This document shows positions 1 to 64,000 of a stretch of DNA of 64,000 nucleotides, in pieces; position 1 is the first letter of the stretch, and every line of letters begins with the position of its first letter. The position numbers were made by a program, and so were the translations under genes. This stretch comes from Ignavibacteriales bacterium (GTDB lineage: Bacteria; Bacteroidota; Ignavibacteria; Ignavibacteriales; Ignavibacteriaceae), in contig CP054182.1 in the NCBI GenBank assembly GCA_015709675.1, positions 2,273,448-2,337,447 of the forward strand, in the 5' to 3' direction. Below the pieces are notes generated by a model. It worked only from the letters and a program-made list of their open reading frames with translations. It was not told where the DNA came from and ran no database searches.

Positions 1-289
1 GAAGTTTCATAAGAAACTCATCAGACCTGTCACCAGCGAAAACAGAATGAGTATGACACTCCGCCAGCCCGGGGATTACCGATTTTCCATTGAGTGATAC
101 AATTTCCCATTCCGGATCAGGTACAATATCATTTTCAGCCAACAGGCCGGTGATTATTCCGTCCTCTGAGAGGATTGCATGGCCGGTAAGTGAAGGGAGA
201 TGGTTGAGGTCCCGGCCGCGTATATACTCAGTCCCCGCGGGATAGGTTCCGTAAATAACTGAAATATCCCGGAAAAGCACCGTGCTCAA
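1..289 (-). CDS. hutI: Imidazolonepropionase, N-terminal part (runs off the left edge)
   Basis: This is the first ~96 residues of an amidohydrolase. Imidazolonepropionase hydrolyses 4-imidazolone-5-propanoate to formiminoglutamate in cytosolic histidine degradation. The frame ends at the window edge with the segment IPGLAECHTHSVFAGDRSDE, which carries the metal-binding HxH and the HutI-type FAGDR motif that distinguishes it from other amidohydrolases. I place the start at the TTG at 289-287, which overlaps the TGA of the upstream lipoprotein gene (TTGA) and has AGGA 7-8 nt upstream. No ATG in this frame would retain the N-terminal strand. The remaining ~75% of the gene, with the other metal ligands, is outside the window. 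Another amidohydrolase is possible but less likely given FAGDR. Confidence 0.8.
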   Translation of the reverse strand, partial: MSTVLFRDISVIYGTYPAGTEYIRGRDLNHLPSLTGHAILSEDGIITGLLAENDIVPDPEWEIVSLNGKSVIPGLAECHTHSVFAGDRSDEFLMKL

Positions 290-858
290 TATTTTTTCCT
301 GATGCGTATCTTTCCGGGGACGGGAAGACAGTTCTTAAAATCTTTTTCGTTAAGCTTAATAACAGCTTCAGCAGCGGTTGAAAAGTCAGGATAACCGCCA
401 TAGAATACCTGATAATTTTCACCCGTAAGTTCCACAGAGATTTCGTTTATCCCTGTTTTTTCAAAAAGCAGTGTTGCAACAGAATCAGCAGCCTGCTCAG
501 ATTCGGATAAAAATACCTGCAGAGTAAATCCGTCTGTTTCAGAGATACTGCTCTCCTCAATGGGGTCGCCGGAAAAGCGATACCAGTACAGTCCCGTTTT
601 CGTTACAGATTGAACTTTTTCCGGGATTTTTACAAATGTTTCGCCGTAACCTGAAAAGACTTCTTCATAGTTAATACTCATCAGAGAAGGCTTTACAACA
701 TTCTGCTGATCACGGGTTTTCTCAGCCTCCTGAATGGTGTTCTGATCCCTGTCATCCTGAGAATATCTGTCCCCGGTAGGTACTGCGGTACAACCTGTAA
801 GACTAAAAAGAATGCTTAGCCCTATAGCAATCGATGCGTGTTGAATTTCTTTTTTCAT
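286..858 (-). CDS. SPOR-domain lipoprotein
   Basis: A 190-residue exported protein. The N-terminus is a lipoprotein signal with lipobox LTGC (acylated Cys23). A Ser/Asp/Gln-rich linker follows, then a C-terminal region (about residues 110-190) with the SPOR pattern: a strand beginning LQVFLSE, a helix, and a second strand YQVFYGGYPDF followed by a helix with AAEAVIKL. SPOR domains bind denuded peptidoglycan glycan strands, often at the division site. The stop codon overlaps the TTG start of hutI, so the two are translationally coupled, although no functional link is obvious. SPOR is assigned by pattern, not by search. Confidence 0.7.
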   Translation of the reverse strand: MKKEIQHASIAIGLSILFSLTGCTAVPTGDRYSQDDRDQNTIQEAEKTRDQQNVVKPSLMSINYEEVFSGYGETFVKIPEKVQSVTKTGLYWYRFSGDPIEESSISETDGFTLQVFLSESEQAADSVATLLFEKTGINEISVELTGENYQVFYGGYPDFSTAAEAVIKLNEKDFKNCLPVPGKIRIRKKY

Positions 859-1078
859 ATATTCAAAATTTAATCATTTCCGCCCACTTTTTCAGGTAAT
901 TCCTTACTCAGGGAGGTATAAAAAGCCGGATACAAGGATTGATTAACGAGGGCTTAAAGCCGTTACTTGAGAATGGGGATGATGAGGAATGTCCCGAATG
1001 GATTTAAGGCAAACCTTCAAAATAAAAACGAAATAGACAAAATCAAGGGGTTTTCTTTAAAAATTGGCGAAATTTTGT

Positions 1079-1086
1079 TATTTTTG
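1079..1086 (+). promoter_or_regulatory. Candidate Bacteroidota-type -7 box upstream of glgA
   Basis: The sequence TATTTTTG fits the TAnnTTTG -7 consensus of the Bacteroidota housekeeping sigma factor and lies 24 bp before the glgA ATG. No convincing -33 TTTG is seen at the usual ~19-20 bp spacing (the nearest, TTTCTTTA, is poor). The rest of 859-1109 holds no gene I can support. Confidence 0.35.
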
Positions 1087-1109
1087 CAGGATTACAATAT
1101 TGGATTACA

Positions 1110-2606
1110 ATGGCCGTCCCAAAAAAGCTTAAAATTCTTTTCGTGACATCGGAATTGTTCCCATTTGTTAAGACTGGCGGCTTGGCAGATGTATCAAATT
1201 CTCTCCCTCAGGTTCTCCATGAACTGGGTCATGAAGTCCGGATTATGGTTCCAAAATATGGTGCTATTGACAGCCGGAAGTTTAAGATTCATGACGTTGT
1301 CCGTCTGAAAGATCTGACAATACCTATTGGTGATAAAGAGGTGACTTTTTCCATAAAATCCTCCTTTTTGCCTTCTCCGAGAGTACGGGTTCAGATTTAC
1401 TTCCTTGAAAATAATGAGTATTTTGGAAACAGAAAGAGCCTTTATACTGATCCGATTACTGGTGATGATTACCCTGATAACGATGAGCGGTTCATCCTTC
1501 TCAACAGGGCAGTTTTTGAGCTTATTCTCAAACTTGGCTGGGTTCCTGATATCATCCATATTAACGACTGGCAGTGCGGGCTTATTCCGGCATATTTTAA
1601 GACTATTTATGCTAATGAACCGCAGTTTCAAACGTTCAATATCCTGTTTACTATCCATAATCTTTCTTATCAGGGTATTTTCCCAAAAAGTACTTTTAAG
1701 AAGACCGGGCTCCCGGACGAACTTAATTCAAATGACGGAGTCTTACAGGATGGTAAATTCAGTTTTATGAAAAGCGGTCTGATGTTTGCCCATTACATCA
1801 ACACGGTATCAGAGAGTTATGCTCAGGAGATATCCTCAGTAAAGGAAATTTCCGGGTCACTCCTTCCGCTCCTTGAAAAACGGAAATCTGATATTTTTGG
1901 TCTCATAAACGGTATTGATTACTCGGTCTGGAATCCTGAAAAAGATCCATTTCTTTCGCACCACTACTCCGCAAAGGAACTGGAAGGGAAGATGGAAAAC
2001 AAGAGGGAACTTGTTGAAAGATTTTCTCTGAAGTTTGATCCCACAGTCCCTGTTATCGGAATAATTTCACGCCTGTATGATTTCAAAGGGATAGATCTTG
2101 TTCTTGAAGCCTTCCCTGAAATCATGAAAAAGAATGTTCAGGTCGTGCTCCTGGGTACTGGTGAAAAGAAATACCAGACCGCCTTTGAAAATCTGAGTGA
2201 TAAATATGCTGATAAATTCGCCTGTTATATCGGTTTCAACGATGAACTGGCCCACCTCATTGAGGCGGGAGCAGATATGTATCTGATGCCGTCGAAATTT
2301 GAACCCTGCGGACTGAATCAGATGTACTCCCTCGTATATGGGACAGTACCGGTTGTAAGAAAGACCGGGGGACTGGCTGATACAGTTGTCCGTTTTGATG
2401 AAACAACCGAAGAGGGTACCGGTTTTGTATTTGAGAATTATAATGCAAAAGAGCTCATGAAAGAACTTGACCGTGCTCTTTCTGTCTATGAAAATAAAAA
2501 GGTCTGGAATAAGATTATTAAAAACGGAATGAAAGTTGACTTTAGCTGGCAGGCCTCAGCTAAGCGTTATGTTGATCTCTATAAAACGATTCTCAGCGGT
2601 AAATGA
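1110..2606 (+). CDS. glgA: Glycogen/starch synthase (ADP-glucose type, GT5)
   Basis: This enzyme transfers glucose from ADP-glucose to the non-reducing end of alpha-1,4-glucan in the cytosol. The length (498 aa) is normal for GT5. The N-terminal Rossmann domain has the KTGGLADV nucleotide-sugar motif at residues ~21-28, then HINDWQ and FTIHNLSYQG. The C-terminal domain has GIISRLYDFKG and the catalytic E-containing stretch EPCGLNQMYS followed by the second glycine loop RKTGGLADTV. It opens an operon: its stop overlaps the start of the GmhB-like gene (ATGA), and a DUF4270-like lipoprotein lies two genes on, a neighbourhood I recall from Bacteroidota. No branching enzyme or GlgC is in the window. 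Confidence 0.95.
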   Translation: MAVPKKLKILFVTSELFPFVKTGGLADVSNSLPQVLHELGHEVRIMVPKYGAIDSRKFKIHDVVRLKDLTIPIGDKEVTFSIKSSFLPSPRVRVQIYFLENNEYFGNRKSLYTDPITGDDYPDNDERFILLNRAVFELILKLGWVPDIIHINDWQCGLIPAYFKTIYANEPQFQTFNILFTIHNLSYQGIFPKSTFKKTGLPDELNSNDGVLQDGKFSFMKSGLMFAHYINTVSESYAQEISSVKEISGSLLPLLEKRKSDIFGLINGIDYSVWNPEKDPFLSHHYSAKELEGKMENKRELVERFSLKFDPTVPVIGIISRLYDFKGIDLVLEAFPEIMKKNVQVVLLGTGEKKYQTAFENLSDKYADKFACYIGFNDELAHLIEAGADMYLMPSKFEPCGLNQMYSLVYGTVPVVRKTGGLADTVVRFDETTEEGTGFVFENYNAKELMKELDRALSVYENKKVWNKIIKNGMKVDFSWQASAKRYVDLYKTILSGK

Positions 2607-3184
2607 ACCGTGCCCTCTTCCTTGACCGCGACGGCACGATAAATATTGACTATGGCTATATTAACGATCCGGGAATGGTAGAACTGGTTCCCGGGTGTGC
2701 AGAGGGGTTAAAATTCCTTCAGGAAAAGTACGGCTTCCTCCTGTTGGTCATATCTAACCAGTCCGGAATCGCCCGCGGCTATCTGACTCCGGAGGATCTG
2801 GAGGCAGTCAATTTCAGGGTGAGAACTCTTCTCGAGGAGCAAGGGGTACGAATTAGTCATTTTTACCATTGTCCGCATCATCCGGAATACGGCGATAAAC
2901 AGGATTGTGGCTGCAGAAAACCGGCTCCGGGCATGATTATCAAAGGCATCAAAGACTACCAGATTAATCCCGCTGCTTCTTATGTCATAGGAGATAAATT
3001 AACCGATGCGGAGGCAGGTTATAATGCCGGTATTACTTCAATTCTTTTTTCACACAGTGATTTTTCTGAGCCAGAATCATTTTCTGGGTTGCAAAACCAT
3101 CACCTTTTCCCCAATTTTGTAGCTTATAATTTTTCGGAGGTTTGTGATTTTATTTCCAAGGACAGTAATGAAAAGGGGTTTTAG
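2603..3184 (+). CDS. gmhB: HAD-IIIA phosphatase, D-glycero-manno-heptose 1,7-bisphosphate 7-phosphatase type
   Basis: A 193-aa cytosolic HAD phosphatase. The nucleophile motif is FLDRDGTIN (Asp8, Asp10), motif II is VISNQSG, and motif III/IV is CGCRKPAPGM plus GDKLTDAEAG. The CPHHPEYG...CGCRKP segment is the zinc-binding loop typical of GmhB and histidinol-phosphate phosphatase relatives. In the ADP-heptose pathway GmhB removes the 7-phosphate before adenylylation for LPS core synthesis. No gmhA or hldE is nearby, so substrate is inferred from family resemblance only; a histidinol-phosphatase role is the alternative. It overlaps glgA by 4 bp and the next gene by 17 bp. Confidence 0.8.
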   Translation: MNRALFLDRDGTINIDYGYINDPGMVELVPGCAEGLKFLQEKYGFLLLVISNQSGIARGYLTPEDLEAVNFRVRTLLEEQGVRISHFYHCPHHPEYGDKQDCGCRKPAPGMIIKGIKDYQINPAASYVIGDKLTDAEAGYNAGITSILFSHSDFSEPESFSGLQNHHLFPNFVAYNFSEVCDFISKDSNEKGF

Positions 3185-4343
3185 GACTCTGCTTTTTCTT
3201 TCCGCATTGCTCATAGTTTCGGGCTGCGGTGATGACCCTGCTTCAGTAGGTTCAGGATTAATCCCCGATAAAATTACTATTAAAAGTTACGACTCCGAGA
3301 CCGATTCTGTCACTAAAAGTTCAGCTAATTTCAGAAGGGTAGTTTCTCTTAACAGCGCATCATACTTCCTCGCGGGAAGGGCAGATGGTATTACCGCAAG
3401 TTCACTGATCCGGTTCGATTTTTCCATCTTCCCCTATAAAGAAGATCTCCGCAAGGACAGTCTCATCATCCGATCAGCAAAGGTTCGTTTAACCCCGTTC
3501 TACTTTTATGGTGATACATCGGTACATGTCCCGCTTGAAGTTTATAAAGTATATAACAACTGGTCATCTGGCAGTCTGAATAATGACAATATACCTGACC
3601 TGATAGCTCCCCGCGTAAATCTCATAGAATCAGGGTCCCAGTTCTCATCCGATTCTGTATATACATTTAATCTTAAGACTCCGCTGGTAAAAGAGTGGCT
3701 GTATTCAGTTTCTGATACAACAGGATTCGTTAATAACGGCATTTTGATCACCGGCGCTCCCGGTGCAGACAGGATTGCCGGATTTCGATCATTTTCCACT
3801 GATGAAATGATTATTCCCTCGATTGAACTTATCCTTGAAAAGTCAGGGGCTTATGTTGATACGGTGATTTACTTCCTGCTGGAAGATATACACCTGATTG
3901 AGGGGGGGGCTCTGACACTGCCAGGAGACCGTCTCCTTGTAAGAAGCGGATTTACCGATTTTTCCAAACTCCATTTTGATCTGAGCAAATTGCCGGCAGC
4001 AGCAATTATTAACAAAGCTGTTCTCACACTTCATGTGGACACGGTTAATACAAAGACCGGCAATAATTTCGAAAATGTACTGTATGCATATTTTATGTCA
4101 GACAGTCTTGCGAACACTTATGAAAATATCACGTCCTCTCAGCTAATCCGGTCAGGGGCGACGTTTACCGGGGAAGTTACTTCAATTATTACCAGAATGC
4201 TGTTTCAGGAAAATAATCAGGGTATTGCATTAACTCCCGGCTCCATTACTGATGGTGTCGAGCGATTTGTACTTTATTCAACAACGCATCCAGACCCGGC
4301 ACTGCGGCCAAGATTACAAATTTATTATTCGGTTGCGGAGTGA
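3168..4343 (+). CDS. DUF4270-like outer-membrane lipoprotein
   Basis: A 391-residue lipoprotein of unknown function. I start it at ATG 3168, which has AAGGAC just upstream and puts a clean lipoprotein signal at the N-terminus (lipobox VSGC, Cys20). An upstream GTG at 3144 in frame would bury the signal. After the signal comes a GSGLIPD-type segment as in DUF4270 proteins, then two copies of a strand-rich module suggesting jelly-roll or beta-sandwich folds; the second begins near residue 225. An 8-G homopolymer lies in the frame at 3902-3909. It follows glgA-gmhB and precedes a beta-barrel protein. The DUF4270 assignment is by recollection of the family pattern. Confidence 0.6.
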   Translation: MKRGFRTLLFLSALLIVSGCGDDPASVGSGLIPDKITIKSYDSETDSVTKSSANFRRVVSLNSASYFLAGRADGITASSLIRFDFSIFPYKEDLRKDSLIIRSAKVRLTPFYFYGDTSVHVPLEVYKVYNNWSSGSLNNDNIPDLIAPRVNLIESGSQFSSDSVYTFNLKTPLVKEWLYSVSDTTGFVNNGILITGAPGADRIAGFRSFSTDEMIIPSIELILEKSGAYVDTVIYFLLEDIHLIEGGALTLPGDRLLVRSGFTDFSKLHFDLSKLPAAAIINKAVLTLHVDTVNTKTGNNFENVLYAYFMSDSLANTYENITSSQLIRSGATFTGEVTSIITRMLFQENNQGIALTPGSITDGVERFVLYSTTHPDPALRPRLQIYYSVAE

Positions 4344-4345
4344 TG

Positions 4346-5590
4346 ATGAAAAATCTTATAAATTATACATTCCTGTCCATTATTCTGACTACCGCATCTG
4401 TTTTTTCACAGAATTATTCATTGTATTCCCGGTTTGGTTTAGGCTCAATAGAAGGCTCTCAAAGTATAAGAAGTGCCGGTTTGGGCGGATTTGGCACATC
4501 TGATCTGGTGCATGATTATGTTGCAACATCTAATCCTGCTTCATGGAGTGCACTCACCTCCACCCGCTTTCAGTTTGGCACGGTTTTGATAGGTAATTCT
4601 TCAGAAGATGCATCCTTAAGCAGCTATGCTGCTCAGGGGTACTTCAGCGGTTTCTCTTTCGCTTTTCCCGTAAGCGGTAAAAACGGAATAGGAGTATCGC
4701 TTGGATTATTGCCATATTCATCAGTGAATTATGATATGAAAGTCAGAGGACAAGACAGCCGGATAGGTTCGGATTATATACAGGAAGCAAAAGGAGAAGG
4801 GGGACTGGCAAAACTGTATATTGGAAGCTCATGGAAACCCGCAGGTGATTTCCGCATCGGAGCCGCGCTCAATTATTACTTCGGAAAAATGTCTTATCTC
4901 AATACCGTCAGCTTTACTGATGGTGCATCGTTAAAGACTGATTTTTCTAAATCATACAGAATGAAGGGAGTCGGGTTTGATGCGGGGGTTATCTCTCCGG
5001 AACTTTCCGGGATTCTTGGTGTAGAAGAAGTAATACCAGGAATTCGAGTTGGTTTTGCTATGAGTTACTTTAACAAATTTACCAGTGATTCGCTTTTTGC
5101 GGGGGGCAACAATATCGTGATTGATACACTGAGCTACGGAGCCGGCTCCGCTCAGATTCCGCTCAAGCTGTCATTTGGTGCTTCACTGCAGTTGAACAGG
5201 TTTATGCGGGTACACCTTGATATGATTACCCAGTCCTGGTCATCCTATGAGGTAAACGGGATGAAGGATCCGAATATGCAGGATATGATGCGTATCGGAA
5301 GCGGATTTGAATACCGGGTTAAGGACCGGGACAGAAATTTTGACAGCGAGATATACCGCGGAAGTATTTTCTATGAAAAAACACCTCTGGTTATCAACGG
5401 GCAGTCAATTACTGAAATTGGTGCATCGGCCGGCGTTTCATTCAGTCTCTCACCGGAAAGTTATTTCGATCTGAGTCTGCAGTATATTCGCAGAGGCACA
5501 ACAGACAACGGGCTGGTTAAGGAAAATATTTTCAGACTCCACGCGGGTATGAGTCTTGGTGAGATTTGGTTTTTACAACAGGAAAGATGA
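4346..5590 (+). CDS. Predicted outer-membrane beta-barrel protein
   Basis: About 414 residues with a Sec signal peptide (hydrophobic stretch ending near VFSQ). The mature N-terminus YSRFGLGSIEG and the SNPAS segment resemble FadL/PorV-like barrels of Bacteroidota. Alternating aromatic/polar strands separated by Gly-rich turns run throughout. Three start codons overlap the previous stop (GTG 4340, ATG 4343, ATG 4346); the last has GCGGAG at the best spacing. It sits between a lipoprotein and a TPR protein, so an envelope role is likely, but no specific substrate can be named. Confidence 0.6.
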   Translation: MKNLINYTFLSIILTTASVFSQNYSLYSRFGLGSIEGSQSIRSAGLGGFGTSDLVHDYVATSNPASWSALTSTRFQFGTVLIGNSSEDASLSSYAAQGYFSGFSFAFPVSGKNGIGVSLGLLPYSSVNYDMKVRGQDSRIGSDYIQEAKGEGGLAKLYIGSSWKPAGDFRIGAALNYYFGKMSYLNTVSFTDGASLKTDFSKSYRMKGVGFDAGVISPELSGILGVEEVIPGIRVGFAMSYFNKFTSDSLFAGGNNIVIDTLSYGAGSAQIPLKLSFGASLQLNRFMRVHLDMITQSWSSYEVNGMKDPNMQDMMRIGSGFEYRVKDRDRNFDSEIYRGSIFYEKTPLVINGQSITEIGASAGVSFSLSPESYFDLSLQYIRRGTTDNGLVKENIFRLHAGMSLGEIWFLQQER

Positions 5591-5595
5591 CTACT

Positions 5596-6858
5596 ATGAA
5601 AAAAGTATTCGCAATCATTACATTCTTATTTTTAGCATTTGCTGCCCCTGTTCAGGCAGCAGGCATGCTTAATGCGGCAACAGCCAATGACAGTATACAA
5701 CTGATTACTAAATACAGTTTATTCTCAGAATACCACAAAAACCGCGATTATGAAAGTGCTTATCCTTACGGGTGGGAAGTACTGAGAACTGATCCTAAAA
5801 GGTTTGCAAAGTGGATTTACTTTAAAATGGAAGATATCGTCTGGTTCTTCCGTGATTCATCAAACTTTGATGAGGTGAAGAAAAAGGCAGTTGAGGATAC
5901 AACGCTCTATCTATATAATCTTGCACTCGAAAATTATCCGGAGCGCCAGTCGTACTTTCAGCTTAAGAAAGCGTTTATTGCTGAGGTTTGGCTGAACTGG
6001 CCTGCTGTTGAATCTGCAGTTGAGTATGAAAAGGCGATTGCTCTTGATTCAACCGTTGCAATGTATTACTACAACAGACTCGGACAGCTTTATAAGGCAA
6101 TTGCAAAAGAGAATCCAGAAAAGAAAGAACAGGCTATTGATTTCTTTACATTCCTGAGTGAAAAAGAGCCGAATAATCCTCAGTGGAATACTGAACTTGA
6201 AGGATTGGTTGAGAGTATTGATGAACTTATCGAACTTGCGAAAAAGGCATGGGATCAGGATCCTGAAAACCTTACCAAGGGTTGGAAATATACATCACTC
6301 TGCCTTAAGGCCGGAAAACAGGAATTAGCGGTTGCCGCATTAGAAACCATGGTTAAGAAATCACCGGCAACCATCAATTACTGGAATCAGCTTTCATCAC
6401 TCTATTACAAACTCGACCGGCTTGATGCTGCAATTGATGCATATAAAAAACTGATTGAACTTGAACCTACTACCCGTGAGCATTACCTCAATCTTGGCAT
6501 TGCGTTAAAAGACAAAGGTCAGCTTTCCGCTGCAAGAGTACAGTTCCAGAAAGCTTCAGAAATCGGAAATAACTGGGGACTGCCGATTTTCTATGAAGGA
6601 CTCCTTTATGAAACTGCAGCAAGAAACTGCGGATTTGAATTCATGGATAAATGCGTCTATCAGCTTGCAGTTGAAACTTACAGAAGAGCATTTAATATGG
6701 ATCCGACGACTACTCAGGCAAGAGAAAGAATTTCTGCGCTGCAGTCTTCAGTACCCCAGAAGGAAGATTACTTCTTCAGAAAACTCAAATCCGGTCAGAG
6801 AGTTGAAATTACCGGAAGCTGCTACGGCTGGATAGGCAGAAGCATTACTGTACCTTAA
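5596..6858 (+). CDS. Exported TPR-repeat protein
   Basis: About 420 residues. The start is placed at ATG 5596 because GGAAAG lies 9 nt upstream and the protein then begins MKKVFAIITFLFLAF, a signal peptide cleaved near VQAAG; ATG 5587 is the alternative. The mature protein is alpha-helical with several TPR-like units, the clearest around residues 240-350 (pattern W..L...Y...G....A...Y...). TPR arrays mediate protein-protein interaction. The C-terminus ends with a short basic/Gly segment outside the repeats. It is probably periplasmic and co-transcribed with the upstream barrel protein. Specific function unknown. Confidence 0.65.
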   Translation: MKKVFAIITFLFLAFAAPVQAAGMLNAATANDSIQLITKYSLFSEYHKNRDYESAYPYGWEVLRTDPKRFAKWIYFKMEDIVWFFRDSSNFDEVKKKAVEDTTLYLYNLALENYPERQSYFQLKKAFIAEVWLNWPAVESAVEYEKAIALDSTVAMYYYNRLGQLYKAIAKENPEKKEQAIDFFTFLSEKEPNNPQWNTELEGLVESIDELIELAKKAWDQDPENLTKGWKYTSLCLKAGKQELAVAALETMVKKSPATINYWNQLSSLYYKLDRLDAAIDAYKKLIELEPTTREHYLNLGIALKDKGQLSAARVQFQKASEIGNNWGLPIFYEGLLYETAARNCGFEFMDKCVYQLAVETYRRAFNMDPTTTQARERISALQSSVPQKEDYFFRKLKSGQRVEITGSCYGWIGRSITVP

Positions 6859-6873
6859 ACAGGAATATATATT

Positions 6874-8172
6874 ATGACCAGACATCTGAAAAATGATTCT
6901 GAAATATTTGAGGTTCTGAAACTGGAGACGGGTCGTCTTCAGACGAATCTCGAACTGATTGCTTCCGAGAACTTTGTAAGTCCGGCTGTTCTGGAGGCAG
7001 CCGGTTCCATCCTTACGAATAAATATGCTGAGGGTTACCCCGGAAAGCGTTATTACGGAGGATGTGAGTTCGTTGATATTGCGGAGGATATAGCACGCAA
7101 CCGCCTCAAGAGTATCTATAATGCAGAATATGTAAACGTCCAGCCCCACAGCGGTTCACAGGCAAACATGGCTGTGTTTATGACCATTCTTAAGCCGGGG
7201 GATAGTTTCCTTGGCCTGAGTCTTGCACATGGCGGTCATCTCACTCACGGTTCACCGGTTAATTTTTCAGGACAGCTTTACAAACCAACTGGTTATACAC
7301 TTCAAAAGGAAACCGGACTCCTTGATTATCAACAGATTGAACAGCTTGCTCATGAGGGAAAACCGAAACTGATTATTGCCGGAGGAAGTGCTTACTCACG
7401 TGACTGGGATTATAAACGTCTCCGCGAGATTGCTGACTCAGTCGGTGCATTTTTATTGTGCGATATGGCTCACCCTGCAGGTTTAATCGCCAAGGGGTTG
7501 CTTAACACTCCATTACCGCATTGTCATTTTGTAACTTCCACCACGCATAAAACACTACGCGGACCCCGCGGCGGTGTTATTCTGATGGGTAAAGATTTTG
7601 AGAATCCCTTCGGTATTAAAACACCAAAAGGGGACAGACTGAAAATGATGTCCGAACTTCTTGATTCTGCAGTCATGCCGGGTATTCAGGGAGGTCCTCT
7701 CATGCATATTATCATGGCTAAAGCAGTTGCATTTGGTGAAGTGCTGCAGGATTCGTTCGGAGTATATACAAAAAGGGTTGTAGCCAATTCACGAAGACTG
7801 GCTTCGGCATTATCCGGAATGGGATATTCCGTTGTTTCAGGCGGTACTGATAATCACCTGATGCTGATTGATCTCTCAAATAAAAACATTACCGGAAAAC
7901 AGGCCGAAATTGCACTCGGTGAGGCCGGAATTACCGTAAATAAGAATATGGTACCATTTGACTCCCGTTCACCATTTGTAACCAGCGGAATCCGGATCGG
8001 AACACCCGCAGTTACCACACGCGGTATGAACGAGGCTGATATGGATGCAATTGCAGGATTTATTAATGATGCCGTTGAAGGTCATGCTGACAGCACAAAA
8101 CTTTCTGCAATAAAATCCGCGGTAGCAGAATTCTGCAAATCATTTCCGCTATACGCTGACTATTTAGATTAA
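6874..8172 (+). CDS. glyA: Serine hydroxymethyltransferase
   Basis: This PLP enzyme interconverts serine and glycine, moving the hydroxymethyl carbon to tetrahydrofolate in the cytosol. The length (432 aa) is normal. Diagnostic stretches are [12 protein letters not shown], the [16 protein letters not shown] active-site segment, [10 protein letters not shown], the DMAHPAGL cofactor region with Asp, and the PLP-lysine motif [14 protein letters not shown]. The ATG lies 15 bp after the TPR gene with only a weak Shine-Dalgarno. It is followed 1 bp later by tatC. Confidence 0.96.
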
Positions 8173-8173
8173 C

Positions 8174-8932
8174 GTGGCGCCTTTAGATCAGCCGTTTCAG
8201 GATGAGGAGGATAACTCTGCCGATGCAGAGATGACCTTTATGGAGCACCTTGAAGAGCTCCGTAAACGTATTATATATATATTATACGGCACGGTGGCAG
8301 GTGCGGTTGTGGTGATCACCTTCGACAGTTATATCGTTGAAAATTTTCTGCTGTACCCCGCTGCCAGAGCAGGAATTGTGCTGCAGAATCTTGAGCCATT
8401 CGGGCAGGTATTCCTTTATTTCCAGGTATGGTTCATCGGCGGATTGATTGTAAGCATACCTAATGTGTTTTATCAGTTATGGCAGTTTATTTCTCCTGCA
8501 CTGCGAAGCAATGAGAAGAAATATGTAACACTTGTCGTGACGGCTTCAACACTCTGCTTTCTTTCAGGAGTCTTTTTTGCCTACTCCCTGATGCTTCCTC
8601 TTACGCTTGATTTTGCGGTAAACTTTGGTTCTGATTCCATCAGAAATGATTTCGCGATTGACAGTTATATGTCAATTTTTTTCAGCGTACTTTTGGGAGC
8701 AGGGCTCATATTTGAACTGCCGGTTCTCTCTTTTATTCTTTCCCGTATTGGTATTCTGACACCCGAATTCATGAAAAAATTCCGGCGTCACTCTTTGGTT
8801 GCAATTATGATCATTGCAGCATTTCTTTCTCCCGGAACAGATCCGGTCGGACAGATTATGCTGGCGGTACCTTTATTTATTCTTTATGAAATCAGTATTA
8901 TTGTCTCAAAAATGTCAGTGAAAAGATCTTGA
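8174..8932 (+). CDS. tatC: Sec-independent protein translocase TatC
   Basis: TatC is the multi-spanning receptor for twin-arginine signal peptides and works with TatA/B in the inner membrane. The 252-aa protein starts at GTG 8174, has an acidic N-tail and then the conserved MTFMEHLEELRKRI motif with its essential Glu. Six hydrophobic segments follow, with the conserved YQLWQFISPALRSNEKK loop and FELPVLSF in the fifth region. No tatA/B is in the window. Its stop overlaps the TTG of the next gene (TTGA), so the two are translationally coupled. Confidence 0.94.
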   Translation: MAPLDQPFQDEEDNSADAEMTFMEHLEELRKRIIYILYGTVAGAVVVITFDSYIVENFLLYPAARAGIVLQNLEPFGQVFLYFQVWFIGGLIVSIPNVFYQLWQFISPALRSNEKKYVTLVVTASTLCFLSGVFFAYSLMLPLTLDFAVNFGSDSIRNDFAIDSYMSIFFSVLLGAGLIFELPVLSFILSRIGILTPEFMKKFRRHSLVAIMIIAAFLSPGTDPVGQIMLAVPLFILYEISIIVSKMSVKRS

Positions 8933-9909
8933 AATCATTAAATCTTTCAGAAATCAGCAGACCCATTACTGCAGAACTGGATGCCTTTCAGGATCTGTTT
9001 AAAAAATCTATGAGGAGCAAAACTCCTCTTGTTGACCTGATTGCCCGTTATGTTCTGAAGCAGAAGGGAAAGAAGATCCGTCCGCTTCTGGTAATGCTTG
9101 CCGCAAAAACTCAGTCTGAAGTTAATGAAAGAAGCTATCGCGGAGCGATTTTGGTTGAACTGCTTCACACTGCTACTCTGGTTCATGATGATGTGGTGGA
9201 TAACGCTGATCAGAGGCGAGGTTTTCCCTCCATTAATGCAGTCTGGAAGAATAAAGTTGCAGTTCTAATGGGTGATTATCTGCTCTCAAAAGGACTGATG
9301 ATCTCTGTTGAGAATAAGGATTTTGATTTTCTTGAAGTAATGACGGATACCGTGCGCAGAATGTCAGAAGGGGAACTGCTTCAGATTCAGAAAACAAGAA
9401 AACTTGATATTGATGAAGAGACATATTATAAAGTAATCTCAGATAAAACCGCCTCCCTTCTTGAAACCTGCTGTGAAATAGGAGCGATGAGTGCCGGGGC
9501 CAGTCCCGAAGAGAGGATTTCCATGAAGAAATTCGGGGAGTATCTTGGCATATCATTTCAGATCCGGGATGATATTCTTGATTATGAGGGTACCTCAAAG
9601 GTATTCGGAAAGCCCATCGGCGGTGATATCAAAGAAAAGAAAATCACTCTTCCTCTTATATATGCTTTACGTTCCGTATCCAAGAGCCAGGCCTCGGACA
9701 TAAGGAAACTCATCAAAAAAGAGGGGAAAAAAGATTCTGTCCGTCAGGTAATTGATTTTGTGCATGAACAAAAAGGGATAGAATATGCCGAAGCTCAGGC
9801 GGAAATTTTTGCAGGAAAAGCAAAAGACTGCCTGAAAATTTTTCAGGATACTCCGGCTAAAGAATCGCTTATTTCTTTAGTTGACTTCGTGGTACAGAGA
9901 AAAAATTAA
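8929..9909 (+). CDS. trans-Polyprenyl diphosphate synthase (octaprenyl/heptaprenyl type)
   Basis: Condenses IPP onto allylic diphosphates to make the long prenyl chain, probably for menaquinone. The 326-aa protein has the first Asp-rich motif in LVHDDVVDNADQRRG and the second in FQIRDDILDYEG, plus KKIRPLL for IPP binding. The start is TTG 8929 in a TTGA overlap with tatC. The residues before the first DDxxD are small (LLHTATLVHDD), compatible with a long product, but chain length cannot be fixed by eye. A second family member is at 57101, next to IPP isomerase. The stop overlaps the convergent usp gene by 4 bp with no terminator between them. Confidence 0.9.
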   Translation: MKSLNLSEISRPITAELDAFQDLFKKSMRSKTPLVDLIARYVLKQKGKKIRPLLVMLAAKTQSEVNERSYRGAILVELLHTATLVHDDVVDNADQRRGFPSINAVWKNKVAVLMGDYLLSKGLMISVENKDFDFLEVMTDTVRRMSEGELLQIQKTRKLDIDEETYYKVISDKTASLLETCCEIGAMSAGASPEERISMKKFGEYLGISFQIRDDILDYEGTSKVFGKPIGGDIKEKKITLPLIYALRSVSKSQASDIRKLIKKEGKKDSVRQVIDFVHEQKGIEYAEAQAEIFAGKAKDCLKIFQDTPAKESLISLVDFVVQRKN

Positions 9910-10379
9910 CCCTGCTTAACTTCTTTAAAGTTAAATCCTTTTTCCGGATTCCTCAGTGTCAGAACAGGACATGGTGCCTTTCTGATTACCTTTTCACTTG
10001 TCCCGCCAAACAGCAGATGCTCCATACCGGTTCTTCCATGTGAAGAAATAATGATAAGGTCTGCATCAGTTTCTTTGGCAAGATCCACTATTTCTAAGAA
10101 TGGTTTCCCCGCACGCACAATCGTTGTTATCCTGACGTTATTCTGATACGGTTCAACCAGTTTTTCAAGTTCTGTTTTTGCTTTATCTGAAACTTCTGCT
10201 TCATAGGGGGGAAGTGGTATCTGACCCACGGTGAGATCAGGCGGATACATCATCGGTTCAAGGACGTAGGCGACTACCAATTCTGCTCCGAATACAAGGG
10301 CAAACTCAGTTGAATATTTCAGCGCTGCAATCGAGTAATCTGAAAAATCAACCGGAACGAGTATTTTATCTATTTTCAT
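9906..10379 (-). CDS. Universal stress protein (UspA family)
   Basis: A single-domain 157-aa Usp fold: N-terminal ILVPVDFSDYSIAAL and C-terminal IIISSHGRTGMEHLLFGGTS followed by CPVLTL. The last motif approximates the ATP-binding GxxGx9G(S/T) signature, so this is likely an ATP-binding Usp. The gene starts inside the end of the cyclic-nucleotide-binding gene (14 bp overlap) with GGAGAA at good spacing. Family role is stress survival; the specific trigger is unknown. Its partner encodes a CNB domain protein, which suggests joint nucleotide sensing (inference). Confidence 0.92.
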   Translation of the reverse strand: MKIDKILVPVDFSDYSIAALKYSTEFALVFGAELVVAYVLEPMMYPPDLTVGQIPLPPYEAEVSDKAKTELEKLVEPYQNNVRITTIVRAGKPFLEIVDLAKETDADLIIISSHGRTGMEHLLFGGTSEKVIRKAPCPVLTLRNPEKGFNFKEVKQG

Positions 10380-10929
10380 GCTGATTCTCCTTTAATGCGT
10401 TATACTCATCAATCAGAGAAACATATTCCTGATTAAGGTTCCTCAAACGTAAGACAATAATCTTTGAAATTCCACTCAATATTTTTACGCCTGTTTTAGG
10501 ATACTTATGTATAAACTCATCCAGATCGGGCTTAAAAATAATGGAAAGCTTTGTTTCGGCTTTTGTTCTGGCTGATGCCGAGCGGGTGTCTCCGTCAATC
10601 ATTGCCAGTTCCCCGAAAAAATCACCCTGCCCGAAAGAAGCAATAACCACTTTTTCGCCATTGTCAGAAAGGTACTCGATATCCACGCTGCCCTCCCTGA
10701 TAATATATAGCGCAATGCCCGGATCACCCTGCATAAAAATGTATTCACCAGACTGATACTGCCGGTTGTGGATTATCTTGATTAATTCCTCCATCTGCCC
10801 CTTTTTGAAATCAGTAAAAGGGGGAACAAGACGGAGAATTTTATGAAGGTCTGAGGCTTGAGGCTGTTGCTTGAAAACGTTGGACCAGAATGAACTTTCA
10901 GCACGCTTAATGGTTTCTTTTTGTTTCAT
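10366..10929 (-). CDS. Cyclic-nucleotide-binding domain protein without DNA-binding domain
   Basis: A 187-aa protein with a Crp-type effector domain at about residues 28-145. The phosphate-binding cassette FGELAMIDGDTRSASA has the Gly-Glu and Arg expected for cNMP binding. The ~40 residues after it are helical and do not form a helix-turn-helix, so it is probably not a transcription factor but a regulatory or adaptor subunit. It lies 8 bp downstream of the HisA-like gene and overlaps usp. The bound nucleotide (cAMP, cGMP or none) cannot be told from sequence. Confidence 0.85.
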   Translation of the reverse strand: MKQKETIKRAESSFWSNVFKQQPQASDLHKILRLVPPFTDFKKGQMEELIKIIHNRQYQSGEYIFMQGDPGIALYIIREGSVDIEYLSDNGEKVVIASFGQGDFFGELAMIDGDTRSASARTKAETKLSIIFKPDLDEFIHKYPKTGVKILSGISKIIVLRLRNLNQEYVSLIDEYNALKENQHENR

Positions 10930-10937
10930 GATTTGCC

Positions 10938-11690
10938 TCAGCTAAAAATTTCCTTTTCTGCAACACGCCAGAGTTTTTGGCAGGGGAACCTGTTCTCATA
11001 TAAAGCCCTCCCGACAATGACTGAATCTACACCGACAGGAATAAGGGATTGCAGATCCATCAGCTCATCTTTATTCCGAATACCGCCAGAGTGGGTTACT
11101 TTCAGGCCGGTTGTTTCGGCAACCTTTCGAGAAAGTTCAATATTGGGCCCTGAAAGCATACCGTTTCTCTTAACATCGGTTACAATCAATCTCTCGATTC
11201 CCGTAGTTTTGAGTTTGTAAGCCAGTTCAAGAGGGTGAATACCTGTTTTAACTTTTCTTCCTTTTATAACCAGTTCATTATCTACGACGTCGAGAGCAAC
11301 CACGATCTTTTTGGGACCGTACTTATCAAGGATACGGCAGAATTCATCCCAGTCTTCAAATACCACCGTTGAAATTACTGCTCTGGAAACCCCAAAAGAG
11401 AAGATATTATCTGCATCCACCAGATTCCGGATACCTCCAGCAAATTCAACAGGAATTATTACCGAAGAACAGATTTCTTTGATTATGGCGTAGTTACGGT
11501 CAGAATGTGCCGAAAAACCGTCAAAATCAACCACGTGAAGCATTTTTGCGTTTTCAGCTCTCCAGATTCTGGCCATTTCCACAGGGTCGTTTCCATACTC
11601 GGAACAGTTGAGTTCAGGAATGCCCTGAACAACCCGGACAGTGGTTCCGTACTTTATATCAATTGAGGGAATAATCAGTAAAAAGGGCAT
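10938..11690 (-). CDS. hisA: HisA-family phosphoribosyl isomerase (lone, somewhat divergent)
   Basis: A 250-aa TIM barrel. HisA performs the Amadori isomerisation ProFAR to PRFAR in histidine synthesis. The first catalytic Asp is in IPSIDIKYG (Asp11), the second in IVVALDVVDNE (Asp134), with HVVDFDG, FAGGIRN and THSGGIRN phosphate loops. The KGW segment usual after the second Asp reads KGRKVKTG here, so the Trp is replaced. No other his gene is adjacent; the operon partners are a CNB protein and a Usp. It may be the genuine HisA in a scattered pathway or a paralogue with another substrate. A short upstream frame overlaps its start. Confidence 0.75.
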   Translation of the reverse strand: MPFLLIIPSIDIKYGTTVRVVQGIPELNCSEYGNDPVEMARIWRAENAKMLHVVDFDGFSAHSDRNYAIIKEICSSVIIPVEFAGGIRNLVDADNIFSFGVSRAVISTVVFEDWDEFCRILDKYGPKKIVVALDVVDNELVIKGRKVKTGIHPLELAYKLKTTGIERLIVTDVKRNGMLSGPNIELSRKVAETTGLKVTHSGGIRNKDELMDLQSLIPVGVDSVIVGRALYENRFPCQKLWRVAEKEIFS

Positions 11691-11724
11691 AACCTCTTAT
11701 CGGTAAAATCCAACACTTTGCCAT
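11659..11724 (-). other. Possible 21-codon upstream frame overlapping the hisA start
   Basis: An ATG at 11724-11722 is preceded by GGAG at good spacing and opens a 21-residue frame, out of register, that runs 32 nt past the hisA ATG to a TGA at 11661-11659. The hisA ATG itself has only AGAGG three nt upstream. It contains no His codons, so it is not a classical his attenuator leader. It may be chance. Confidence 0.25.
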
Positions 11725-12085
11725 ATTTTTCTCCTGTCAGAGACCATCTGCCAGTCAAAATTAGCACTCTAAAATTCTTAATTATTCTCTGGAAAATAAT
11801 CAAAAAAGGAACCATAGCCAGCCAAAATCATAGAAAACAGTATTCAGAACCGTAGATGAGAGTGAATAAAGCAGTTTAGAATTTTCCCTTCCGGATAAAA
11901 AATACCTTTCCGGCGCATAAATTCCACGGGATAAGTGATAAATTGGGGGGATTTATTCGAAAAAACGGCATAAATCAAACTTTATGGGCTGTTTTCTTGA
12001 CTTTTCACCCTGTTAAGAGCATATTTGTAACCGATTTAATGGTTTTCTTATATCCAGATAATAATTAAGTAAACGGAGTTTTCTT
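11725..12085. promoter_or_regulatory. Divergent intergenic region between hisA and bioY; candidate bioY promoter
   Basis: About 360 bp without a gene. Upstream of bioY, TTGACT near 11998 lies 17 bp before CATATTTG near 12021, a plausible -33/-7 pair. Just after it is an imperfect AACC-N8-GGTT dyad that could be an operator, but its spacing does not match the BirA site (14-16 bp). On the minus strand TAATTTTG, a perfect TAnnTTTG box, lies near 11765 upstream of hisA. Nothing else recognisable. Confidence 0.35.
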
Positions 12086-12643
12086 ATGAGCGCAACAGTA
12101 GTAAAATTAAAGTCACTTTTAACATCATCCGATGCTGCCGGTAATGTATTCCGGATCACCCTTTTTGCAGTTCTGACTGCGGCTGCCGCACAGATAAGCA
12201 TTCCGGTAAAGCCGGTTCCTTTCACCTTGCAGAGTGTCGTTGTGGTCTTGGCCGGTGCACTCCTTGGTGCAAAGAAAGGCGCCCTCAGCCAGATCATGTA
12301 TCTTGCGCTGGGATTAACCGGTCTTCCGGTTTTTGCTATGTCAGCGGATGCCACGGTTGGTTTTGCCAGACTGATCGGTCCTACCGGAGGTTATCTTCTC
12401 GCTTTCCCTGTTGCAGCATATATCACCGGACTCATTATTGAAAACTATAAAAGCACTGTTGCATCTGTTCTTTCCATCCTCGCCGGCAATGCGGTAATTC
12501 TGCTTAGTGGTGTTGCGTTCCTTAATATCTTTTACGTAAGTGATCTGAATCAGGCACTGTTTGTTGGCGCAGGCATCTTCAGTCTCTGGTCGGTTGTCAA
12601 GATGGCGCTGACCTATGGTATATATAAAACTGTTAAAAAGTAA
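12086..12643 (+). CDS. bioY: Biotin transporter BioY (ECF S-component)
   Basis: A 185-aa integral membrane protein with about six hydrophobic helices. BioY captures biotin, alone or with the shared EcfA/T energizing module. Family stretches present are KPVPFTLQS, LLGAKKGALSQIMYLALGL with GLPVFA, and GPTGGYLLAFP (Gly-rich third-helix motif). No EcfA or EcfT genes are adjacent, so it works alone or with units elsewhere. A GGAG lies 9 nt before the ATG. The Fe-S protein gene follows after 14 bp. Confidence 0.93.
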   Translation: MSATVVKLKSLLTSSDAAGNVFRITLFAVLTAAAAQISIPVKPVPFTLQSVVVVLAGALLGAKKGALSQIMYLALGLTGLPVFAMSADATVGFARLIGPTGGYLLAFPVAAYITGLIIENYKSTVASVLSILAGNAVILLSGVAFLNIFYVSDLNQALFVGAGIFSLWSVVKMALTYGIYKTVKK

Positions 12644-12657
12644 AAGAGACCAGCTCC

Positions 12658-14658
12658 GTGTTTGGCATTAAGAATATCGTTTTCATCATAGTCTTTCTTG
12701 CGGCAGCAGGATTTTTTATCTATAGCACCAGACGACTGATCTCTTTTATGCTCCTTGGCACAAAAGAGGACCGGTTCGATAATCCTGGCCGCCGGCTCAA
12801 AAATGTATTTGTCATTGCATTCGGACAAACCAAACTTCTCAGAGATAAGGTTGCGGGTACTCTTCACTTTCTTATCTTCTGGGGTTTCATGCTGTTTATT
12901 ACAGCAGTGCTTGAGGCGGTCATACAGGGATTTTATTCCCCCTTTACTTGGGAAATTCTTGGTCCGCTTTATGCTGTGGTGACCGTTGTTCAGGATGTCT
13001 TCGGAGTTCTCGTTATAGGCTCTGTATTGTATTCTCTTTACCGCAGGTTCATCGAAAAAGTACCGCGTCTGAAATCGGAACGCCACGGGCAGCTTGATGC
13101 GGCATTTATTCTCACGATGATTATGCTGGTAGTTGTGAGTATGTTCGGCCAGAATATGGCGCATGTAGCCAAGAACGGATTTGTTTTTGCTGAATATGAA
13201 ATCCGCCCGGTCAGTACCTTTCTCGCTGCAAGACTATTTGACCCGTTTTCCCAGGCATCTTATGATATATATGAAATCTGCTGGTGGATTCATATCCTTG
13301 TAGTTCTTGGATTTGTGAATTTTCTTCCTTACTCCAAACACCTCCATGTTCTTTCATCCATTCCCAATGTCTATTTTTCAAAGTTTGATGAAAAGAAAGG
13401 GGCGCTCAGGCCGATTAACCTTGAGGATGAAACGATTGAATCCTATGGTGCTGATGATATTGAAAAACTGAGCTGGAAACAGATTCTGGATGGCTATTCC
13501 TGCACAGAGTGCGGACGATGCACATCGGTCTGCCCCGCCGCCACGACAGGCAAGTCGCTTTCACCGCGAAAAATAATTGTTGATATCCGGAGAAGAACGG
13601 AAGATAAAGGTATGCTCGTGACCGCCGGCGTAAAAGAGAGTGTTATATACGAACGCACTCTCGTGCATGATTACATCAGTGATGTGGAATTGTGGCAGTG
13701 CACAACCTGTATGGCGTGTGTTCAGGAGTGTCCGGTTATGATTGAGCATGTTGACTCAATTGTTGATATGCGGCGTCATCTGGTGCTTACTGAATCCAAT
13801 TTTCCCTCTGAGCTTAATAATGTATTCAAATCGCTGGAAACGAATGGTTCACCCTGGGCATTTAATCCGGCGGACAGAGCTGCCTGGTCTGAGGGAATGA
13901 ATGTAAAAACAATGGCCGAAGATCCTAACGGAGAAGTGCTTTTCTGGGTTGGCTGTGCAGGTTCATTTGACAGCCGGTATCAGAAAGTTACCAAAGCGTT
14001 TGCCAGTATCATGCAGAAAGGGAATATTGATTTCCGCATTCTTGGCTCCGAGGAAAAATGCAACGGTGATACAGCCCGCCGGCTTGGGAATGAGTATCTC
14101 GCTCAGACCATGATGCAGGAGAATATTGAAGTTCTAAACGGTTATGGCGTTAAGAAAATTGTTACCGCCTGCCCGCATTGTTACAATTCACTGAAGAATG
14201 AATTTCCCCAGTTTGGCGGGAATTATGAAGTGCAGCATCACAGCGAACTGATTCATGAGCTTATTGAAACCGGCAAGATTGAAATGAAAGAAGCCGAGGA
14301 ACCGCTTAATGTAACATATCACGATTCCTGTTACATTGGCAGGTATAATGATATATACGAAGAACCGAGAGAAGTGCTTGACGCGGCACCATCAGTTGAA
14401 CTGACTGAGATGGAGAGAAACCGCTCTAAGGGATTTTGTTGTGGTGCCGGTGGCGGCAGAATGTTCCTCGAAGACGTGGAGGGAGGCAGAATAAATGAAG
14501 AGAGAACCAGGGAAGCTCTCGAAACCGGTGCTACTACCATCGGAACTGCTTGTCCGTTCTGTATGACCATGATGACTGACGGAGTGAAAGCTCATGATAA
14601 AACCGAGACGGTTCAGGTTAAAGATATCGCGGAATTAGTTCTTGAAAATTCTAAATAA
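12658..14658 (+). CDS. Membrane-bound iron-sulfur oxidoreductase (NarI-like membrane domain, ferredoxin and two CCG domains)
   Basis: A 666-aa protein starting at GTG 12658. Residues 1-220 hold five to six membrane helices like the cytochrome-b NarI/DsrM domain, with His residues able to bind haem. Two 4Fe-4S clusters follow: CTECGRCTSVCP near residue 282 and CTTCMACVQECP near 348. The C-terminal half has two heterodisulfide-reductase-type CCG modules, the second with YHDSCYIGR and FCCGAGGGR near 593. Such proteins pass electrons between soluble donors (often ETF) and the quinone pool; the donor here is unknown. A 64-aa histone-like gene follows after 20 bp. Confidence 0.85.
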   Translation: MFGIKNIVFIIVFLAAAGFFIYSTRRLISFMLLGTKEDRFDNPGRRLKNVFVIAFGQTKLLRDKVAGTLHFLIFWGFMLFITAVLEAVIQGFYSPFTWEILGPLYAVVTVVQDVFGVLVIGSVLYSLYRRFIEKVPRLKSERHGQLDAAFILTMIMLVVVSMFGQNMAHVAKNGFVFAEYEIRPVSTFLAARLFDPFSQASYDIYEICWWIHILVVLGFVNFLPYSKHLHVLSSIPNVYFSKFDEKKGALRPINLEDETIESYGADDIEKLSWKQILDGYSCTECGRCTSVCPAATTGKSLSPRKIIVDIRRRTEDKGMLVTAGVKESVIYERTLVHDYISDVELWQCTTCMACVQECPVMIEHVDSIVDMRRHLVLTESNFPSELNNVFKSLETNGSPWAFNPADRAAWSEGMNVKTMAEDPNGEVLFWVGCAGSFDSRYQKVTKAFASIMQKGNIDFRILGSEEKCNGDTARRLGNEYLAQTMMQENIEVLNGYGVKKIVTACPHCYNSLKNEFPQFGGNYEVQHHSELIHELIETGKIEMKEAEEPLNVTYHDSCYIGRYNDIYEEPREVLDAAPSVELTEMERNRSKGFCCGAGGGRMFLEDVEGGRINEERTREALETGATTIGTACPFCMTMMTDGVKAHDKTETVQVKDIAELVLENSK

Positions 14659-14678
14659 ATAAACATCAGGAGGTACGA

Positions 14679-14873
14679 ATGGATCAATACAACAAACTGC
14701 TCGATGCGTTAAAAAATCTTGAAGGCGATTTTCAGAAGTTCTATGAAAAAGGAAACTCTGCTGCCGGAACAAGATTAAGAAAAGGCCTTAGCGACCTTAA
14801 GAAACTCGCTCAGGACATCAGAATTGATATTCAGGATGTAAAGAACTCCCGCAAAGGCAGTTCGGCTGAATAA
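14679..14873 (+). CDS. Histone H1-like (Hc1-type) small DNA-binding protein
   Basis: A 64-residue protein rich in Lys and Arg with heptad-like helices. It matches the short Bacteroidota proteins named histone H1: the pattern KFYEKGNSAAGTRLRKG followed by LKKLAQDIR is characteristic. Expected to bind DNA and contribute to nucleoid compaction. AGGAGG lies 8 nt before the ATG, one of the strongest ribosome-binding sites in the window, suggesting high expression. An intrinsic terminator follows directly. Confidence 0.85.
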   Translation: MDQYNKLLDALKNLEGDFQKFYEKGNSAAGTRLRKGLSDLKKLAQDIRIDIQDVKNSRKGSSAE

Positions 14874-14895
14874 CTTTTTTGTAGTTTTCTTTATG

Positions 14896-14923
14896 AGCCG
14901 GGTTCAACAAACCCGGCTTTTCT
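14896..14923 (+). terminator. Intrinsic terminator after the histone-like gene
   Basis: A perfect 9-bp GC-rich stem, AGCCGGGTT with AACCCGGCT, closes a CAACA loop and is followed by TTTTC. It ends 4 bp before the capA-like ATG. Confidence 0.9.
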
Positions 14924-14927
14924 GTTT

Positions 14928-16073
14928 ATGAAAAGATTATATGTACGGCTCTTCCTGATACTCTTCATTCTGTTCAGTTCTGCTGCCAATCCGCAGGGAA
15001 AAACAGAAGAAGACAACAGAAATGGTAAGGCACTTCTCGCATTTACCGGTGATCTTATGTGCCACAGTCCGCAGTTTGAATATGCCAAAACTGACAGCGG
15101 GTATGATTTCACCCCTTACTACGAGTATATACGGTCAGAGCTCTCCTACGCTGATCTGACCATCGGAAATCTGGAAACTGTCCTCAGCGGAAGAGAGATG
15201 AAGTTTTCCGGTTACCCGGATTTTAATTCGCCGGATGAATATGCCTTGGCTTTAAAAGAAGCCGGATTCGATTTTTTGGTCACTGCCAACAATCACTCCC
15301 TTGACAGAGGGGAAAAAGGACTTCTCAGAACTCTTGATGTGCTTAAAGGACAGGGTATTGGAAGCACAGGAACCTATTCCAGTCAGACAGACCGCGATTC
15401 TCTGAGGATTCTCAAAATAAATGGCATCTTTTTTGCGCTTCTGAATTATACTTATGGGACCAACGGAAAACCGGTTCCAAAGGGAAAGGACTATCTTATT
15501 AATCTGATTGATAAAAAACTGATACAAAAAGATATTCTGAAGGCGAAAGAACTTAAAGCCGATATTATCATCGTTCTTTATCATTACGGTCAGGAGTATA
15601 AACGGGAACCTGATAATTATCAAAAACAGGTAAATGACTGGGCCCGGGAAGCCGGGGCAGATGTTATTATAGGCAGTCATCCCCATGTTTTGCAGCCTGC
15701 CGTTTTTTTGGCGGATTCATCAGGTCTGACAAGAAAATTCACAGCATACTCTCTTGGGAATTTCTTCTCAAACCAGCAATGGAGGTATTCGGATGCCGGG
15801 GCGGTACTATATCTTAGTTTCGAAAAAAACGCTGAAAGAGCCACTTTAACTACGGCGGATTTCCTGCCGACCTGGGTTTTTAAGGGTGATATTGACGGGA
15901 AGAGAACTTACAGAATACTTCCGTCAACAGCATCAGGGTGTGAACATCAGTATGGTTTTCTTTCAAAATCCCAGAGGGCAGCATTCAGGAGATCATACGA
16001 GGATTCGAGGGAAATTCTTACCCGTTTTGACAGAAAAATCGGAGTTTTTCCAATGCGTAATTGTAGTCATTAG
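14928..16073 (+). CDS. CapA-family metallophosphatase-like protein
   Basis: A 381-aa exported protein with an N-terminal signal or anchor (MKRLYVRLFLILFILF). The CapA/PgsA metal-site motifs are in order: FTGDLMCHSPQ, GNLETVLSG, TANNHSLDRGEKG, GSHPHVLQP and YSLGNFFSN. The family includes poly-gamma-glutamate synthesis accessory proteins, but most lone members have unknown substrates, and no pgsB/C/D genes are here. The ATG is 4 bp after a terminator, so its promoter must lie inside or upstream of the preceding gene, or it depends on readthrough. RBS is weak. Confidence 0.85.
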   Translation: MKRLYVRLFLILFILFSSAANPQGKTEEDNRNGKALLAFTGDLMCHSPQFEYAKTDSGYDFTPYYEYIRSELSYADLTIGNLETVLSGREMKFSGYPDFNSPDEYALALKEAGFDFLVTANNHSLDRGEKGLLRTLDVLKGQGIGSTGTYSSQTDRDSLRILKINGIFFALLNYTYGTNGKPVPKGKDYLINLIDKKLIQKDILKAKELKADIIIVLYHYGQEYKREPDNYQKQVNDWAREAGADVIIGSHPHVLQPAVFLADSSGLTRKFTAYSLGNFFSNQQWRYSDAGAVLYLSFEKNAERATLTTADFLPTWVFKGDIDGKRTYRILPSTASGCEHQYGFLSKSQRAAFRRSYEDSREILTRFDRKIGVFPMRNCSH

Positions 16074-16169
16074 CCGGTCTGAAAGGCTGATAGGGGGGGG
16101 TTTCGGCTAAAAAATTGCCTGAAATCTCCGTACATTTAAAATTTACATTTCTCAAAACTTAAAATCCAT

Positions 16170-17192
16170 ATGAGTCATAAAATTACCTTAATTCCCGGGG
16201 ATGGGATAGGTCCGGAAATTTCCAAAGCAGTTGTCAGAATCATCAAAGCCTCAGGGGTAGAAATTGACTGGGATGTGCAGGATGCAGGGCTTGCCGCACT
16301 TTCCAAATTCCATGACCCGCTTCCTCAGCAGGTGATAGATTCTGTCGCCCAGAACAAAGTAGCACTTAAAGGCCCGCTCACTACGCCAGTTGGAAAAGGA
16401 TTCCGCAGTGTAAATGTGGCACTCAGGAAAGAATTTGAACTCTTTGTAAACCAGCGCCCGGCGAAGACCTTTAAGGGGATTAAAACACTTTATTTCGACC
16501 ACATTGACCTGATGATCTTTCGCGAAAACCTTGAGGAGTTTTACTCAGGCATTGAACACTATATTGACAGCAGCCGTTCAGCAGCAGAAACCATCGGTAT
16601 CATTACTAAGCGGGGTTCAGAGCGGATAATCCGGTATGCATTCGAATATGCGCGCACCCATGGCAGAAAAAAGGTGACGTTGGTTCACAAAGCGAATATT
16701 CTGAAATATACCGGCGGTCTCTTTCTTGATGTAGGTATTGATGTCGCAAAAGATTACCCGGATGTTCAGTTTGATGACAAAATAGTTGATAACATGGCAA
16801 TGCAAATGGTCATGAATCCGTATCAGTTCGACGTAATTGTTACTACCAATCTTTTCGGAGATATTTTATCCGATCTGGCTTCAGGTTTAGTGGGCGGACT
16901 CGGAGTTGCTCCGGGAGCTAATATCGGGGATGGAGTAGCAATTTTTGAAGCAGTACACGGCTCCGCACCTGATATTGCCGGACAGAATGTTGCCAATCCG
17001 TCTGCATTACTTCTCGGTGCGGTAATGATGCTTGACTATATCGGAGAAAAGGAAGCTGCAAATCTGATTGAGAAATCAGTAGCCAAGGTAATTGAGAACG
17101 GAAAAGAAGTAACCCGTGATCTCAACAAAGAAACATTTGTTTCAACCGATGCAATGGCAGATGCCATCATCCGCGAGATGGAAAAAGGTTGA
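16170..17192 (+). CDS. NAD-type isocitrate dehydrogenase / isopropylmalate dehydrogenase family
   Basis: A 340-aa cytosolic beta-decarboxylating dehydrogenase. It has IPGDGIGPEI at the N-terminus, the substrate-loop RENLEEFYSGIEH and VHKANILK with the catalytic Lys, and the metal/NAD region TTNLFGDILSDLASG followed by HGSAPDIAGQNVANPSA. The FRENLEEFYSG segment favours the NAD-isocitrate dehydrogenase branch over LeuB, which usually has RELTGG-type sequence. Homoisocitrate or LeuB function remains possible. It is preceded by ~95 bp containing a G8 run and overlaps the MFS start by one base. Confidence 0.85.
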   Translation: MSHKITLIPGDGIGPEISKAVVRIIKASGVEIDWDVQDAGLAALSKFHDPLPQQVIDSVAQNKVALKGPLTTPVGKGFRSVNVALRKEFELFVNQRPAKTFKGIKTLYFDHIDLMIFRENLEEFYSGIEHYIDSSRSAAETIGIITKRGSERIIRYAFEYARTHGRKKVTLVHKANILKYTGGLFLDVGIDVAKDYPDVQFDDKIVDNMAMQMVMNPYQFDVIVTTNLFGDILSDLASGLVGGLGVAPGANIGDGVAIFEAVHGSAPDIAGQNVANPSALLLGAVMMLDYIGEKEAANLIEKSVAKVIENGKEVTRDLNKETFVSTDAMADAIIREMEKG

Positions 17193-18391
17193 TGAAGAAA
17201 AACCTGCCGCTTTCCCTGATATTTATTGTTGTATTCATTGATCTGTTAGGATTCGGAATTCTTATTCCGATTCTTCCGACGTTTGCAACAAAAGAACTGG
17301 GAATGTCAGAGGGACTGATCGGATTGGTAATAGCTGCATATTCATTTGTACAGTTTATCTTTAATCCGCTTCTTGGAACTCTCTCTGATAAATATGGCAG
17401 GCGAATGATTATCCTTGTTACATTGTTTCTTAATGTGGCGGGGTATCTGATGTTTTCATTCTCACATTCATTTCTGATGCTGATTTTATCCCGTGTTATC
17501 TGCGGCATAGGAGGCAGCAGTATTGGGGTTGCCCAGGCGTATATCGCTGATGTAACAACACGTGAGGATCGTGCCAAGGGTATGGGCCTGATTGGTGTAG
17601 CATTCGGTCTGGGTTTTGTTTTCGGCCCGCTTGCCGGTGGTATTCTCGCCAACTGGGGTTATGAGTATGCAGGTTATGCAGCGGCATTTACTTCAATGGC
17701 TGCTCTTATCGTCTCCTATTTTGCTCTGCCAGAACCAGAAAATAAAAACAGGGTGCCAGGTGAAGGAGGCAGAAGAAAGATTGTTGATCTGCCTGCAATG
17801 ATGCAGGTTTTCAGCAAACCCGCAACCGGGATTGTTATTCTTTTGTTCTTCATACTCACTTTTTCCGTTGCCAATATATACGGTACCTTTGCGCTGCTGG
17901 GAACAAAGCAGTATCATTTTAGTGATATGGAAAATGGTTTCATTTTTGGCATCGTGGGTCTGATAGGCGCGCTGGTGCAGGGAGGGCTGATCGGAAGATT
18001 ATCCAAAAAATATACCGATACACAGCTGATCATTGTCAGTTCATTGCTTATGATTTTTGGTCTCGGTTTCATTCCATACGGTATCAATATGACCGGAGTT
18101 ATAATTGTTGTTACGGTTTTATCTTTCGGTACCGGAATATTGCAGCCGACCATTCTCAGTCTTATTTCAAAAATCACTCCTCAGAGGGAACAGGGAATGG
18201 TCTTAGGTGTGAATCAGTCTGTGGGTTCATTTGCCCGGATGCTCGGCCCGCTCTGGGGGGGATTTTCATTCCAGTATCTGGGATATGAGGTGCCATTCCT
18301 GACAGGGGCAATTTGTACTCTGTTTATTTTTATCTACAGTATAACAAAACTCAAGAACCTTCTTGAGGCAGCACCGGTACACGCGGAGTAG
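17192..18391 (+). CDS. MFS drug-efflux-type transporter (TetA-like)
   Basis: About 399 residues with twelve predicted helices. MFS motif A reads GTLSDKYGRRMIIL after helix 2, helix 1 has DLLGFGILIPILP, and helix 5 has the antiporter-type motif GLGFVFGPLAGGIL. This combination is typical of the DHA1/TetA group of proton-coupled exporters. The start is ATG 17192, in a one-base overlap with the isocitrate dehydrogenase stop; TTG 17189 is an alternative. Substrate unknown. Confidence 0.85.
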   Translation: MKKNLPLSLIFIVVFIDLLGFGILIPILPTFATKELGMSEGLIGLVIAAYSFVQFIFNPLLGTLSDKYGRRMIILVTLFLNVAGYLMFSFSHSFLMLILSRVICGIGGSSIGVAQAYIADVTTREDRAKGMGLIGVAFGLGFVFGPLAGGILANWGYEYAGYAAAFTSMAALIVSYFALPEPENKNRVPGEGGRRKIVDLPAMMQVFSKPATGIVILLFFILTFSVANIYGTFALLGTKQYHFSDMENGFIFGIVGLIGALVQGGLIGRLSKKYTDTQLIIVSSLLMIFGLGFIPYGINMTGVIIVVTVLSFGTGILQPTILSLISKITPQREQGMVLGVNQSVGSFARMLGPLWGGFSFQYLGYEVPFLTGAICTLFIFIYSITKLKNLLEAAPVHAE

Positions 18392-18396
18392 CAGGC

Positions 18397-19422
18397 ATGA
18401 AAATCGGATCTGTTGAAATAGAAAAAGGAATTCTCCTTGCTCCCATGGAGGATATTACTGATATATCATTCCGTCTCGTCTGCCGTGAACTCGGGGCTGA
18501 TATGGTATACACGGAATTTGTGAATGCAGAGGGTATCGTTCGTAAGAATGCAAAAACTCATAAAAAACTTGAGATTTGTGATGAGGAGCGCCCGGTTGGT
18601 ATTCAGATATATGGCGGTGAGTTAAAATCAATGGTCGGTGCAGCAGAAATAGCTGCTTCATATAAACCTGACCTGCTTGATATTAATGCCGGCTGCTGGG
18701 TAAAGAATGTTGTCGGCAACGGAGCAGGTGCAGCTCTGCTGAAAGAGCCCGATAAAATGCAGACCCTCATCAGGGAAATTGTGGATGCAATGAAAATCCC
18801 TGTTACCGTGAAAACAAGAATCGGATGGGATGAAAAAAGCATTAATATTCTTGAAATAGCATCCAGGCTTGAAGATGCAGGCGTAGCAGCACTAACTGTT
18901 CACTGCCGCACTCGCGTTCAGGGGCATAACGGAGAAGCAGACTGGTCCTGGATTGATAAGATTAAACAGCGTGTCCAAATACCTATCATACTGAACGGAA
19001 GCGTTTTTACAGCGCATGACGTGCAGAGAGCTTTTTCAGAGACGGGTGCTGATGCAGTTATGATCGCCAGAGGCGCGATCGGTCATCCATGGGTATTTAC
19101 TGAGGCAAAGGAACTTTTGCAAACCGGAAAAATCTCAACGGTAATTGATATTGAAAAAAGAATTTCAACCTGCCTTCGTCACCTTAAACTGGCTGTCGGA
19201 GTAAAAGGGGAGAGAAGAGCCGTTATTGAACACCGGAAATTTTACAGCGGTTACATGAAGGGTATGCGAAATATCTCCTCCGTGCGTTCCGCTTTAATGA
19301 CAGCTGAAAATTACGATCAGGTTGAGGAAATGCTCCGCAAATACCAGGAAGATCCGGAAGCATTTATTACACAGAAACCTGTTGAAGAAACTGAGGTAAT
19401 TTATAACGGAGGCTGTTCGTGA
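18397..19422 (+). CDS. dusB: tRNA-dihydrouridine synthase (DusB type)
   Basis: A flavin (FMN) enzyme reducing uridine to dihydrouridine in tRNA. The 341-aa protein begins with the FMN segment ILLAPMEDITD, has DINAGCWVKNVVGNGAG with catalytic Cys100, VKTRIGWD, VHCRTRVQG, and the phosphate loop GADAVMIARGAIGHPW. The AGCW version of the usual MGCP motif is common in Bacteroidota relatives. Located 5 bp after the MFS gene; its stop overlaps the GTG of the next gene. Confidence 0.94.
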   Translation: MKIGSVEIEKGILLAPMEDITDISFRLVCRELGADMVYTEFVNAEGIVRKNAKTHKKLEICDEERPVGIQIYGGELKSMVGAAEIAASYKPDLLDINAGCWVKNVVGNGAGAALLKEPDKMQTLIREIVDAMKIPVTVKTRIGWDEKSINILEIASRLEDAGVAALTVHCRTRVQGHNGEADWSWIDKIKQRVQIPIILNGSVFTAHDVQRAFSETGADAVMIARGAIGHPWVFTEAKELLQTGKISTVIDIEKRISTCLRHLKLAVGVKGERRAVIEHRKFYSGYMKGMRNISSVRSALMTAENYDQVEEMLRKYQEDPEAFITQKPVEETEVIYNGGCS

Positions 19423-19988
19423 AGAGTCCTGCGTATATAGCCGCAAAAACGGTTTCCTATCTTTTTATCCCTCCGATGATGATACTTTATTCGTATCTGT
19501 TTATTTATTTTTCTCTGGGTGATTTGAAAGGCTGGCAGCTTTATGTACCGGTGGTTTTTGGTACTATTTTGCCAGTTGCGGTGTTTATCATCCTCAGAAA
19601 AAAAGGTATGGTCACTGATAATGAGGCTATGAATAAAGAAGAAAGAAGTTTTCCTTATCTCATAGGCGCAGGACTGCTCTTTGCAGGAGGCGGATTGCTT
19701 TATTACCATAGCATTAGCGGAGTGCCGTATTCATTCTGGCTTAGTTACATTGTTTGCAATATTCTTATTATTCCAATTACCAGGTACTGGAAAATCAGTG
19801 CCCATAGTATGGGTACGGCAGTTCCGGGTGCCTTACTATTTTTGTTTGGCGGTCCCCTGTTTTTTATCTCCCTCGGCATTACTGCGGCGGTCTGGTGGTC
19901 GCGAATATACTTGCGCTGCCATGACGTTTATCAGCTTAGTGCAGGATATATATTAGGATTTTCCATTACCTATTTCGTGATGACCTGA
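19419..19988 (+). CDS. PAP2-like integral membrane protein
   Basis: A 189-aa membrane protein with five to six helices, starting at GTG 19419 in a GTGA overlap with dusB. The region KISAHSMGTAVPG and the later SRIYLRCHDVYQLSAG recall the second and third motifs of phosphatidic-acid phosphatases (xSGH and SRxxxxxHxxxD). The Asp of the last motif is replaced and the first KxxxxxxRP motif is not evident, so catalysis is uncertain. Possibly a lipid phosphate-binding or inactive homologue. Confidence 0.5.
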   Translation: MKSPAYIAAKTVSYLFIPPMMILYSYLFIYFSLGDLKGWQLYVPVVFGTILPVAVFIILRKKGMVTDNEAMNKEERSFPYLIGAGLLFAGGGLLYYHSISGVPYSFWLSYIVCNILIIPITRYWKISAHSMGTAVPGALLFLFGGPLFFISLGITAAVWWSRIYLRCHDVYQLSAGYILGFSITYFVMT

Positions 19989-19989
19989 T

Positions 19990-21654
19990 ATGCTCCCGGT
20001 AAAAAAAGAAATAGTAAAGCATCTGAACGAAATCGCGGATATGATGGAGTTCAATAATGAGAATATTTTCAAAGTGAAAGCTTTCCGCAATGGTGCCAAC
20101 AGCATTCGCGGGTATGATGGCGATATCATGGTGCTGATTGCGGAGGAACGTCTGAGTGATATAAAAGGAATCGGAAAGGGAATACAGCCGGTCATCCTTG
20201 ATTTTGTAGCATCTGGAAATTCAAAACTGCACGCAGAACTTATAAGCGGACTCCCTAAGGGAATTACTGAACTGTTTTCTATTAAAGGGATCGGACCAAA
20301 GAAAGCCGCACAACTTTATCATGAATTACAGATAACTGACAGGTCTTCCCTGGCTCTGGCTGCGGAAAATAATCTGATTGCAGGCCTGCAGGGATTCGGG
20401 ACTAAAACTGAAGAAAAAATCAGTGAAGAATTACAAAAAATAACAGAAAACGAAAAATTTTGCCTGATTGATAAAGGGTTCCGTTTACTCAGTGAACTTG
20501 AAACAAAAATATCCGGTATTAAAGGGGTGTCAAAGATTTCATATACCGGCGAAGCCAGAAGAATAAATGAGATTTTTTCAGCTCTTGAGTTCGTTATACT
20601 TGCCGAATCAGCAGAGTATGTTCAGAAGGAATCAGCACGTTTCATCACCGAATCAACCCTGGCTGAATCAGTGATTGAGGGTTATTATATGGCTTTGCAG
20701 GTAAGAATATATGTTACATCCTCAGGAGATCAGTTTTACAGCACTTTGTTTAAAACAACCGGCAGCCCTGAATTTCTTTCCGCAATCTCTTATGCCGGCC
20801 AGTCCAGTGATTCTGAAGAGAAAATCTTCAAAGATCTTGGTTTCCCATATATAGCACCTGAGAACAGGGAGTCTGAGTTTATTGAATCCCAGTGGATTAA
20901 AGATTATAAGCTGCCGGAACTAAACCTGACGGACTTTAAGGGACATTTTCATTTTCATACCAGTTATTCTGACGGATTTAATTCCGTAGCGGAAATGGTT
21001 GAAACTGCAAAGCAGGCCGGTTATGATTATTCTGTTGTCTGCGATCATAGTCAGAGCGCTTTTTACGCAGGCGGACTTACTCCTGCTAAAATTGAAAAGC
21101 AGCTTGAAGAGATAGAAAGAGTAAGAGATTCCGGATCGAGAGTTTTTCAGGGGATTGAGTCTGATATCCTTGCTGATGGCAGTCTTGATTATCCTGAAGA
21201 GATACTGAAGAATTTCACTCTCGTGGTTGCTTCCATTCACAGCAGGCTGAATCTGACTGAAGAGGAAATGACCGCAAGAATTATTAAAGCTATTGAGAAT
21301 CCTTATACCGATATCCTTGCGCATCCTTCCGGAAGGATTCTTTTGAAGCGTGACCCCTATCCCGTGAACCTGTTTAAAGTGATTGATGCCTGTGCTGCCA
21401 ATGATGTTGCACTTGAGATAAATGCTAATCCTAAACGGCTTGATACGGATTGGAGATATCTTTTTTACGCAAGAGAAAAAGGGGTTAAGTTTGCCATAAA
21501 TGCGGATGCACATTCTGCTGATCAGATAGCGTTTGTTAATTTTGGCATAATGACAGCACGAAAAGCAGGAATAACTGCCGGTGAAGTGATAAACTGTTAC
21601 AGCTTTGATCAGTTCAGACAATTTGCATCAAGAAAGGTGAGCAGAAGGTTATGA
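19990..21654 (+). CDS. polX: PolX-family protein: helix-hairpin-helix/pol-beta-like region plus PHP nuclease, polymerase site degenerate
   Basis: A 554-aa protein with PolX architecture. Residues 1-150 hold helix-hairpin-helix elements (IKGIGKGIQP, IKGIGPKKAAQLY, LQGFGTKTEE). In the palm the usual GDxD catalytic motif aligns with IFSALEFVI: the first Asp is Ala198 and the second Glu200, after TGEARR. Nucleotide addition is therefore unlikely. The C-terminal PHP domain keeps its metal sites: HFHFHTSYSDG near 319-328, VVCDHSQ, GIESDI, ASIHSR, LAHPSGRIL, LEINANP and NADAHSAD. It probably acts as a Mn-dependent 3'-5' exonuclease or end-processing enzyme in base repair. Confidence 0.88.
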   Translation: MLPVKKEIVKHLNEIADMMEFNNENIFKVKAFRNGANSIRGYDGDIMVLIAEERLSDIKGIGKGIQPVILDFVASGNSKLHAELISGLPKGITELFSIKGIGPKKAAQLYHELQITDRSSLALAAENNLIAGLQGFGTKTEEKISEELQKITENEKFCLIDKGFRLLSELETKISGIKGVSKISYTGEARRINEIFSALEFVILAESAEYVQKESARFITESTLAESVIEGYYMALQVRIYVTSSGDQFYSTLFKTTGSPEFLSAISYAGQSSDSEEKIFKDLGFPYIAPENRESEFIESQWIKDYKLPELNLTDFKGHFHFHTSYSDGFNSVAEMVETAKQAGYDYSVVCDHSQSAFYAGGLTPAKIEKQLEEIERVRDSGSRVFQGIESDILADGSLDYPEEILKNFTLVVASIHSRLNLTEEEMTARIIKAIENPYTDILAHPSGRILLKRDPYPVNLFKVIDACAANDVALEINANPKRLDTDWRYLFYAREKGVKFAINADAHSADQIAFVNFGIMTARKAGITAGEVINCYSFDQFRQFASRKVSRRL

Positions 21655-22406
21655 GTCTGGTAAATTATGAACTCAGGGGATCAAGTGCTGTTATTACGCT
21701 TAACAGGCCGGAAAAACGAAACTCACTTAGTCCCGGCCTCGTAAGTGAATTTAAAAAACTCTTTGCGGATTGTTCAGCCGACCCTGCTATTAAAGCTATC
21801 ATCATAACCGGAGCGGGTACAAGTTTTTGTGCAGGAGCGGATCTTGCTTATCTTAAACAGATTAGTGTCTTCGATAACAATGAAAACTATAAAGACTCTG
21901 ATGAGCTTTCCGGTTTATTTTACATGATATATAAGAGCGATAAACTGACCATTGCAGCTGTGAACGGACCGGCAATTGCAGGCGGTTGCGGACTGGCTTC
22001 TTGCACTGATTATATTATCGCAGGGAAGAATACCGCAAAATTCGGTTATTCAGAAGTTAAAATAGGGTTTCTGCCGGCAATAGTTTCGGCTTTTCTGATT
22101 AAAAGAATCGGTGAATCAAAAGCAAGACGGATGCTTATTTCAGGCGAGATTATAGATGCTCAACAAGCATATGACTATGGCTTTGCAGATCAACTTTCTG
22201 ATGATCCTTTGCAGGATGCGCAATTGTTCGCTGAAAAGCTTTCCGTTAATTCATCCTTCAGTATTGGTGAAACCAAGAAACTTATCAGGGAAGTCGGCCG
22301 TCTGAGCATAGAGCAGGCAGTTGAATATTGTGTCAGTCTAAACGCAGTCAGCAGAAGATCGGACGATTTTATATCCGGAATCAGTACATTTTTACGTAAG
22401 GAATAA
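21651..22406 (+). CDS. Enoyl-CoA hydratase/isomerase family protein
   Basis: A 251-aa crotonase-fold protein. The oxyanion-hole strands are SFCAGADLAYL and AIAGGCGLAS. Of the two catalytic Glu of classical enoyl-CoA hydratase, the one in the GGCEL position is Gly114 here, while the second is kept as Glu135 in FGYSEVKIGF. This suggests isomerase, hydratase of another type or a methylglutaconyl-CoA-like role instead of standard beta-oxidation (inference). It overlaps polX by 4 bp, and apt follows after 2 bp. Confidence 0.85.
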   Translation: MSLVNYELRGSSAVITLNRPEKRNSLSPGLVSEFKKLFADCSADPAIKAIIITGAGTSFCAGADLAYLKQISVFDNNENYKDSDELSGLFYMIYKSDKLTIAAVNGPAIAGGCGLASCTDYIIAGKNTAKFGYSEVKIGFLPAIVSAFLIKRIGESKARRMLISGEIIDAQQAYDYGFADQLSDDPLQDAQLFAEKLSVNSSFSIGETKKLIREVGRLSIEQAVEYCVSLNAVSRRSDDFISGISTFLRKE

Positions 22407-22408
22407 TT

Positions 22409-22921
22409 ATGGATCTTAGAAATATCATCCGGGATATACCGGACTGGCCAAAAAAGGGAATCATCTTTAAAGATATCACCACTCTCCTCAAAGATGCTCA
22501 GGCATTTAAATCTGCAACTGATGCAATTTATGCTCAGGTGAAGGATCTTGGAATAACCAAGGTAGTTGCCATCGAGTCACGAGGTTTTATCCTTGGAGGA
22601 GTTTTGGCGTTAAAACTGAATGCAGGATTTATTCCTGTGCGCAAGCCGAAAAAGCTTCCTGCGGATACAATAAAAGTAACCTATCAGCTTGAATATGGTA
22701 CTGACTCACTTGAAATGCACCGTGATGCAATAGTTCCGGGTGACCGGGTCCTTTTGCATGATGATGTGCTAGCAACCGGAGGTACTGCTGCCGCAACGAT
22801 TTCATTGATTGAGCAGCTAGGCGGTAAAGTTGAAGCATGTTCGTTTATCATTGAATTGGGATTCCTTGGCGGTGCAGCAAGACTGCCGGGAAGAACTATT
22901 CATTCACTGCTGAAATACTGA
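22409..22921 (+). CDS. apt: Adenine phosphoribosyltransferase
   Basis: Salvages adenine with PRPP to AMP in the cytosol. The 170-aa protein has the type-I PRTase PRPP loop VLLHDDVLATGGTAAA, the ESRGFILG segment and the RKPKKLPADT flexible loop typical of Apt. Length is normal. It lies in an operon that also carries mtnA, fitting salvage of adenine released from methylthioadenosine. Confidence 0.95.
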   Translation: MDLRNIIRDIPDWPKKGIIFKDITTLLKDAQAFKSATDAIYAQVKDLGITKVVAIESRGFILGGVLALKLNAGFIPVRKPKKLPADTIKVTYQLEYGTDSLEMHRDAIVPGDRVLLHDDVLATGGTAAATISLIEQLGGKVEACSFIIELGFLGGAARLPGRTIHSLLKY

Positions 22922-22928
22922 AACACGG

Positions 22929-23390
22929 ATGCAGGTAAAATCAGGAATTATTGAAGCACATATCATCAGGAGAAAAGATGAGGTAACGGAATTCCTTCTC
23001 CTGAAAAGAGCCGAGAGTGAAATCTATCCCGGCCTCTGGCAGATGGTGAGCGGCCGGATTAATCAAGATGAGCCCGCATATATGGCGGCGATACGCGAAC
23101 TCAGGGAAGAGACCGGGCTCTCACCCGATAAAATGTGGGTTGTCCCGACAATTAATTCCTTCTATTATCCGAAGGATGACAGTGTAACCATTATCCCGGT
23201 TTTTCTGTTTGAGGTGCCTTATGAAAGCACCGTTACCCTTTCTGATGAACATACTGAATATATGTGGGCAGAGGCCGGTGCTGCTTCAGAAAGACTTGCC
23301 TGGCCCGGACAGCGGAATGCTGTCAGCATCATTGCCGAATATATCTCGGCAAGAATTTCGTTTCTGAATTTTGTTGAAATTACATTATAA
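22929..23390 (+). CDS. NUDIX hydrolase
   Basis: A 153-aa protein with a complete Nudix box: G at the start of GRINQDEPAY and then AIRELREETGL, fitting Gx5Ex7REUxEExGU. The N-terminal IIEAHIIRR and the C-terminal HTEYMWAEAGAA resemble dihydroneopterin triphosphatase (NudB)-like members, but the substrate cannot be fixed. It lies 7 bp downstream of apt. Confidence 0.88.
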   Translation: MQVKSGIIEAHIIRRKDEVTEFLLLKRAESEIYPGLWQMVSGRINQDEPAYMAAIRELREETGLSPDKMWVVPTINSFYYPKDDSVTIIPVFLFEVPYESTVTLSDEHTEYMWAEAGAASERLAWPGQRNAVSIIAEYISARISFLNFVEITL

Positions 23391-23405
23391 AATAAGGATA
23401 TACCC

Positions 23406-24323
23406 ATGGGTCTACTCGTAGTTGGTTCAGTGGCGCTTGATTCCGTTGCAACTCCTTTTGATAAGGTTGATAATGCACTCGGCGGATCTGCCACATATAT
23501 TTCTCTCTCGGCTTCATATTTTTCAGGACCGGTGCATGTTGTGGCGGTTGTGGGAGATGATTTCCCGCAGAAGTATCTGAAGATGCTTGAATCTCACAAT
23601 ATTGATCTGGACGGCCTTCAGGTAGTTAAAGGCGGCAAGACGTTCCGCTGGGCCGGCAAGTATCACTATGATCTCAATTCACGTGATACACTGCTGACCG
23701 AACTGAATGTGTTTGAGAAATTTGATCCGGTAATCCCTGATCTTCAGAGGAAATCAAAATTCGTCTGCCTGGGTAACATTGATCCGGTTCTTCAGAAAAG
23801 AGTGCTTGATCAGTTGGATAAGCCGCAGTTTGTTGTCTGTGATACCATGAATTACTGGATTGAGGGCAAAAAGGATGAACTGATGTCGCTGCTTCCCAGA
23901 GTAAATGTCCTTATTATTAATGATTCCGAAGCGCGTCTGCTTGCAAATGAACCTAATCTGATTAAAGCTGCTAAACTCATCAGAGGCATGGGTGTTGAAA
24001 CTCTCATTATTAAAAAAGGTGAGCATGGTGCACTGCTCTTCAGTGAAGATGTGATTTTCTCAGCGCCGGCATATCCGATGGAAATGATCTTCGATCCGAC
24101 CGGAGCTGGTGATACTTTTGCCGGCGGATTTATCGGATACCTCTATAAAACACAGGATCTCTCTGTTGAGAACATTAAACGTGCCGTAATCTACGGAAGC
24201 ACAATGGCATCATTCTCTGTTGAAAAGTTCAGTACAGAAGAACTTGAAGAACTCAGCTATCTGAGAATTCAGGACCGCTACAGAGAATTTTTGGCTTTGT
24301 CAAGGTTTGATGAAAACCTCTGA
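23406..24323 (+). CDS. PfkB-family sugar/nucleoside kinase
   Basis: A 305-aa ribokinase-fold kinase. The N-terminus LVVGSVALDSV and GGSATYISLS form the substrate side, and the C-terminal PfkB signature 2 is DPTGAGDTFAGGFIGY with the catalytic Asp. TLIIKKGEHGALLF provides the ATP anion region. Located between apt/nudix and mtnA, so a role in adenosine, ribose or methylthioribose-type salvage is conceivable, but PfkB members are not the known MtnK. Substrate not determined. Confidence 0.85.
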   Translation: MGLLVVGSVALDSVATPFDKVDNALGGSATYISLSASYFSGPVHVVAVVGDDFPQKYLKMLESHNIDLDGLQVVKGGKTFRWAGKYHYDLNSRDTLLTELNVFEKFDPVIPDLQRKSKFVCLGNIDPVLQKRVLDQLDKPQFVVCDTMNYWIEGKKDELMSLLPRVNVLIINDSEARLLANEPNLIKAAKLIRGMGVETLIIKKGEHGALLFSEDVIFSAPAYPMEMIFDPTGAGDTFAGGFIGYLYKTQDLSVENIKRAVIYGSTMASFSVEKFSTEELEELSYLRIQDRYREFLALSRFDENL

Positions 24324-25302
24324 TTTGCAGGCTCTGGGATTTGAGGGGGATTCGTTCTTTTTTATTGATCAGACCCGCCTTCCATTTGAAGAAGTAAAGG
24401 TCAGAAGTAATGATTATGAGCGGATCTCCCTTGCCATTGAACGTCTGGAAATCCGCGGTGCTCCCGCCATTGGATGCGCTGCAGCTTACGCACTTGCGTT
24501 AAGTTATAAGCAGGGGAATAAAGAGATATTTCATAATGCTTATGAACGGCTTAAAAGAACACGTCCGACGGCTGTTAATCTGTTTCACGGACTGGATACA
24601 ATATATACAGTATTGAGCAGCGGAGGGGATTATAACGACTGTATAAATACAGCATTGGCATATCATCAGGCCGATGCACAAAGTTGCCGGAGCATTTCGG
24701 TTTTTGGAGGTGAACTTCTGGCTGGGAAAAAAAATCCGATTACTATCTGCAATACCGGTGCTTTTGCCGTCGGCGGAGAAGGAACGGCGCTCGGAGTAAT
24801 AAAACAGCTGCACAAAGTGAATCCGCTCCGGCTGATCACCGCCTGCGAGACCAGACCTCTCCTGCAGGGGGCAAGGCTCACAGCCTTTGAACTTGACAAG
24901 GCGGGACTTCCTTTTCGTTTAATAGCTGATTCTGCGTCAGCCTTTTTTATGGACAGAGGGGAAATTGATTTTGCCATAGCCGGTGCAGACAGGATTGCAG
25001 CGAACGGGGATACGGCAAATAAGATCGGTACACTGATGCTTGCACAGCTTTGCAGTATATACAAAATCCCTTTTTATATCGCGGCCCCCTTCAGTACGAT
25101 TGATGCGGAAATCAGCAGCGGAGCTGCAATTCCAGTTGAGTTCAGGTCACCTTCAGAACTCCACTCCGCAAGAGGAGTTCAGATAACCTCCGGAACATAT
25201 CCGGCCGCAAATCCAGCTTTCGACGTTACCCCTTCTCATCTTATCTCAGGAATCATCACGGACAAGGGGTTTTACTCTTATCCCTATGCATTCAGCAAAT
25301 GA
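24310..25302 (+). CDS. mtnA: S-methyl-5-thioribose-1-phosphate isomerase
   Basis: Converts MTR-1-P to MTRu-1-P in methionine salvage. The 331-aa protein has the eIF2B-like fold: EIRGAPAIGCAAAYALALS, the catalytic Cys in ICNTGAFAVGGEGTALG (Cys147 from ATG 24310) and the catalytic Asp in AGADRIAANGDTANKIGT (Asp227). The start is ATG 24310, preceded by AAGG and lying 14 bp inside the pfkB gene; TTG 24307 is an alternative. Other mtn genes are not in the window. Confidence 0.93.
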   Translation: MKTSDLQALGFEGDSFFFIDQTRLPFEEVKVRSNDYERISLAIERLEIRGAPAIGCAAAYALALSYKQGNKEIFHNAYERLKRTRPTAVNLFHGLDTIYTVLSSGGDYNDCINTALAYHQADAQSCRSISVFGGELLAGKKNPITICNTGAFAVGGEGTALGVIKQLHKVNPLRLITACETRPLLQGARLTAFELDKAGLPFRLIADSASAFFMDRGEIDFAIAGADRIAANGDTANKIGTLMLAQLCSIYKIPFYIAAPFSTIDAEISSGAAIPVEFRSPSELHSARGVQITSGTYPAANPAFDVTPSHLISGIITDKGFYSYPYAFSK

Positions 25303-26039
25303 GCGCGATCATCACAACCGAGGCAGTGGTGCTGAATACTTATGATTTCAGCAATACCAGTAAGATCGTTGTACTTTACACACAAAAGCTTGGAAAAATT
25401 TCAGCTCTAATAAAAGCCGGAAGAGATAAAAATTCTAAGATCGGCAGAACCGCTGATATACTTAACCTCATTTCTATTGTACTCTACAATAAAGATGTCA
25501 GGGAGGTTCAGCTGCTTACTCAGGCGGATATGGTTGCCTTTTTTGGCAACATCAGGGAGGACTATGATTCTCTGCTTCATGCTCATGCCGTGCTTGAGTT
25601 GTTTCAGTATCTCGTAAAGGAGCATGAGGAAAATCAGCGGCTTTATGCCGGATTACGAAAAATCCTTTACCGGTTTGACCAGAAGGCGGAACTCCCTGCG
25701 GTAACGTTTCTCCGTTTTTTTATTTTTTTCATTGAGCTTGCCGGCTATGAGCTTTCCACTCAGTTCTGTTCAAATTGCGGACGTGCCGCCGATCATACCA
25801 AAGATGAGGCAGGTCTGAATAATACGGCAGGCGTACTTTGTTCTGACTGTGCCCAAAAAATTCCCCACACGGTGCATGTAAGTCAGGAACTTTTCAATGC
25901 ACTTCATTGTCTAAAAAGCGGAAACAGAGAGTCAGGTTTGCAGCCTGGGGGGGCAATAAGGCTGATTTCGATGCTCGAGAGTTTTCTGAAGTATCAGATA
26001 CCCGAGTTTCAGGGACTAAAATCAATTAAGAGCATCTGA
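25299..26039 (+). CDS. recO: DNA repair protein RecO
   Basis: RecO loads RecA onto SSB-coated DNA with RecR and anneals strands. The 246-aa protein has the N-terminal OB-fold starting ITTEAVVLNTYDF with LGKISALIKAGR, a helical middle and a zinc finger made by CSNCGR and CSDCAQ. Length and order are standard. The start overlaps mtnA by 4 bp (ATGA). Confidence 0.92.
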   Translation: MSAIITTEAVVLNTYDFSNTSKIVVLYTQKLGKISALIKAGRDKNSKIGRTADILNLISIVLYNKDVREVQLLTQADMVAFFGNIREDYDSLLHAHAVLELFQYLVKEHEENQRLYAGLRKILYRFDQKAELPAVTFLRFFIFFIELAGYELSTQFCSNCGRAADHTKDEAGLNNTAGVLCSDCAQKIPHTVHVSQELFNALHCLKSGNRESGLQPGGAIRLISMLESFLKYQIPEFQGLKSIKSI

Positions 26040-26081
26040 TTCCAGTAATGAAATTGTTAATGTTTAAGAGGAATAAGAATA

Positions 26082-27557
26082 ATGGCTAAAAGATTCTTGG
26101 GCGTAGCTGCTCTACTTGTGACCGGAATAATTCTTGGAGCAATCCTGGTATCCGGTTTTAACTGGGTCCGGCCCGGACTGGCGGATATTTTCCTGGGTTC
26201 AAGTAACCCGCCGGTAAATCTGAATGCAGATGCAAACTCATTCAGCCAGTCATTTATTGAAGTCGCAGATAAAGTAACCCCTTCGATTGTGCAGATTCAG
26301 GTTGTTTCGGAGGTGGAAAATCCCCATTCGCAGTTCTTCTTCCCGTTCCAGGATTTTGACATGCCAAAAGAGCAGGAAGGATCCGGCAGCGGTATAATTA
26401 TCAGTGATGATGGCTATATTCTGACCAATAATCACGTCGTTGAAGACGCGAAAAAAGTAACGGTTACACTCTTCGATAAAAGGAAGTTTGATGCCAAAGT
26501 AATCGGTAATGATCCTCTTACAGATCTGGCTGTAATTAAAGTGAATGCTTCGGGACTAACGGAAGCATTTCTTGGTAACAGCGATAACCTGAAAGTAGGT
26601 CAGTGGGTAATGGCCATCGGTAACCCTCTTTCACTGAGTTCAACGGTAACCGCTGGTATTGTGAGTGCTCTCAACCGCGGGCAGTTAAATCTTATTAAAG
26701 ACTCTTATGGAGTGGAAAACTTCATTCAGACCGACGCGGCCATTAATCCGGGGAACAGCGGAGGCGCATTGGTTGATTTATCAGGTGCAGTAATCGGCGT
26801 TAATAGTGCCATAGCCACCAAAACCGGTACATATATCGGATACGGATTTGCTATTCCAATCAATCTTGCCAGATCTGTCGCAAAGGATTTAATAGCAAAT
26901 GGAAAAGTAAGCAGGGGATATATCGGAGTTCAGATCAGAGAGGTGGACGCTGCGCTGGCAAAGTCGCTCGGGCTGGATAAACCAAGCGGAGTCATTGTTG
27001 AGGGTATCGTTGAAGGCGGAGCTGCTGCTGTTGAGGATGTGAGAAGGGGTGATGTGATCCTCAAGATTGACGGTAATGAAATCAGCCAGCCAAATCAGCT
27101 TCAGAGCTATGTGGCATCAAAGTCTGCCGGAACCAAGGTTAAACTTGAAATCTTCCGTGACGGTAAGACTATCGAAAAAACGGTAACGCTTAAGCCAAAA
27201 CAGGAAAAAGAAGATACTGAAGTAGCAAAGAACGAAAAAAAGGACGACAAAGAAAATGACAATACTTCGAGTGCGTCTTTTGAGAATATAGGGCTTAAGG
27301 TCCGTAATATGACCAACAGCGAAAAGAGTACCTTTAAAATTGACGAAGGTATCATTATCTCTGAGGTTACTCCCTATAGTTCAGCAGCAGCTCAGGGGTT
27401 AAGCCGCGGGCTCGCTATCACCAAAGCGGATAAGCAGGAAATTACTTCAGTAAGCCAGTTCAAAAAGCTGATTGATAATAAATCAGGCGGGGCGATATTG
27501 ATTGAAGTAACTGACAGCAAGGGAAATACCCGCTTTGTTGGGCTGGAAATTCCGTGA
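26082..27557 (+). CDS. Deg/HtrA-family periplasmic serine protease
   Basis: A 491-aa trypsin-like protease with an N-terminal membrane anchor or signal (residues ~5-25). Catalytic triad: His118 in NNHVVED, Asp148 in DPLTDLAVIKV, Ser226 in GNSGGALVD. Two PDZ domains follow (about 275-365 and 405-490) with a charged Glu/Lys/Asp linker between them. DegP/DegQ-type proteins degrade or refold damaged envelope proteins. Preceded by AAGAGGAATAAG and followed by a strong terminator, so it may be monocistronic. Confidence 0.94.
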   Translation: MAKRFLGVAALLVTGIILGAILVSGFNWVRPGLADIFLGSSNPPVNLNADANSFSQSFIEVADKVTPSIVQIQVVSEVENPHSQFFFPFQDFDMPKEQEGSGSGIIISDDGYILTNNHVVEDAKKVTVTLFDKRKFDAKVIGNDPLTDLAVIKVNASGLTEAFLGNSDNLKVGQWVMAIGNPLSLSSTVTAGIVSALNRGQLNLIKDSYGVENFIQTDAAINPGNSGGALVDLSGAVIGVNSAIATKTGTYIGYGFAIPINLARSVAKDLIANGKVSRGYIGVQIREVDAALAKSLGLDKPSGVIVEGIVEGGAAAVEDVRRGDVILKIDGNEISQPNQLQSYVASKSAGTKVKLEIFRDGKTIEKTVTLKPKQEKEDTEVAKNEKKDDKENDNTSSASFENIGLKVRNMTNSEKSTFKIDEGIIISEVTPYSSAAAQGLSRGLAITKADKQEITSVSQFKKLIDNKSGGAILIEVTDSKGNTRFVGLEIP

Positions 27558-27584
27558 AATAATTGGTAAAATATATATTTTTGA

Positions 27585-27608
27585 GGCGGAGATTTTCTCC
27601 GCCTTTTT
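27585..27608 (+). terminator. Intrinsic terminator after the Deg-type protease gene
   Basis: GGCGGAG and CTCCGCC form a perfect 7-bp stem with an ATTTT loop, followed by five T. It lies 27 bp after the protease stop. Confidence 0.92.
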
Positions 27609-27629
27609 AATTTTAAATACCAAGGAATA

Positions 27630-28829
27630 ATGATTCGATACAGCACAGCGGGTGAGTCACACGGCAAAGGTCTTCTGATGATCGCGGAGGGCTTTCCATC
27701 AAATATCCCTGTCACTCAGGAATTTCTTAATAATGAACTCAGGCGCAGACAGATGGGATATGGCCGGGGGGGCAGAATGAAAATTGAGACTGATACAGCA
27801 GAGGTAATAAGCGGAATCCGTTTTGGTAAAACGATGGGTTCACCGGTGGGAATAATGATTCAAAATAAGGACTGGGAAAACTGGACCGAAAAAATGGCAG
27901 CCTTTGGCAGGCGGGGTAAAACAGAAAAAATAACCATTCCGCGCCCTGGTCATGCAGATCTCACCGGCTCGGTCAAATATGATTTTGATGATATACGCAA
28001 CTCAATTGAACGCTCTTCCGCAAGGGAGACCGCGGCCCGTGTAGCAGCGGGTGCTGTTGCAAAGTCCTTCCTTGCTGAACTGGGCATCACTGTCGGGAGT
28101 TTTGTTGAGAGTATTGGAGGTGTATATCCTGACTTCAATTTTGCGGATTTACTGGCTGCAAATGATATTGATGAAGAGTTTTCGGCGGAGCAGATTAATC
28201 AACAATCTGATGCGAGTGATGTTCGTGTGCTTGATGAACTTCAGGAAGATAAAATTATCAGGAAGATTAAGGCCTGCAAAAAGATGGGGGATACACTCGG
28301 CGGCAGTTTTTGTGTTGCGGTGAGCGGTGTTCCTACCGGACTGGGATCCTTTGCATCAGTACAGGAAAGGCTGGATGCAGCGCTTTCAGGAGCTATTGTC
28401 GGGATTAACGCTGTTAAGGGCGTTGAAATAGGAGAAGGATTTCATGGTTCCCGTAGTTTTGGCTCAGAGGTTCACGATGAGATAATCCTCAAGAAAAAAG
28501 TTATTCGAAGGAAAACTAACCGTTCCGGCGGAATAGAAGGAGGTATATCCACCGGTGAAGTGATCTGGCTGAGAGGGTATATGAAGCCGATAGCAACTTT
28601 GATGTCACCAATCCGGACAGTTGATCTGAAAAGCGGTAAGGAAATTGAAGCCCGCCGTGAAAGAAGTGATTTTGTTGCAGTTCCGGCCTGTGCTGTGATT
28701 GCTGAATCAGTCACAGCCTGGGTAATCGCAGACTTTGTTCTCAGGAAATTCGGAGGAGATTCGTTAAGCGAAACGAAGAGAAATTTCACCGGCTGGAAAA
28801 AATATCTAAACAAGAGAAGGGTGCGATAA
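27630..28829 (+). CDS. aroC: Chorismate synthase
   Basis: Makes chorismate from EPSP with reduced FMN, the last shikimate step. The 399-aa protein starts MIRYSTAGESHG (conserved first signature), has RRQMGYGRGGRMKIE, then RPGHADLTG and the FMN-site SSARETAARVAAGAVAK. The product feeds PabB at 54148. The ATG lies 22 bp after the terminator with AAGGAA upstream, so its promoter must overlap the terminator region. Confidence 0.95.
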   Translation: MIRYSTAGESHGKGLLMIAEGFPSNIPVTQEFLNNELRRRQMGYGRGGRMKIETDTAEVISGIRFGKTMGSPVGIMIQNKDWENWTEKMAAFGRRGKTEKITIPRPGHADLTGSVKYDFDDIRNSIERSSARETAARVAAGAVAKSFLAELGITVGSFVESIGGVYPDFNFADLLAANDIDEEFSAEQINQQSDASDVRVLDELQEDKIIRKIKACKKMGDTLGGSFCVAVSGVPTGLGSFASVQERLDAALSGAIVGINAVKGVEIGEGFHGSRSFGSEVHDEIILKKKVIRRKTNRSGGIEGGISTGEVIWLRGYMKPIATLMSPIRTVDLKSGKEIEARRERSDFVAVPACAVIAESVTAWVIADFVLRKFGGDSLSETKRNFTGWKKYLNKRRVR

Positions 28830-28831
28830 AA

Positions 28832-29491
28832 ATGATCAGGAGGCAGGGTTCAATTTGCTTAAAGTCTATTACATTTAATCCATTCGGGGAGAATACCTAT
28901 CTCCTTTGGGATGATGAAACAAAGGATGGTGTCATATTTGACCCGGGATGTTCAGACTCTCAGGAGGAGTTTGAACTGAGCAGTTATGTCTTAGAGCAAA
29001 AAATCCATGTTAAAGCGGTAATCAATACACACTGCCATCTGGATCACGTCTGGGGCAATCCTTTCGTTATTGAAACCTGGGGATGTCCTTTCTTTGCTCC
29101 CGAACTTGAACTCCCGCTCCTGAGAAATGCAAGAAAGCAGGGGCAGAGTTTTGGACTTATATTACCCGACCAGCCTGAACCGGACTCTCTCATTCGGGAG
29201 GAGGGCCTGTTGGAATTCGGAAGCATTAAGCTCCGCAGTATATTTACTCCCGGCCATGCCCCCGGAGAGTATTGTTTCCTGGTCGAAGGGACTGAATTTC
29301 TGATTGCCGGAGATGTGCTTTTTGAAGAGAGCATTGGCCGGACCGATTTGCCGGGGGGAAACCATAAGACGCTTATTGCCTCTATCAAAGAGAAACTATT
29401 TACCCTGCCCGACTCAACAGAGATATTTCCGGGGCATGGGAATTCTACAACTATCCGGCATGAAAAAGCTTTTAATCCGTTTCTGACGTAG
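28832..29491 (+). CDS. MBL-fold metallo-hydrolase (glyoxalase II-like)
   Basis: A 219-aa beta-lactamase-fold protein with the binuclear metal motif NTHCHLDHVWG, then FTPGHAPGEY, AGDVLFEESIGRTD and FPGHGN. Arrangement is that of GloB/YcbL-type hydrolases of thioesters. ATG 28832 lies 2 bp after the aroC stop. An AGGAGG occurs at 28838-28843 inside the first codons, but no in-frame ATG, GTG or TTG follows at usable spacing. Substrate unknown. Confidence 0.88.
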   Translation: MIRRQGSICLKSITFNPFGENTYLLWDDETKDGVIFDPGCSDSQEEFELSSYVLEQKIHVKAVINTHCHLDHVWGNPFVIETWGCPFFAPELELPLLRNARKQGQSFGLILPDQPEPDSLIREEGLLEFGSIKLRSIFTPGHAPGEYCFLVEGTEFLIAGDVLFEESIGRTDLPGGNHKTLIASIKEKLFTLPDSTEIFPGHGNSTTIRHEKAFNPFLT

Positions 29492-29565
29492 ATAACTATC
29501 TATTTTGTTGATTTATTGTATATTTACATCCTATTGTTCTATCACATCTCAATGAAGGAGACAAA

Positions 29566-30639
29566 ATGAAAAAACTGCTAATTCCCCTTTTTGTTATGCT
29601 TGCTGCGTTTTCAGTCAGAGCACAGGACCTCCAGGAGACTCTCTCGAATCTTTCACAGGATGCAGCTAAAGCATATGTTAAACCGATAGTTTCTGCATTC
29701 GGGGCTAACATGAATTCAGGTTGGATTCACCGTGCGGTTCCGAATAAGACCTTCGGAATAGATTTTGAGGTGGGACTTGTTGTAATGGGCACCCTTTTTT
29801 CTGACGATTCGAAAAAGTTTTCCGCAAACGGAAGTTTTCGTTTTAACACCGATCAGGCAACACAGCTTACCACGGGTATGGATAATACGTGGGGACAGCG
29901 CGATACGATTATAAAGTATTTAACACAGGAAGATTTCACTGTCGGTATAAGCGGCCCAACAATAATTGGTTCAAAATCTGAAAATCTTGTTATTAGTTTT
30001 GGAGGTAAAACCTATACGGTAAATACTCCGCTGGGTCCCAGAAGTGAAACCGTGCAGCCGGATACTATTAGTATTCCCGGGGTTGCAGGATTTATAGAAA
30101 ACTTGCCAGCTATACCCTTAGTTGCTCCTCAGTTAACTTTGGGTACTTTTTTTGGTACTGCTGTTGCCATTCGTTACCTTCCTGAAACTGAGATAACAAA
30201 AGACCTGGGTAAAGTCAAGTATTTTGGCTTCGGAATCCAGCACAACCCATCAATGTGGATACCATTCCCTATGCCTATTGACATTTCAGCAGGATTTTTT
30301 ACACAGACTCTGGAAGTTGGTTCAATCTTCAAGAGTACAGCCACTTCATTCGGTGTATATGCAAGCAAGCAGATCGGACCTGGCTTCCTGAGCGTTACTC
30401 CATACGTTGGATTCCTGCTCGAGTCTAGTGACATTACTGTTAAATATGATTTTGAGCTTAAAGACACACCGACACCGGGAACAAGCACCGTTCTTCCAAT
30501 CGAGTTTAAGGTAGAAGGTGAAAATAAATCAAGAGTACTGTTGGGTGCTTCTTTTAAAATCGGTCTTTTTAACATCAATGCAGATTACAATATAGGCAAG
30601 TATAAAAGTGCAAGCGCTGGCTTCGCATTTAACTTCTGA
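29566..30639 (+). CDS. Exported outer-membrane protein resembling DUF6588
   Basis: A 357-aa protein with signal peptide MKKLLIPLFVMLAAFSVRAQ. The mature protein opens with a short helical region, ESLSQDAAKAYV-like, then YVKPIVSAFGANMNSGW and FGIDFEVGL, which recall the DUF6588 beta-barrel family of Ignavibacteria/Bacteroidota relatives (from memory). Long amphipathic strands continue to the C-terminal aromatic residue (GFAFNF), as in outer-membrane barrels. GAAGGAG lies 8 nt before the ATG. Function unknown. A terminator follows. Confidence 0.65.
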   Translation: MKKLLIPLFVMLAAFSVRAQDLQETLSNLSQDAAKAYVKPIVSAFGANMNSGWIHRAVPNKTFGIDFEVGLVVMGTLFSDDSKKFSANGSFRFNTDQATQLTTGMDNTWGQRDTIIKYLTQEDFTVGISGPTIIGSKSENLVISFGGKTYTVNTPLGPRSETVQPDTISIPGVAGFIENLPAIPLVAPQLTLGTFFGTAVAIRYLPETEITKDLGKVKYFGFGIQHNPSMWIPFPMPIDISAGFFTQTLEVGSIFKSTATSFGVYASKQIGPGFLSVTPYVGFLLESSDITVKYDFELKDTPTPGTSTVLPIEFKVEGENKSRVLLGASFKIGLFNINADYNIGKYKSASAGFAFNF

Positions 30640-30658
30640 TAATTTTCCAGATATCCAG

Positions 30659-30687
30659 ACCGGGACAGTTACTCTGTCCCGGTTTTC
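30659..30687 (+). terminator. Intrinsic terminator after the DUF6588-like gene
   Basis: ACCGGGACAG pairs perfectly with CTGTCCCGGT around TTACT, followed by TTTCTTTTT. Confidence 0.93.
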
Positions 30688-30730
30688 TTTTTATCCTGAT
30701 TCGATAATCTAACGTTAAAGGAATACCTGC

Positions 30731-31468
30731 TTGAAGCAGAAAATATTATTTGCAGCCGCTGTGCTTCTGCTCCTTACGGCAGGGGAATTGTTTACTATTC
30801 CGAAGCTGATTCCATCGGGAAGTTCAGTCCTTTCAGCTTTCGGTACACTCCTCAGCGGCTATGATCTTTTATTTCATTCCTTCTACAGCATAACAACAGT
30901 CGTATCCAATCTTATTATTTCGAATGTCTTATTATCTTTTCTGATGCCAGCCTATATCGGGTCAAGACTGCAGAAAGGTGAGTTGGCGGTTATCCCGATA
31001 GGAGTTCTCTCAATTGGTATATTCTTCACCGGACTTTATATACTGTTTCTTTTTCCGTATCAGCATCTTGCTTTATCTGTTATGCTCTTCCCGGTCTCGC
31101 TTGCCTTAAGTTATAATAATATGGTACCTGAACTGAACGGACTCCGTGGTGATACAATGCACTTTTATTCCTCCCTGACCGGAGATAAAAATTCAATGTA
31201 TCAGATTTTAAGCGGATCACTGATGAGGGGAAAAATATTTTTTAATATTCATGATGTGCTCAATTCCCTCTGGATGTGGCTGCTTCTTTTTGAGTTTCTG
31301 TCTGATTACGGAAAAGGGCTTGGCTATCTTATCAGAATTGGTTTTGAATACTGGAGTCTGCCGGTAATGGCGGCATCAATGATTTATACGGTTCTGTTCA
31401 TCTGGGCTGCCAATCTGCTCATGGATGCAATGATTTACCTGGTTAAAATAAGGAGACTGAAGAATTAA
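30731..31468 (+). CDS. Divergent ABC permease (NitT/TauT-like)
   Basis: A 245-aa membrane protein with about six helices, starting at TTG 30731 with AAAGGA 8 nt upstream. The C-terminal half ends with GKGLGYLIRIGFEYWSLPVM then AASMIYT, which matches the last conserved segment of nitrate/sulfonate/taurine-type permeases (GLGYLI...). The EAA-like loop before it (SLTGDKNSMYQILSG) is poorly conserved. The next gene, 1 bp later, is its apparent ATPase. No periplasmic binding protein is adjacent. Substrate unknown. Confidence 0.6.
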   Translation: MKQKILFAAAVLLLLTAGELFTIPKLIPSGSSVLSAFGTLLSGYDLLFHSFYSITTVVSNLIISNVLLSFLMPAYIGSRLQKGELAVIPIGVLSIGIFFTGLYILFLFPYQHLALSVMLFPVSLALSYNNMVPELNGLRGDTMHFYSSLTGDKNSMYQILSGSLMRGKIFFNIHDVLNSLWMWLLLFEFLSDYGKGLGYLIRIGFEYWSLPVMAASMIYTVLFIWAANLLMDAMIYLVKIRRLKN

Positions 31469-31469
31469 C

Positions 31470-32198
31470 ATGAAAATAAGCTTTCAGGATCTTAGTTTCT
31501 CCTATCAGAACCGTCTCGGAATTTCCCGGCGTGTTATCAGCGGCTTAACACTTGATATTACTTGGGATGGTAATAAAGCGATTGCCGGAATGCTGCTGCC
31601 TTATGGCGGCGGTAAATCTTCGCTGCTGCGAATTGCAGCCGGTCTTCTGACCCCTGATTCGGGGTCTTGCGTTGTTACGGGCGATAATGGCAAACCAGTA
31701 AAAGTTGTATATATTCCTCCGGTTCCCTGCAGCCTGTCCTGGCTCTCTTTTGATGAGCAGGTGCGGCTGGTGCTCCCGGATTTAAGGGACCAAAGTAAAA
31801 TAAAACAAGGCGCTGAAATTTGCGGACTTGAAGGGTATGAAACACATCTCCCCTCAGAAAAGAGTGCATCATTCAGATTGCGCGTTCAGATTGCTCTTGC
31901 TTTGCTTTCAGGTGCGGGAGTAATTCTTCTTGATGATCCTTTTACCATGCTTCCTGCTGAAAGCAAAGATCACCTCTTCAGAGATCTTCGTGAGCTGACC
32001 AGCAGAACGGGAGCAGCCCTGTTTTTTGCGACCTCGGGTCTCGGAGATGCTGCACAGCTGACGGATACGTTGTATATCTTCAGCAGTCTTGCCGGGAGCC
32101 AGTATGAAGTTATTGATTCTTCTTCATGGTCCCGGGATTCACTCAGGAAAGAAAAGCAGGAACTGCTTATCAGTTTACCATCAAATATCAGATATTAA
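31470..32198 (+). CDS. Degenerate ABC ATPase subunit
   Basis: A 242-aa ABC-fold protein with strong erosion of catalytic motifs. Walker A reads LLPYGGGKSS (Lys49 kept, first Gly lost). The Q-loop Gln is Pro (YIPPV, ~83-84). The LSGGQ signature is replaced by EKSASF (~130-134). Walker B is VILLDDPF, with Asp156 where the catalytic Glu normally sits. The H-loop His is Ser189 (FATSGL). It pairs with the upstream NitT/TauT-like permease. ATP may still be bound, but normal hydrolysis is doubtful (inference). Confidence 0.75.
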   Translation: MKISFQDLSFSYQNRLGISRRVISGLTLDITWDGNKAIAGMLLPYGGGKSSLLRIAAGLLTPDSGSCVVTGDNGKPVKVVYIPPVPCSLSWLSFDEQVRLVLPDLRDQSKIKQGAEICGLEGYETHLPSEKSASFRLRVQIALALLSGAGVILLDDPFTMLPAESKDHLFRDLRELTSRTGAALFFATSGLGDAAQLTDTLYIFSSLAGSQYEVIDSSSWSRDSLRKEKQELLISLPSNIRY

Positions 32199-32204
32199 AA
32201 ATTC

Positions 32205-33746
32205 ATGAAAGAAAAAATCGAAAATCTTCTTGCCAGAAAAGAAGAAGCGTATCGGGGTGCCGGAGAAGAGAGGATAAAACAGCAGCATGATAAGGGGAAA
32301 CTTACTGCACGTGAACGCCTTGATATACTTCTTGATCCTGATTCTTTTGAAGAAACTGATATGTTTGTAACCCAGAGATCAACCGACTTCGGTCTCGAAA
32401 AAGTAGCCATACCCGGTGACGGAGTTGTAACGGGTTTTGGAAAAATAAACGGCCGGCCGGTTGCTATCTTTAGTCAGGATTTCACCGTGTTAGGGGGATC
32501 ATTATCTGAAACAAATGCAGAAAAGATCTGTAAAATTATGGAGACTGCACTAAGAATAGGGGTGCCCGTGATAGGCCTGAATGATTCAGGAGGTGCCAGA
32601 ATTCAGGAGGGTGTTGTTAGTCTGGGAGGATATGCTGATATATTTCTTCGTAATACACTTGCAAGCGGTGTTGTTCCGCAGATATCTGTTATTCTTGGAC
32701 CCTGTGCAGGCGGTGCCGTTTATTCTCCTGCAATAACTGATTTTGTATTTATGGTGCGGGATACAAGCTATATGTTTGTGACCGGACCCAATGTAGTAAA
32801 AACTGTAACACATGAGATTGTTACTTCAGAAGAACTTGGCGGTGCGGATACCCATGCAACTAAAAGCGGTGTCGCTCATTTTGTTTATGATAATGAGGTT
32901 GAAACGCTGATTAATGTCCGCCGGCTGATGGAGTATATACCATCCAATTTCATGGATTCTGCTCCGAAAAAGCAATACACTCAGAAGGGGAATGAAACCA
33001 GAGAAAAACTGAATACTCTCATACCGGTTGGTTCGGATAAGCCGTATGATATGAAGGAAGTGATTGCCGAACTGACGGATGATGAATTTTTTGAGGTGCA
33101 TGCAACATTCGCCCCAAACATCATCACCGGATTTGCCCGTCTCGGAGGGCAGTCTGTCGGGATTGTTGCTAATCAGCCTTCTGTGCTTGCCGGGGTATTG
33201 GATATTAACGCCTCTATTAAAGGTGCCAGGTTCGTGCGCTTTTGTGATGCATTCGGGATTCCGTTGCTCGTTCTTGAGGATGTCCCCGGATTTTTACCGG
33301 GAACAGAACAGGAATGGAATGGTATAATACGGAACGGTGCAAAACTCCTGTATGCGTTTTGTGAAGCTACCGTGCCCAAGATTACCGTAATTACCCGTAA
33401 AGCGTATGGCGGTGCGTATGATGTAATGAACTCCAAGCATATCCGGGGGGATTACAACTATGCCTGGCCTTCGGCTGAAATTGCGGTTATGGGCCCGAAG
33501 GGTGCTGTTGAGATTATTTTCAAGAAAGAAATAGCCTCAGCTGAAGACCCGGTGGCCGAGTTCCATAAAAAAGTTGAGGATTACACAGCCAAATTTGCCA
33601 ATCCCTATATCGCTGCAGCCCGCGGCTACATTGATGAAGTGATTGTCCCGGCAGAGACCAGAAAAAAGCTGATTTTTGCCTTTGACCTGTTAAAAAATAA
33701 AGTGGACAAAAATCCCAGAAAAAAACACGGAAATATTCCACTTTAA
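32205..33746 (+). CDS. Acyl-CoA carboxylase carboxyltransferase (beta) subunit, propionyl/methylmalonyl-CoA type
   Basis: A 513-aa biotin-dependent carboxyltransferase. Two crotonase-like halves: the N-half has [26 protein letters not shown] and [12 protein letters not shown]; the C-half has the acyl-CoA oxyanion region [12 protein letters not shown] and [13 protein letters not shown]. It transfers CO2 from carboxybiotin to propionyl-CoA or runs the reverse in decarboxylase complexes. No biotin carboxylase or biotin carrier is adjacent, so the complex is assembled from dispersed genes. BioY (12086) would supply biotin. Starts 6 bp after the ATPase gene. Confidence 0.9.
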
Positions 33747-33777
33747 GCCTGATGACCTAGCGCTTACCGATTTTGTG

Positions 33778-33808
33778 TTTTGCAGTACCGTAAATAATTA
33801 TTATATTG
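33778..33808 (+). promoter_or_regulatory. Candidate promoter of the LysM transglycosylase gene
   Basis: TTTTG at 33778-33782 and TATATTG at 33802-33808 are separated by 19 bp, matching the Bacteroidota -33 TTTG / -7 TAnnTTTG arrangement. It lies 40 bp before the ATG, in a 100-bp gap. Confidence 0.5.
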
Positions 33809-33848
33809 CAAAATTAACATAAATTTAACCAGATAGAGAGGAGATTCG

Positions 33849-36392
33849 ATGATCTCAAATCTCAAATTACTTGTGATTGCCTCTTTAGTATCCGTGGGGT
33901 TCATTGGTTGCACGGGCACTAAAGAGACAACCGTTAAAATTGAGACCGTAGAAGAAGTCCCTGAAATCCAGAAGGTTGATATCGTCGGAGAACTGCTTGA
34001 GCAGGCCAGGCAATATTACACCATGGCATTACAGAAACAGTCCGTAAACAGCACCCTTGAGGCAATCACACAATATGAAAATGCCCTCAAGACAATTACC
34101 AATCTCAGCTATTATCCTTCAATTGACTCAAATGCAGCATACGAAGAACTCGCTGTGAGCATATGGGATGATTATCAGAAGTTTATTGAGAATTTATCTG
34201 AACTTCCGACAAACGTTTCATTGGGAGCCTATGAGCAGTGGATTGCACGTACCAATCCTGCAGTTGATCAGGCAATTGAAAGTCTGGATCCCGTTCTTAA
34301 CCCGAGCCAGACGGTGGATATACCAGCCGAGATAGCGCTTGAAACCAACCCGATTGTTGATAAATGGATGGAGTTCTACACCGGAAGAGGAAAGAAATTC
34401 CTCACAATGTGGATGGCCCGGTCAGGCAGATACTTCCCTATGATGAAAAGAATTTTTGAAGAAGAGGGAGTTCCGAGCCAGCTTTTATATCTCAGTATGA
34501 TTGAAAGCGGTCTTAATCCTACTGCCCGCTCAAGGGTGGGAGCAGTCGGACTATGGCAGTTTATGAAAGCCACCGGAAGTATTTACGGACTTCAGACGAA
34601 TTTATATATTGATGAACGGCGCGATCCTGAAAAAGCCACACGGGCAGCTGCACGCCATCTGCGTGATCTTTACAGAAATCTCGGAGACTGGTATCTTGCT
34701 CTTGCTTCATACAATGCAGGGGAAGGCAGAATAAACCGCGCAATCAGGAAATCCGGTTCACGGAACTTCTGGACCATTATTAAATATCTTCCCAAAGAAA
34801 CCAGAAACTATGTTCCGCAGTATATAGCAGTATGTCTGATTGCTTATGATATGGAAAAGTATGGTTTTACGGAAATTGAATATCAGACACCCAGCGAGTT
34901 CGACATTGTAAAGGTACATGAAGCCATTGACCTGCAATATCTAGCCAGTGGTGCGGGTACAACCGTTGAAATTCTGTCTGATCTTAATCCTGAACTTACA
35001 CAGTCATGTTCTCCTGCCAATTTCCCCGGCGGTTACTCACTTAAAGTACCAAAGGGATCTTCCAGACTTCTTGCCGCAAATTTGCAGAATGTCCCTGAAG
35101 AAGCCAAGAAGAAGGTGATCGTTCATGTTGTAAAAAAAGGTGAAACGGTTAAATCCATTGCTTCAAATTATGGCATCACGGTGAATGAGCTTACTGATGC
35201 AAATAACATTTCGTCAAAGGCTAAGCTTAAACGCGGAGCCAACCTCAGAATTCCTCTTAAGGTGCGTTACTCTGATGTAACTCTGGCCGCCCAGTCAGAA
35301 GATGAAGTTAGCGCTGAGGATAATGAAAATTCATATATCAGTCCCTATACTCAACTTGCCGGTGATACTTCAACAGAACCGGCTGATACCGAGGAAACCG
35401 ATGAACCGGGATCTGATGTAGCTTCAATTCCTGTCCCTGATGGAAAATCAGAAGTTTTTTATACCGTAAAGACCAATGACAATCTCAGCCGGATCGCCGA
35501 ATTGTTTGATGTCAGGGTCATTGATATCCGCAACTGGAACGATCTTGCCTATAACCGGAAAATTAAGCCTGGTATTAAACTCCGTGTATTTGTTCCCGAG
35601 GAAAAGAAAGATTACTACGCTTCAATTGATACACAGAGTGAAACAGAAAAGCTGAGTAAACCGAAAACCATTTCATCTGTATCTTCATTCTACTATCAGG
35701 TGAAACGGGGTGAAACCCTTTCGAAAATTTCAAGCAAGTTTAATGTTTCGGTAAGCGAACTTAAGCAGTGGAACAAACTTAAATCGAACCGTATCAATCG
35801 CGGTCAGCGGCTTAAAATATATACTTCAAAGCATAGTGATGAAATCCTTGCTGTAAAAGACCAGAGTCGTGAGATAAAAAAGAAGGATGTAAAATACAAG
35901 GTTAAAAGAGGTGATAACCTTGGCAGCATTGCTCTCAAATACGGCGTAACCACAAATGATCTGAGAACATGGAATAATCTTGCCAGCGATGATATTCGCA
36001 TCGGGCAGGTGCTTGCCATAACAACCAACGATAAATCTTCCAGTATGGGAGATGTTGCGGCCAATAAAAATACGACCCTCAATAACTATACAGTAAAAAA
36101 GGGTGATACCATCGGCGAAATTGCGGAAAGATTTGGCGTGAGTATCACATCAATCAAAAAGTGGAACTCGCTTAAATCTAATACCGTAAAGATTGGCCAG
36201 AAACTGAAGATTTATTCTTCTTCCACAGCGAAGAATAACACCTTAAACGGACCTGTGAAGCATGTTGTCCGTTCCGGCGAATCCCTCTACACAATTGCAA
36301 AAAAATATAATGTGACGGTTGATTCAATCCGTCAAAAAAATGATCTGCTCTCGGAAACAATTAAACCGGGACAGACCTTAGTAATAAACTAA
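33849..36392 (+). CDS. mltD: Lipoprotein lytic murein transglycosylase, MltD-like, with six LysM domains
   Basis: An 847-aa envelope enzyme. Lipobox FIGC (Cys21). A helical region (45-195) precedes the SLT catalytic domain (~200-300), with catalytic Glu219 in LSMIESG, then [12 protein letters not shown] and [14 protein letters not shown]. Six LysM repeats begin near residues 422, 533, 614, 680, 743 and 801, with Ser/Thr/Asp-rich linkers. LysM modules bind GlcNAc chains; the SLT domain cleaves MurNAc-GlcNAc with anhydro-ring formation. E. coli MltD has two LysM, so this is a long version. AGAGAGGAG lies before the ATG. Confidence 0.92.
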
Positions 36393-36417
36393 AAATATAG
36401 TTCTTTAAATAGTTGAG

Positions 36418-36502
36418 CCGTTAGGGGTGCCTGCAGGCTATAAAGCAGGCTGAGAAAATACCCTTAGAACCTGAACCGGATAATACCGGCGTAGGGAAAC
36501 GA
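36418..36502 (+). ncRNA. TPP riboswitch (THI element) aptamer
   Basis: All conserved parts are visible. P1 is formed by CGTT (36419-36422) and AACG (36498-36501). P2 pairs GGGGT with ATACCC. P3 is GCCTGC with GCAGGC. The T-loop CTGAGA is at 36450-36455. TTAGAACCTGA leads to the P5 hairpin CCGG-ATAATA-CCGG, and the aptamer closes with CGTAGGGA. It binds thiamine diphosphate. It stands 75 bp upstream of a TonB-dependent receptor, followed by thiamine pyrophosphokinase and a symporter, so it should repress uptake when TPP is high. Confidence 0.96.
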
Positions 36503-36524
36503 CCGGAGAAAGTCATTCTTTTCT

Positions 36525-36553
36525 GCGGCCCTTTCGCATTAACGGCCTTTTTT
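36525..36553 (+). terminator. Putative riboswitch expression platform: short terminator in competition with an antiterminator
   Basis: GGCC at 36527-36530 can pair with GGCC at 36544-36547, directly followed by six T. The overlapping sequence TAACGGC (36540-36546) is also a perfect complement of GCCGTTA at 36418-36424, the 5' strand of P1. Ligand-stabilised P1 would free the terminator arm; without ligand, the long-range 7-bp helix would block it. The 4-bp terminator stem is short, so control at the AGGAG at 36568-36572 remains possible. Confidence 0.5.
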
Positions 36554-36577
36554 GTTCAATACAAATCAGGAGTAATC

Positions 36578-39070
36578 ATGAAAAGTATGATTTTTTTCAT
36601 ACTGCTTTCCATTGCTGTTCATGCGCAGCAAACCAGCCGGATTTCCGGTCATGTCTATGACGGGGAGACCGGCAGTCCTTTATATTCAGCTTCAATATTA
36701 CTTAAAGGAAAAAATACCGGCGGTACCACTGACGCGGCTGGGTTTTTCTCTTTTACGGCGGAAATGAGTGAGGCTGATACGATAGTTATTTCTTTCCTTG
36801 GATACCAGAAAAAATTTATCCCCTTTGCACAATTTAAATCGGGTAATCCGCTTAGCATTAATCTGACCCGCACACTCCTGAGCGCGCAAAGTATTTATGT
36901 AACTGCGGCTTTAGGTGAAAAAGAGCAAAATCCCGCTGTTCTTGAGGAAATTTCAAAACAGACGATTCAGGAAAATTACTCCGTACAAGATGTTCCGGAA
37001 TACCTTTCAACTCTTCCTTCGGTTAGTTTTTACTCAGATAACGGCGGAGCGGTTGGATATAACTATCTTAGCATCAGAGGATTTGACCAGAGGAGAATCG
37101 CTGTTTCAGTGAATGGCATTCCGCAAAATGACCCCGAAGATCATAATGTTTACTGGATTAATTTTTCTGACATCTTATCTGGTACTGATCTTGTCGTTGT
37201 GCAGAGAGGATCAGGAGGCGGCATATCCGGTTATCCTGCTATAGGTGGTGCAGTAAATCTGATTACAGCATCCAATTCAGAAAAACCCTTCACTTATCTA
37301 AGAACTGGATTGGGGAGTTATAATACAAAGAAGATTTCTTTTGAAAGCTCAAGCGGAATTTTTAATAAAAAAAGTTCTCTCTATGTAAAACTTTCGCAGA
37401 TAACCTCATCCGGCTATCGTGATAAGTCATTCGCCAAACTGAATTCCTATTATCTATCCTACCAGCAGTTTGATGATAATCTGGTTTCACAGATAAATAT
37501 TTATGGTGGTATTCTTGAAGACGGACTGGTATATACCGGCCTGCCAAAGTTTACCGTAAAGGATGAAAATCTCCGCCGCAAGAATTATTCCTACTGGGAA
37601 TCTGATAACTCACAGTTTACCTGGATTACCGAGAGGCGTGCAGGTGAGATAGAAAACTTTTCACAGCCCCATTATGAGATTCTTAATGAATACCAGTTTT
37701 CTGACAATCTGAAACTTAATTCTGCGCTTTTTCTGGTAACAGGAAACGGCTTTTATGATTATGATGCATCCTGGGCGCCTCTTTCATACTTCCGTGTATC
37801 AAGTATTTCAGGATTCCCGTCTTCGATTGATCCGGATACCATTTATTCGCCTAATGCCATTATCAGAGCTATGGTCGAGAATGTTCAGTATGGCTGGATT
37901 CCGCGCTTCTCCTACAAGCACGAAGGCGGTGAATTTATTTCAGGTCTGGAACTGAGGAAGCATAGTTCACTGCATTGGGGTTCACTGCGATACGGGGATA
38001 ATCTGCCCGCGGGAATACCTCAGGAGTGGAAATACTATAGTTACCGCGGAGGTAAAGATATCGTGAATTTCTTTGTTTACGAGAATTATAAACTTAACGA
38101 TAAACTTTCTCTACAGGGAGAACTTCAGGCAGCATACCATAAATACAGAATCTATGAGGAGCAGTTTGTTGCCAATAACTTTTCTCTTGATAATCTTTTC
38201 CTGAACGGAAGATTTGGCGTTTACTATAATTTTTCAGAACAAAACGCACTCTATCTCACCGCTGCAAGGGTAAGCAGAGAACCCCGTTTGAAAGAATATT
38301 ATGATGCGGCCGAATCAAGCGGGGGAGCAGTTCCGCAATTTGTACAGAGAACAGACGGAACTTATGACTGGAATGAACCCTTAGTTAAGCCTGAAACATT
38401 GCATGCTCTTGATTTTGGATACCGGTACAGAGGCCAGAATTTTGACGGCGGAATTAATCTATATGCAATGTATTTTACGGACGAGATAGTCAAGAATGGT
38501 GATCTCGACCGTTTTGGGCAGCCGCGAACCGGAAATATGAAAGCCACCGAACATCTTGGTGCCGAGGTTTATGGAATATATAAACCCGTAAAGCAAATTA
38601 ATATTATAGGAAACTTTACTCTAAGCAGTGATAAGATTACAGAGGGATTCCGCTATGCAGACCTTTCATCCGGGGTACAGAAAATTGATCTCGCAGGTAA
38701 CCGGATTGCTGGTTTCCCCGGATATCTTGCCAATGCAATTGTTCAGTACGAGCAGTCCGGAGTTTTTCTTCAGGCATCAGCGAGATTCTCAGGTAAAATC
38801 TATTCCGATAATTATGGCGACAATCTGAAAAATCTGCTTGCTGTTTACCCTGATCTTACTTCTTACAATGACAATGTAAATGATGAATTTTTTACTCTCG
38901 GTTTATTCGCAAGCTGGTCATTCAAAATATTTGAGGATGCCAGAGAATCAAAAGTCTATGTTCAGGCGAATAATGTTTTGAATAATCTCTACTCCGCGTA
39001 TGCTGTCGGGGGAGAATTCTTTCCTGCAGCAGAGAGAAATTTCTTTTTTGGATTTGAAGTCGGTTTCTAA
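36578..39070 (+). CDS. TonB-dependent outer-membrane receptor, probable thiamine uptake
   Basis: An 830-aa receptor. Signal peptide MKSMIFFILLSIAVHAQQ, then a carboxypeptidase-regulatory-like beta-sandwich (~20-105: ISGHVYDGETGSPLYSAS, TDAAGFFSF). The plug domain contains LSIRGFDQRRIAVSVNGIPQ and the VVQRGSGGG and GAVNLITA segments. A 22-strand barrel follows, ending in Phe (FFFGFEVGF) as outer-membrane porins do. Start ATG 36578 has AGGAG 6 nt upstream. TPP-riboswitch control plus downstream TPK predict thiamine (or its phosphates or precursors) as ligand. No SusD partner is present. Confidence 0.9.
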   Translation: MKSMIFFILLSIAVHAQQTSRISGHVYDGETGSPLYSASILLKGKNTGGTTDAAGFFSFTAEMSEADTIVISFLGYQKKFIPFAQFKSGNPLSINLTRTLLSAQSIYVTAALGEKEQNPAVLEEISKQTIQENYSVQDVPEYLSTLPSVSFYSDNGGAVGYNYLSIRGFDQRRIAVSVNGIPQNDPEDHNVYWINFSDILSGTDLVVVQRGSGGGISGYPAIGGAVNLITASNSEKPFTYLRTGLGSYNTKKISFESSSGIFNKKSSLYVKLSQITSSGYRDKSFAKLNSYYLSYQQFDDNLVSQINIYGGILEDGLVYTGLPKFTVKDENLRRKNYSYWESDNSQFTWITERRAGEIENFSQPHYEILNEYQFSDNLKLNSALFLVTGNGFYDYDASWAPLSYFRVSSISGFPSSIDPDTIYSPNAIIRAMVENVQYGWIPRFSYKHEGGEFISGLELRKHSSLHWGSLRYGDNLPAGIPQEWKYYSYRGGKDIVNFFVYENYKLNDKLSLQGELQAAYHKYRIYEEQFVANNFSLDNLFLNGRFGVYYNFSEQNALYLTAARVSREPRLKEYYDAAESSGGAVPQFVQRTDGTYDWNEPLVKPETLHALDFGYRYRGQNFDGGINLYAMYFTDEIVKNGDLDRFGQPRTGNMKATEHLGAEVYGIYKPVKQINIIGNFTLSSDKITEGFRYADLSSGVQKIDLAGNRIAGFPGYLANAIVQYEQSGVFLQASARFSGKIYSDNYGDNLKNLLAVYPDLTSYNDNVNDEFFTLGLFASWSFKIFEDARESKVYVQANNVLNNLYSAYAVGGEFFPAAERNFFFGFEVGF

Positions 39071-39071
39071 A

Positions 39072-39719
39072 GTGAAAAGTAAAGCTATTATAATTGGAAA
39101 TGGAGAACAGCCGCCCTCAGATATTCTAAAGGCGGCGGTGAATTCCGGTGTTTTCGAAATTATCTGTGCTGACGGGGGGTATCATCATGCTGAACGTCTC
39201 GGAATCGTCCCGGATATTATTATCGGTGATATGGATTCGCTGACAGCAGATGAAGTTTCAGTTCTTGAGGGAAAAATTGCAATGAAGAAATATGAGGGAC
39301 AGAATGACACTGATGTTGAGAAAGCAATATCCTATTGCCTTGAGAATGGTATATCCGATATTGCACTGTTTGCTGTAACGGGCAAACTGATTGACCATGA
39401 AATATCAAATATAATGCTTCTGTTCAGGTATGCTCCTCATCTCCGTATCCGGATTTTCAATAGTGATTCTGTACTTGAAGCGGTTACTGGGAAAATCAGC
39501 AGGACGACTGGAGCAGGTGCACGTGTGTCATTTTATGCATTTGGTTCTGAACTTCAGGTTAAAACAAGAGGGCTGAAGTATCAGCTCCCTGATGAGAAGC
39601 TTATTTTCGGTAAAGAAGAGAGTACATCCAATCTTTCTGTTGAGGATACAATCTTTTTTGATGTTTCAGGAGGATATATGCTGCTGATTCTTCCTTTGGA
39701 CAAGAATAACCCGCTTTGA
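39072..39719 (+). CDS. Thiamine pyrophosphokinase
   Basis: Transfers pyrophosphate from ATP to thiamine, giving TPP directly in the cytosol. I start it at GTG 39072, 1 bp after the receptor stop, giving 215 aa beginning MKSKAIIIGNGEQPP; a longer frame from 39000 would overlap the receptor. Catalytic-domain motifs: CADGGYHHAERLGIVPD, IIGDMDSLTADE, and the Asp-Thr-Asp segment GQNDTDVEKAI, then GKLIDHEISN. The C-terminal beta-domain has LKYQLPDEKL and STSNLS for thiamine binding. TPP-riboswitch regulation by the product is consistent. Confidence 0.9.
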   Translation: MKSKAIIIGNGEQPPSDILKAAVNSGVFEIICADGGYHHAERLGIVPDIIIGDMDSLTADEVSVLEGKIAMKKYEGQNDTDVEKAISYCLENGISDIALFAVTGKLIDHEISNIMLLFRYAPHLRIRIFNSDSVLEAVTGKISRTTGAGARVSFYAFGSELQVKTRGLKYQLPDEKLIFGKEESTSNLSVEDTIFFDVSGGYMLLILPLDKNNPL

Positions 39720-41089
39720 TAAGTTTTGCTTTCTGGGATTATGCAGTCCTGCTGCTCTTTTTTGTTTCGCTGCTGATTACAGGATATATTGCGTCCCGCA
39801 GGGGAGGGAGTGATGAGCAAAGCTACTTTCTTGCCGGCAAAAAGACAGGAATCGTTCTTTTTATCGTAACCAATGTTGCCACCTGGTATGGCGGAATACT
39901 AGGAATCGGTGAATTCACCTATCAGTACGGACTTGTTACCTGGTTCACACAAGGATTACCTTATTACCTTTTTGCCATACTCTTTGCGTTCTTTATGGTG
40001 AAAAAGGTTTACCAGGGTGGAACGATTACAATTCCTCAGAAGATTGAATCTGTGTATGGCAGGGGAGCGGGCAAGACTGCATCTTTATTTGTGCTGATAC
40101 TCAGCTCACCTGCTCCTTATCTTCTCATGGTTGCTCAGATTCTTGATTTATTTTTCGGATTGCCGCTCTTTTGGGGACTTGTGATTTCAGCCGTCCTCTC
40201 AATTTTTTATCTGATTAAGGGGGGCCTGCTGTCAGATATTTATGTTGATGCACTTCTTTTTATCGTTATGTTTTCCGGTTTCGGAATTCTTCTCTGGAGT
40301 GTTTATACATCTGCTGGTTCAGAGATACTCTTTAATCAGCTTCCAGCATCACATCTTTCTCTGACAGGAGGATTGTCACCACTATATCTTGGTGTCTGGT
40401 GGATGATTGCTGTCTGGACATTTGTTGATCCCGGGTTTCACCAGAGGGTCAAAGCTGCCCGCTCAGTGAACACAGCGAAATGGGGAATCATTATCTCAGT
40501 TGTGCTCTGGCTGGTCTTTGATTTTCTGACTAATGTTACCGGATTATATACCGCTGCACTGTTGCCAGGAATTAGTGATCCTAAAAACTCCTTTCCACTG
40601 CTTGCTGACCGGTTTCTCACTGTGGGGTTTAAGGGTTTCTTTTTTGCTGCTCTCTTTGCAACAATCATATCCACTTCAAACAGTTTCCTTTTTATAAGCG
40701 GAACGACTATCGGAATTGATTTTATCAAAACCGGACAAAAGAAGAAAGCAGCAATTTATGGAATGATAATCTCCGCTGGTCTGGCTATTGCACTGGCGCT
40801 TCTAATTCCATCGGTTATTGGCATGTGGTATCTTATCGGTTCTGTTTGTGTGCCCGGACTTCTTCTTGCTACTCTTGCTGCATATTTTCCCGGGCTTAAT
40901 ATTGGCAGGGGAGTGATACAGGCAGGGTTCATTGCAGGAAGTCTCAGTTCCGTTTTATGGTATATACTCAGGGAAGCAGGAAAACTCTCCCCGGAATTAG
41001 AGTTAATTGAACCAATGATTGTGGGACTTGCGGTAATTAGTATTTTAGCGGGAGGTGAGAAAATAAATGCGGTCTTCCGGAAAAGATAA
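39716..41089 (+). CDS. Sodium:solute symporter (SSS family), candidate thiamine importer
   Basis: A 457-aa inner-membrane protein with about 12-13 helices, starting at TTG 39716 in a TTGA overlap with the TPK gene. SSS features: SYFLAGKKTG after helix 1, TWYGGILGIGEFTYQYG in the unwound substrate region, and later VDPGFHQRVKAARS and SGTTIGIDFIK. It is the last gene of the TPP-riboswitch operon, and so the probable cytoplasmic-membrane step for thiamine or a precursor. SSS-type thiamine transporters (ThiV) have been proposed in other lineages from THI-element context (recalled, unchecked). Confidence 0.85.
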   Translation: MISFAFWDYAVLLLFFVSLLITGYIASRRGGSDEQSYFLAGKKTGIVLFIVTNVATWYGGILGIGEFTYQYGLVTWFTQGLPYYLFAILFAFFMVKKVYQGGTITIPQKIESVYGRGAGKTASLFVLILSSPAPYLLMVAQILDLFFGLPLFWGLVISAVLSIFYLIKGGLLSDIYVDALLFIVMFSGFGILLWSVYTSAGSEILFNQLPASHLSLTGGLSPLYLGVWWMIAVWTFVDPGFHQRVKAARSVNTAKWGIIISVVLWLVFDFLTNVTGLYTAALLPGISDPKNSFPLLADRFLTVGFKGFFFAALFATIISTSNSFLFISGTTIGIDFIKTGQKKKAAIYGMIISAGLAIALALLIPSVIGMWYLIGSVCVPGLLLATLAAYFPGLNIGRGVIQAGFIAGSLSSVLWYILREAGKLSPELELIEPMIVGLAVISILAGGEKINAVFRKR

Positions 41090-41093
41090 TGAA

Positions 41094-41122
41094 TTCCGGC
41101 AGCCGGTATACAACTGCCGGAA
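41094..41122. terminator. Inverted repeat between convergent operons, terminator-like
   Basis: TTCCGGCAG pairs perfectly with CTGCCGGAA over an 11-nt loop, between the symporter stop (41089) and the arginine decarboxylase stop (41139). There is no clear U tract on either strand, so termination is likely but not certain. Confidence 0.5.
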
Positions 41123-41138
41123 AATAAAAGAAGTCAGA

Positions 41139-41684
41139 TCAGGGAAGGAGAACGCCTACCGCAATTACGGTAGTCCAGATACCAGTTTTGTCACCTTCAG
41201 CTGACTGTGTAATATTGAATGAGCGGACAATTTTGCCCGACATTTTATAAATATTCTCACGCTCACTCCAGTCGGTATCAGGATTAAACTCAACACCAAG
41301 AGTAGTTGCAAGCATGGTTGCAGCCAGATCTTCAGCATAATCACCCGCTACTTTTTCAGATTCTCCAAAGGGATGGTGTTCTGAGAGGTAACCATACTGA
41401 TCAGGATCTGCCGGAAGCGCCACACCAATTGATGATGCTATAAGACGGTTAGGCTCGTTGGTTGAATTTCTTGCCATGACAGCGAATGTAATCTGTCCCG
41501 GCTGAAGAAGCTTTAATCCTTCTTCCTTTGAAATTCTTTTGCATCCGACCGGATAAATGGAGCTAACGGTAACGAGGTTGCATTTTTCCACACCTGCATT
41601 ACGGAGTGCCAGTTCAAAAGAGGTCAGGTACTCTTTGTGGCGGCCTACCCCTTTTGTAAAGAATATTTTTGAAGGTACATACAA
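41139..41684 (-). CDS. pdaD: Pyruvoyl-dependent arginine decarboxylase
   Basis: Decarboxylates arginine to agmatine, the first step of one polyamine route. The 181-aa proenzyme has the family start [20 protein letters not shown], the autocleavage region [11 protein letters not shown] (Ser41-Ser42, the second becoming the pyruvoyl group by analogy with Methanocaldococcus PvlArgDC), and later SSIGVALP and [11 protein letters not shown]. It is 14 bp downstream of tyrS and probably co-transcribed. No agmatinase or agmatine deiminase is in view. Confidence 0.93.
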
Positions 41685-41698
41685 TATATCATCTCCTT

Positions 41699-42913
41699 TT
41701 AGGATTTTATTATTTTGAGGAATTTTCTTTTGCCAACTTTAAGTATATTCTCCTTTTCAAGAAGAACCACCTCAGCCGGATCAGCAATTTTACGGCTGTT
41801 AAAACTAACTCCCCCCTGCTGAATCAGCCGTCTCGCTTCACCCCGTGACGGTGCCAGTTCAAATTTCATAAGAAGATCAACTGCAGAAAGTTCTGTGAGA
41901 TCGGTTACGGCTTCCGGTATTTCATCAGGAATTTCCTTCTTGATGAATATTCTGTCAAACTCTTCCTCAGCTTCGCGTGCGGCTTCTTCAGAATGATATA
42001 ATGCAACAAGTCTTTTTGCGAGATCCCGCTTTATATCACGTGGATTGGTAACTCCGTCAGAAAGTTTTTGCTTTATTTCATTGAGGTATTCATTGCTGGC
42101 TAAAGTGGTCAGAACAAAATAGTCATAAATCATTGAGTCAGCAATCGAGAGAGTTTTGCCAAAAATATCTCTCGGGCTGTCGCTGATGCCGATATAGTTT
42201 CCGTATGATTTGCTCATCTTTTCAACACCATCGGTACCAACAAGAAGCGGCATGGTGAGGATTACCTGCGGCTCAAGTCCAAACTCGCGCTGAATATCCC
42301 TGCCGACAAGAAGATTAAATTTTTGATCCGTCCCGCCAAGTTCAACATCACTCTGAATAGCTACTGAATCCATCGCCTGAGCAAGGGGATACAGGAATTC
42401 ATGCAGGCTGATAGGCTCACCCGAACGGAATCGCTTTGTGAAATCATCACGTTCGATCATTCTGGCAACGGTGTACTTTGAAGAGAGTTTTATGACATCC
42501 TCAAATGTCATTTTTGATAGCCACTCGGAATTGTAAACAATCCGGGTATTTTCCTTATCAAGAATTTTGGATGCCTGTTCAAAATACGATTGTCCGTTTT
42601 CGCGGGTCTCTTCAAGTGAAAGGGCAGGCCGGGTAGCGTTTCTGCCGGAGGGATCACCGATCATCCCGGTAAAGTCCCCGATAATGAGAACTGCCTGGTG
42701 GCCGAGGGACTGAAACTGAGCTAATTTTCTTAGCACAACTGAATGCCCCAGATGCAGATCAGGCCGGCTGGGGTCACAGCCAAGCTTAATAATGAGCTTC
42801 TTTTTTGTTTTTAGGGATTTTTCAATTTTTTGAACCAGTTCTTCTTCTGGGATAATTTCAGAGGCGCCTCTTTTGATGAGGTCCATTTGTTCATTAAGTG
42901 AGGGGAATAACAA
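41699..42913 (-). CDS. tyrS: Tyrosyl-tRNA synthetase
   Basis: Class Ic synthetase charging tRNA-Tyr. The 404-aa protein has the HIGH-type motif [15 protein letters not shown] (in [14 protein letters not shown]), the tyrosine site [13 protein letters not shown], and [11 protein letters not shown]. The C-terminal S4 domain is about 340-404 ([19 protein letters not shown]). It starts at TTG 42913 with AAGG just before; the protein begins [16 protein letters not shown], as usual for this bacterial subtype. Followed by pdaD. Confidence 0.95.
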
Positions 42914-42973
42914 TACCTTCGGCTCCGGACTTAATAATCAGTTATAAAAATCTTAAATGTAAAATTTACCATA

Positions 42974-43432
42974 TCAGGATTTAACGCGCCTTGCAATATC
43001 GCGCTGAACATCTTTCTTTTGGATTGTTTCTCGTTTATCATACAGTTTTTTACCCCGTGCAACCGCGATTTCAATCTTGACCTTTCCATTGCTGAAATAG
43101 GCGCTCAGGGGTATAACCGTGAGACCTTTTTCGGCTACCTTAATCTGCAGTTTTCTTATCTCACTTTTATTCAGCAGCAGTTTCCGGTTCCTCACAGGAT
43201 GATGGTTTTCGCGGTTCCCATGAGAATATTCACTAATATGGACCCCGTTCAGCCAGGCCTCGCCGTTTTTTATTTCCACATAACCGTCAGTAAAATTGAT
43301 TCTCCCTTCCCGCAGCGATTTTACCTCGGTGCCAGTAAGTGCAATACCCGCCTCATACGTCTGAATAATGAAATATTCAAAACGGGCTTTTTTATTGACA
43401 GCGATATTCTTAATAGCCGGGGTGTTGTCCAT
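42974..43432 (-). CDS. smpB: SsrA-binding protein SmpB
   Basis: Binds tmRNA and delivers it to stalled ribosomes. The 152-aa protein has NKKARFEYFI, AGIALTGTEVKSLREGR, NHHPVRNRKLLLNKSEI and LVIPLSAYF-type core (LTVIPLSAYFSNGKVKIEIAVARGK), with the basic tail KKDVQRDIARRVKS. Standard length. No ssrA gene was recognised next to it. It is 60 bp upstream of tyrS on the same strand. Confidence 0.95.
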   Translation of the reverse strand: MDNTPAIKNIAVNKKARFEYFIIQTYEAGIALTGTEVKSLREGRINFTDGYVEIKNGEAWLNGVHISEYSHGNRENHHPVRNRKLLLNKSEIRKLQIKVAEKGLTVIPLSAYFSNGKVKIEIAVARGKKLYDKRETIQKKDVQRDIARRVKS

Positions 43433-43732
43433 ATCGGGCGGCTTAGTTTCCGGTTAGTTCGAAAAAGAGCAAAAACAAACCTCAAAATTAAGCAATTGGC
43501 AGGTCAATCAAAATTAATTTTTTAACGAATTTTCCGCAGCCTGATCAAATGCCGCCAGCCTTTGCAAAAAAAAAGCTGAGACATCTGTTAGTTAGGTGGG
43601 TTTCAATCGGACTCTCATGTGTTTATCTTTTCTGTTTTTACCCTCACACTTTTCTTTTAACTTTGGGTTTTATTTGTCAGGATTTGAGGATTTTGTATTC
43701 CCAGGAATTAGTGATTAGATGATTCTGTGCCG
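43433..43732 (+). promoter_or_regulatory. Divergent intergenic region with a candidate amylase promoter
   Basis: About 300 bp without a gene. TAACTTTG at 43658-43665 is a perfect TAnnTTTG -7 box, 68 bp before the amylase ATG; the -33 partner is not clear (CTGTTTTTAC at ~43632). A nine-A run occurs near 43566. I see no riboswitch or tmRNA. Confidence 0.35.
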
Positions 43733-45808
43733 ATGAAAATCGCTGTCTTTTTCGTTTTATTCAGCTCACTCACCATCTCTCAGAGTTTAGCTCCGGCCCC
43801 TGTTGAAGGGGGCACCATGTTTTTCTATAAACCGGCTGAAGGTGAACAGGTAAACTCACTTTCAGTGGCAGGGGGGTTTAACGGTTGGAAAGCAGGCCAG
43901 TACCCGTTTACCCATTTCCCGAAAGAGGGAATCTGGAAAGCAGTCGCTCCTCTGGAACCGGGAAAAGAAGTTTTTTACAAATTCATCATTAATGATACCC
44001 TCTGGATTACCGACCCGAACGCTCCGTTTATCACTGAGGATGAATGGCGTAACGGGGTCATAACGCCGGTTCCTTACGGGGTCCCCTATATATCCGAAGT
44101 CCATCCTGCACAAGGACAAAGGATTACCCGCATTTCTCCGGTTACGATGAGGTTAATCGGTTTTAACAGCCAGCCCGATAAAAATACGATTCGGCTCCTG
44201 TTCAACGGACAGCGGCAGGAGTTCTCTTTTAATGAAAATACTTCAGTACTGTCATTTTCTCTTCCCGATGATTTGCCGGACGGTGAACATACCATTGAGC
44301 TTTCATTCGGAGATAAGAACGGAAAAAACAGCGGTAAAATTCAGACTAAATTTTTTGCCGACAGATACATTATACCGGTTACTTCCCCTGCATTTTATGA
44401 CTCTGCTGTCATGTATGAGATATATATCCGCACCTTTGCAGATTCGGACGGCGACGGGATCGGAGATTTCAACGGTATAACCAGCCGGCTGGGGTATCTC
44501 TCGGATACACTCGGAGTGAACACTCTCTGGCTGATGCCATGGAATGAATCAACCACCGAACACGGATATAATGTGGTTGATTATTTTTCAATTGAGCAGG
44601 ATTACGGTACGTTTGAAGATTATCAGATTTTTCTTAAAGAGTGCAAGAACCGCGGAATCCGTGTGCTGATGGATTTTGTAATTAATCACACAGACAGTAC
44701 TCATAACTGGTTCCTTGATGCTTATAATAATCCCTCAAGCACTTATACATCATCGTATCAGTTTACAAATGATAAAAACACCGACTGGAATCATTTTGGG
44801 GTAGAGCGAAAAATGCCGAAACTGGATTTTGATAATCCTCAGGTTGGAGAGTACTTCCTGGAGGCAGCACGATTCTGGCTGGATCCCAACGGGGATGGTG
44901 ATTTTTCAGATGGTATTGATGGGTTCAGATGTGACGCAGCCAAGGAAGTCCCTCATACATACTGGAACACTTTCAGAAAATTTGTAAAAAGCATCAATCC
45001 AGAAGCCCTTATTCTGGGTGAGGTATGGGATAACCTTAACTATCTGATTCCTTTTTATAAAGAGGAATTTGATATGTTATTCGATTATCCGTTTTACTAT
45101 TCACTGGAGCGGTATATGACTTCGGCCGATGCAGCGAAATTTGCGGAGGATGAATCCCGCTATGAATCTGCACTTCCTGCAGGTCATCAGAAGGTCCGTT
45201 TCCTTTCAAATCATGACAATCAGAGGCCGCTTAATCTTTTTGAGGGAAATCTGAATAAACTACGGCAGGCATTATTTCTGATCTTTGCCATGCCGGGAAC
45301 ACCGATGATTTATTACGGAGATGAACTGCTTTATCAGGGAGTACTTCCTCCGGAGAATGTAAGGAATCAGCTGGAATGGAATTTTATCGCTGACTCACTT
45401 GCATATGAGGGGAGCATGCTTAATTTTTACCGGGAACTTATCGCCATGAGAAAGGCACACCCTGCTCTCAGCAGAAAGCATGACTCATTTGAATCATCAA
45501 TGAATATATTTCCAGATAAAAAAGGTGAAGCAGCGGCTTTCATCAGATACTCCGGGAAAGATATATATCTGGGAGTAATTAATAATTCAGGGAAAATAAT
45601 AAAGGATCTTGAATTTGATGCAGATCACTTTAATAACGTGACATTTACTGATAACCGGTGGCATGACCGGATTATTGCAGCGGAGATAGAGTCGGATAAT
45701 TTCAGGGGAATGGTTTATCCTGAAATTGTAAAAATCGGAGAACGTGTTCTGGCATCAGCACTTTATATAAATCACGGCGGTTTTATTTTACTTAAACTGA
45801 ATCAGTAA
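43733..45808 (+). CDS. Secreted GH13 alpha-amylase-family glycoside hydrolase with N-terminal CBM48-like domain
   Basis: About 691 aa. Signal peptide cleaved near TISQS. The first ~100 residues form a glycogen-binding CBM48-like sandwich (SVAGGFNGWKAGQYPF, KFIINDTLWITDPN), then a linker Ig-like domain. The GH13 barrel begins near residue 220 (YEIYIRTFADSDGDGIGDF). Catalytic residues: nucleophile Asp401 in GFRCDAAKE, acid/base Glu430 in LGEVWD, Asp495 in SNHDNQR, with DFVINHTDS as region I. It probably hydrolyses alpha-glucan outside the cell or in the periplasm. The transporter genes directly downstream (TAATG overlap) would import the products. Start ATG 43733; GTG 43727 is less likely. Confidence 0.92.
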   Translation: MKIAVFFVLFSSLTISQSLAPAPVEGGTMFFYKPAEGEQVNSLSVAGGFNGWKAGQYPFTHFPKEGIWKAVAPLEPGKEVFYKFIINDTLWITDPNAPFITEDEWRNGVITPVPYGVPYISEVHPAQGQRITRISPVTMRLIGFNSQPDKNTIRLLFNGQRQEFSFNENTSVLSFSLPDDLPDGEHTIELSFGDKNGKNSGKIQTKFFADRYIIPVTSPAFYDSAVMYEIYIRTFADSDGDGIGDFNGITSRLGYLSDTLGVNTLWLMPWNESTTEHGYNVVDYFSIEQDYGTFEDYQIFLKECKNRGIRVLMDFVINHTDSTHNWFLDAYNNPSSTYTSSYQFTNDKNTDWNHFGVERKMPKLDFDNPQVGEYFLEAARFWLDPNGDGDFSDGIDGFRCDAAKEVPHTYWNTFRKFVKSINPEALILGEVWDNLNYLIPFYKEEFDMLFDYPFYYSLERYMTSADAAKFAEDESRYESALPAGHQKVRFLSNHDNQRPLNLFEGNLNKLRQALFLIFAMPGTPMIYYGDELLYQGVLPPENVRNQLEWNFIADSLAYEGSMLNFYRELIAMRKAHPALSRKHDSFESSMNIFPDKKGEAAAFIRYSGKDIYLGVINNSGKIIKDLEFDADHFNNVTFTDNRWHDRIIAAEIESDNFRGMVYPEIVKIGERVLASALYINHGGFILLKLNQ

Positions 45809-48015
45809 TGAAAAAACTACTACTCTTTTTACCGATACTGGTTTTACTATTATCCGGCTGCGGCAACAAGCGGTCTGATAATGAAATAGTTATCTGGCAT
45901 ACGATGAGACCGGAGGAAACCCAGCAGCTTCAGGATCAGATAGACCGGTTCACTGCAAAGAATCCCGGAATAAAAATCCAGCAGCTCTTTAAGGAAACTG
46001 AGGAGATGAGGTCTGGCTTTATTGTCGCTGCTATTGGCGGTCAGGGACCTGATCTTGTATACGGCCCATCTGATCAGATAGGACCTTTCGAAGAGATTGG
46101 AATCATAAAACCTCTCGATTCTATTTTTACGGCAGAGTATCTCTCAAACTTTAATGACAAAGCCCTTATATATTCGGGCGGACATGTATGGCAGTTAGCT
46201 GATAAACTTGGCAACCATCTGACACTCGTTTATAATAAGGCGCTTGTTAAGACTCCTCCTTCAACTGATAAAGAATTAATTGAACTCGGTAAAAAACTGA
46301 CGATTGATAAAAACGGAGACGGACGACCGGATCAGTATGGTCTCGTCTGGAATTATACCGAACCTTATTTCTTCGTGCCGTTCCTCACCGGATTTAATGG
46401 ATGGGTGGTTGATTCAACCCGCAAACCAACTCTTAATACTCCGGAGATGGTAAGAGGGCTGAATTTCATAAAAGAACTGCGTGATGTACATAAAATCATT
46501 CCGAATGAGGCTGATTATAATGTAGCTGATGCACTCTTTAAGGAGGGGAGAGCGGGAATGATTATTAATGGTGACTGGTCATGGTCAAGCTATGGCAACG
46601 CGGGAATTGATTATGGTATTACGCCGCTGCCAATAATTACAGAGACCGGAAAACACTGCGCACCGATGATTTCTCCGAAGGGATATTCAATTAACATCAA
46701 TGTTAATGAAACAAAGCTGCAGACCATAAAGGCGTTTCTTGAATATGTCATGAGCCCGGAACAGCAGCTTGAAACGGCGCTCAAAACAAAAACCTTCCCG
46801 ACACGGAAAGAGTTATACGATGATGCTCGCCTAATGACGGATTCAGTGGTAATCAATTCACGCCGTCAGATTGAACTCGGCGTTGGTCTTCCCATTTTCA
46901 CGGAGATGAGAGCAATATGGGACGCAATGCGTCCGCCATATCAGGCAGTGCTTGGTGGTACTTATACGGCTGAGCAGGCGGCAAAGCAAATGCAGCGTGA
47001 TGCTGAAATTAAGATTAAAGAACTGCGGGAGGATTATTCCGATCCTGTTGGCGGCCTGATTGTTCAGGTATTAATGCTCGCAGCGGTGATTGGTCTGCTT
47101 TATGCAATGCGTAACAGCTTCAAAGAATTCTTCAGGAATCTGAGCAGAGATTCATTTGCGTATTATATGGCTATGCCTGCCATAGTAATACTTTTCGCGG
47201 TCATATTTTATCCATTCTTTTACAATATTGTTCTTTCATTTTCAAACATGAGCCTTGCTCATTTAAGTGACTGGTCAATTGTGGGCTTTGTACAGTATGT
47301 GCAGGTATTCAAAGAACCGAAGCTTTATGAGATCTTCCTGAAAACAATCATCTGGACAGCTGCAAATATTTTCTTCCACGTGACCATCGGCGTTACACTC
47401 GCGCTCTTTTTGAATCAGAAATTGCCCGGAACCACACTTTTCAGAGTGCTGCTTATTCTTCCCTGGGCAGTACCTCAGTATATTGTTGCACTCACCTGGA
47501 GAGGAATGTTCAACTATGAATATGGTTCAATAAACCAGATATTGATGCAGTTCTTATCAATGAATCCGATTGAGTGGCTTAAGTCTCCGGTTGAGGCATT
47601 CATTGCAGTTATTATTACGAATGTGTGGCTTGGATTTCCTTTCATGATGATCATTGCTCTTGGCGGCTTGCAGAGCATTCCAGCGGAACTGTATGAAGCA
47701 GCCGATATTGATGGCGCTAAGTGGTATCAGAAACTGAGGAATATCACCATTCCTCTCTTAAAACCGGTAATGATTCCTGCAATTACACTCGGCATTGTCT
47801 GGACCTTTAACAACCTTAATGTGGTCTGGCTAGTAAGTAATGCGGGGGAACCATCGGATAGTACCCACATTTTAGTTTCGTTTGTGTACAAAGCTGCCTT
47901 TAATCTGTACCGGTACGGATATGCCGCAGCATTCAGCGTAATATTATTCATCTTCCTTGCCGTTTTCTGGTATTTCTTCCAGAGGAAAACAAAGGCAACG
48001 GAATCTGTTTATTAA
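45808..48015 (+). CDS. Fused ABC sugar-binding lipoprotein and MalF-type permease
   Basis: A 735-aa fusion of two normally separate subunits. Residues 1-400: lipoprotein signal (LSGC, Cys18) and a family-1 solute-binding protein (IVIWHTMRPEETQQLQDQID, GGQGPDLVYGPSDQIG, FKEGRAGMIINGDWSW). About residue 415 a membrane segment starts (GGLIVQVLMLAAVIGLLYAM), followed by the MalF-type permease with YYMAMPAIVILFAV, LPWAVPQY and the EAA loop ELYEAADIDGAKWYQKLRNI near 628. The binding domain would be tethered by lipid and helix. MalG follows 12 bp later. No ATPase is nearby. The upstream amylase suggests malto-oligosaccharides as substrate. Confidence 0.93.
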   Translation: MKKLLLFLPILVLLLSGCGNKRSDNEIVIWHTMRPEETQQLQDQIDRFTAKNPGIKIQQLFKETEEMRSGFIVAAIGGQGPDLVYGPSDQIGPFEEIGIIKPLDSIFTAEYLSNFNDKALIYSGGHVWQLADKLGNHLTLVYNKALVKTPPSTDKELIELGKKLTIDKNGDGRPDQYGLVWNYTEPYFFVPFLTGFNGWVVDSTRKPTLNTPEMVRGLNFIKELRDVHKIIPNEADYNVADALFKEGRAGMIINGDWSWSSYGNAGIDYGITPLPIITETGKHCAPMISPKGYSININVNETKLQTIKAFLEYVMSPEQQLETALKTKTFPTRKELYDDARLMTDSVVINSRRQIELGVGLPIFTEMRAIWDAMRPPYQAVLGGTYTAEQAAKQMQRDAEIKIKELREDYSDPVGGLIVQVLMLAAVIGLLYAMRNSFKEFFRNLSRDSFAYYMAMPAIVILFAVIFYPFFYNIVLSFSNMSLAHLSDWSIVGFVQYVQVFKEPKLYEIFLKTIIWTAANIFFHVTIGVTLALFLNQKLPGTTLFRVLLILPWAVPQYIVALTWRGMFNYEYGSINQILMQFLSMNPIEWLKSPVEAFIAVIITNVWLGFPFMMIIALGGLQSIPAELYEAADIDGAKWYQKLRNITIPLLKPVMIPAITLGIVWTFNNLNVVWLVSNAGEPSDSTHILVSFVYKAAFNLYRYGYAAAFSVILFIFLAVFWYFFQRKTKATESVY

Positions 48016-48027
48016 TGAGGAATTAAA

Positions 48028-48861
48028 ATGCACAAAAAAAGATTTGTATCAGTAATATTTATTTATCTGTTTTTAATCCTTTTCACGGTTATTGCCATTT
48101 ATCCGATACTGAATGTGTTTACCATTTCGATCAGACCTGGTGACAAACTCTTATCAACATCTCTGGCTATCATACCGGATAACTGGACATTCCAGCAGTA
48201 TATAAATCTATTTACGCAGACGGATTTTCTGAACTGGATAGTGAATTCGCTGCTTGTTTCACTTACGGTAACCTTTACCGGAGTGGCGCTGGCTTCCACT
48301 GCAGGATATGCTATTTCCCGTTTTAACTTTGTCGGTAAAAAAATAAGTATGCTTGGGCTTATGGGTACACAAATGTTCCCCGCAACCATGCTCCTGCTGC
48401 CAATGTATATCATGCTTATTAAACTTCAGCTGATTAATAGTTACCTCGGAATAATTATTATTTACTCCGCTACGGCGCTTCCGTTCTGTGTCTGGCAGAT
48501 GAAAGGATTCTATGATACTATCCCTTTTAGTCTTGAAGAAAGCGCACGAATTGACGGCTGCAACCGCTGGCAGGCGTTTTATGTAATTATTCTGCCGTTG
48601 GCTGCACCTGCTTTAGTGATTACTGCACTTTTTTCGTTCATGACTGCATGGTCGGAATACATAGTAGCGGCGCAGATTTTACAGGATACGTCACTCTACA
48701 CACTTCCGCTTGGGTTAAAATCATTTGAATCAAAACTCTCAACTGAATGGGGCCTCTATGCTGCCGCCAGTCTTGTAGTGAGTATTCCCGTGGTGGTCTT
48801 GTTTGTAATACTTAGTAAGTGGCTTGTCAGCGGTCTGACTCTCGGAAGTGTGAAAGGATAA
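48028..48861 (+). CDS. ABC sugar permease, MalG type
   Basis: A 277-aa membrane protein with six helices. The EAA loop SLEESARIDGCNRWQAFYVI with LPLAAPALV contacts the ATPase. The order fusion-MalG matches malF-malG operons, and the C-terminus ...WLVSGLTLGSVKG is the usual MalG-type ending (GL..GavKG). Start ATG with GAGGAA upstream. It needs an unlinked MalK/MsmX-like ATPase. Confidence 0.92.
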   Translation: MHKKRFVSVIFIYLFLILFTVIAIYPILNVFTISIRPGDKLLSTSLAIIPDNWTFQQYINLFTQTDFLNWIVNSLLVSLTVTFTGVALASTAGYAISRFNFVGKKISMLGLMGTQMFPATMLLLPMYIMLIKLQLINSYLGIIIIYSATALPFCVWQMKGFYDTIPFSLEESARIDGCNRWQAFYVIILPLAAPALVITALFSFMTAWSEYIVAAQILQDTSLYTLPLGLKSFESKLSTEWGLYAAASLVVSIPVVVLFVILSKWLVSGLTLGSVKG

Positions 48862-48865
48862 CTCT

Positions 48866-50140
48866 ATGCTTGATATGCAGAAAAAACTTACAACGGCATT
48901 TTACGCAATCCTGAGTCTTCCCGCTACTGCCATGGGATTTGCACTCTCGGTGCAGATCTCAGCATTAAGCTGGATTCTTTCTACCAAATTCGGGCTTGAT
49001 CTTCATGAGATAGGATATGTATGGGCTGCGGGGCCATTGGCTGGTATATTCGGACAGGTGATTATCGGTTTGATCAGTGATAAGGCTTGGTTTTGGGGCG
49101 GAAGACGAAGACCGTTTATCTTTATCGGAGGTCCGATTGCAGCCTTGATGCTGCTCGCTTTACCGAATATAGGAGAAATAGCTGATGCAGTCGGAATGAC
49201 TAACCTGATTGTTGTTGCAACGGTGGTTGCGCTTACTCTTGATCTTGCTATCAATATCAGCTTTAATCCGACCAGATCAATAATTGCAGATGTCACTCCG
49301 GAAGGGGATAACAGAACCAAAGGATATACCTGGATGCAGACGATATCAGGGTTTTTTGGAGTGCTTGCGTATATCATTGGAGCGACCTGGGGAAATATTG
49401 CATTGATTTATATCGGAGTGGCAATTGTATTTCTTTTTTCAGTTGTGCCGGTTATTTTCATTAAAGAGCCGAGGGAACTGACTGTTTCAGAAGAAAAAAC
49501 TGTGGATGCAGGCGGATCAGCCAGGAGCAATTTTTCTGAATTGATGAAGCTTTATATCGCTCACGGTTTTAGCTGGATTGGCGTGCAGACGATGTTCGTC
49601 TATACGATTGGTTTTATCCAGCAGAACCTGGGAACTTCCAGCGATACAGAAACAGGGCAGGTAATCTCTATCTCATTTGCAGTGCTTAACACCATTGGAT
49701 TCATTCTCCCCGCGTTAGTGTTCTCAAAGATGAGCAGTAAAATGGGAAGGGTAAGAACGCATTTTTCAAGTCTTATTGTAATGGCAGCAGCATATCTGTA
49801 TATTGCGCTTGTTGCCGGCAGTCCGATGGAAATGTACGCAGCAATGGCGTTTGCAGGGGTTGGCTGGGCAGCAATAGTAAGCCTTCCTTTTGCTATTATG
49901 TCAGAAAAAGTTGATAAAAACCGGATGGGGTATTATATGGGTATATTTAATCTGTCTGTGGTTATTCCGCAGCTTATCGTTAGTCTGGTAATCGGAAATT
50001 TTATACAGGCAGCAGAGAATAAAAATATTATTTATTTAATCGCATCAGTCAGTCTCGCGATATCTGCTGTATTATGGAAAAGCGTTAAAGATACCCCTCC
50101 AGCAGAGAATATAAATACAACCACCTCATCAGGACATTAA
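48866..50140 (+). CDS. MFS sugar transporter, SLC45/GPH-like (maltose/sucrose type)
   Basis: A 424-aa, twelve-helix carrier. The loop after helix 2 reads ISDKAWFWGGRRRPFIFIG, the SLC45 form of motif A, and the end of helix 3/4 has FNPTRSIIADVTPE. Such carriers bring disaccharides in with protons or sodium. It is the last gene of the amylase/ABC operon (4 bp after MalG) and ends at a bidirectional terminator. A related carrier is at 52763 on the other strand. Confidence 0.88.
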   Translation: MLDMQKKLTTAFYAILSLPATAMGFALSVQISALSWILSTKFGLDLHEIGYVWAAGPLAGIFGQVIIGLISDKAWFWGGRRRPFIFIGGPIAALMLLALPNIGEIADAVGMTNLIVVATVVALTLDLAINISFNPTRSIIADVTPEGDNRTKGYTWMQTISGFFGVLAYIIGATWGNIALIYIGVAIVFLFSVVPVIFIKEPRELTVSEEKTVDAGGSARSNFSELMKLYIAHGFSWIGVQTMFVYTIGFIQQNLGTSSDTETGQVISISFAVLNTIGFILPALVFSKMSSKMGRVRTHFSSLIVMAAAYLYIALVAGSPMEMYAAMAFAGVGWAAIVSLPFAIMSEKVDKNRMGYYMGIFNLSVVIPQLIVSLVIGNFIQAAENKNIIYLIASVSLAISAVLWKSVKDTPPAENINTTTSSGH

Positions 50141-50150
50141 ATAAAAAAAG

Positions 50151-50181
50151 GGCTGAGCGGTAAATACCACTCAGCCTTTTT
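50151..50181. terminator. Bidirectional intrinsic terminator between convergent transporter operons
   Basis: GGCTGAG-c-GGT pairs with ACC-a-CTCAGCC over an AAAT loop (one internal mismatch). T5 follows on the plus strand, and A7 precedes it, giving a U tract on the minus transcript too. It closes both the plus SLC45 gene and the minus POT gene. Confidence 0.92.
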
Positions 50182-50196
50182 AATCAAACAGACTAC

Positions 50197-51468
50197 TTAT
50201 TCCGTTTTTCCCTTTAAGATAAACTTGTTATATAGAAGCAGTCCGATAATCGAGAAACATCCGATACCGGTAAAAATAAGCCACATAGTTGAGGGGGAAT
50301 TAAGTCCGTCAACATAGTGGGTGTAAAGCGATGCACCAAGAATTCCTCCGACACCACTTCCGATAACCCCATATAAGAATGAATAGCCCAGATAAAGAGC
50401 TTTCTTATCAGGCGGAGCTATTATTCCGACATAGCTGAGGAATTTAGGATGGGCAGTCATTTCACCGATAGAGAAAATGATGATGCCGCTCATGAATACC
50501 CATATGCTGTTTGAAATGGAAAGTATTGCGATACCGATGGTACCCATAACCAGGCCAGCAATCATGGTCGGGAGAGCATGATACTTCTGAACGATCTTTG
50601 ATATAAATATCTGCAGTGTGATGATGGTAAGTGCATTAAGAACTGTAACATGTTCAGCATCAAATGACCACTGCGGATTTGAAATAAAGATGCCGAGGAA
50701 TGAATTTACTGCCTGATTCATCGGAGTGACATCAATGTAATCACCCAGGAACCAGAGAACGGTATCAAACATCTGGAAATAGAGAATCCAGAATGAAGAG
50801 TAGAGCACAATGAGGAGAATAAACCGGAAATCACCCAGCACCATCAACATTTCTTTGAAGACCTGGCTTAGAGGCTTGTTATTTTTGGGGCGATGCGGCT
50901 CTTTATACAAGAAAATATTCAGCAGCAGAAGGGAGCCGGTGCCGATTGCAGCCATGAAGAATATATAAGACCATGAGATTGCTTTCAAATAGGGGACAAG
51001 GATCAGAGGGAAAAGGAATGCACCAAGGTTGATGGACCAGTAAAAAATTCCGAATCCAAGAGTTGAATTGCTCTCGTCTGTGGTGCGTGCAATGGTACCG
51101 GAAATTACCGGTTTGAATGTTCCGGCTCCAACCACCATGAGGATCAGAGCGAGGAATACCTGCTCGTAAGAAGAAACCAATCCGGTTGCGAAATACCCCA
51201 GACTCATCACCGTAAAGGCAAACATCAGAGTTTTCCTGTAACCAAACCGGTCAGCAATTGTTCCTGATAATATCGGAAGGAGATAGAGTATCGGAGTTAT
51301 GACACTCTTAATTACTCCCACACCTTCTTTAGAAAAACCGAGCCCTCCGTCCTGCACGGACAGAATCATATAGACTGATAATACGGACATTACACCGTAA
51401 TAGGATCCTCTCTCCACAAATTCCATGAAGATAACGACCCAGAAATTGAATGAGAACTTCTTAAACAA
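50197..51468 (-). CDS. POT/PTR-family transporter (proton-dependent oligopeptide type)
   Basis: A 423-aa membrane protein with twelve or more helices. The PTR signature is at the N-terminus: FMEFVERGSYYGV, with the ExxER proton-coupling motif, then motif ADRFGYRKTLMF. The C-terminal half shows GEMTAHPKFLSYVGIIAPPDKK. Start is TTG 51468, preceded by AAGGA; a nearby ATG (51473) leads to an immediate stop. It lies 22 bp downstream of a paralogue, so likely co-transcribed. Probably imports di/tripeptides, but substrate is not certain. Confidence 0.82.
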   Translation of the reverse strand: MFKKFSFNFWVVIFMEFVERGSYYGVMSVLSVYMILSVQDGGLGFSKEGVGVIKSVITPILYLLPILSGTIADRFGYRKTLMFAFTVMSLGYFATGLVSSYEQVFLALILMVVGAGTFKPVISGTIARTTDESNSTLGFGIFYWSINLGAFLFPLILVPYLKAISWSYIFFMAAIGTGSLLLLNIFLYKEPHRPKNNKPLSQVFKEMLMVLGDFRFILLIVLYSSFWILYFQMFDTVLWFLGDYIDVTPMNQAVNSFLGIFISNPQWSFDAEHVTVLNALTIITLQIFISKIVQKYHALPTMIAGLVMGTIGIAILSISNSIWVFMSGIIIFSIGEMTAHPKFLSYVGIIAPPDKKALYLGYSFLYGVIGSGVGGILGASLYTHYVDGLNSPSTMWLIFTGIGCFSIIGLLLYNKFILKGKTE

Positions 51469-51490
51469 TCATGTGTCCTTTATGTTAAGA

Positions 51491-52747
51491 TTAAGCAGTA
51501 TGTTTATGTATAAGCATGTTGTAAAAAAACATGCAGAGAGTTGCAAAAATGCCAACGCCGAACAGAATCAGAAAGATCGCATCGGGATTGTTTTGTGCTT
51601 TTGCAAAAGTTTCGTAAAGATATCCGCCAAGAGTTCCGCCAAAAACCCATCCCATGGCAACTGGCAGGAATGCATAGCCCTGGAACAAACCTACCTGTCC
51701 AGCAGGAGCGATATCTGCGATATATTCATAATATCTTGGGGCCTGCGTTTGTTCTCCTATTGAGAAAACCACAAGTCCTGCAATAACCATCGGGATTGTG
51801 GGATTCAGGAAAATAATTCCCCAGCAGAGAGCAGAGATGGCAAATCCGAGGATTATCGCGTAAATAGTTCTAACATCTTTTGTAAGACGGTTTATGACGA
51901 GCTGGAGCAGAATGATAGACCATGCACCAACCGACTGAATTAGTTCAAATGGAGCATCCTTTGAAATAAAATCTGTTACGTAATAAGGAATGATGATAAA
52001 TATCTGCCAGAACATAAGCCAATACATAGCAAAAATTGTCAGGAAGATCATAAATCTTATATTCGAAAGCACTTTAAGCAGATTAACGAATAATTCACCA
52101 AGACTTTTAGTTGTTCTCTGATCAGGTGTGGTAGGTTCATCAAAGAAGAAAAAAGTTGAGATTACCATAAGAAGGCAGCTGACAGCCGAAACTGCGAATA
52201 CCGCCTGAATGCCGATTGCATCTCTGACTAAGAAAGCAATAAGGGGACCTACCGCACCGCCGATATTTACCAGCCAGTAATAAATGGCATAACCAAGTGA
52301 TTTGGTTTTTTCGGTACTGGTGAATGCAATGGTACCCAGTACACTTGGTTTGATAAAAGAACCGCCTATTGCAGTAAATATAAGAATAGCTACCAGCAGC
52401 GGAAACCGGTCAATATTGCTGTATAGTCCGGCGAACTGATCCATAGCAACCGAACCGATCAGGAAATAACCGAATGCAAGCACGGAGAATGCAAACATGA
52501 ATGCTTTTCTGAATCCGATTTTGTCTGCAATGGCACCGGCGAAAATTGGAAGGAAGTATATCAATCCGCCGAAAATTGAACTGAGCTGCCCTGCCTCTCC
52601 TTCGGTAAACTGCAGATAATCACGCAGATAGATACTGAGAATGGTTGCCTGTCCGTAATAAGCAATTCGTTCGAACAGCTCCATGATGTTTGCAACCCAG
52701 AAGGATTTTTTGAATCCGGCAATGATTTCCTTTACTTTGTCAGTCAT
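51491..52747 (-). CDS. POT/PTR-family transporter, second copy
   Basis: A 418-aa paralogue of the neighbour. The N-terminus has IMELFERIAYYGQATIL (ExxER motif), then GAIADKIGFRKAFMFAF and GGSFIKPSVLGTIAFTST. C-terminal stretch SIGEQTQAPRYYEYIADIAP matches the GEMTAHPKFLSY region of the first copy, indicating tandem duplication with divergence. ATG start 15 bp after the SLC45-like gene. Peptide/proton symport expected. Confidence 0.82.
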   Translation of the reverse strand: MTDKVKEIIAGFKKSFWVANIMELFERIAYYGQATILSIYLRDYLQFTEGEAGQLSSIFGGLIYFLPIFAGAIADKIGFRKAFMFAFSVLAFGYFLIGSVAMDQFAGLYSNIDRFPLLVAILIFTAIGGSFIKPSVLGTIAFTSTEKTKSLGYAIYYWLVNIGGAVGPLIAFLVRDAIGIQAVFAVSAVSCLLMVISTFFFFDEPTTPDQRTTKSLGELFVNLLKVLSNIRFMIFLTIFAMYWLMFWQIFIIIPYYVTDFISKDAPFELIQSVGAWSIILLQLVINRLTKDVRTIYAIILGFAISALCWGIIFLNPTIPMVIAGLVVFSIGEQTQAPRYYEYIADIAPAGQVGLFQGYAFLPVAMGWVFGGTLGGYLYETFAKAQNNPDAIFLILFGVGIFATLCMFFYNMLIHKHTA

Positions 52748-52762
52748 GTAGTCCTTTTCTGT

Positions 52763-54061
52763 TTAATCTTTATCTTCAACGTTAAGGGTTAAGAGTGCGG
52801 CAATCATCATAGAAGCCCCGCCAAGGATGAGCGCGTAAATTGATTCTCCCCCGAAGAAATTTTTAACAAAGAATCCCAGAATTCCTGCTGCCACGATCTG
52901 GGGTATAACAATAAAGAAATTAAAAATACCCATATATACTCCTGTCTTTTCAGGCGGGAGTGAACCGGCGAGAATCGCGTAAGGCATCGCGAGGATGGAA
53001 GCCCAAGCAAGACCAATACCCATTTCAGAGATGAGAAGCATATTGGGGTCTTTTATAAAATAAAACGAAACCAGGGCAAGTCCGCCAGTCACCAGGCTAA
53101 TTGCATGAACAGTCTTCCGGTTTGTTTTAGCTGCAATAACGGGAAGAAGGAAGGCAAAGAGTGCGGCGAATAAATTGTAGGCTGAGAAGAGAATCCCGAC
53201 CCAGTCACCGGCATCATTATATTCCTTGGATGAGGTATCGGTTGCTCCGTAAATGTGATTCGCTACCGCGTTTGTGGTGTATATCCACATCGCAAAAAGC
53301 GCGAACCAGGAAAAGAACTGAACCACTGCAAGCTGTTTCATGGTGCGGGGCATGGCAAGCAGAGAATTAAAAATATCAGCAGCCCCCTTCAGAAACCCTT
53401 TTGTCTCTTCCTTTTCTTTAAGAAATTTTTCCATATCCTCCGGCGGATATTCTTTTGTCTTAATGACAGTCCAGATTATTGCTGTTATGAAGGCGAATGC
53501 TCCTACATAAAAGGAATATTTCACTGAAGGGGGAATCATTCCTTTCTCTGCAGTGTTGGGTATACCAAAGAAGTTCGTAAAAATATAAGGAAGAGCGGAA
53601 GCAACAACGGCACCGGTTCCGATAAAGAAGGATTGAACAGCGAATCCTGAAGTTCGTTGATCTGATGGAAGCAAGTCAGCAACCAGTGCGCGGAAGGGTT
53701 CCATGGAGATATTTATGGAAGCATCCATCATCCAGAGCATTCCGGCTGCAACCCAGAGAGCCGGGGAGTGTGGCATGGCAATGAGGGCAATAGAAGAAAG
53801 AATTGCTCCGGCAAGGAAAAACGGTCTGCGTCTTCCCAATCTGCTCCAGGTTCGGTCTGAAAGATATCCGACTATCGGCTGAACCAGAAGACCTGTTGTG
53901 GGTGCAGCAATCCAAAGGATCGGCAGTTCATCAATTGAAGCCCCCAGGGTTTCGAAAATCCGGCTTACATTGGCATTTTGCAGAGCGAACCCAAACTGAA
54001 TTCCCAGGAACCCGAAGCTCATGTTCCAAATCTGCCAGAATTGAAGACGTGGTTTATGCAT
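52763..54061 (-). CDS. MFS sugar transporter, SLC45/GPH-like, second copy
   Basis: A 432-aa carrier. The motif SDRTWSRLGRRRPFFLAGA is the full SLC45/GPH signature, and EPFRALVADLLPSDQR follows helix 4. First gene of a three-gene minus-strand operon with the two POT transporters, divergent from pabBC. The plus-strand SLC45 relative at 48866 is only distantly similar. Expected substrate: maltose, sucrose or another disaccharide. Confidence 0.87.
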   Translation of the reverse strand: MHKPRLQFWQIWNMSFGFLGIQFGFALQNANVSRIFETLGASIDELPILWIAAPTTGLLVQPIVGYLSDRTWSRLGRRRPFFLAGAILSSIALIAMPHSPALWVAAGMLWMMDASINISMEPFRALVADLLPSDQRTSGFAVQSFFIGTGAVVASALPYIFTNFFGIPNTAEKGMIPPSVKYSFYVGAFAFITAIIWTVIKTKEYPPEDMEKFLKEKEETKGFLKGAADIFNSLLAMPRTMKQLAVVQFFSWFALFAMWIYTTNAVANHIYGATDTSSKEYNDAGDWVGILFSAYNLFAALFAFLLPVIAAKTNRKTVHAISLVTGGLALVSFYFIKDPNMLLISEMGIGLAWASILAMPYAILAGSLPPEKTGVYMGIFNFFIVIPQIVAAGILGFFVKNFFGGESIYALILGGASMMIAALLTLNVEDKD

Positions 54062-54147
54062 TATTGCTTTCCAGTATATTGCACTATGAAATTATAAACT
54101 TGACGGGCTGAAAATAAAAAGAAATATCGTAATTACTTAACAGGATT

Positions 54148-55998
54148 ATGGATAAACGGACGGAAATAAGCTCTTTGCTGAATCGGGTACTCCGCGGCAG
54201 GGGGAATGCACTCTTTCTGACACCTCCGGGCTATCAGGAAGGGAAAAGCCTGCTTTTAAGCTCACCCGTTTATGTGAAAGCAGTTAGAGGGCTAAAAGAC
54301 ATTCGGGAAATTGAGAGGCGAAGAACTGAAAATCCAGAGAATTTTGGGGCACTTTTACTTGATTATGAGTTTGGCTTCCGGCTTGAAGAGAAGATTTCCC
54401 GATTATCCTTCACGGATTCAGACATCACCGGGGTTTATTATGAATATCAGCCTGAAAAGTCTGAAGTAATTGACCCCGCAACCATAACGCTTTATCCAAA
54501 AAAACGGAAGCAGTACAGAGTTTTCAATCAGGTACTGTCTGATTCGCCTGATTCCTACGGGGAAAAGGTAGAGCGGCTGAAAGAATATATCGCAAGGGGA
54601 GATACCTATCAGATCAATCTGACTACTGAAGCATATTTTACTCTTGATGGAGATCTGACTGCTTTTATTATTGACCTGTTGAAGAAACAGTCAGCACAAT
54701 ATATAACTATTATAAATACTGGTGCGCATCTCACTATTTCAGTTTCCCCGGAACTATTCTTCAGGGTGAGAGGGGATAAAATCCTTACTGCCCCGATGAA
54801 AGGTACCATTAAGCGGGGCAAAAATCTTCAGGAGGATGAAATAAGGAAGGAACAGCTAGGAAACAGCGCCAAAGACAGGGCTGAGAATCTCATGATTGTG
54901 GATCTGCTCCGGAATGATTTGGGGAAAATCTGTGAATTTGGTTCCGTGAATGCTGACAGGCTGTTTGAAATTGAAACCTATGAAACCGTCCATCAGATGG
55001 TTTCTTATATCTCAGGAAAACTTCGTGCGGGAACCGGTTTAAGTGATATCATAACGGCCCTTTTTCCCTGCGGCTCAATTACCGGTGCTCCCAAGTTCCG
55101 GTCAATGGAAATTATTAATGAACTTGAGCGAAGGAAAAGGGGCTTATATACAGGGAGTATTTTCTTTTTCACGCCAGAAGAAACAACAGCAAATGTGGCT
55201 ATAAGAACCGCGGAGCTTTTTGCCGATTCTGATACTCCTAAAAGATACCGGGGAGTGCTCCCTCTTGGCAGCGGAGTAGTCTGGGATAGTACTCCGGATG
55301 GGGAGTATGCTGAAATCCTGAAAAAGGGGGAATTCCTGACCCGCAGGCATAATGATTTCAGATTATTTGAAACATGTTACTTTGACGGGGAGAAAATACC
55401 TTTGCTTGATTTACATCTAAACAGGCTGAAGGGGTCCGCTAAATTTCATCTTTTCTTGTTTGATGAAGCGGCAATAAAAGAAGCTTTGAGAGAGAATTTC
55501 ACTCCCGGACAGGAATTAATTATGAAACTGCTTCTAGGAAAATGGGGGGAACTGGAGGTTCAGACAAGACCATATGAGAAGATATACCGGCATTTAAGAG
55601 TATTGCTTTCAGATAACGGAGTGAATTCAGAAAGTCAGGAATTCTACTTCAAAACCACTCTGAGGGATTTTTATGACGAGGAGTTTTCCTGTGCCCTTCA
55701 TGCCGGATATGATGAGGTACTATTCCTTAATGAACATGGCAGGATAACAGAAGGAAGCTGGACTAACTTTTTTTATGAGCTCGGGGGGCAGCTTTACACC
55801 CCCGAAGTTTCTGAAGGGCTGCTTGATGGCGTGCTTCGGCAGAAACTTCTGGCTGAAGGAACACTCAGGGAAAGAAATATTTCACCTGAGGATCTGGCAC
55901 AATGTGCCAGGGTCTTTATGGGTAATTCCGTAAGGGGGCTGATGCCTGTAGCAGAGGTTAGAAGTGGAAAAAATCGGCTTTTTTATAATAAAAACTGA
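54148..55998 (+). CDS. pabB: Fused aminodeoxychorismate synthase component I and aminodeoxychorismate lyase (PabB-PabC)
   Basis: A 616-aa fusion for p-aminobenzoate, a folate precursor. Residues 1-390 are PabB: GDTYQINLT, the nucleophile Lys218 in APMKGTIKRG (PabB has K where TrpE has A), and CGSITGAPKFRSMEII. Residues ~400-616 are a class IV aminotransferase-fold lyase with the PLP Lys502 in YFKTTLRD and EGSWTNFFYE. A glutaminase (PabA) is not adjacent. Expressed divergently from the SLC45/POT operon. Chorismate comes from aroC at 27630. Confidence 0.93.
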   Translation: MDKRTEISSLLNRVLRGRGNALFLTPPGYQEGKSLLLSSPVYVKAVRGLKDIREIERRRTENPENFGALLLDYEFGFRLEEKISRLSFTDSDITGVYYEYQPEKSEVIDPATITLYPKKRKQYRVFNQVLSDSPDSYGEKVERLKEYIARGDTYQINLTTEAYFTLDGDLTAFIIDLLKKQSAQYITIINTGAHLTISVSPELFFRVRGDKILTAPMKGTIKRGKNLQEDEIRKEQLGNSAKDRAENLMIVDLLRNDLGKICEFGSVNADRLFEIETYETVHQMVSYISGKLRAGTGLSDIITALFPCGSITGAPKFRSMEIINELERRKRGLYTGSIFFFTPEETTANVAIRTAELFADSDTPKRYRGVLPLGSGVVWDSTPDGEYAEILKKGEFLTRRHNDFRLFETCYFDGEKIPLLDLHLNRLKGSAKFHLFLFDEAAIKEALRENFTPGQELIMKLLLGKWGELEVQTRPYEKIYRHLRVLLSDNGVNSESQEFYFKTTLRDFYDEEFSCALHAGYDEVLFLNEHGRITEGSWTNFFYELGGQLYTPEVSEGLLDGVLRQKLLAEGTLRERNISPEDLAQCARVFMGNSVRGLMPVAEVRSGKNRLFYNKN

Positions 55999-56047
55999 AT
56001 TTTTACGCTATTTTTTTTATCTTTCAGGATAAATTAATTTATAAGGT

Positions 56048-57091
56048 ATGGCAAAGGATCTGGCTAAGAGAAAGCGGGAGCACCTCAAATTATGTCTGAC
56101 GGATAAGGTGGCTTTCAGAAAAAAAACCTCAGGTTTTGAGGCGTATGATTTTGTTCATCACGCAGCCACCTCTGTCTCCCTGGACAAAATTAACCTCCAG
56201 TCCGGTTTCTTTGGCTTTAATTCCTCACTCCCTTTTATTATTTCTTGCATGACGGGAGGGACAGATGAAACAAATAATATTAACAGGAAACTGGCAGTAG
56301 CAGCCGCAAAACTTTCAATTCCTCTTGGTCTCGGAAGTATGCGATATGCTCTCCACTCTGATGAGCATGATCATATCCTGCATGAAATAAGATCACTCGC
56401 GCCGTCAGTACCGCTGATCGGCAATATTGGAATCGCACAGATTACAAAAAGAGAAGGATTTGAAAAACTTCTCCGGCTGGTACATGATATCAGGATGGAT
56501 GCAATTGCCGTCCACTTTAACCCTTTGCAGGAGCTGTTTCAGCAACATGGTGAACCGGAATCTGCCAGATTAGACGGTTCTTTTGAGGAGTTTGTCAGGT
56601 ATATAAAGATCCCTGTGATCGCAAAGGAAGTCGGCTCCGGTATAACTGCTAAACCGGCAAAAGAATTACTGATGGCAGGTGTCGCCGGTATTGATACTGC
56701 AGGCGCAGGGGGAACCAGCTGGTCCGGGGTTGAGTTTCTCAGAAGCAGGCAGGATGATGAGGAGACTGATTTTTTCTGGGACTGGGGTATCCCGACTTCT
56801 TACTGTATTAAAACATTAAAGAAGCTGAAAAAGAAAAAAAATTTTCTGCTTATAGGGTCAGGCGGTGTGAATGATGCAATGACCGCGGCAAAAGCCCTTG
56901 CGCTTGGTGCAGATTTTGCCGCAAGTGCAAGATCAGTGCTCATCGCGCTTGAAAAAGGAGGACCTGACGGTGTTGTCGCGATGTTTGAGAAGTGGGGAGA
57001 TATATTGAAAAAAACCATGTATCTGACCGGTTCTCACACTCTGCGGGATTTCCGGAACAGAACGCTTATTCGTTACGAAAAATATTACTGA
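56048..57091 (+). CDS. fni: Isopentenyl-diphosphate delta-isomerase, type 2 (FMN)
   Basis: Interconverts IPP and DMAPP with reduced FMN. The 347-aa TIM barrel begins KRKREHLKLCL, has SCMTGGTDETNNIN and GLGSMRYAL, the NPLQELFQQHGE loop, AKEVGSGI, TAGAGGTSWSGVE and the phosphate loop GSGGVNDAMTAAKALALGAD. Type 2 enzymes are typical for organisms with partial or mixed pathways. It lies 9 bp before a prenyl synthase, so the pair builds isoprenoid precursors. Confidence 0.94.
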   Translation: MAKDLAKRKREHLKLCLTDKVAFRKKTSGFEAYDFVHHAATSVSLDKINLQSGFFGFNSSLPFIISCMTGGTDETNNINRKLAVAAAKLSIPLGLGSMRYALHSDEHDHILHEIRSLAPSVPLIGNIGIAQITKREGFEKLLRLVHDIRMDAIAVHFNPLQELFQQHGEPESARLDGSFEEFVRYIKIPVIAKEVGSGITAKPAKELLMAGVAGIDTAGAGGTSWSGVEFLRSRQDDEETDFFWDWGIPTSYCIKTLKKLKKKKNFLLIGSGGVNDAMTAAKALALGADFAASARSVLIALEKGGPDGVVAMFEKWGDILKKTMYLTGSHTLRDFRNRTLIRYEKYY

Positions 57092-57100
57092 GACTAGTTA

Positions 57101-58078
57101 ATGGACTTTGACCATAAATATGACAGCTACCGGAATAAGGTAGAAAAAGAAATCAAAAAAGTATTCAGGAAACGTCAACCTGCTTCCCTCTATCTGCCAG
57201 CTGATTATATTCTCTCCAGTCCGGGCAAAAGGCTCCGTCCAGTACTTGTTCTTGCTTCAGCGGATGCTGCCGGGGGTGAAACCGGTAAGTGCCTGAATGC
57301 AGCTCTCTCAGTCGAAATGCTCCATAACTTTACTCTGGTGCATGATGATATAATGGATAACGCGGATACCCGCCGGGGGCTTCCGACACTTCACATAAAG
57401 TATGATATCAGTACCGCTATACTTGCCGGTGACAGTCTGCTTGCCATTGCTTACGAATATCTTCTGAAGGATGCAGGAGTAAAGGGGGGAAAAGCAGTCT
57501 CATCATTCACGACAGGACTTATAGAAGTTTGTGAAGGGCAGAGTCTGGATAAAGAATTTGAAGTACGCCAGACAGTTAAGGTGAGTGAGTATATAACCAT
57601 GATCACCAAAAAGACTGCGGCAATGATTCAGATGTGCTGCGAACTGGGGGCTATTCTCTCTGGTGCGGGTAATTCATATATACAAAAGATGTCTGAGTTC
57701 GGAAAAAATCTCGGAATCGCCTTCCAGATTCAGGATGACCTGCTCGATCTGACCGGAGATTCAGGCAGTACAGGTAAAAAATGCGGAGGAGATCTGATTG
57801 AAGGGAAAAAGACCTTTCTTTTTCTCACTGCACTGAAGAATGCTGAAGGTGCAGACAAAAAAGATCTGGAGCGTTTTATTAAAAATAAGGGAATTAAAGA
57901 ATCAGAGATTGACCACTTCCGCGATATATTTGAACGTACCGGCGCTATTGCTAAATCCAAAAAAGAAATTATCCGCTACTCCAATAAAGCACTGGAAACG
58001 CTCAGCGTTATTAAGAACAGTGAAAAAAGAAAGTTCTTTTATGATCTCACATTCTCTCTGATCAGGAGGGAAAAATAG
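57101..58078 (+). CDS. Polyprenyl diphosphate synthase (FPP/GGPP type)
   Basis: A 325-aa homologue of the enzyme at 8929. First Asp-rich motif LVHDDIMDNADTRRG, second FQIQDDLLDLTGD, IPP-site SPGKRLRPVL. The residues before the first motif are MLHNFTLVHDD; the Phe five residues upstream of the DD suggests a shorter product (FPP to GGPP) by the usual chain-length rule, but this needs structural alignment. Linked to fni upstream and followed 1 bp later by ptsH. Confidence 0.9.
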   Translation: MDFDHKYDSYRNKVEKEIKKVFRKRQPASLYLPADYILSSPGKRLRPVLVLASADAAGGETGKCLNAALSVEMLHNFTLVHDDIMDNADTRRGLPTLHIKYDISTAILAGDSLLAIAYEYLLKDAGVKGGKAVSSFTTGLIEVCEGQSLDKEFEVRQTVKVSEYITMITKKTAAMIQMCCELGAILSGAGNSYIQKMSEFGKNLGIAFQIQDDLLDLTGDSGSTGKKCGGDLIEGKKTFLFLTALKNAEGADKKDLERFIKNKGIKESEIDHFRDIFERTGAIAKSKKEIIRYSNKALETLSVIKNSEKRKFFYDLTFSLIRREK

Positions 58079-58079
58079 C

Positions 58080-58346
58080 ATGATTGAGAAGCAGGTTCAG
58101 ATAATTAATCCAGCCGGACTTCATACCCGGCCCTCAGCAACCATAGTAAAAATTGCTTCGAAATATAAAGCCGACTTCTTTATGAGTATTGACGGGATAC
58201 GGGTAAACGGAAAGAGTATAATCGGTGTTATGACACTCTCTTCACCCATGGGAACCAAGGTTGATCTTGAATTCATCGGCGAGGATGAGGATAAACTTGC
58301 TGATGAAATGTGCAATTATTTTGAAAGGGGATTTGACGAATTATGA
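58080..58346 (+). CDS. ptsH: HPr phosphocarrier protein
   Basis: An 88-aa PTS phosphocarrier. The phosphorylated His15 is in NPAGLHTRPSA, and Ser46 is conserved in NGKSIIGVMTL, the site that HPr kinase would phosphorylate in regulated systems. The gene overlaps ptsI by 4 bp. No EII components are in the window. Confidence 0.95.
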   Translation: MIEKQVQIINPAGLHTRPSATIVKIASKYKADFFMSIDGIRVNGKSIIGVMTLSSPMGTKVDLEFIGEDEDKLADEMCNYFERGFDEL

Positions 58347-60109
58347 AAGGGCTTAAGGAATTAGTAAGCAAAGCGGATAATCTGCTTTCAGGTCTTGCAG
58401 CAGCCCCCGGACTGGTTATTGCTCATGCTCATGTTTATCGCCGTGAGACACTGCGGGTAGCTGACGATCCTATACAGGATGTTAATGAGGCGCTGGTAAG
58501 TTTTGATGAAGCGCTGGCACGTGCCAAGAAAGAGATTGGAAAAATATTTTCTCTCGCTAAAGAAAGCATTGATGAAAAAAGGGCTGGGATATTTGAAGCC
58601 CAGATGATGATTCTTGAGGATGATCATTTCCTCAGAAAAATAAAAGGGCGTATTAGATCAGAAATGCGTGTGCCTGAATATATCATCTTTGATGAGTTTA
58701 ATAAATATAAAGAGATGTTCCTTAACGCCCGGGATCCGAATATAAGAGAACGGGCGGAAGATATTGAGGATATAAAATCACGAATTATCCGCAGTTTACA
58801 GAATAAACGATTACAGTCCCGGATTGCCCAGGGCTCGGTTATTATTGCTGAGATTCTTACTCCCGCAGATACGCTGCTTTTTGCAAAAGCCGGAGTGCAG
58901 GGTTTTATTACCGACAGGGGCGGTCTTGCTTCACATACTGCAATAATTGCCCGCTCGCTTAATATACCTGCAGTTGTCGGAACACATCATGCCAGGGATC
59001 TGATTAAACAGGATGATCTGATCATCATTGACGGTTTTCACGGACTGATTTTCATCAATCCCAATGATGAACAACTCCGCTATTTTACCGCAAAGCTTGA
59101 GCATCTGAATGAGATAAATAAAGAGCTTGAATCAATTCGTAATCTCCCTTCTGCAACGGAGGATGGCAAAGTCATCCACCTGTATGCCAACGTTGATGTT
59201 TCTGGTGAAATTGAATCGGTCATCTCTAACGGGGCAAAAGGAATAGGACTTTACCGTACCGAGCAGATTATTGAAGAGATGGGTGAGTTTCCAGATGAGG
59301 AAGAACAGCAGCGCATATATGAAAATCTTTCTCACCGTGTCTATCCTGGTGAAGTTACTATTCGTGCATTTGATATCGGCGGCGATAAAGTAAGTATTTT
59401 TGACGGGCATGAGGCAAATCCGTTTCTTGGTCTGAGGGGCATTCGCTTTCTGCTACAAAATCAGCCGCTCTTTAAATCACAGCTTCGTGCCATACTCCGT
59501 GCGAGTACTAACCGGAATATCCGTTTCCTTCTTCCTATGGTTTCAACACTTGAAGAGGTACGTGATACAAAAGTACTCCTAGAAGAATGCCGGACAGAAC
59601 TGCGTGCTGAGGGTGTGCTGTATGATGAGAATATGAAACTGGGGATTATGATTGAGGTACCTTCAGCCGCGTTTATGATACGTGATCTTGCGAAAGAAGT
59701 TGATTTCTTCAGCATCGGGACCAATGATCTGATTCAGTATATGATGGCTGTTGACAGAGGCAATGACCTTGTAGCTAATCTCTATAAAGAGTTTCATCCG
59801 TCAGTTCTGAGAGTACTTAACCGTATTATCAAGGAAGCCATTGAGAATAAAGTGGAGATCAGCATCTGCGGTGAGATGGCTGCCGATACTCTTGCCGTTC
59901 CTGTGCTTATAGGTATGGGACTCAGAAATCTCAGTGTTTCAGCAAAAGCAATTCCTTATATTAAGAGAACAGTGCGGGCAGCAAACCTCGCGAAATGTGA
60001 AGCTCTGACGGAAAAGATCCTGAAATACCCGACTGATGCTGAGATTGTCAGCGAAATTGAAGAATTTTTTAATGTTAATTCCATAAACCGTACAAGAAAC
60101 ATCCTTTGA
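58343..60109 (+). CDS. ptsI: Phosphoenolpyruvate-protein phosphotransferase (enzyme I)
   Basis: Takes phosphate from PEP to HPr. The 588-aa protein has the N-terminal HPr-binding and swivelling domains with catalytic His198 in DRGGLASHTAIIARSL, the phosphate/PEP site GIGLYRTEQIIEE, IGGDKVSIFDG, and the C-terminal barrel with GIMIEVPSA, FSIGTNDLIQYMM and the active-site Cys in ISICGEMAAD. Length matches the E. coli enzyme (575 aa). With ptsH it can drive sugar PTS, or serve only as a regulatory phosphorelay. Confidence 0.95.
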   Translation: MKGLKELVSKADNLLSGLAAAPGLVIAHAHVYRRETLRVADDPIQDVNEALVSFDEALARAKKEIGKIFSLAKESIDEKRAGIFEAQMMILEDDHFLRKIKGRIRSEMRVPEYIIFDEFNKYKEMFLNARDPNIRERAEDIEDIKSRIIRSLQNKRLQSRIAQGSVIIAEILTPADTLLFAKAGVQGFITDRGGLASHTAIIARSLNIPAVVGTHHARDLIKQDDLIIIDGFHGLIFINPNDEQLRYFTAKLEHLNEINKELESIRNLPSATEDGKVIHLYANVDVSGEIESVISNGAKGIGLYRTEQIIEEMGEFPDEEEQQRIYENLSHRVYPGEVTIRAFDIGGDKVSIFDGHEANPFLGLRGIRFLLQNQPLFKSQLRAILRASTNRNIRFLLPMVSTLEEVRDTKVLLEECRTELRAEGVLYDENMKLGIMIEVPSAAFMIRDLAKEVDFFSIGTNDLIQYMMAVDRGNDLVANLYKEFHPSVLRVLNRIIKEAIENKVEISICGEMAADTLAVPVLIGMGLRNLSVSAKAIPYIKRTVRAANLAKCEALTEKILKYPTDAEIVSEIEEFFNVNSINRTRNIL

Positions 60110-60113
60110 TATT

Positions 60114-61151
60114 ATGAAAGTTAAAGAATTAGTAAAAAGTTTTGATCCAGAAAATCTTTTTGACGTGTTGGTAAAAACCTTCACACAGGCGGAATACAGC
60201 AGCGCTGTTAAAATTAAAGGCAGTCTGCCCGACTCCGCCGGCATAAACAACGTCATCATAACAGGATTAGGCGGAAGTGCGATTGCAGGTGATCTCTTCA
60301 AAAATATTTTTTCAAAGGAATTGCAGGTACCTGTCTCTGTTAACCGTAATTATCATCTCCCTGCATATGCCGGAAAGCAGACACTGCTCATTGCATCCTC
60401 ATACTCAGGATCCACTGAAGAAACTCTCTCTGCGTTTGAAGATGCGGTTTCAAGAGGGTGCACTGTTATTTGTATATCAACGGGCGGGGAACTTGTCCGC
60501 CGTGCTGAAAGCAGATCAATACCGGTTTTTGAACTAAAGAAAGGATTCCAGCCCAGGTTTTCACTTGGTTTGAGCTTTTTTGCATTGGTTTCAATTTTTT
60601 CGCAAATGAAACTCATCGCAGACAAGTCACAGTTTACTGCTGAAACAATCAGGTTGTGGAAAGAAATGGGAGATGAGTTATCTTCTGATAGTAACCGGGC
60701 GCTTACCATGGCGGTAAGTCTCCTGGGCACAGTACCGATGATCTATGGTGTCTCAGATTTTACTGACGCGATTGCTATAAGAATAAAATCTCAGTTTAAT
60801 GAGAATTCAAAGATTCACAGTTTCAGTAATGCTTTCCCGGAACTGAATCATAATGAAATCATCGGTTGGGAAACTCATCAGTCAGGCGGAGTAAATGCAT
60901 CTGTTATTATTCTGAACGATCCCGATTATCATCCGCAGGTGCATAAAAGGATCGCAATTACCGCTGATCTGATTCGGGGTGCCGGTGCTGAAGTATTTTT
61001 TGCGGAGGGGCATCAGAAATCGTATCCGCTGAGGATGATGGAACTGGTCTATTTCCTGGACTGGGTAACATATTACTTCGCATTGCTCAGAGGCAAGGAT
61101 CCGGGTGAAATTGATTATATTCATCTGCTTAAGAAAAAACTCTCTGAGTAA
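60114..61151 (+). CDS. Bifunctional phosphoglucose/phosphomannose isomerase
   Basis: A 345-aa SIS-fold isomerase interconverting glucose-6-P, fructose-6-P and mannose-6-P. Motifs: ITGLGGSAIAGDLFKNI, ASSYSGSTEETLSAFED (phosphate loop), ELKKGFQPRFSLG, and FPELNHNEIIGWE with the catalytic Glu/His segment. Only 4 bp after ptsI. It links sugar entry to glycolysis, and mannose-6-P to cell-surface sugars. Confidence 0.92.
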   Translation: MKVKELVKSFDPENLFDVLVKTFTQAEYSSAVKIKGSLPDSAGINNVIITGLGGSAIAGDLFKNIFSKELQVPVSVNRNYHLPAYAGKQTLLIASSYSGSTEETLSAFEDAVSRGCTVICISTGGELVRRAESRSIPVFELKKGFQPRFSLGLSFFALVSIFSQMKLIADKSQFTAETIRLWKEMGDELSSDSNRALTMAVSLLGTVPMIYGVSDFTDAIAIRIKSQFNENSKIHSFSNAFPELNHNEIIGWETHQSGGVNASVIILNDPDYHPQVHKRIAITADLIRGAGAEVFFAEGHQKSYPLRMMELVYFLDWVTYYFALLRGKDPGEIDYIHLLKKKLSE

Positions 61152-61230
61152 CACTCCTTACACTTTCGTTTTATTGAATTTTTATTGACCAAAACAGGTT
61201 AGTCATTATTTATTTCTGATTATTGATTTA

Positions 61231-64000
61231 TTGAATACCAGAATATTACTCATTTGTTTAATTCTCTTCTCAGCAGGGGAATTGTCTGCACAGTTTTATT
61301 TCTTTGGCAGAAATAAGGTGCAGTATGAGAATTTTGACTGGAAGGTTCTTAAAACCGAGCATTTTGATATCTATTACTACAGTGATATGGACGAAATCGC
61401 TCAGATTGGCGCTGCTTTTGCAGAAGATGCCTATAAGTATCTGAGGACTGAGTTTAATCATGTAATCTTCAGGCGTACTCCGCTCATCTTTTATAATACC
61501 CATGTCCACTTTCAGCAGACCAATACCACACCCGGTTTTATTCCTGAGGGAGTTGGTGGATTCTTTGAGTTTATAAAAGGAAGAGTTGTAATACCTTATT
61601 CGGGCTCATTGGAGAGGTTCCGGCATGTAATATATCATGAACTTGTTCATGTATTTATGACCACGAGAATTATGAGGATCGCCAATGATTACAAACTAAA
61701 TACTGAACGCTTTCCTCCCCTCTGGTTTGTAGAAGGACTGGCTGAATTTTATTCCACAACCTGGGATGCAAGGGGAGAGATGGTTCTCAGAGACGCAGTA
61801 CTGAATGATTACCTGCCCGGTATGGAGGATATCTATACGATCAACGGAACATTCCTGATGTATAAAACCGGTCAGGCGTTCTTGGGATTTATTGATAAAT
61901 TTTACGGGCGTGAAAAGATTCTTCTGCTCTTGAATAATATCTGGATGTTTGACAGTTTTAAGGATATGCTTGAATACACTCTTGGGAAACCTTTACCTGA
62001 TATTGACAGAGAGTGGAAGTCGTATCTCAAAAAAATTTATTATCCGTTATATGAAAATTATTCGAATATCAGCGATAAATCCGTTATTATTAATAAAACT
62101 GGTTTCAGTTTCTCACCTGTAGTTAAGAAGACTGAGAAAAGCACTCAGGTGTATTTTACCGCTAATCTGGACGGATACTCCTCTTTATATCTGACAGAAA
62201 AGAAGGCGGGCGAGAAAAGTTATACAAACCCCCGGTTAATTCTTCAGGGTGAAAGATCTCCGGAAATTGAGGCTTTTCATCTGTTTGATAATGCTCCCGG
62301 AATTTCTCAGACCGGAATAATAGCAATTTCAGTGAAGTATGGAGCTGCTGACGCTATTCATCTTTATTCGACTGAAGAAGGAGCTATTGTTAAAACGATT
62401 TCGGATGAGTCATTGGTGAGCATCTCATCTCCCTCCTTTAACAACCGTGGAAATAAAATAGTCTTTAGTGCAATTGACAAAAAAGGTTTTTCTGATCTGT
62501 ATATTTATGAACTGCTGACAGAAAAACTTTTACGGCTGACCAATGACTATTACGAAGAGAGGACACCCGTTTTTAGCAAAAATGATGATGAAGTTATCTT
62601 TGCCTCAGACAGAACCACCGGACCGAACAAAGGCTATATAAATCTGTTCCGGATTTCACTCAGCCGCCTTGATATAAATTATATTACCGATCTTCCGATG
62701 AATATTGAGGCCCCTCGTCTTGTTCCCGGAAAGAACGGGCTCATCGCCCGTGCTGATCCGGATTCCGTTGACAATTTCTTTTTTATTGATTTAGGATCGA
62801 AGAATCTCCAGACTCTTTACCGGGTCACATCTTTTATTTCTCCGGTTTTTGATCACTGGCTGATAAATGATACAACTATGGTTTTCAGCGGATTTGAGAA
62901 CTCTGGATTCCGGTTGTATGAGAAAAATTTTTCGATACCTGATACACCGTTTGTGCAGAAACTGCTGAATACCGATTATCCCGCATGGACGGCAAAGACA
63001 TACAGCACGGAAATATCACGCCAGGAGATTTATTACGAGAATGAATATACGCTGGACTATGCCCAAAGCCAGATATCTACCGACCCTGTATATGGAACCA
63101 GCGGAGGAGCTGTTCTTTCTCTGAGTGATTTATTCAGTAATGATAATTATTTCTTTCTGATCTATAATACCGCTCAGGTTCAGGATGATTTTCTGAAGTC
63201 TTTTAATATTGCCCTTACCCGCTTGAATCTTTCTGACCGCACAAACTACAGCTATGGAATTTTTCATTTTAGCGGAAGAAGATATGATCTGAGGGATACG
63301 GATGAATTCTTTTATGAGAGAAGTTTCGGCGGTTCACTCGCGTTTTATTATCCGCTTTCCAAATTTGCCCGTATTGAAGCAAATGTCACCATTGCCAACA
63401 GTGATAAACAGGTAATTACCGGAGTAGTTGAAAGAAAGGCATTACTTCACAGTAATTCTGTATCCTATGTATTTGACAACTCCTTATGGATGCCGTCAGG
63501 ACCGGTTGACGGAACACGGCTGCGTTTCCTTTTGGGATATACCACTGATGTCAAATACAGCAATGTAAATTATTATACCATCATTGCTGATATGCGCTAT
63601 TATTATCGCCTCACTCTGCGCTCTGCTCTTGCCTTCCGCGGTTCCCTGTATTTTAATGATGGTAAAGAAGCAAGACGCTATTTCATGGGGGGGAGCTGGG
63701 ATCTTCGCGGCTGGCCACGGTGGGCAATCAGAGGTGAAAAGATGTGGATTCAGTCAACAGAATTGCGCTTTCCTCTTTTTGATCAAATACGGGTGACAAC
63801 TCCGATAGCAGATCTTGGCTTTTTCGGAATAAGAGGCGCATTATTCTGGGATTCAGGCGGTGCCTGGGATAAAACATACGAAACCAGTATCGGAAGCCTG
63901 GGGGGCGGTATCCGTTTTAATCTGTTTAACGTGATTATCCTCCGGTATGACGTAGGTAAAAAAATTGAAAAAAATTATACCAAGCTGCAAAAAGGTCTTT
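61231..64000 (+). CDS. Secreted HExxH metalloprotease / TolB-like propeller / Omp85-like barrel protein (3' end outside the window)
   Basis: The frame is open from TTG 61231 to the right edge, more than 920 codons with no stop. The N-terminus is a signal peptide (LLICLILFSAGELSAQ). A zinc site follows: His136-Glu137 and His140 in YHELVHVF, with a third ligand Glu168 in WFVEGLAEFYS, as in peptidase MA-like gluzincins. Residues ~280-550 are TolB/WD-like propeller blades (PSFNNRGNKIVFSA, TPVFSKNDDEVIFASDRT). From ~610 a strand-rich barrel resembles Omp85/BamA, with the motif FMGGSWDLRGWPR. The start is uncertain: no clear RBS. It may be an outer-membrane-anchored protease. Confidence 0.75.
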   Translation, partial: MNTRILLICLILFSAGELSAQFYFFGRNKVQYENFDWKVLKTEHFDIYYYSDMDEIAQIGAAFAEDAYKYLRTEFNHVIFRRTPLIFYNTHVHFQQTNTTPGFIPEGVGGFFEFIKGRVVIPYSGSLERFRHVIYHELVHVFMTTRIMRIANDYKLNTERFPPLWFVEGLAEFYSTTWDARGEMVLRDAVLNDYLPGMEDIYTINGTFLMYKTGQAFLGFIDKFYGREKILLLLNNIWMFDSFKDMLEYTLGKPLPDIDREWKSYLKKIYYPLYENYSNISDKSVIINKTGFSFSPVVKKTEKSTQVYFTANLDGYSSLYLTEKKAGEKSYTNPRLILQGERSPEIEAFHLFDNAPGISQTGIIAISVKYGAADAIHLYSTEEGAIVKTISDESLVSISSPSFNNRGNKIVFSAIDKKGFSDLYIYELLTEKLLRLTNDYYEERTPVFSKNDDEVIFASDRTTGPNKGYINLFRISLSRLDINYITDLPMNIEAPRLVPGKNGLIARADPDSVDNFFFIDLGSKNLQTLYRVTSFISPVFDHWLINDTTMVFSGFENSGFRLYEKNFSIPDTPFVQKLLNTDYPAWTAKTYSTEISRQEIYYENEYTLDYAQSQISTDPVYGTSGGAVLSLSDLFSNDNYFFLIYNTAQVQDDFLKSFNIALTRLNLSDRTNYSYGIFHFSGRRYDLRDTDEFFYERSFGGSLAFYYPLSKFARIEANVTIANSDKQVITGVVERKALLHSNSVSYVFDNSLWMPSGPVDGTRLRFLLGYTTDVKYSNVNYYTIIADMRYYYRLTLRSALAFRGSLYFNDGKEARRYFMGGSWDLRGWPRWAIRGEKMWIQSTELRFPLFDQIRVTTPIADLGFFGIRGALFWDSGGAWDKTYETSIGSLGGGIRFNLFNVIILRYDVGKKIEKNYTKLQKGL

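What the first reader, a model, noticed from the sequence alone, without database searches (positions are those of the whole stretch)
36418..41089. TPP-riboswitch operon for thiamine salvage: TonB receptor, pyrophosphokinase, SSS symporter
One riboswitch precedes an outer-membrane receptor, a TPK and an inner-membrane symporter, joined by 1-bp spacing and a TTGA overlap. Together they give a full path from outside the cell to TPP without any thiamine-synthesis gene. This suggests the organism may depend on external thiamine.
Basis: partly seen in the sequence, partly recalled or inferred. Interest (0 to 1): 0.62.

Follow-up and report, generated by a model that had tools for sequence, protein, structure and literature searches.

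The report
Vitamin B1 uptake operon in Ignavibacteria
This bacterium appears unable to make vitamin B1 and instead uses one RNA-controlled set of three genes to pull the vitamin through both membranes and activate it; most of its bacterial class shares the set, and it was already described once in a related phylum.

Summary
One TPP riboswitch (36413-36514) precedes a TonB-dependent receptor, a thiamine pyrophosphokinase (TPK) and a sodium:solute symporter (SSS), with the stated 1-bp gap and TTGA overlap. It is the only TPP aptamer in the complete 4.21-Mb genome (Ignavibacteriaceae by nearest named relatives). ThiC, ThiE and PnuT are absent; the weak ThiG and ThiD hits are other enzymes. Thiamine auxotrophy is well supported but not proven.

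Among 149 genomes of the class, 64 have an SSS relative 2.7-5.5 kb downstream of a TPP riboswitch. Three options nearly exclude one another: SSS (114), ThiC (25), PnuT (12). Within one family PnuT fills the slot that SSS holds elsewhere, so SSS most likely imports thiamine. TPK-SSS pairs also occur in other Bacteroidota classes, Acidobacteriota and Armatimonadota. The riboswitch probably works by transcription attenuation (terminators in 58 of 60 leaders). The SSS model most resembles the choline transporter CHT1.

The same locus type was reported for Caldithrix abyssi in 2017 (PMC5317091), so this is a new member of a known kind.

The parts
36413..36514 (+). TPP riboswitch aptamer (RF00059)
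   Evidence: cmscan 74.7 bits over a gathering score of 54.3; only one in the genome
36417..36423 (+). P1 5' strand GCCGUUA, able to pair with UAACGGC at 36540-36546
   Evidence: minimum-free-energy fold; inference for the switching role
36503..36528 (+). candidate antiterminator hairpin (CCG.AGAAAG / CUUUUCU.CGG) overlapping the terminator 5' arm
   Evidence: minimum-free-energy fold; inference
36527..36553 (+). candidate intrinsic terminator GGCCCUU(UCGCAUU)AACGGCC-UUUUUU, one internal mismatch
   Evidence: same position holds stronger terminators in most relatives
36568..36572 (+). Shine-Dalgarno-like AGGAG before the receptor start codon
   Evidence: read from the sequence
36578..39070 (+). 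TonB-dependent outer-membrane receptor, 830 aa; candidate thiamine receptor
   Evidence: PF07715, PF00593, PF13715; relatives behind TPP riboswitches throughout the class
39072..39719 (+). thiamine pyrophosphokinase (TPK), GTG start, 215 aa
   Evidence: TIGR01378 136.2 bits, PF04263, PF04265
39716..41089 (+). sodium:solute symporter (SSS), TTG start, 457 aa; candidate thiamine importer
   Evidence: PF00474; AF2 model pLDDT 95, Z 46 to CHT1

Best explanation
This is a thiamine (vitamin B1) uptake and activation operon in a thiamine auxotroph of the Ignavibacteria. When TPP in the cell is low, P1 of the riboswitch is not held closed, an antiterminator forms and the operon is transcribed. The TonB-dependent receptor brings thiamine through the outer membrane, the SSS protein imports it across the inner membrane with sodium, and TPK converts it to TPP, which traps it. 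When TPP is high it binds the aptamer, P1 closes, the GGCC...GGCC-U6 terminator forms and transcription stops before the receptor gene. Shown here: the parts, their order, their recurrence, the absence of the searched synthesis genes, and terminators in most leaders. Inferred: thiamine as cargo of receptor and SSS, sodium coupling, the switching mechanism and the growth requirement.
For: Single riboswitch in the complete genome. No ThiC, ThiE or PnuT; ThiG and ThiD hits are IMPDH, Dus, NanE and a PfkB kinase. Five Transket_pyr matches, so TPP-type enzymes are present. All 149 class genomes have a TPP aptamer match; SSS lies 2743-5472 nt downstream on the same strand in 64. SSS and ThiC coexist in only 2 of 149 genomes, and each of those has two riboswitches, one per gene. 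Of 12 genomes with neither ThiC nor SSS, 11 have PnuT. In family f18, G103 has riboswitch-receptor-TPK-PnuT and G056 has riboswitch-receptor-TPK-SSS. TPK is directly beside SSS in other Bacteroidota classes even without a riboswitch nearby, and with a riboswitch in Acidobacteriota L193 and Armatimonadota L191 and L195. Without ThiE the cell has no known use for HMP, so whole thiamine is the sensible cargo. Terminators in 58 of 60 leaders.
Against: No transport, binding or growth data for this organism. Co-occurrence counts are not phylogenetically independent. In families f3, f7, f15 and f20 the SSS lies away from the riboswitch. ThiN (archaeal-type TMP synthase), Thi4, TenA and ThiL were not searched in the own genome. 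The window's own terminator is weak, with a mismatch in the stem.
Confidence: 0.86

Rival explanations
1. The SSS is an HMP (pyrimidine precursor) importer like ThiV of SAR11, and the cell completes thiamine from HMP.
For: ThiV/SSSP are PF00474 symporters under TPP riboswitches, with HMP as cargo in SAR11. F241-H242 in TM6 resembles the Phe-His described for HMP/thiamin symporters. In G108 the SSS shares an operon with ThiM and ThiE.
Against: The own genome lacks ThiE and a real ThiD, so HMP would be useless; the SSS is paired with TPK, which acts on thiamine, in several phyla.
Confidence: 0.07
2. The organism makes thiamine by an unrecognised or unsearched route, and the operon is only a supplementary salvage system.
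For: Only ThiC, ThiE, ThiG and ThiD were searched in the own genome; some prokaryotes use ThiN or Thi4.
Against: No bacterial synthesis gene searched is present and only one TPP riboswitch exists; class members that do have ThiC mostly lack the SSS operon.
Confidence: 0.08
3. The receptor and symporter carry something other than thiamine (for example another cationic metabolite such as choline) and the TPK sits in the operon only to be regulated.
For: The nearest solved fold is a choline transporter; the receptor's own NCBIfam hits are generic.
Against: TPP riboswitch control, TPK pairing across phyla, and exchange of SSS with PnuT in the same slot. Key choline-cage residues W141 and W254 of CHT1 are not kept.
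Confidence: 0.05
4. The riboswitch acts mainly on translation rather than on transcription.
For: AGGAG precedes the receptor start; the generic scan finds no leader terminator in the window and its stem has a mismatch.
Against: A hairpin plus U-run lies at the same place in 58 of 60 related leaders, above shuffled controls.
Confidence: 0.15

Closest known systems
Caldithrix abyssi Cabys_3975-3977 (PMC5317091)
   Same: [quoted passage not shown] the authors infer thiamine auxotrophy
   Different: Another phylum; one genome only; no expression platform or displacement analysis given there
Bacteroides OMthi-pnuT-tnr3 system (BT2390, BT2396-2397; PMC5613172)
   Same: TPP riboswitch, TonB-type outer-membrane thiamine transporter, inner-membrane transporter and TPK; genetics support thiamine transport
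   Different: Inner-membrane step is PnuT, not SSS; Bacteroides thetaiotaomicron also has a full synthesis operon
ThiV/SSSP symporters (SAR11, Methylobacillus, algae; PMC4260697, PMC11452348)
   Same: PF00474 symporter under a TPP riboswitch; Phe-His at the TM6 site
   Different: Cargo in SAR11 is HMP; context there is not receptor plus TPK; no ThiV sequence was available, so kinship was not tested
Human choline transporter CHT1 (SLC5A7)
   Same: Closest solved fold (Z 46.0, 452 residues, rmsd 2.8) and among the best profile hits; both cargoes are quaternary cations; W57, E66 and Y83 align with CHT1 W62, E73 and Y91
   Different: 18% identity; CHT1 W254 aligns with invariant D238 and W141 with Ser; cargo differs

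Membership tests
TPP riboswitch (RF00059) | Covariance-model score above gathering | tested here: met
   74.7 vs 54.3 bits, full length
TPP riboswitch (RF00059) | Expression platform that responds to TPP | tested here: inconclusive
   Terminator in 58 of 60 leaders and an alternative fold in the window; no ligand response measured
Thiamine pyrophosphokinase | TIGR01378 above cut-off; catalytic and B1-binding domains | tested here: met
   136.2 vs 76.4 bits; PF04263 and PF04265
TonB-dependent receptor | Plug plus beta-barrel domains | tested here: met
   PF07715 and PF00593 above cut-offs
OMthi/OMR1 thiamine receptor | Orthology to BT2390 and thiamine binding | not tested
   BT2390 sequence not at hand; place behind the TPP riboswitch is conserved
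Sodium:solute symporter (SSS/SLC5) | PF00474 above cut-off and SSS fold | tested here: met
   54.9 vs 22.8 bits; Z 46 to CHT1, 38 to SiaT
Sodium:solute symporter (SSS/SLC5) | Na2-site Ser/Thr pair on TM8 | tested here: met
   S319 and T320 nearly invariant, aligned with the CHT1 TM8 Ser-Ser by profile; coupling itself not testable here
ThiV/SSSP HMP symporter | Tyr78, Asp139, Phe254 (SiaT numbering) and kinship to ThiV | tested here: inconclusive
   F241-H242 and an invariant TM2 Tyr pair fit; no conserved Asp seen on TM3; no residue alignment to SiaT and no ThiV sequence at hand
Thiamine auxotroph | No ThiC, ThiE, ThiG, ThiD | tested here: met
   ThiN, Thi4, TenA, ThiL not searched
Thiamine auxotroph | No growth without thiamine | not testable with these tools
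   Needs culture

The most novel reading that the evidence does not exclude
The TPK-linked SSS proteins form a dedicated thiamine:sodium symporter family, nearest in fold to choline transporters and distinct from HMP-carrying ThiV. It took PnuT's place as inner-membrane B1 importer across most Ignavibacteria and occurs with TPK in other Bacteroidota classes, Acidobacteriota and Armatimonadota. Thiamine, a quaternary cation, would sit where CHT1 holds choline, with invariant D238 in place of a cage Trp.
Probability: 0.5. Interest if true: 0.55.

Novelty: new member of a known kind. Interest (0 to 1): 0.4.

Why it matters
Vitamin B1 exchange shapes communities such as anammox reactors, where bacteria of this group are common and where MAGs CHB1 and CHB2 were already noted to lack B1 synthesis genes (PMC5460018; that they belong to this group is my understanding). 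A class-wide picture of who must import B1, and through which protein, makes that dependence testable. The TPK-SSS pair is also a concrete candidate for a thiamine-specific sodium symporter, whose cargo has so far been predicted only from context.

Tried and rejected
De novo synthesis: refuted as far as the searched families go. The weak ThiG hits looked positive until the proteins proved to be IMPDH, Dus and NanE; the ThiD hit is a PfkB kinase. PnuT in the own genome: absent. HMP import: made unlikely by missing ThiE and ThiD. Translational control alone: not favoured, because 58 of 60 leaders have a terminator; the generic terminator scan misses the window's mismatched stem. No ThiV or BT2390 sequence was in reach for direct comparison. 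The Fisher test of SSS versus ThiC (p 3e-16) is not used as proof because the genomes are related. A tree of 48 SSS proteins did not place the Acidobacteriota and Armatimonadota rows firmly enough to argue transfer.

Full report
What was checked. Rfam finds RF00059 at 36413-36514 (+), 74.7 bits, full model. The genes are a receptor 36578-39070, a TPK 39072-39719 (GTG) and an SSS 39716-41089 (TTG). Domains: Plug, barrel and CarbopepD_reg_2 for the receptor; TPK_catalytic and TPK_B1_binding, and TIGR01378 at 136.2 bits over a cut-off of 76.4, for the TPK; PF00474 for the SSS. The 1-bp gap and TTGA overlap are as stated. The upstream gene, an MltD-like transglycosylase with LysM repeats, ends at 36392, only 20 bp before the aptamer.

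Is the organism a thiamine auxotroph? The window lies in a complete 4.21-Mb single-contig genome, 98.4% complete, with exactly one TPP aptamer. ThiC is absent and ThiE is absent, with working positive controls. ThiG gave three weak hits and ThiD one; hmmscan of the proteins shows IMPDH, Dus and NanE for the former and a PfkB sugar kinase for the latter. PnuT is absent. Five Transket_pyr matches show TPP-type enzymes that need the cofactor. Known routes to thiamine need a TMP synthase (general knowledge); ThiE is missing, and the archaeal-type ThiN was not searched. The closest named relative of the SSS is from an Ignavibacteriaceae MAG (74% identity, JADLAF010000058).

The class. In 149 genomes of the same class all have a TPP aptamer match, 131 over the cut-off, mostly a single one. 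ThiC is in 25, a relative of the window's SSS in 114, strong PnuT in 12. Comparing positions, the SSS lies 2743-5472 nt downstream of the riboswitch on the same strand in 64 genomes, 61 of them within 3.5 kb. SSS and ThiC coexist only in G059 and G116, and both of these have two riboswitches, one before thiC and one before the SSS operon. Twelve genomes have neither; eleven of them have PnuT, and the twelfth (G004) has two TMP-TENI genes and two riboswitches in a fragmented assembly. Only G134 has both SSS and a strong PnuT. These counts are not independent events, but the exchange is visible inside single families: f18 (SSS in four, PnuT in two), f8 (one and four), f11 (SSS in two, ThiC in nine).

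Anatomy of the operons. Reading 40 fetched regions, with riboswitch positions, shows riboswitch-receptor-TPK-SSS in families f1, f2, f4, f9, f10, f11, f12, f13, f17, f18 and f19. G103 of family f18 has riboswitch-receptor-TPK-PnuT, with PnuT (PF04973, 194.5 bits) in the slot where G056 of the same family has the SSS. G108 of f22 has riboswitch-ThiM-ThiE-AIRS(ThiL-like)-receptor-TPK-SSS. In f7, and in part of f12, the riboswitch precedes the receptor and a TPK-SSS pair lies elsewhere; in f3 the riboswitch precedes receptor-TPK and the SSS is elsewhere; in f15 and f20 the SSS stands alone, with no TPK found beside it.

Named genomes. Of the 80 best loci in GTDB contigs, 60 hold a TPP aptamer on the same strand upstream of the SSS; 56 read plainly as receptor-TPK-SSS behind it. 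Most loci without an aptamer end too soon upstream. Outside the class, TPK sits beside or close to SSS in nearly all other Bacteroidota genomes read, mostly without a TPP riboswitch within the fetched flanks, but with one in f36 (L229, L241) and f58 (L236). Acidobacteriota L193 has riboswitch-receptor-TPK-SSS, and Armatimonadota L191 and L195 have riboswitch-(prepilin-like gene)-TPK-SSS. A tree of 48 SSS proteins does not place these rows firmly.

How the switch works. The leader's minimum-free-energy fold pairs the P1 5' strand GCCGUUA with UAACGGC at 36540-36546, which overlaps the 3' arm of a mismatched GGCCCUU/AACGGCC stem followed by U6 (36527-36553). Related leaders have a much stronger version, typically AGCCGUUU...AAACGGCU-U6, whose arms repeat the P1 sequence. 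A terminator score exceeds the 95th percentile of shuffled leaders in 58 of 60 (mononucleotide shuffles). I infer transcription attenuation: TPP closes P1 and frees the terminator; without TPP an antiterminator forms. The window's own terminator is among the weakest in the set. For the Bacteroidetes the mode of TPP riboswitch action was called uncertain in 2017 (PMC5613172).

The symporter. AF2 gives pLDDT 95 and pTM 0.92. By fold and by sequence profile the closest solved relative is the choline transporter type CHT1: Z 46.0 over 452 residues at rmsd 2.8, ahead of SiaT (38.4) and SGLT1 (37.6). Choline and thiamine are both quaternary cations. In CHT1, W62, Y91, W141 and W254 cage choline and E73 contacts one end of the inhibitor HC-3 (PMC11589582). 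By my reading of the profile alignment W62 aligns with W57, Y91 with Y83, E73 with E66, W254 with D238 and W141 with S131; Y83, E66 and D238 are invariant in 59 sequences and W57 nearly so. The TM8 Na2 pair is S319-T320. This suggests a site and a type of cargo; it is not a proof. F241-H242 also fits the Phe-His noted for HMP/thiamin symporters (PMC11452348).

What is known. Genetics in Bacteroides support OMthi and PnuT as thiamine transporters (PMC5613172). SSS genes under TPP riboswitches (SSSP/ThiV) were described in algae and bacteria (PMC4260697), with HMP as cargo in SAR11 (PMC11452348). This very gene set behind a TPP riboswitch was described in Caldithrix abyssi, with thiamine auxotrophy inferred (PMC5317091). 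Missing thiamine genes were noted in anammox MAGs CHB1 and CHB2 (PMC5460018).

Verdict. Observation confirmed; interpretation supported; a new member of a known kind. The open point worth an experiment is whether the TPK-linked SSS is a dedicated thiamine symporter.

Noticed in passing
window 33849-36392: MltD-like lytic transglycosylase with LysM repeats ends 20 bp before the aptamer; a relative is found in 49 of 80 related loci, so the riboswitch operon may be partly read through from it or share conserved gene order.
   Followed up: partly
window 41139-42913: Downstream convergent genes, pyruvoyl-dependent arginine decarboxylase-like and tyrosyl-tRNA synthetase, recur near the operon in 41 and 38 of 80 related loci.
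   Followed up: partly
L093 (G108:C18) 1468-8227: Operon ThiM-ThiE-AIRS-receptor-TPK-SSS behind a TPP riboswitch in a genome without a ThiC hit: combines moiety salvage and uptake.
   Followed up: partly
L191 231-986 and L195 201-1097: Armatimonadota: a DUF1559/prepilin-like gene lies between the TPP riboswitch and TPK-SSS, where Bacteroidota have the TonB receptor.
   Followed up: no
L231, L232, L234 and other loci of L227-L246: TPK-SSS pairs in other Bacteroidota classes without a TPP riboswitch within the fetched flanks; their regulation is unknown.
   Followed up: no
L167 5941-7341: SSS relative (46% identity) on a contig labelled WOR-3, without TPK or riboswitch nearby, branching among Ignavibacteria rows; misbinning or transfer.
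   Followed up: no
L103 3912-6050 and L104 1403-3383 (G034, family f15): The receptor behind the riboswitch is only 23% identical to the window's, and the SSS stands next to ribonuclease HII instead of TPK; possibly another cargo.
   Followed up: no
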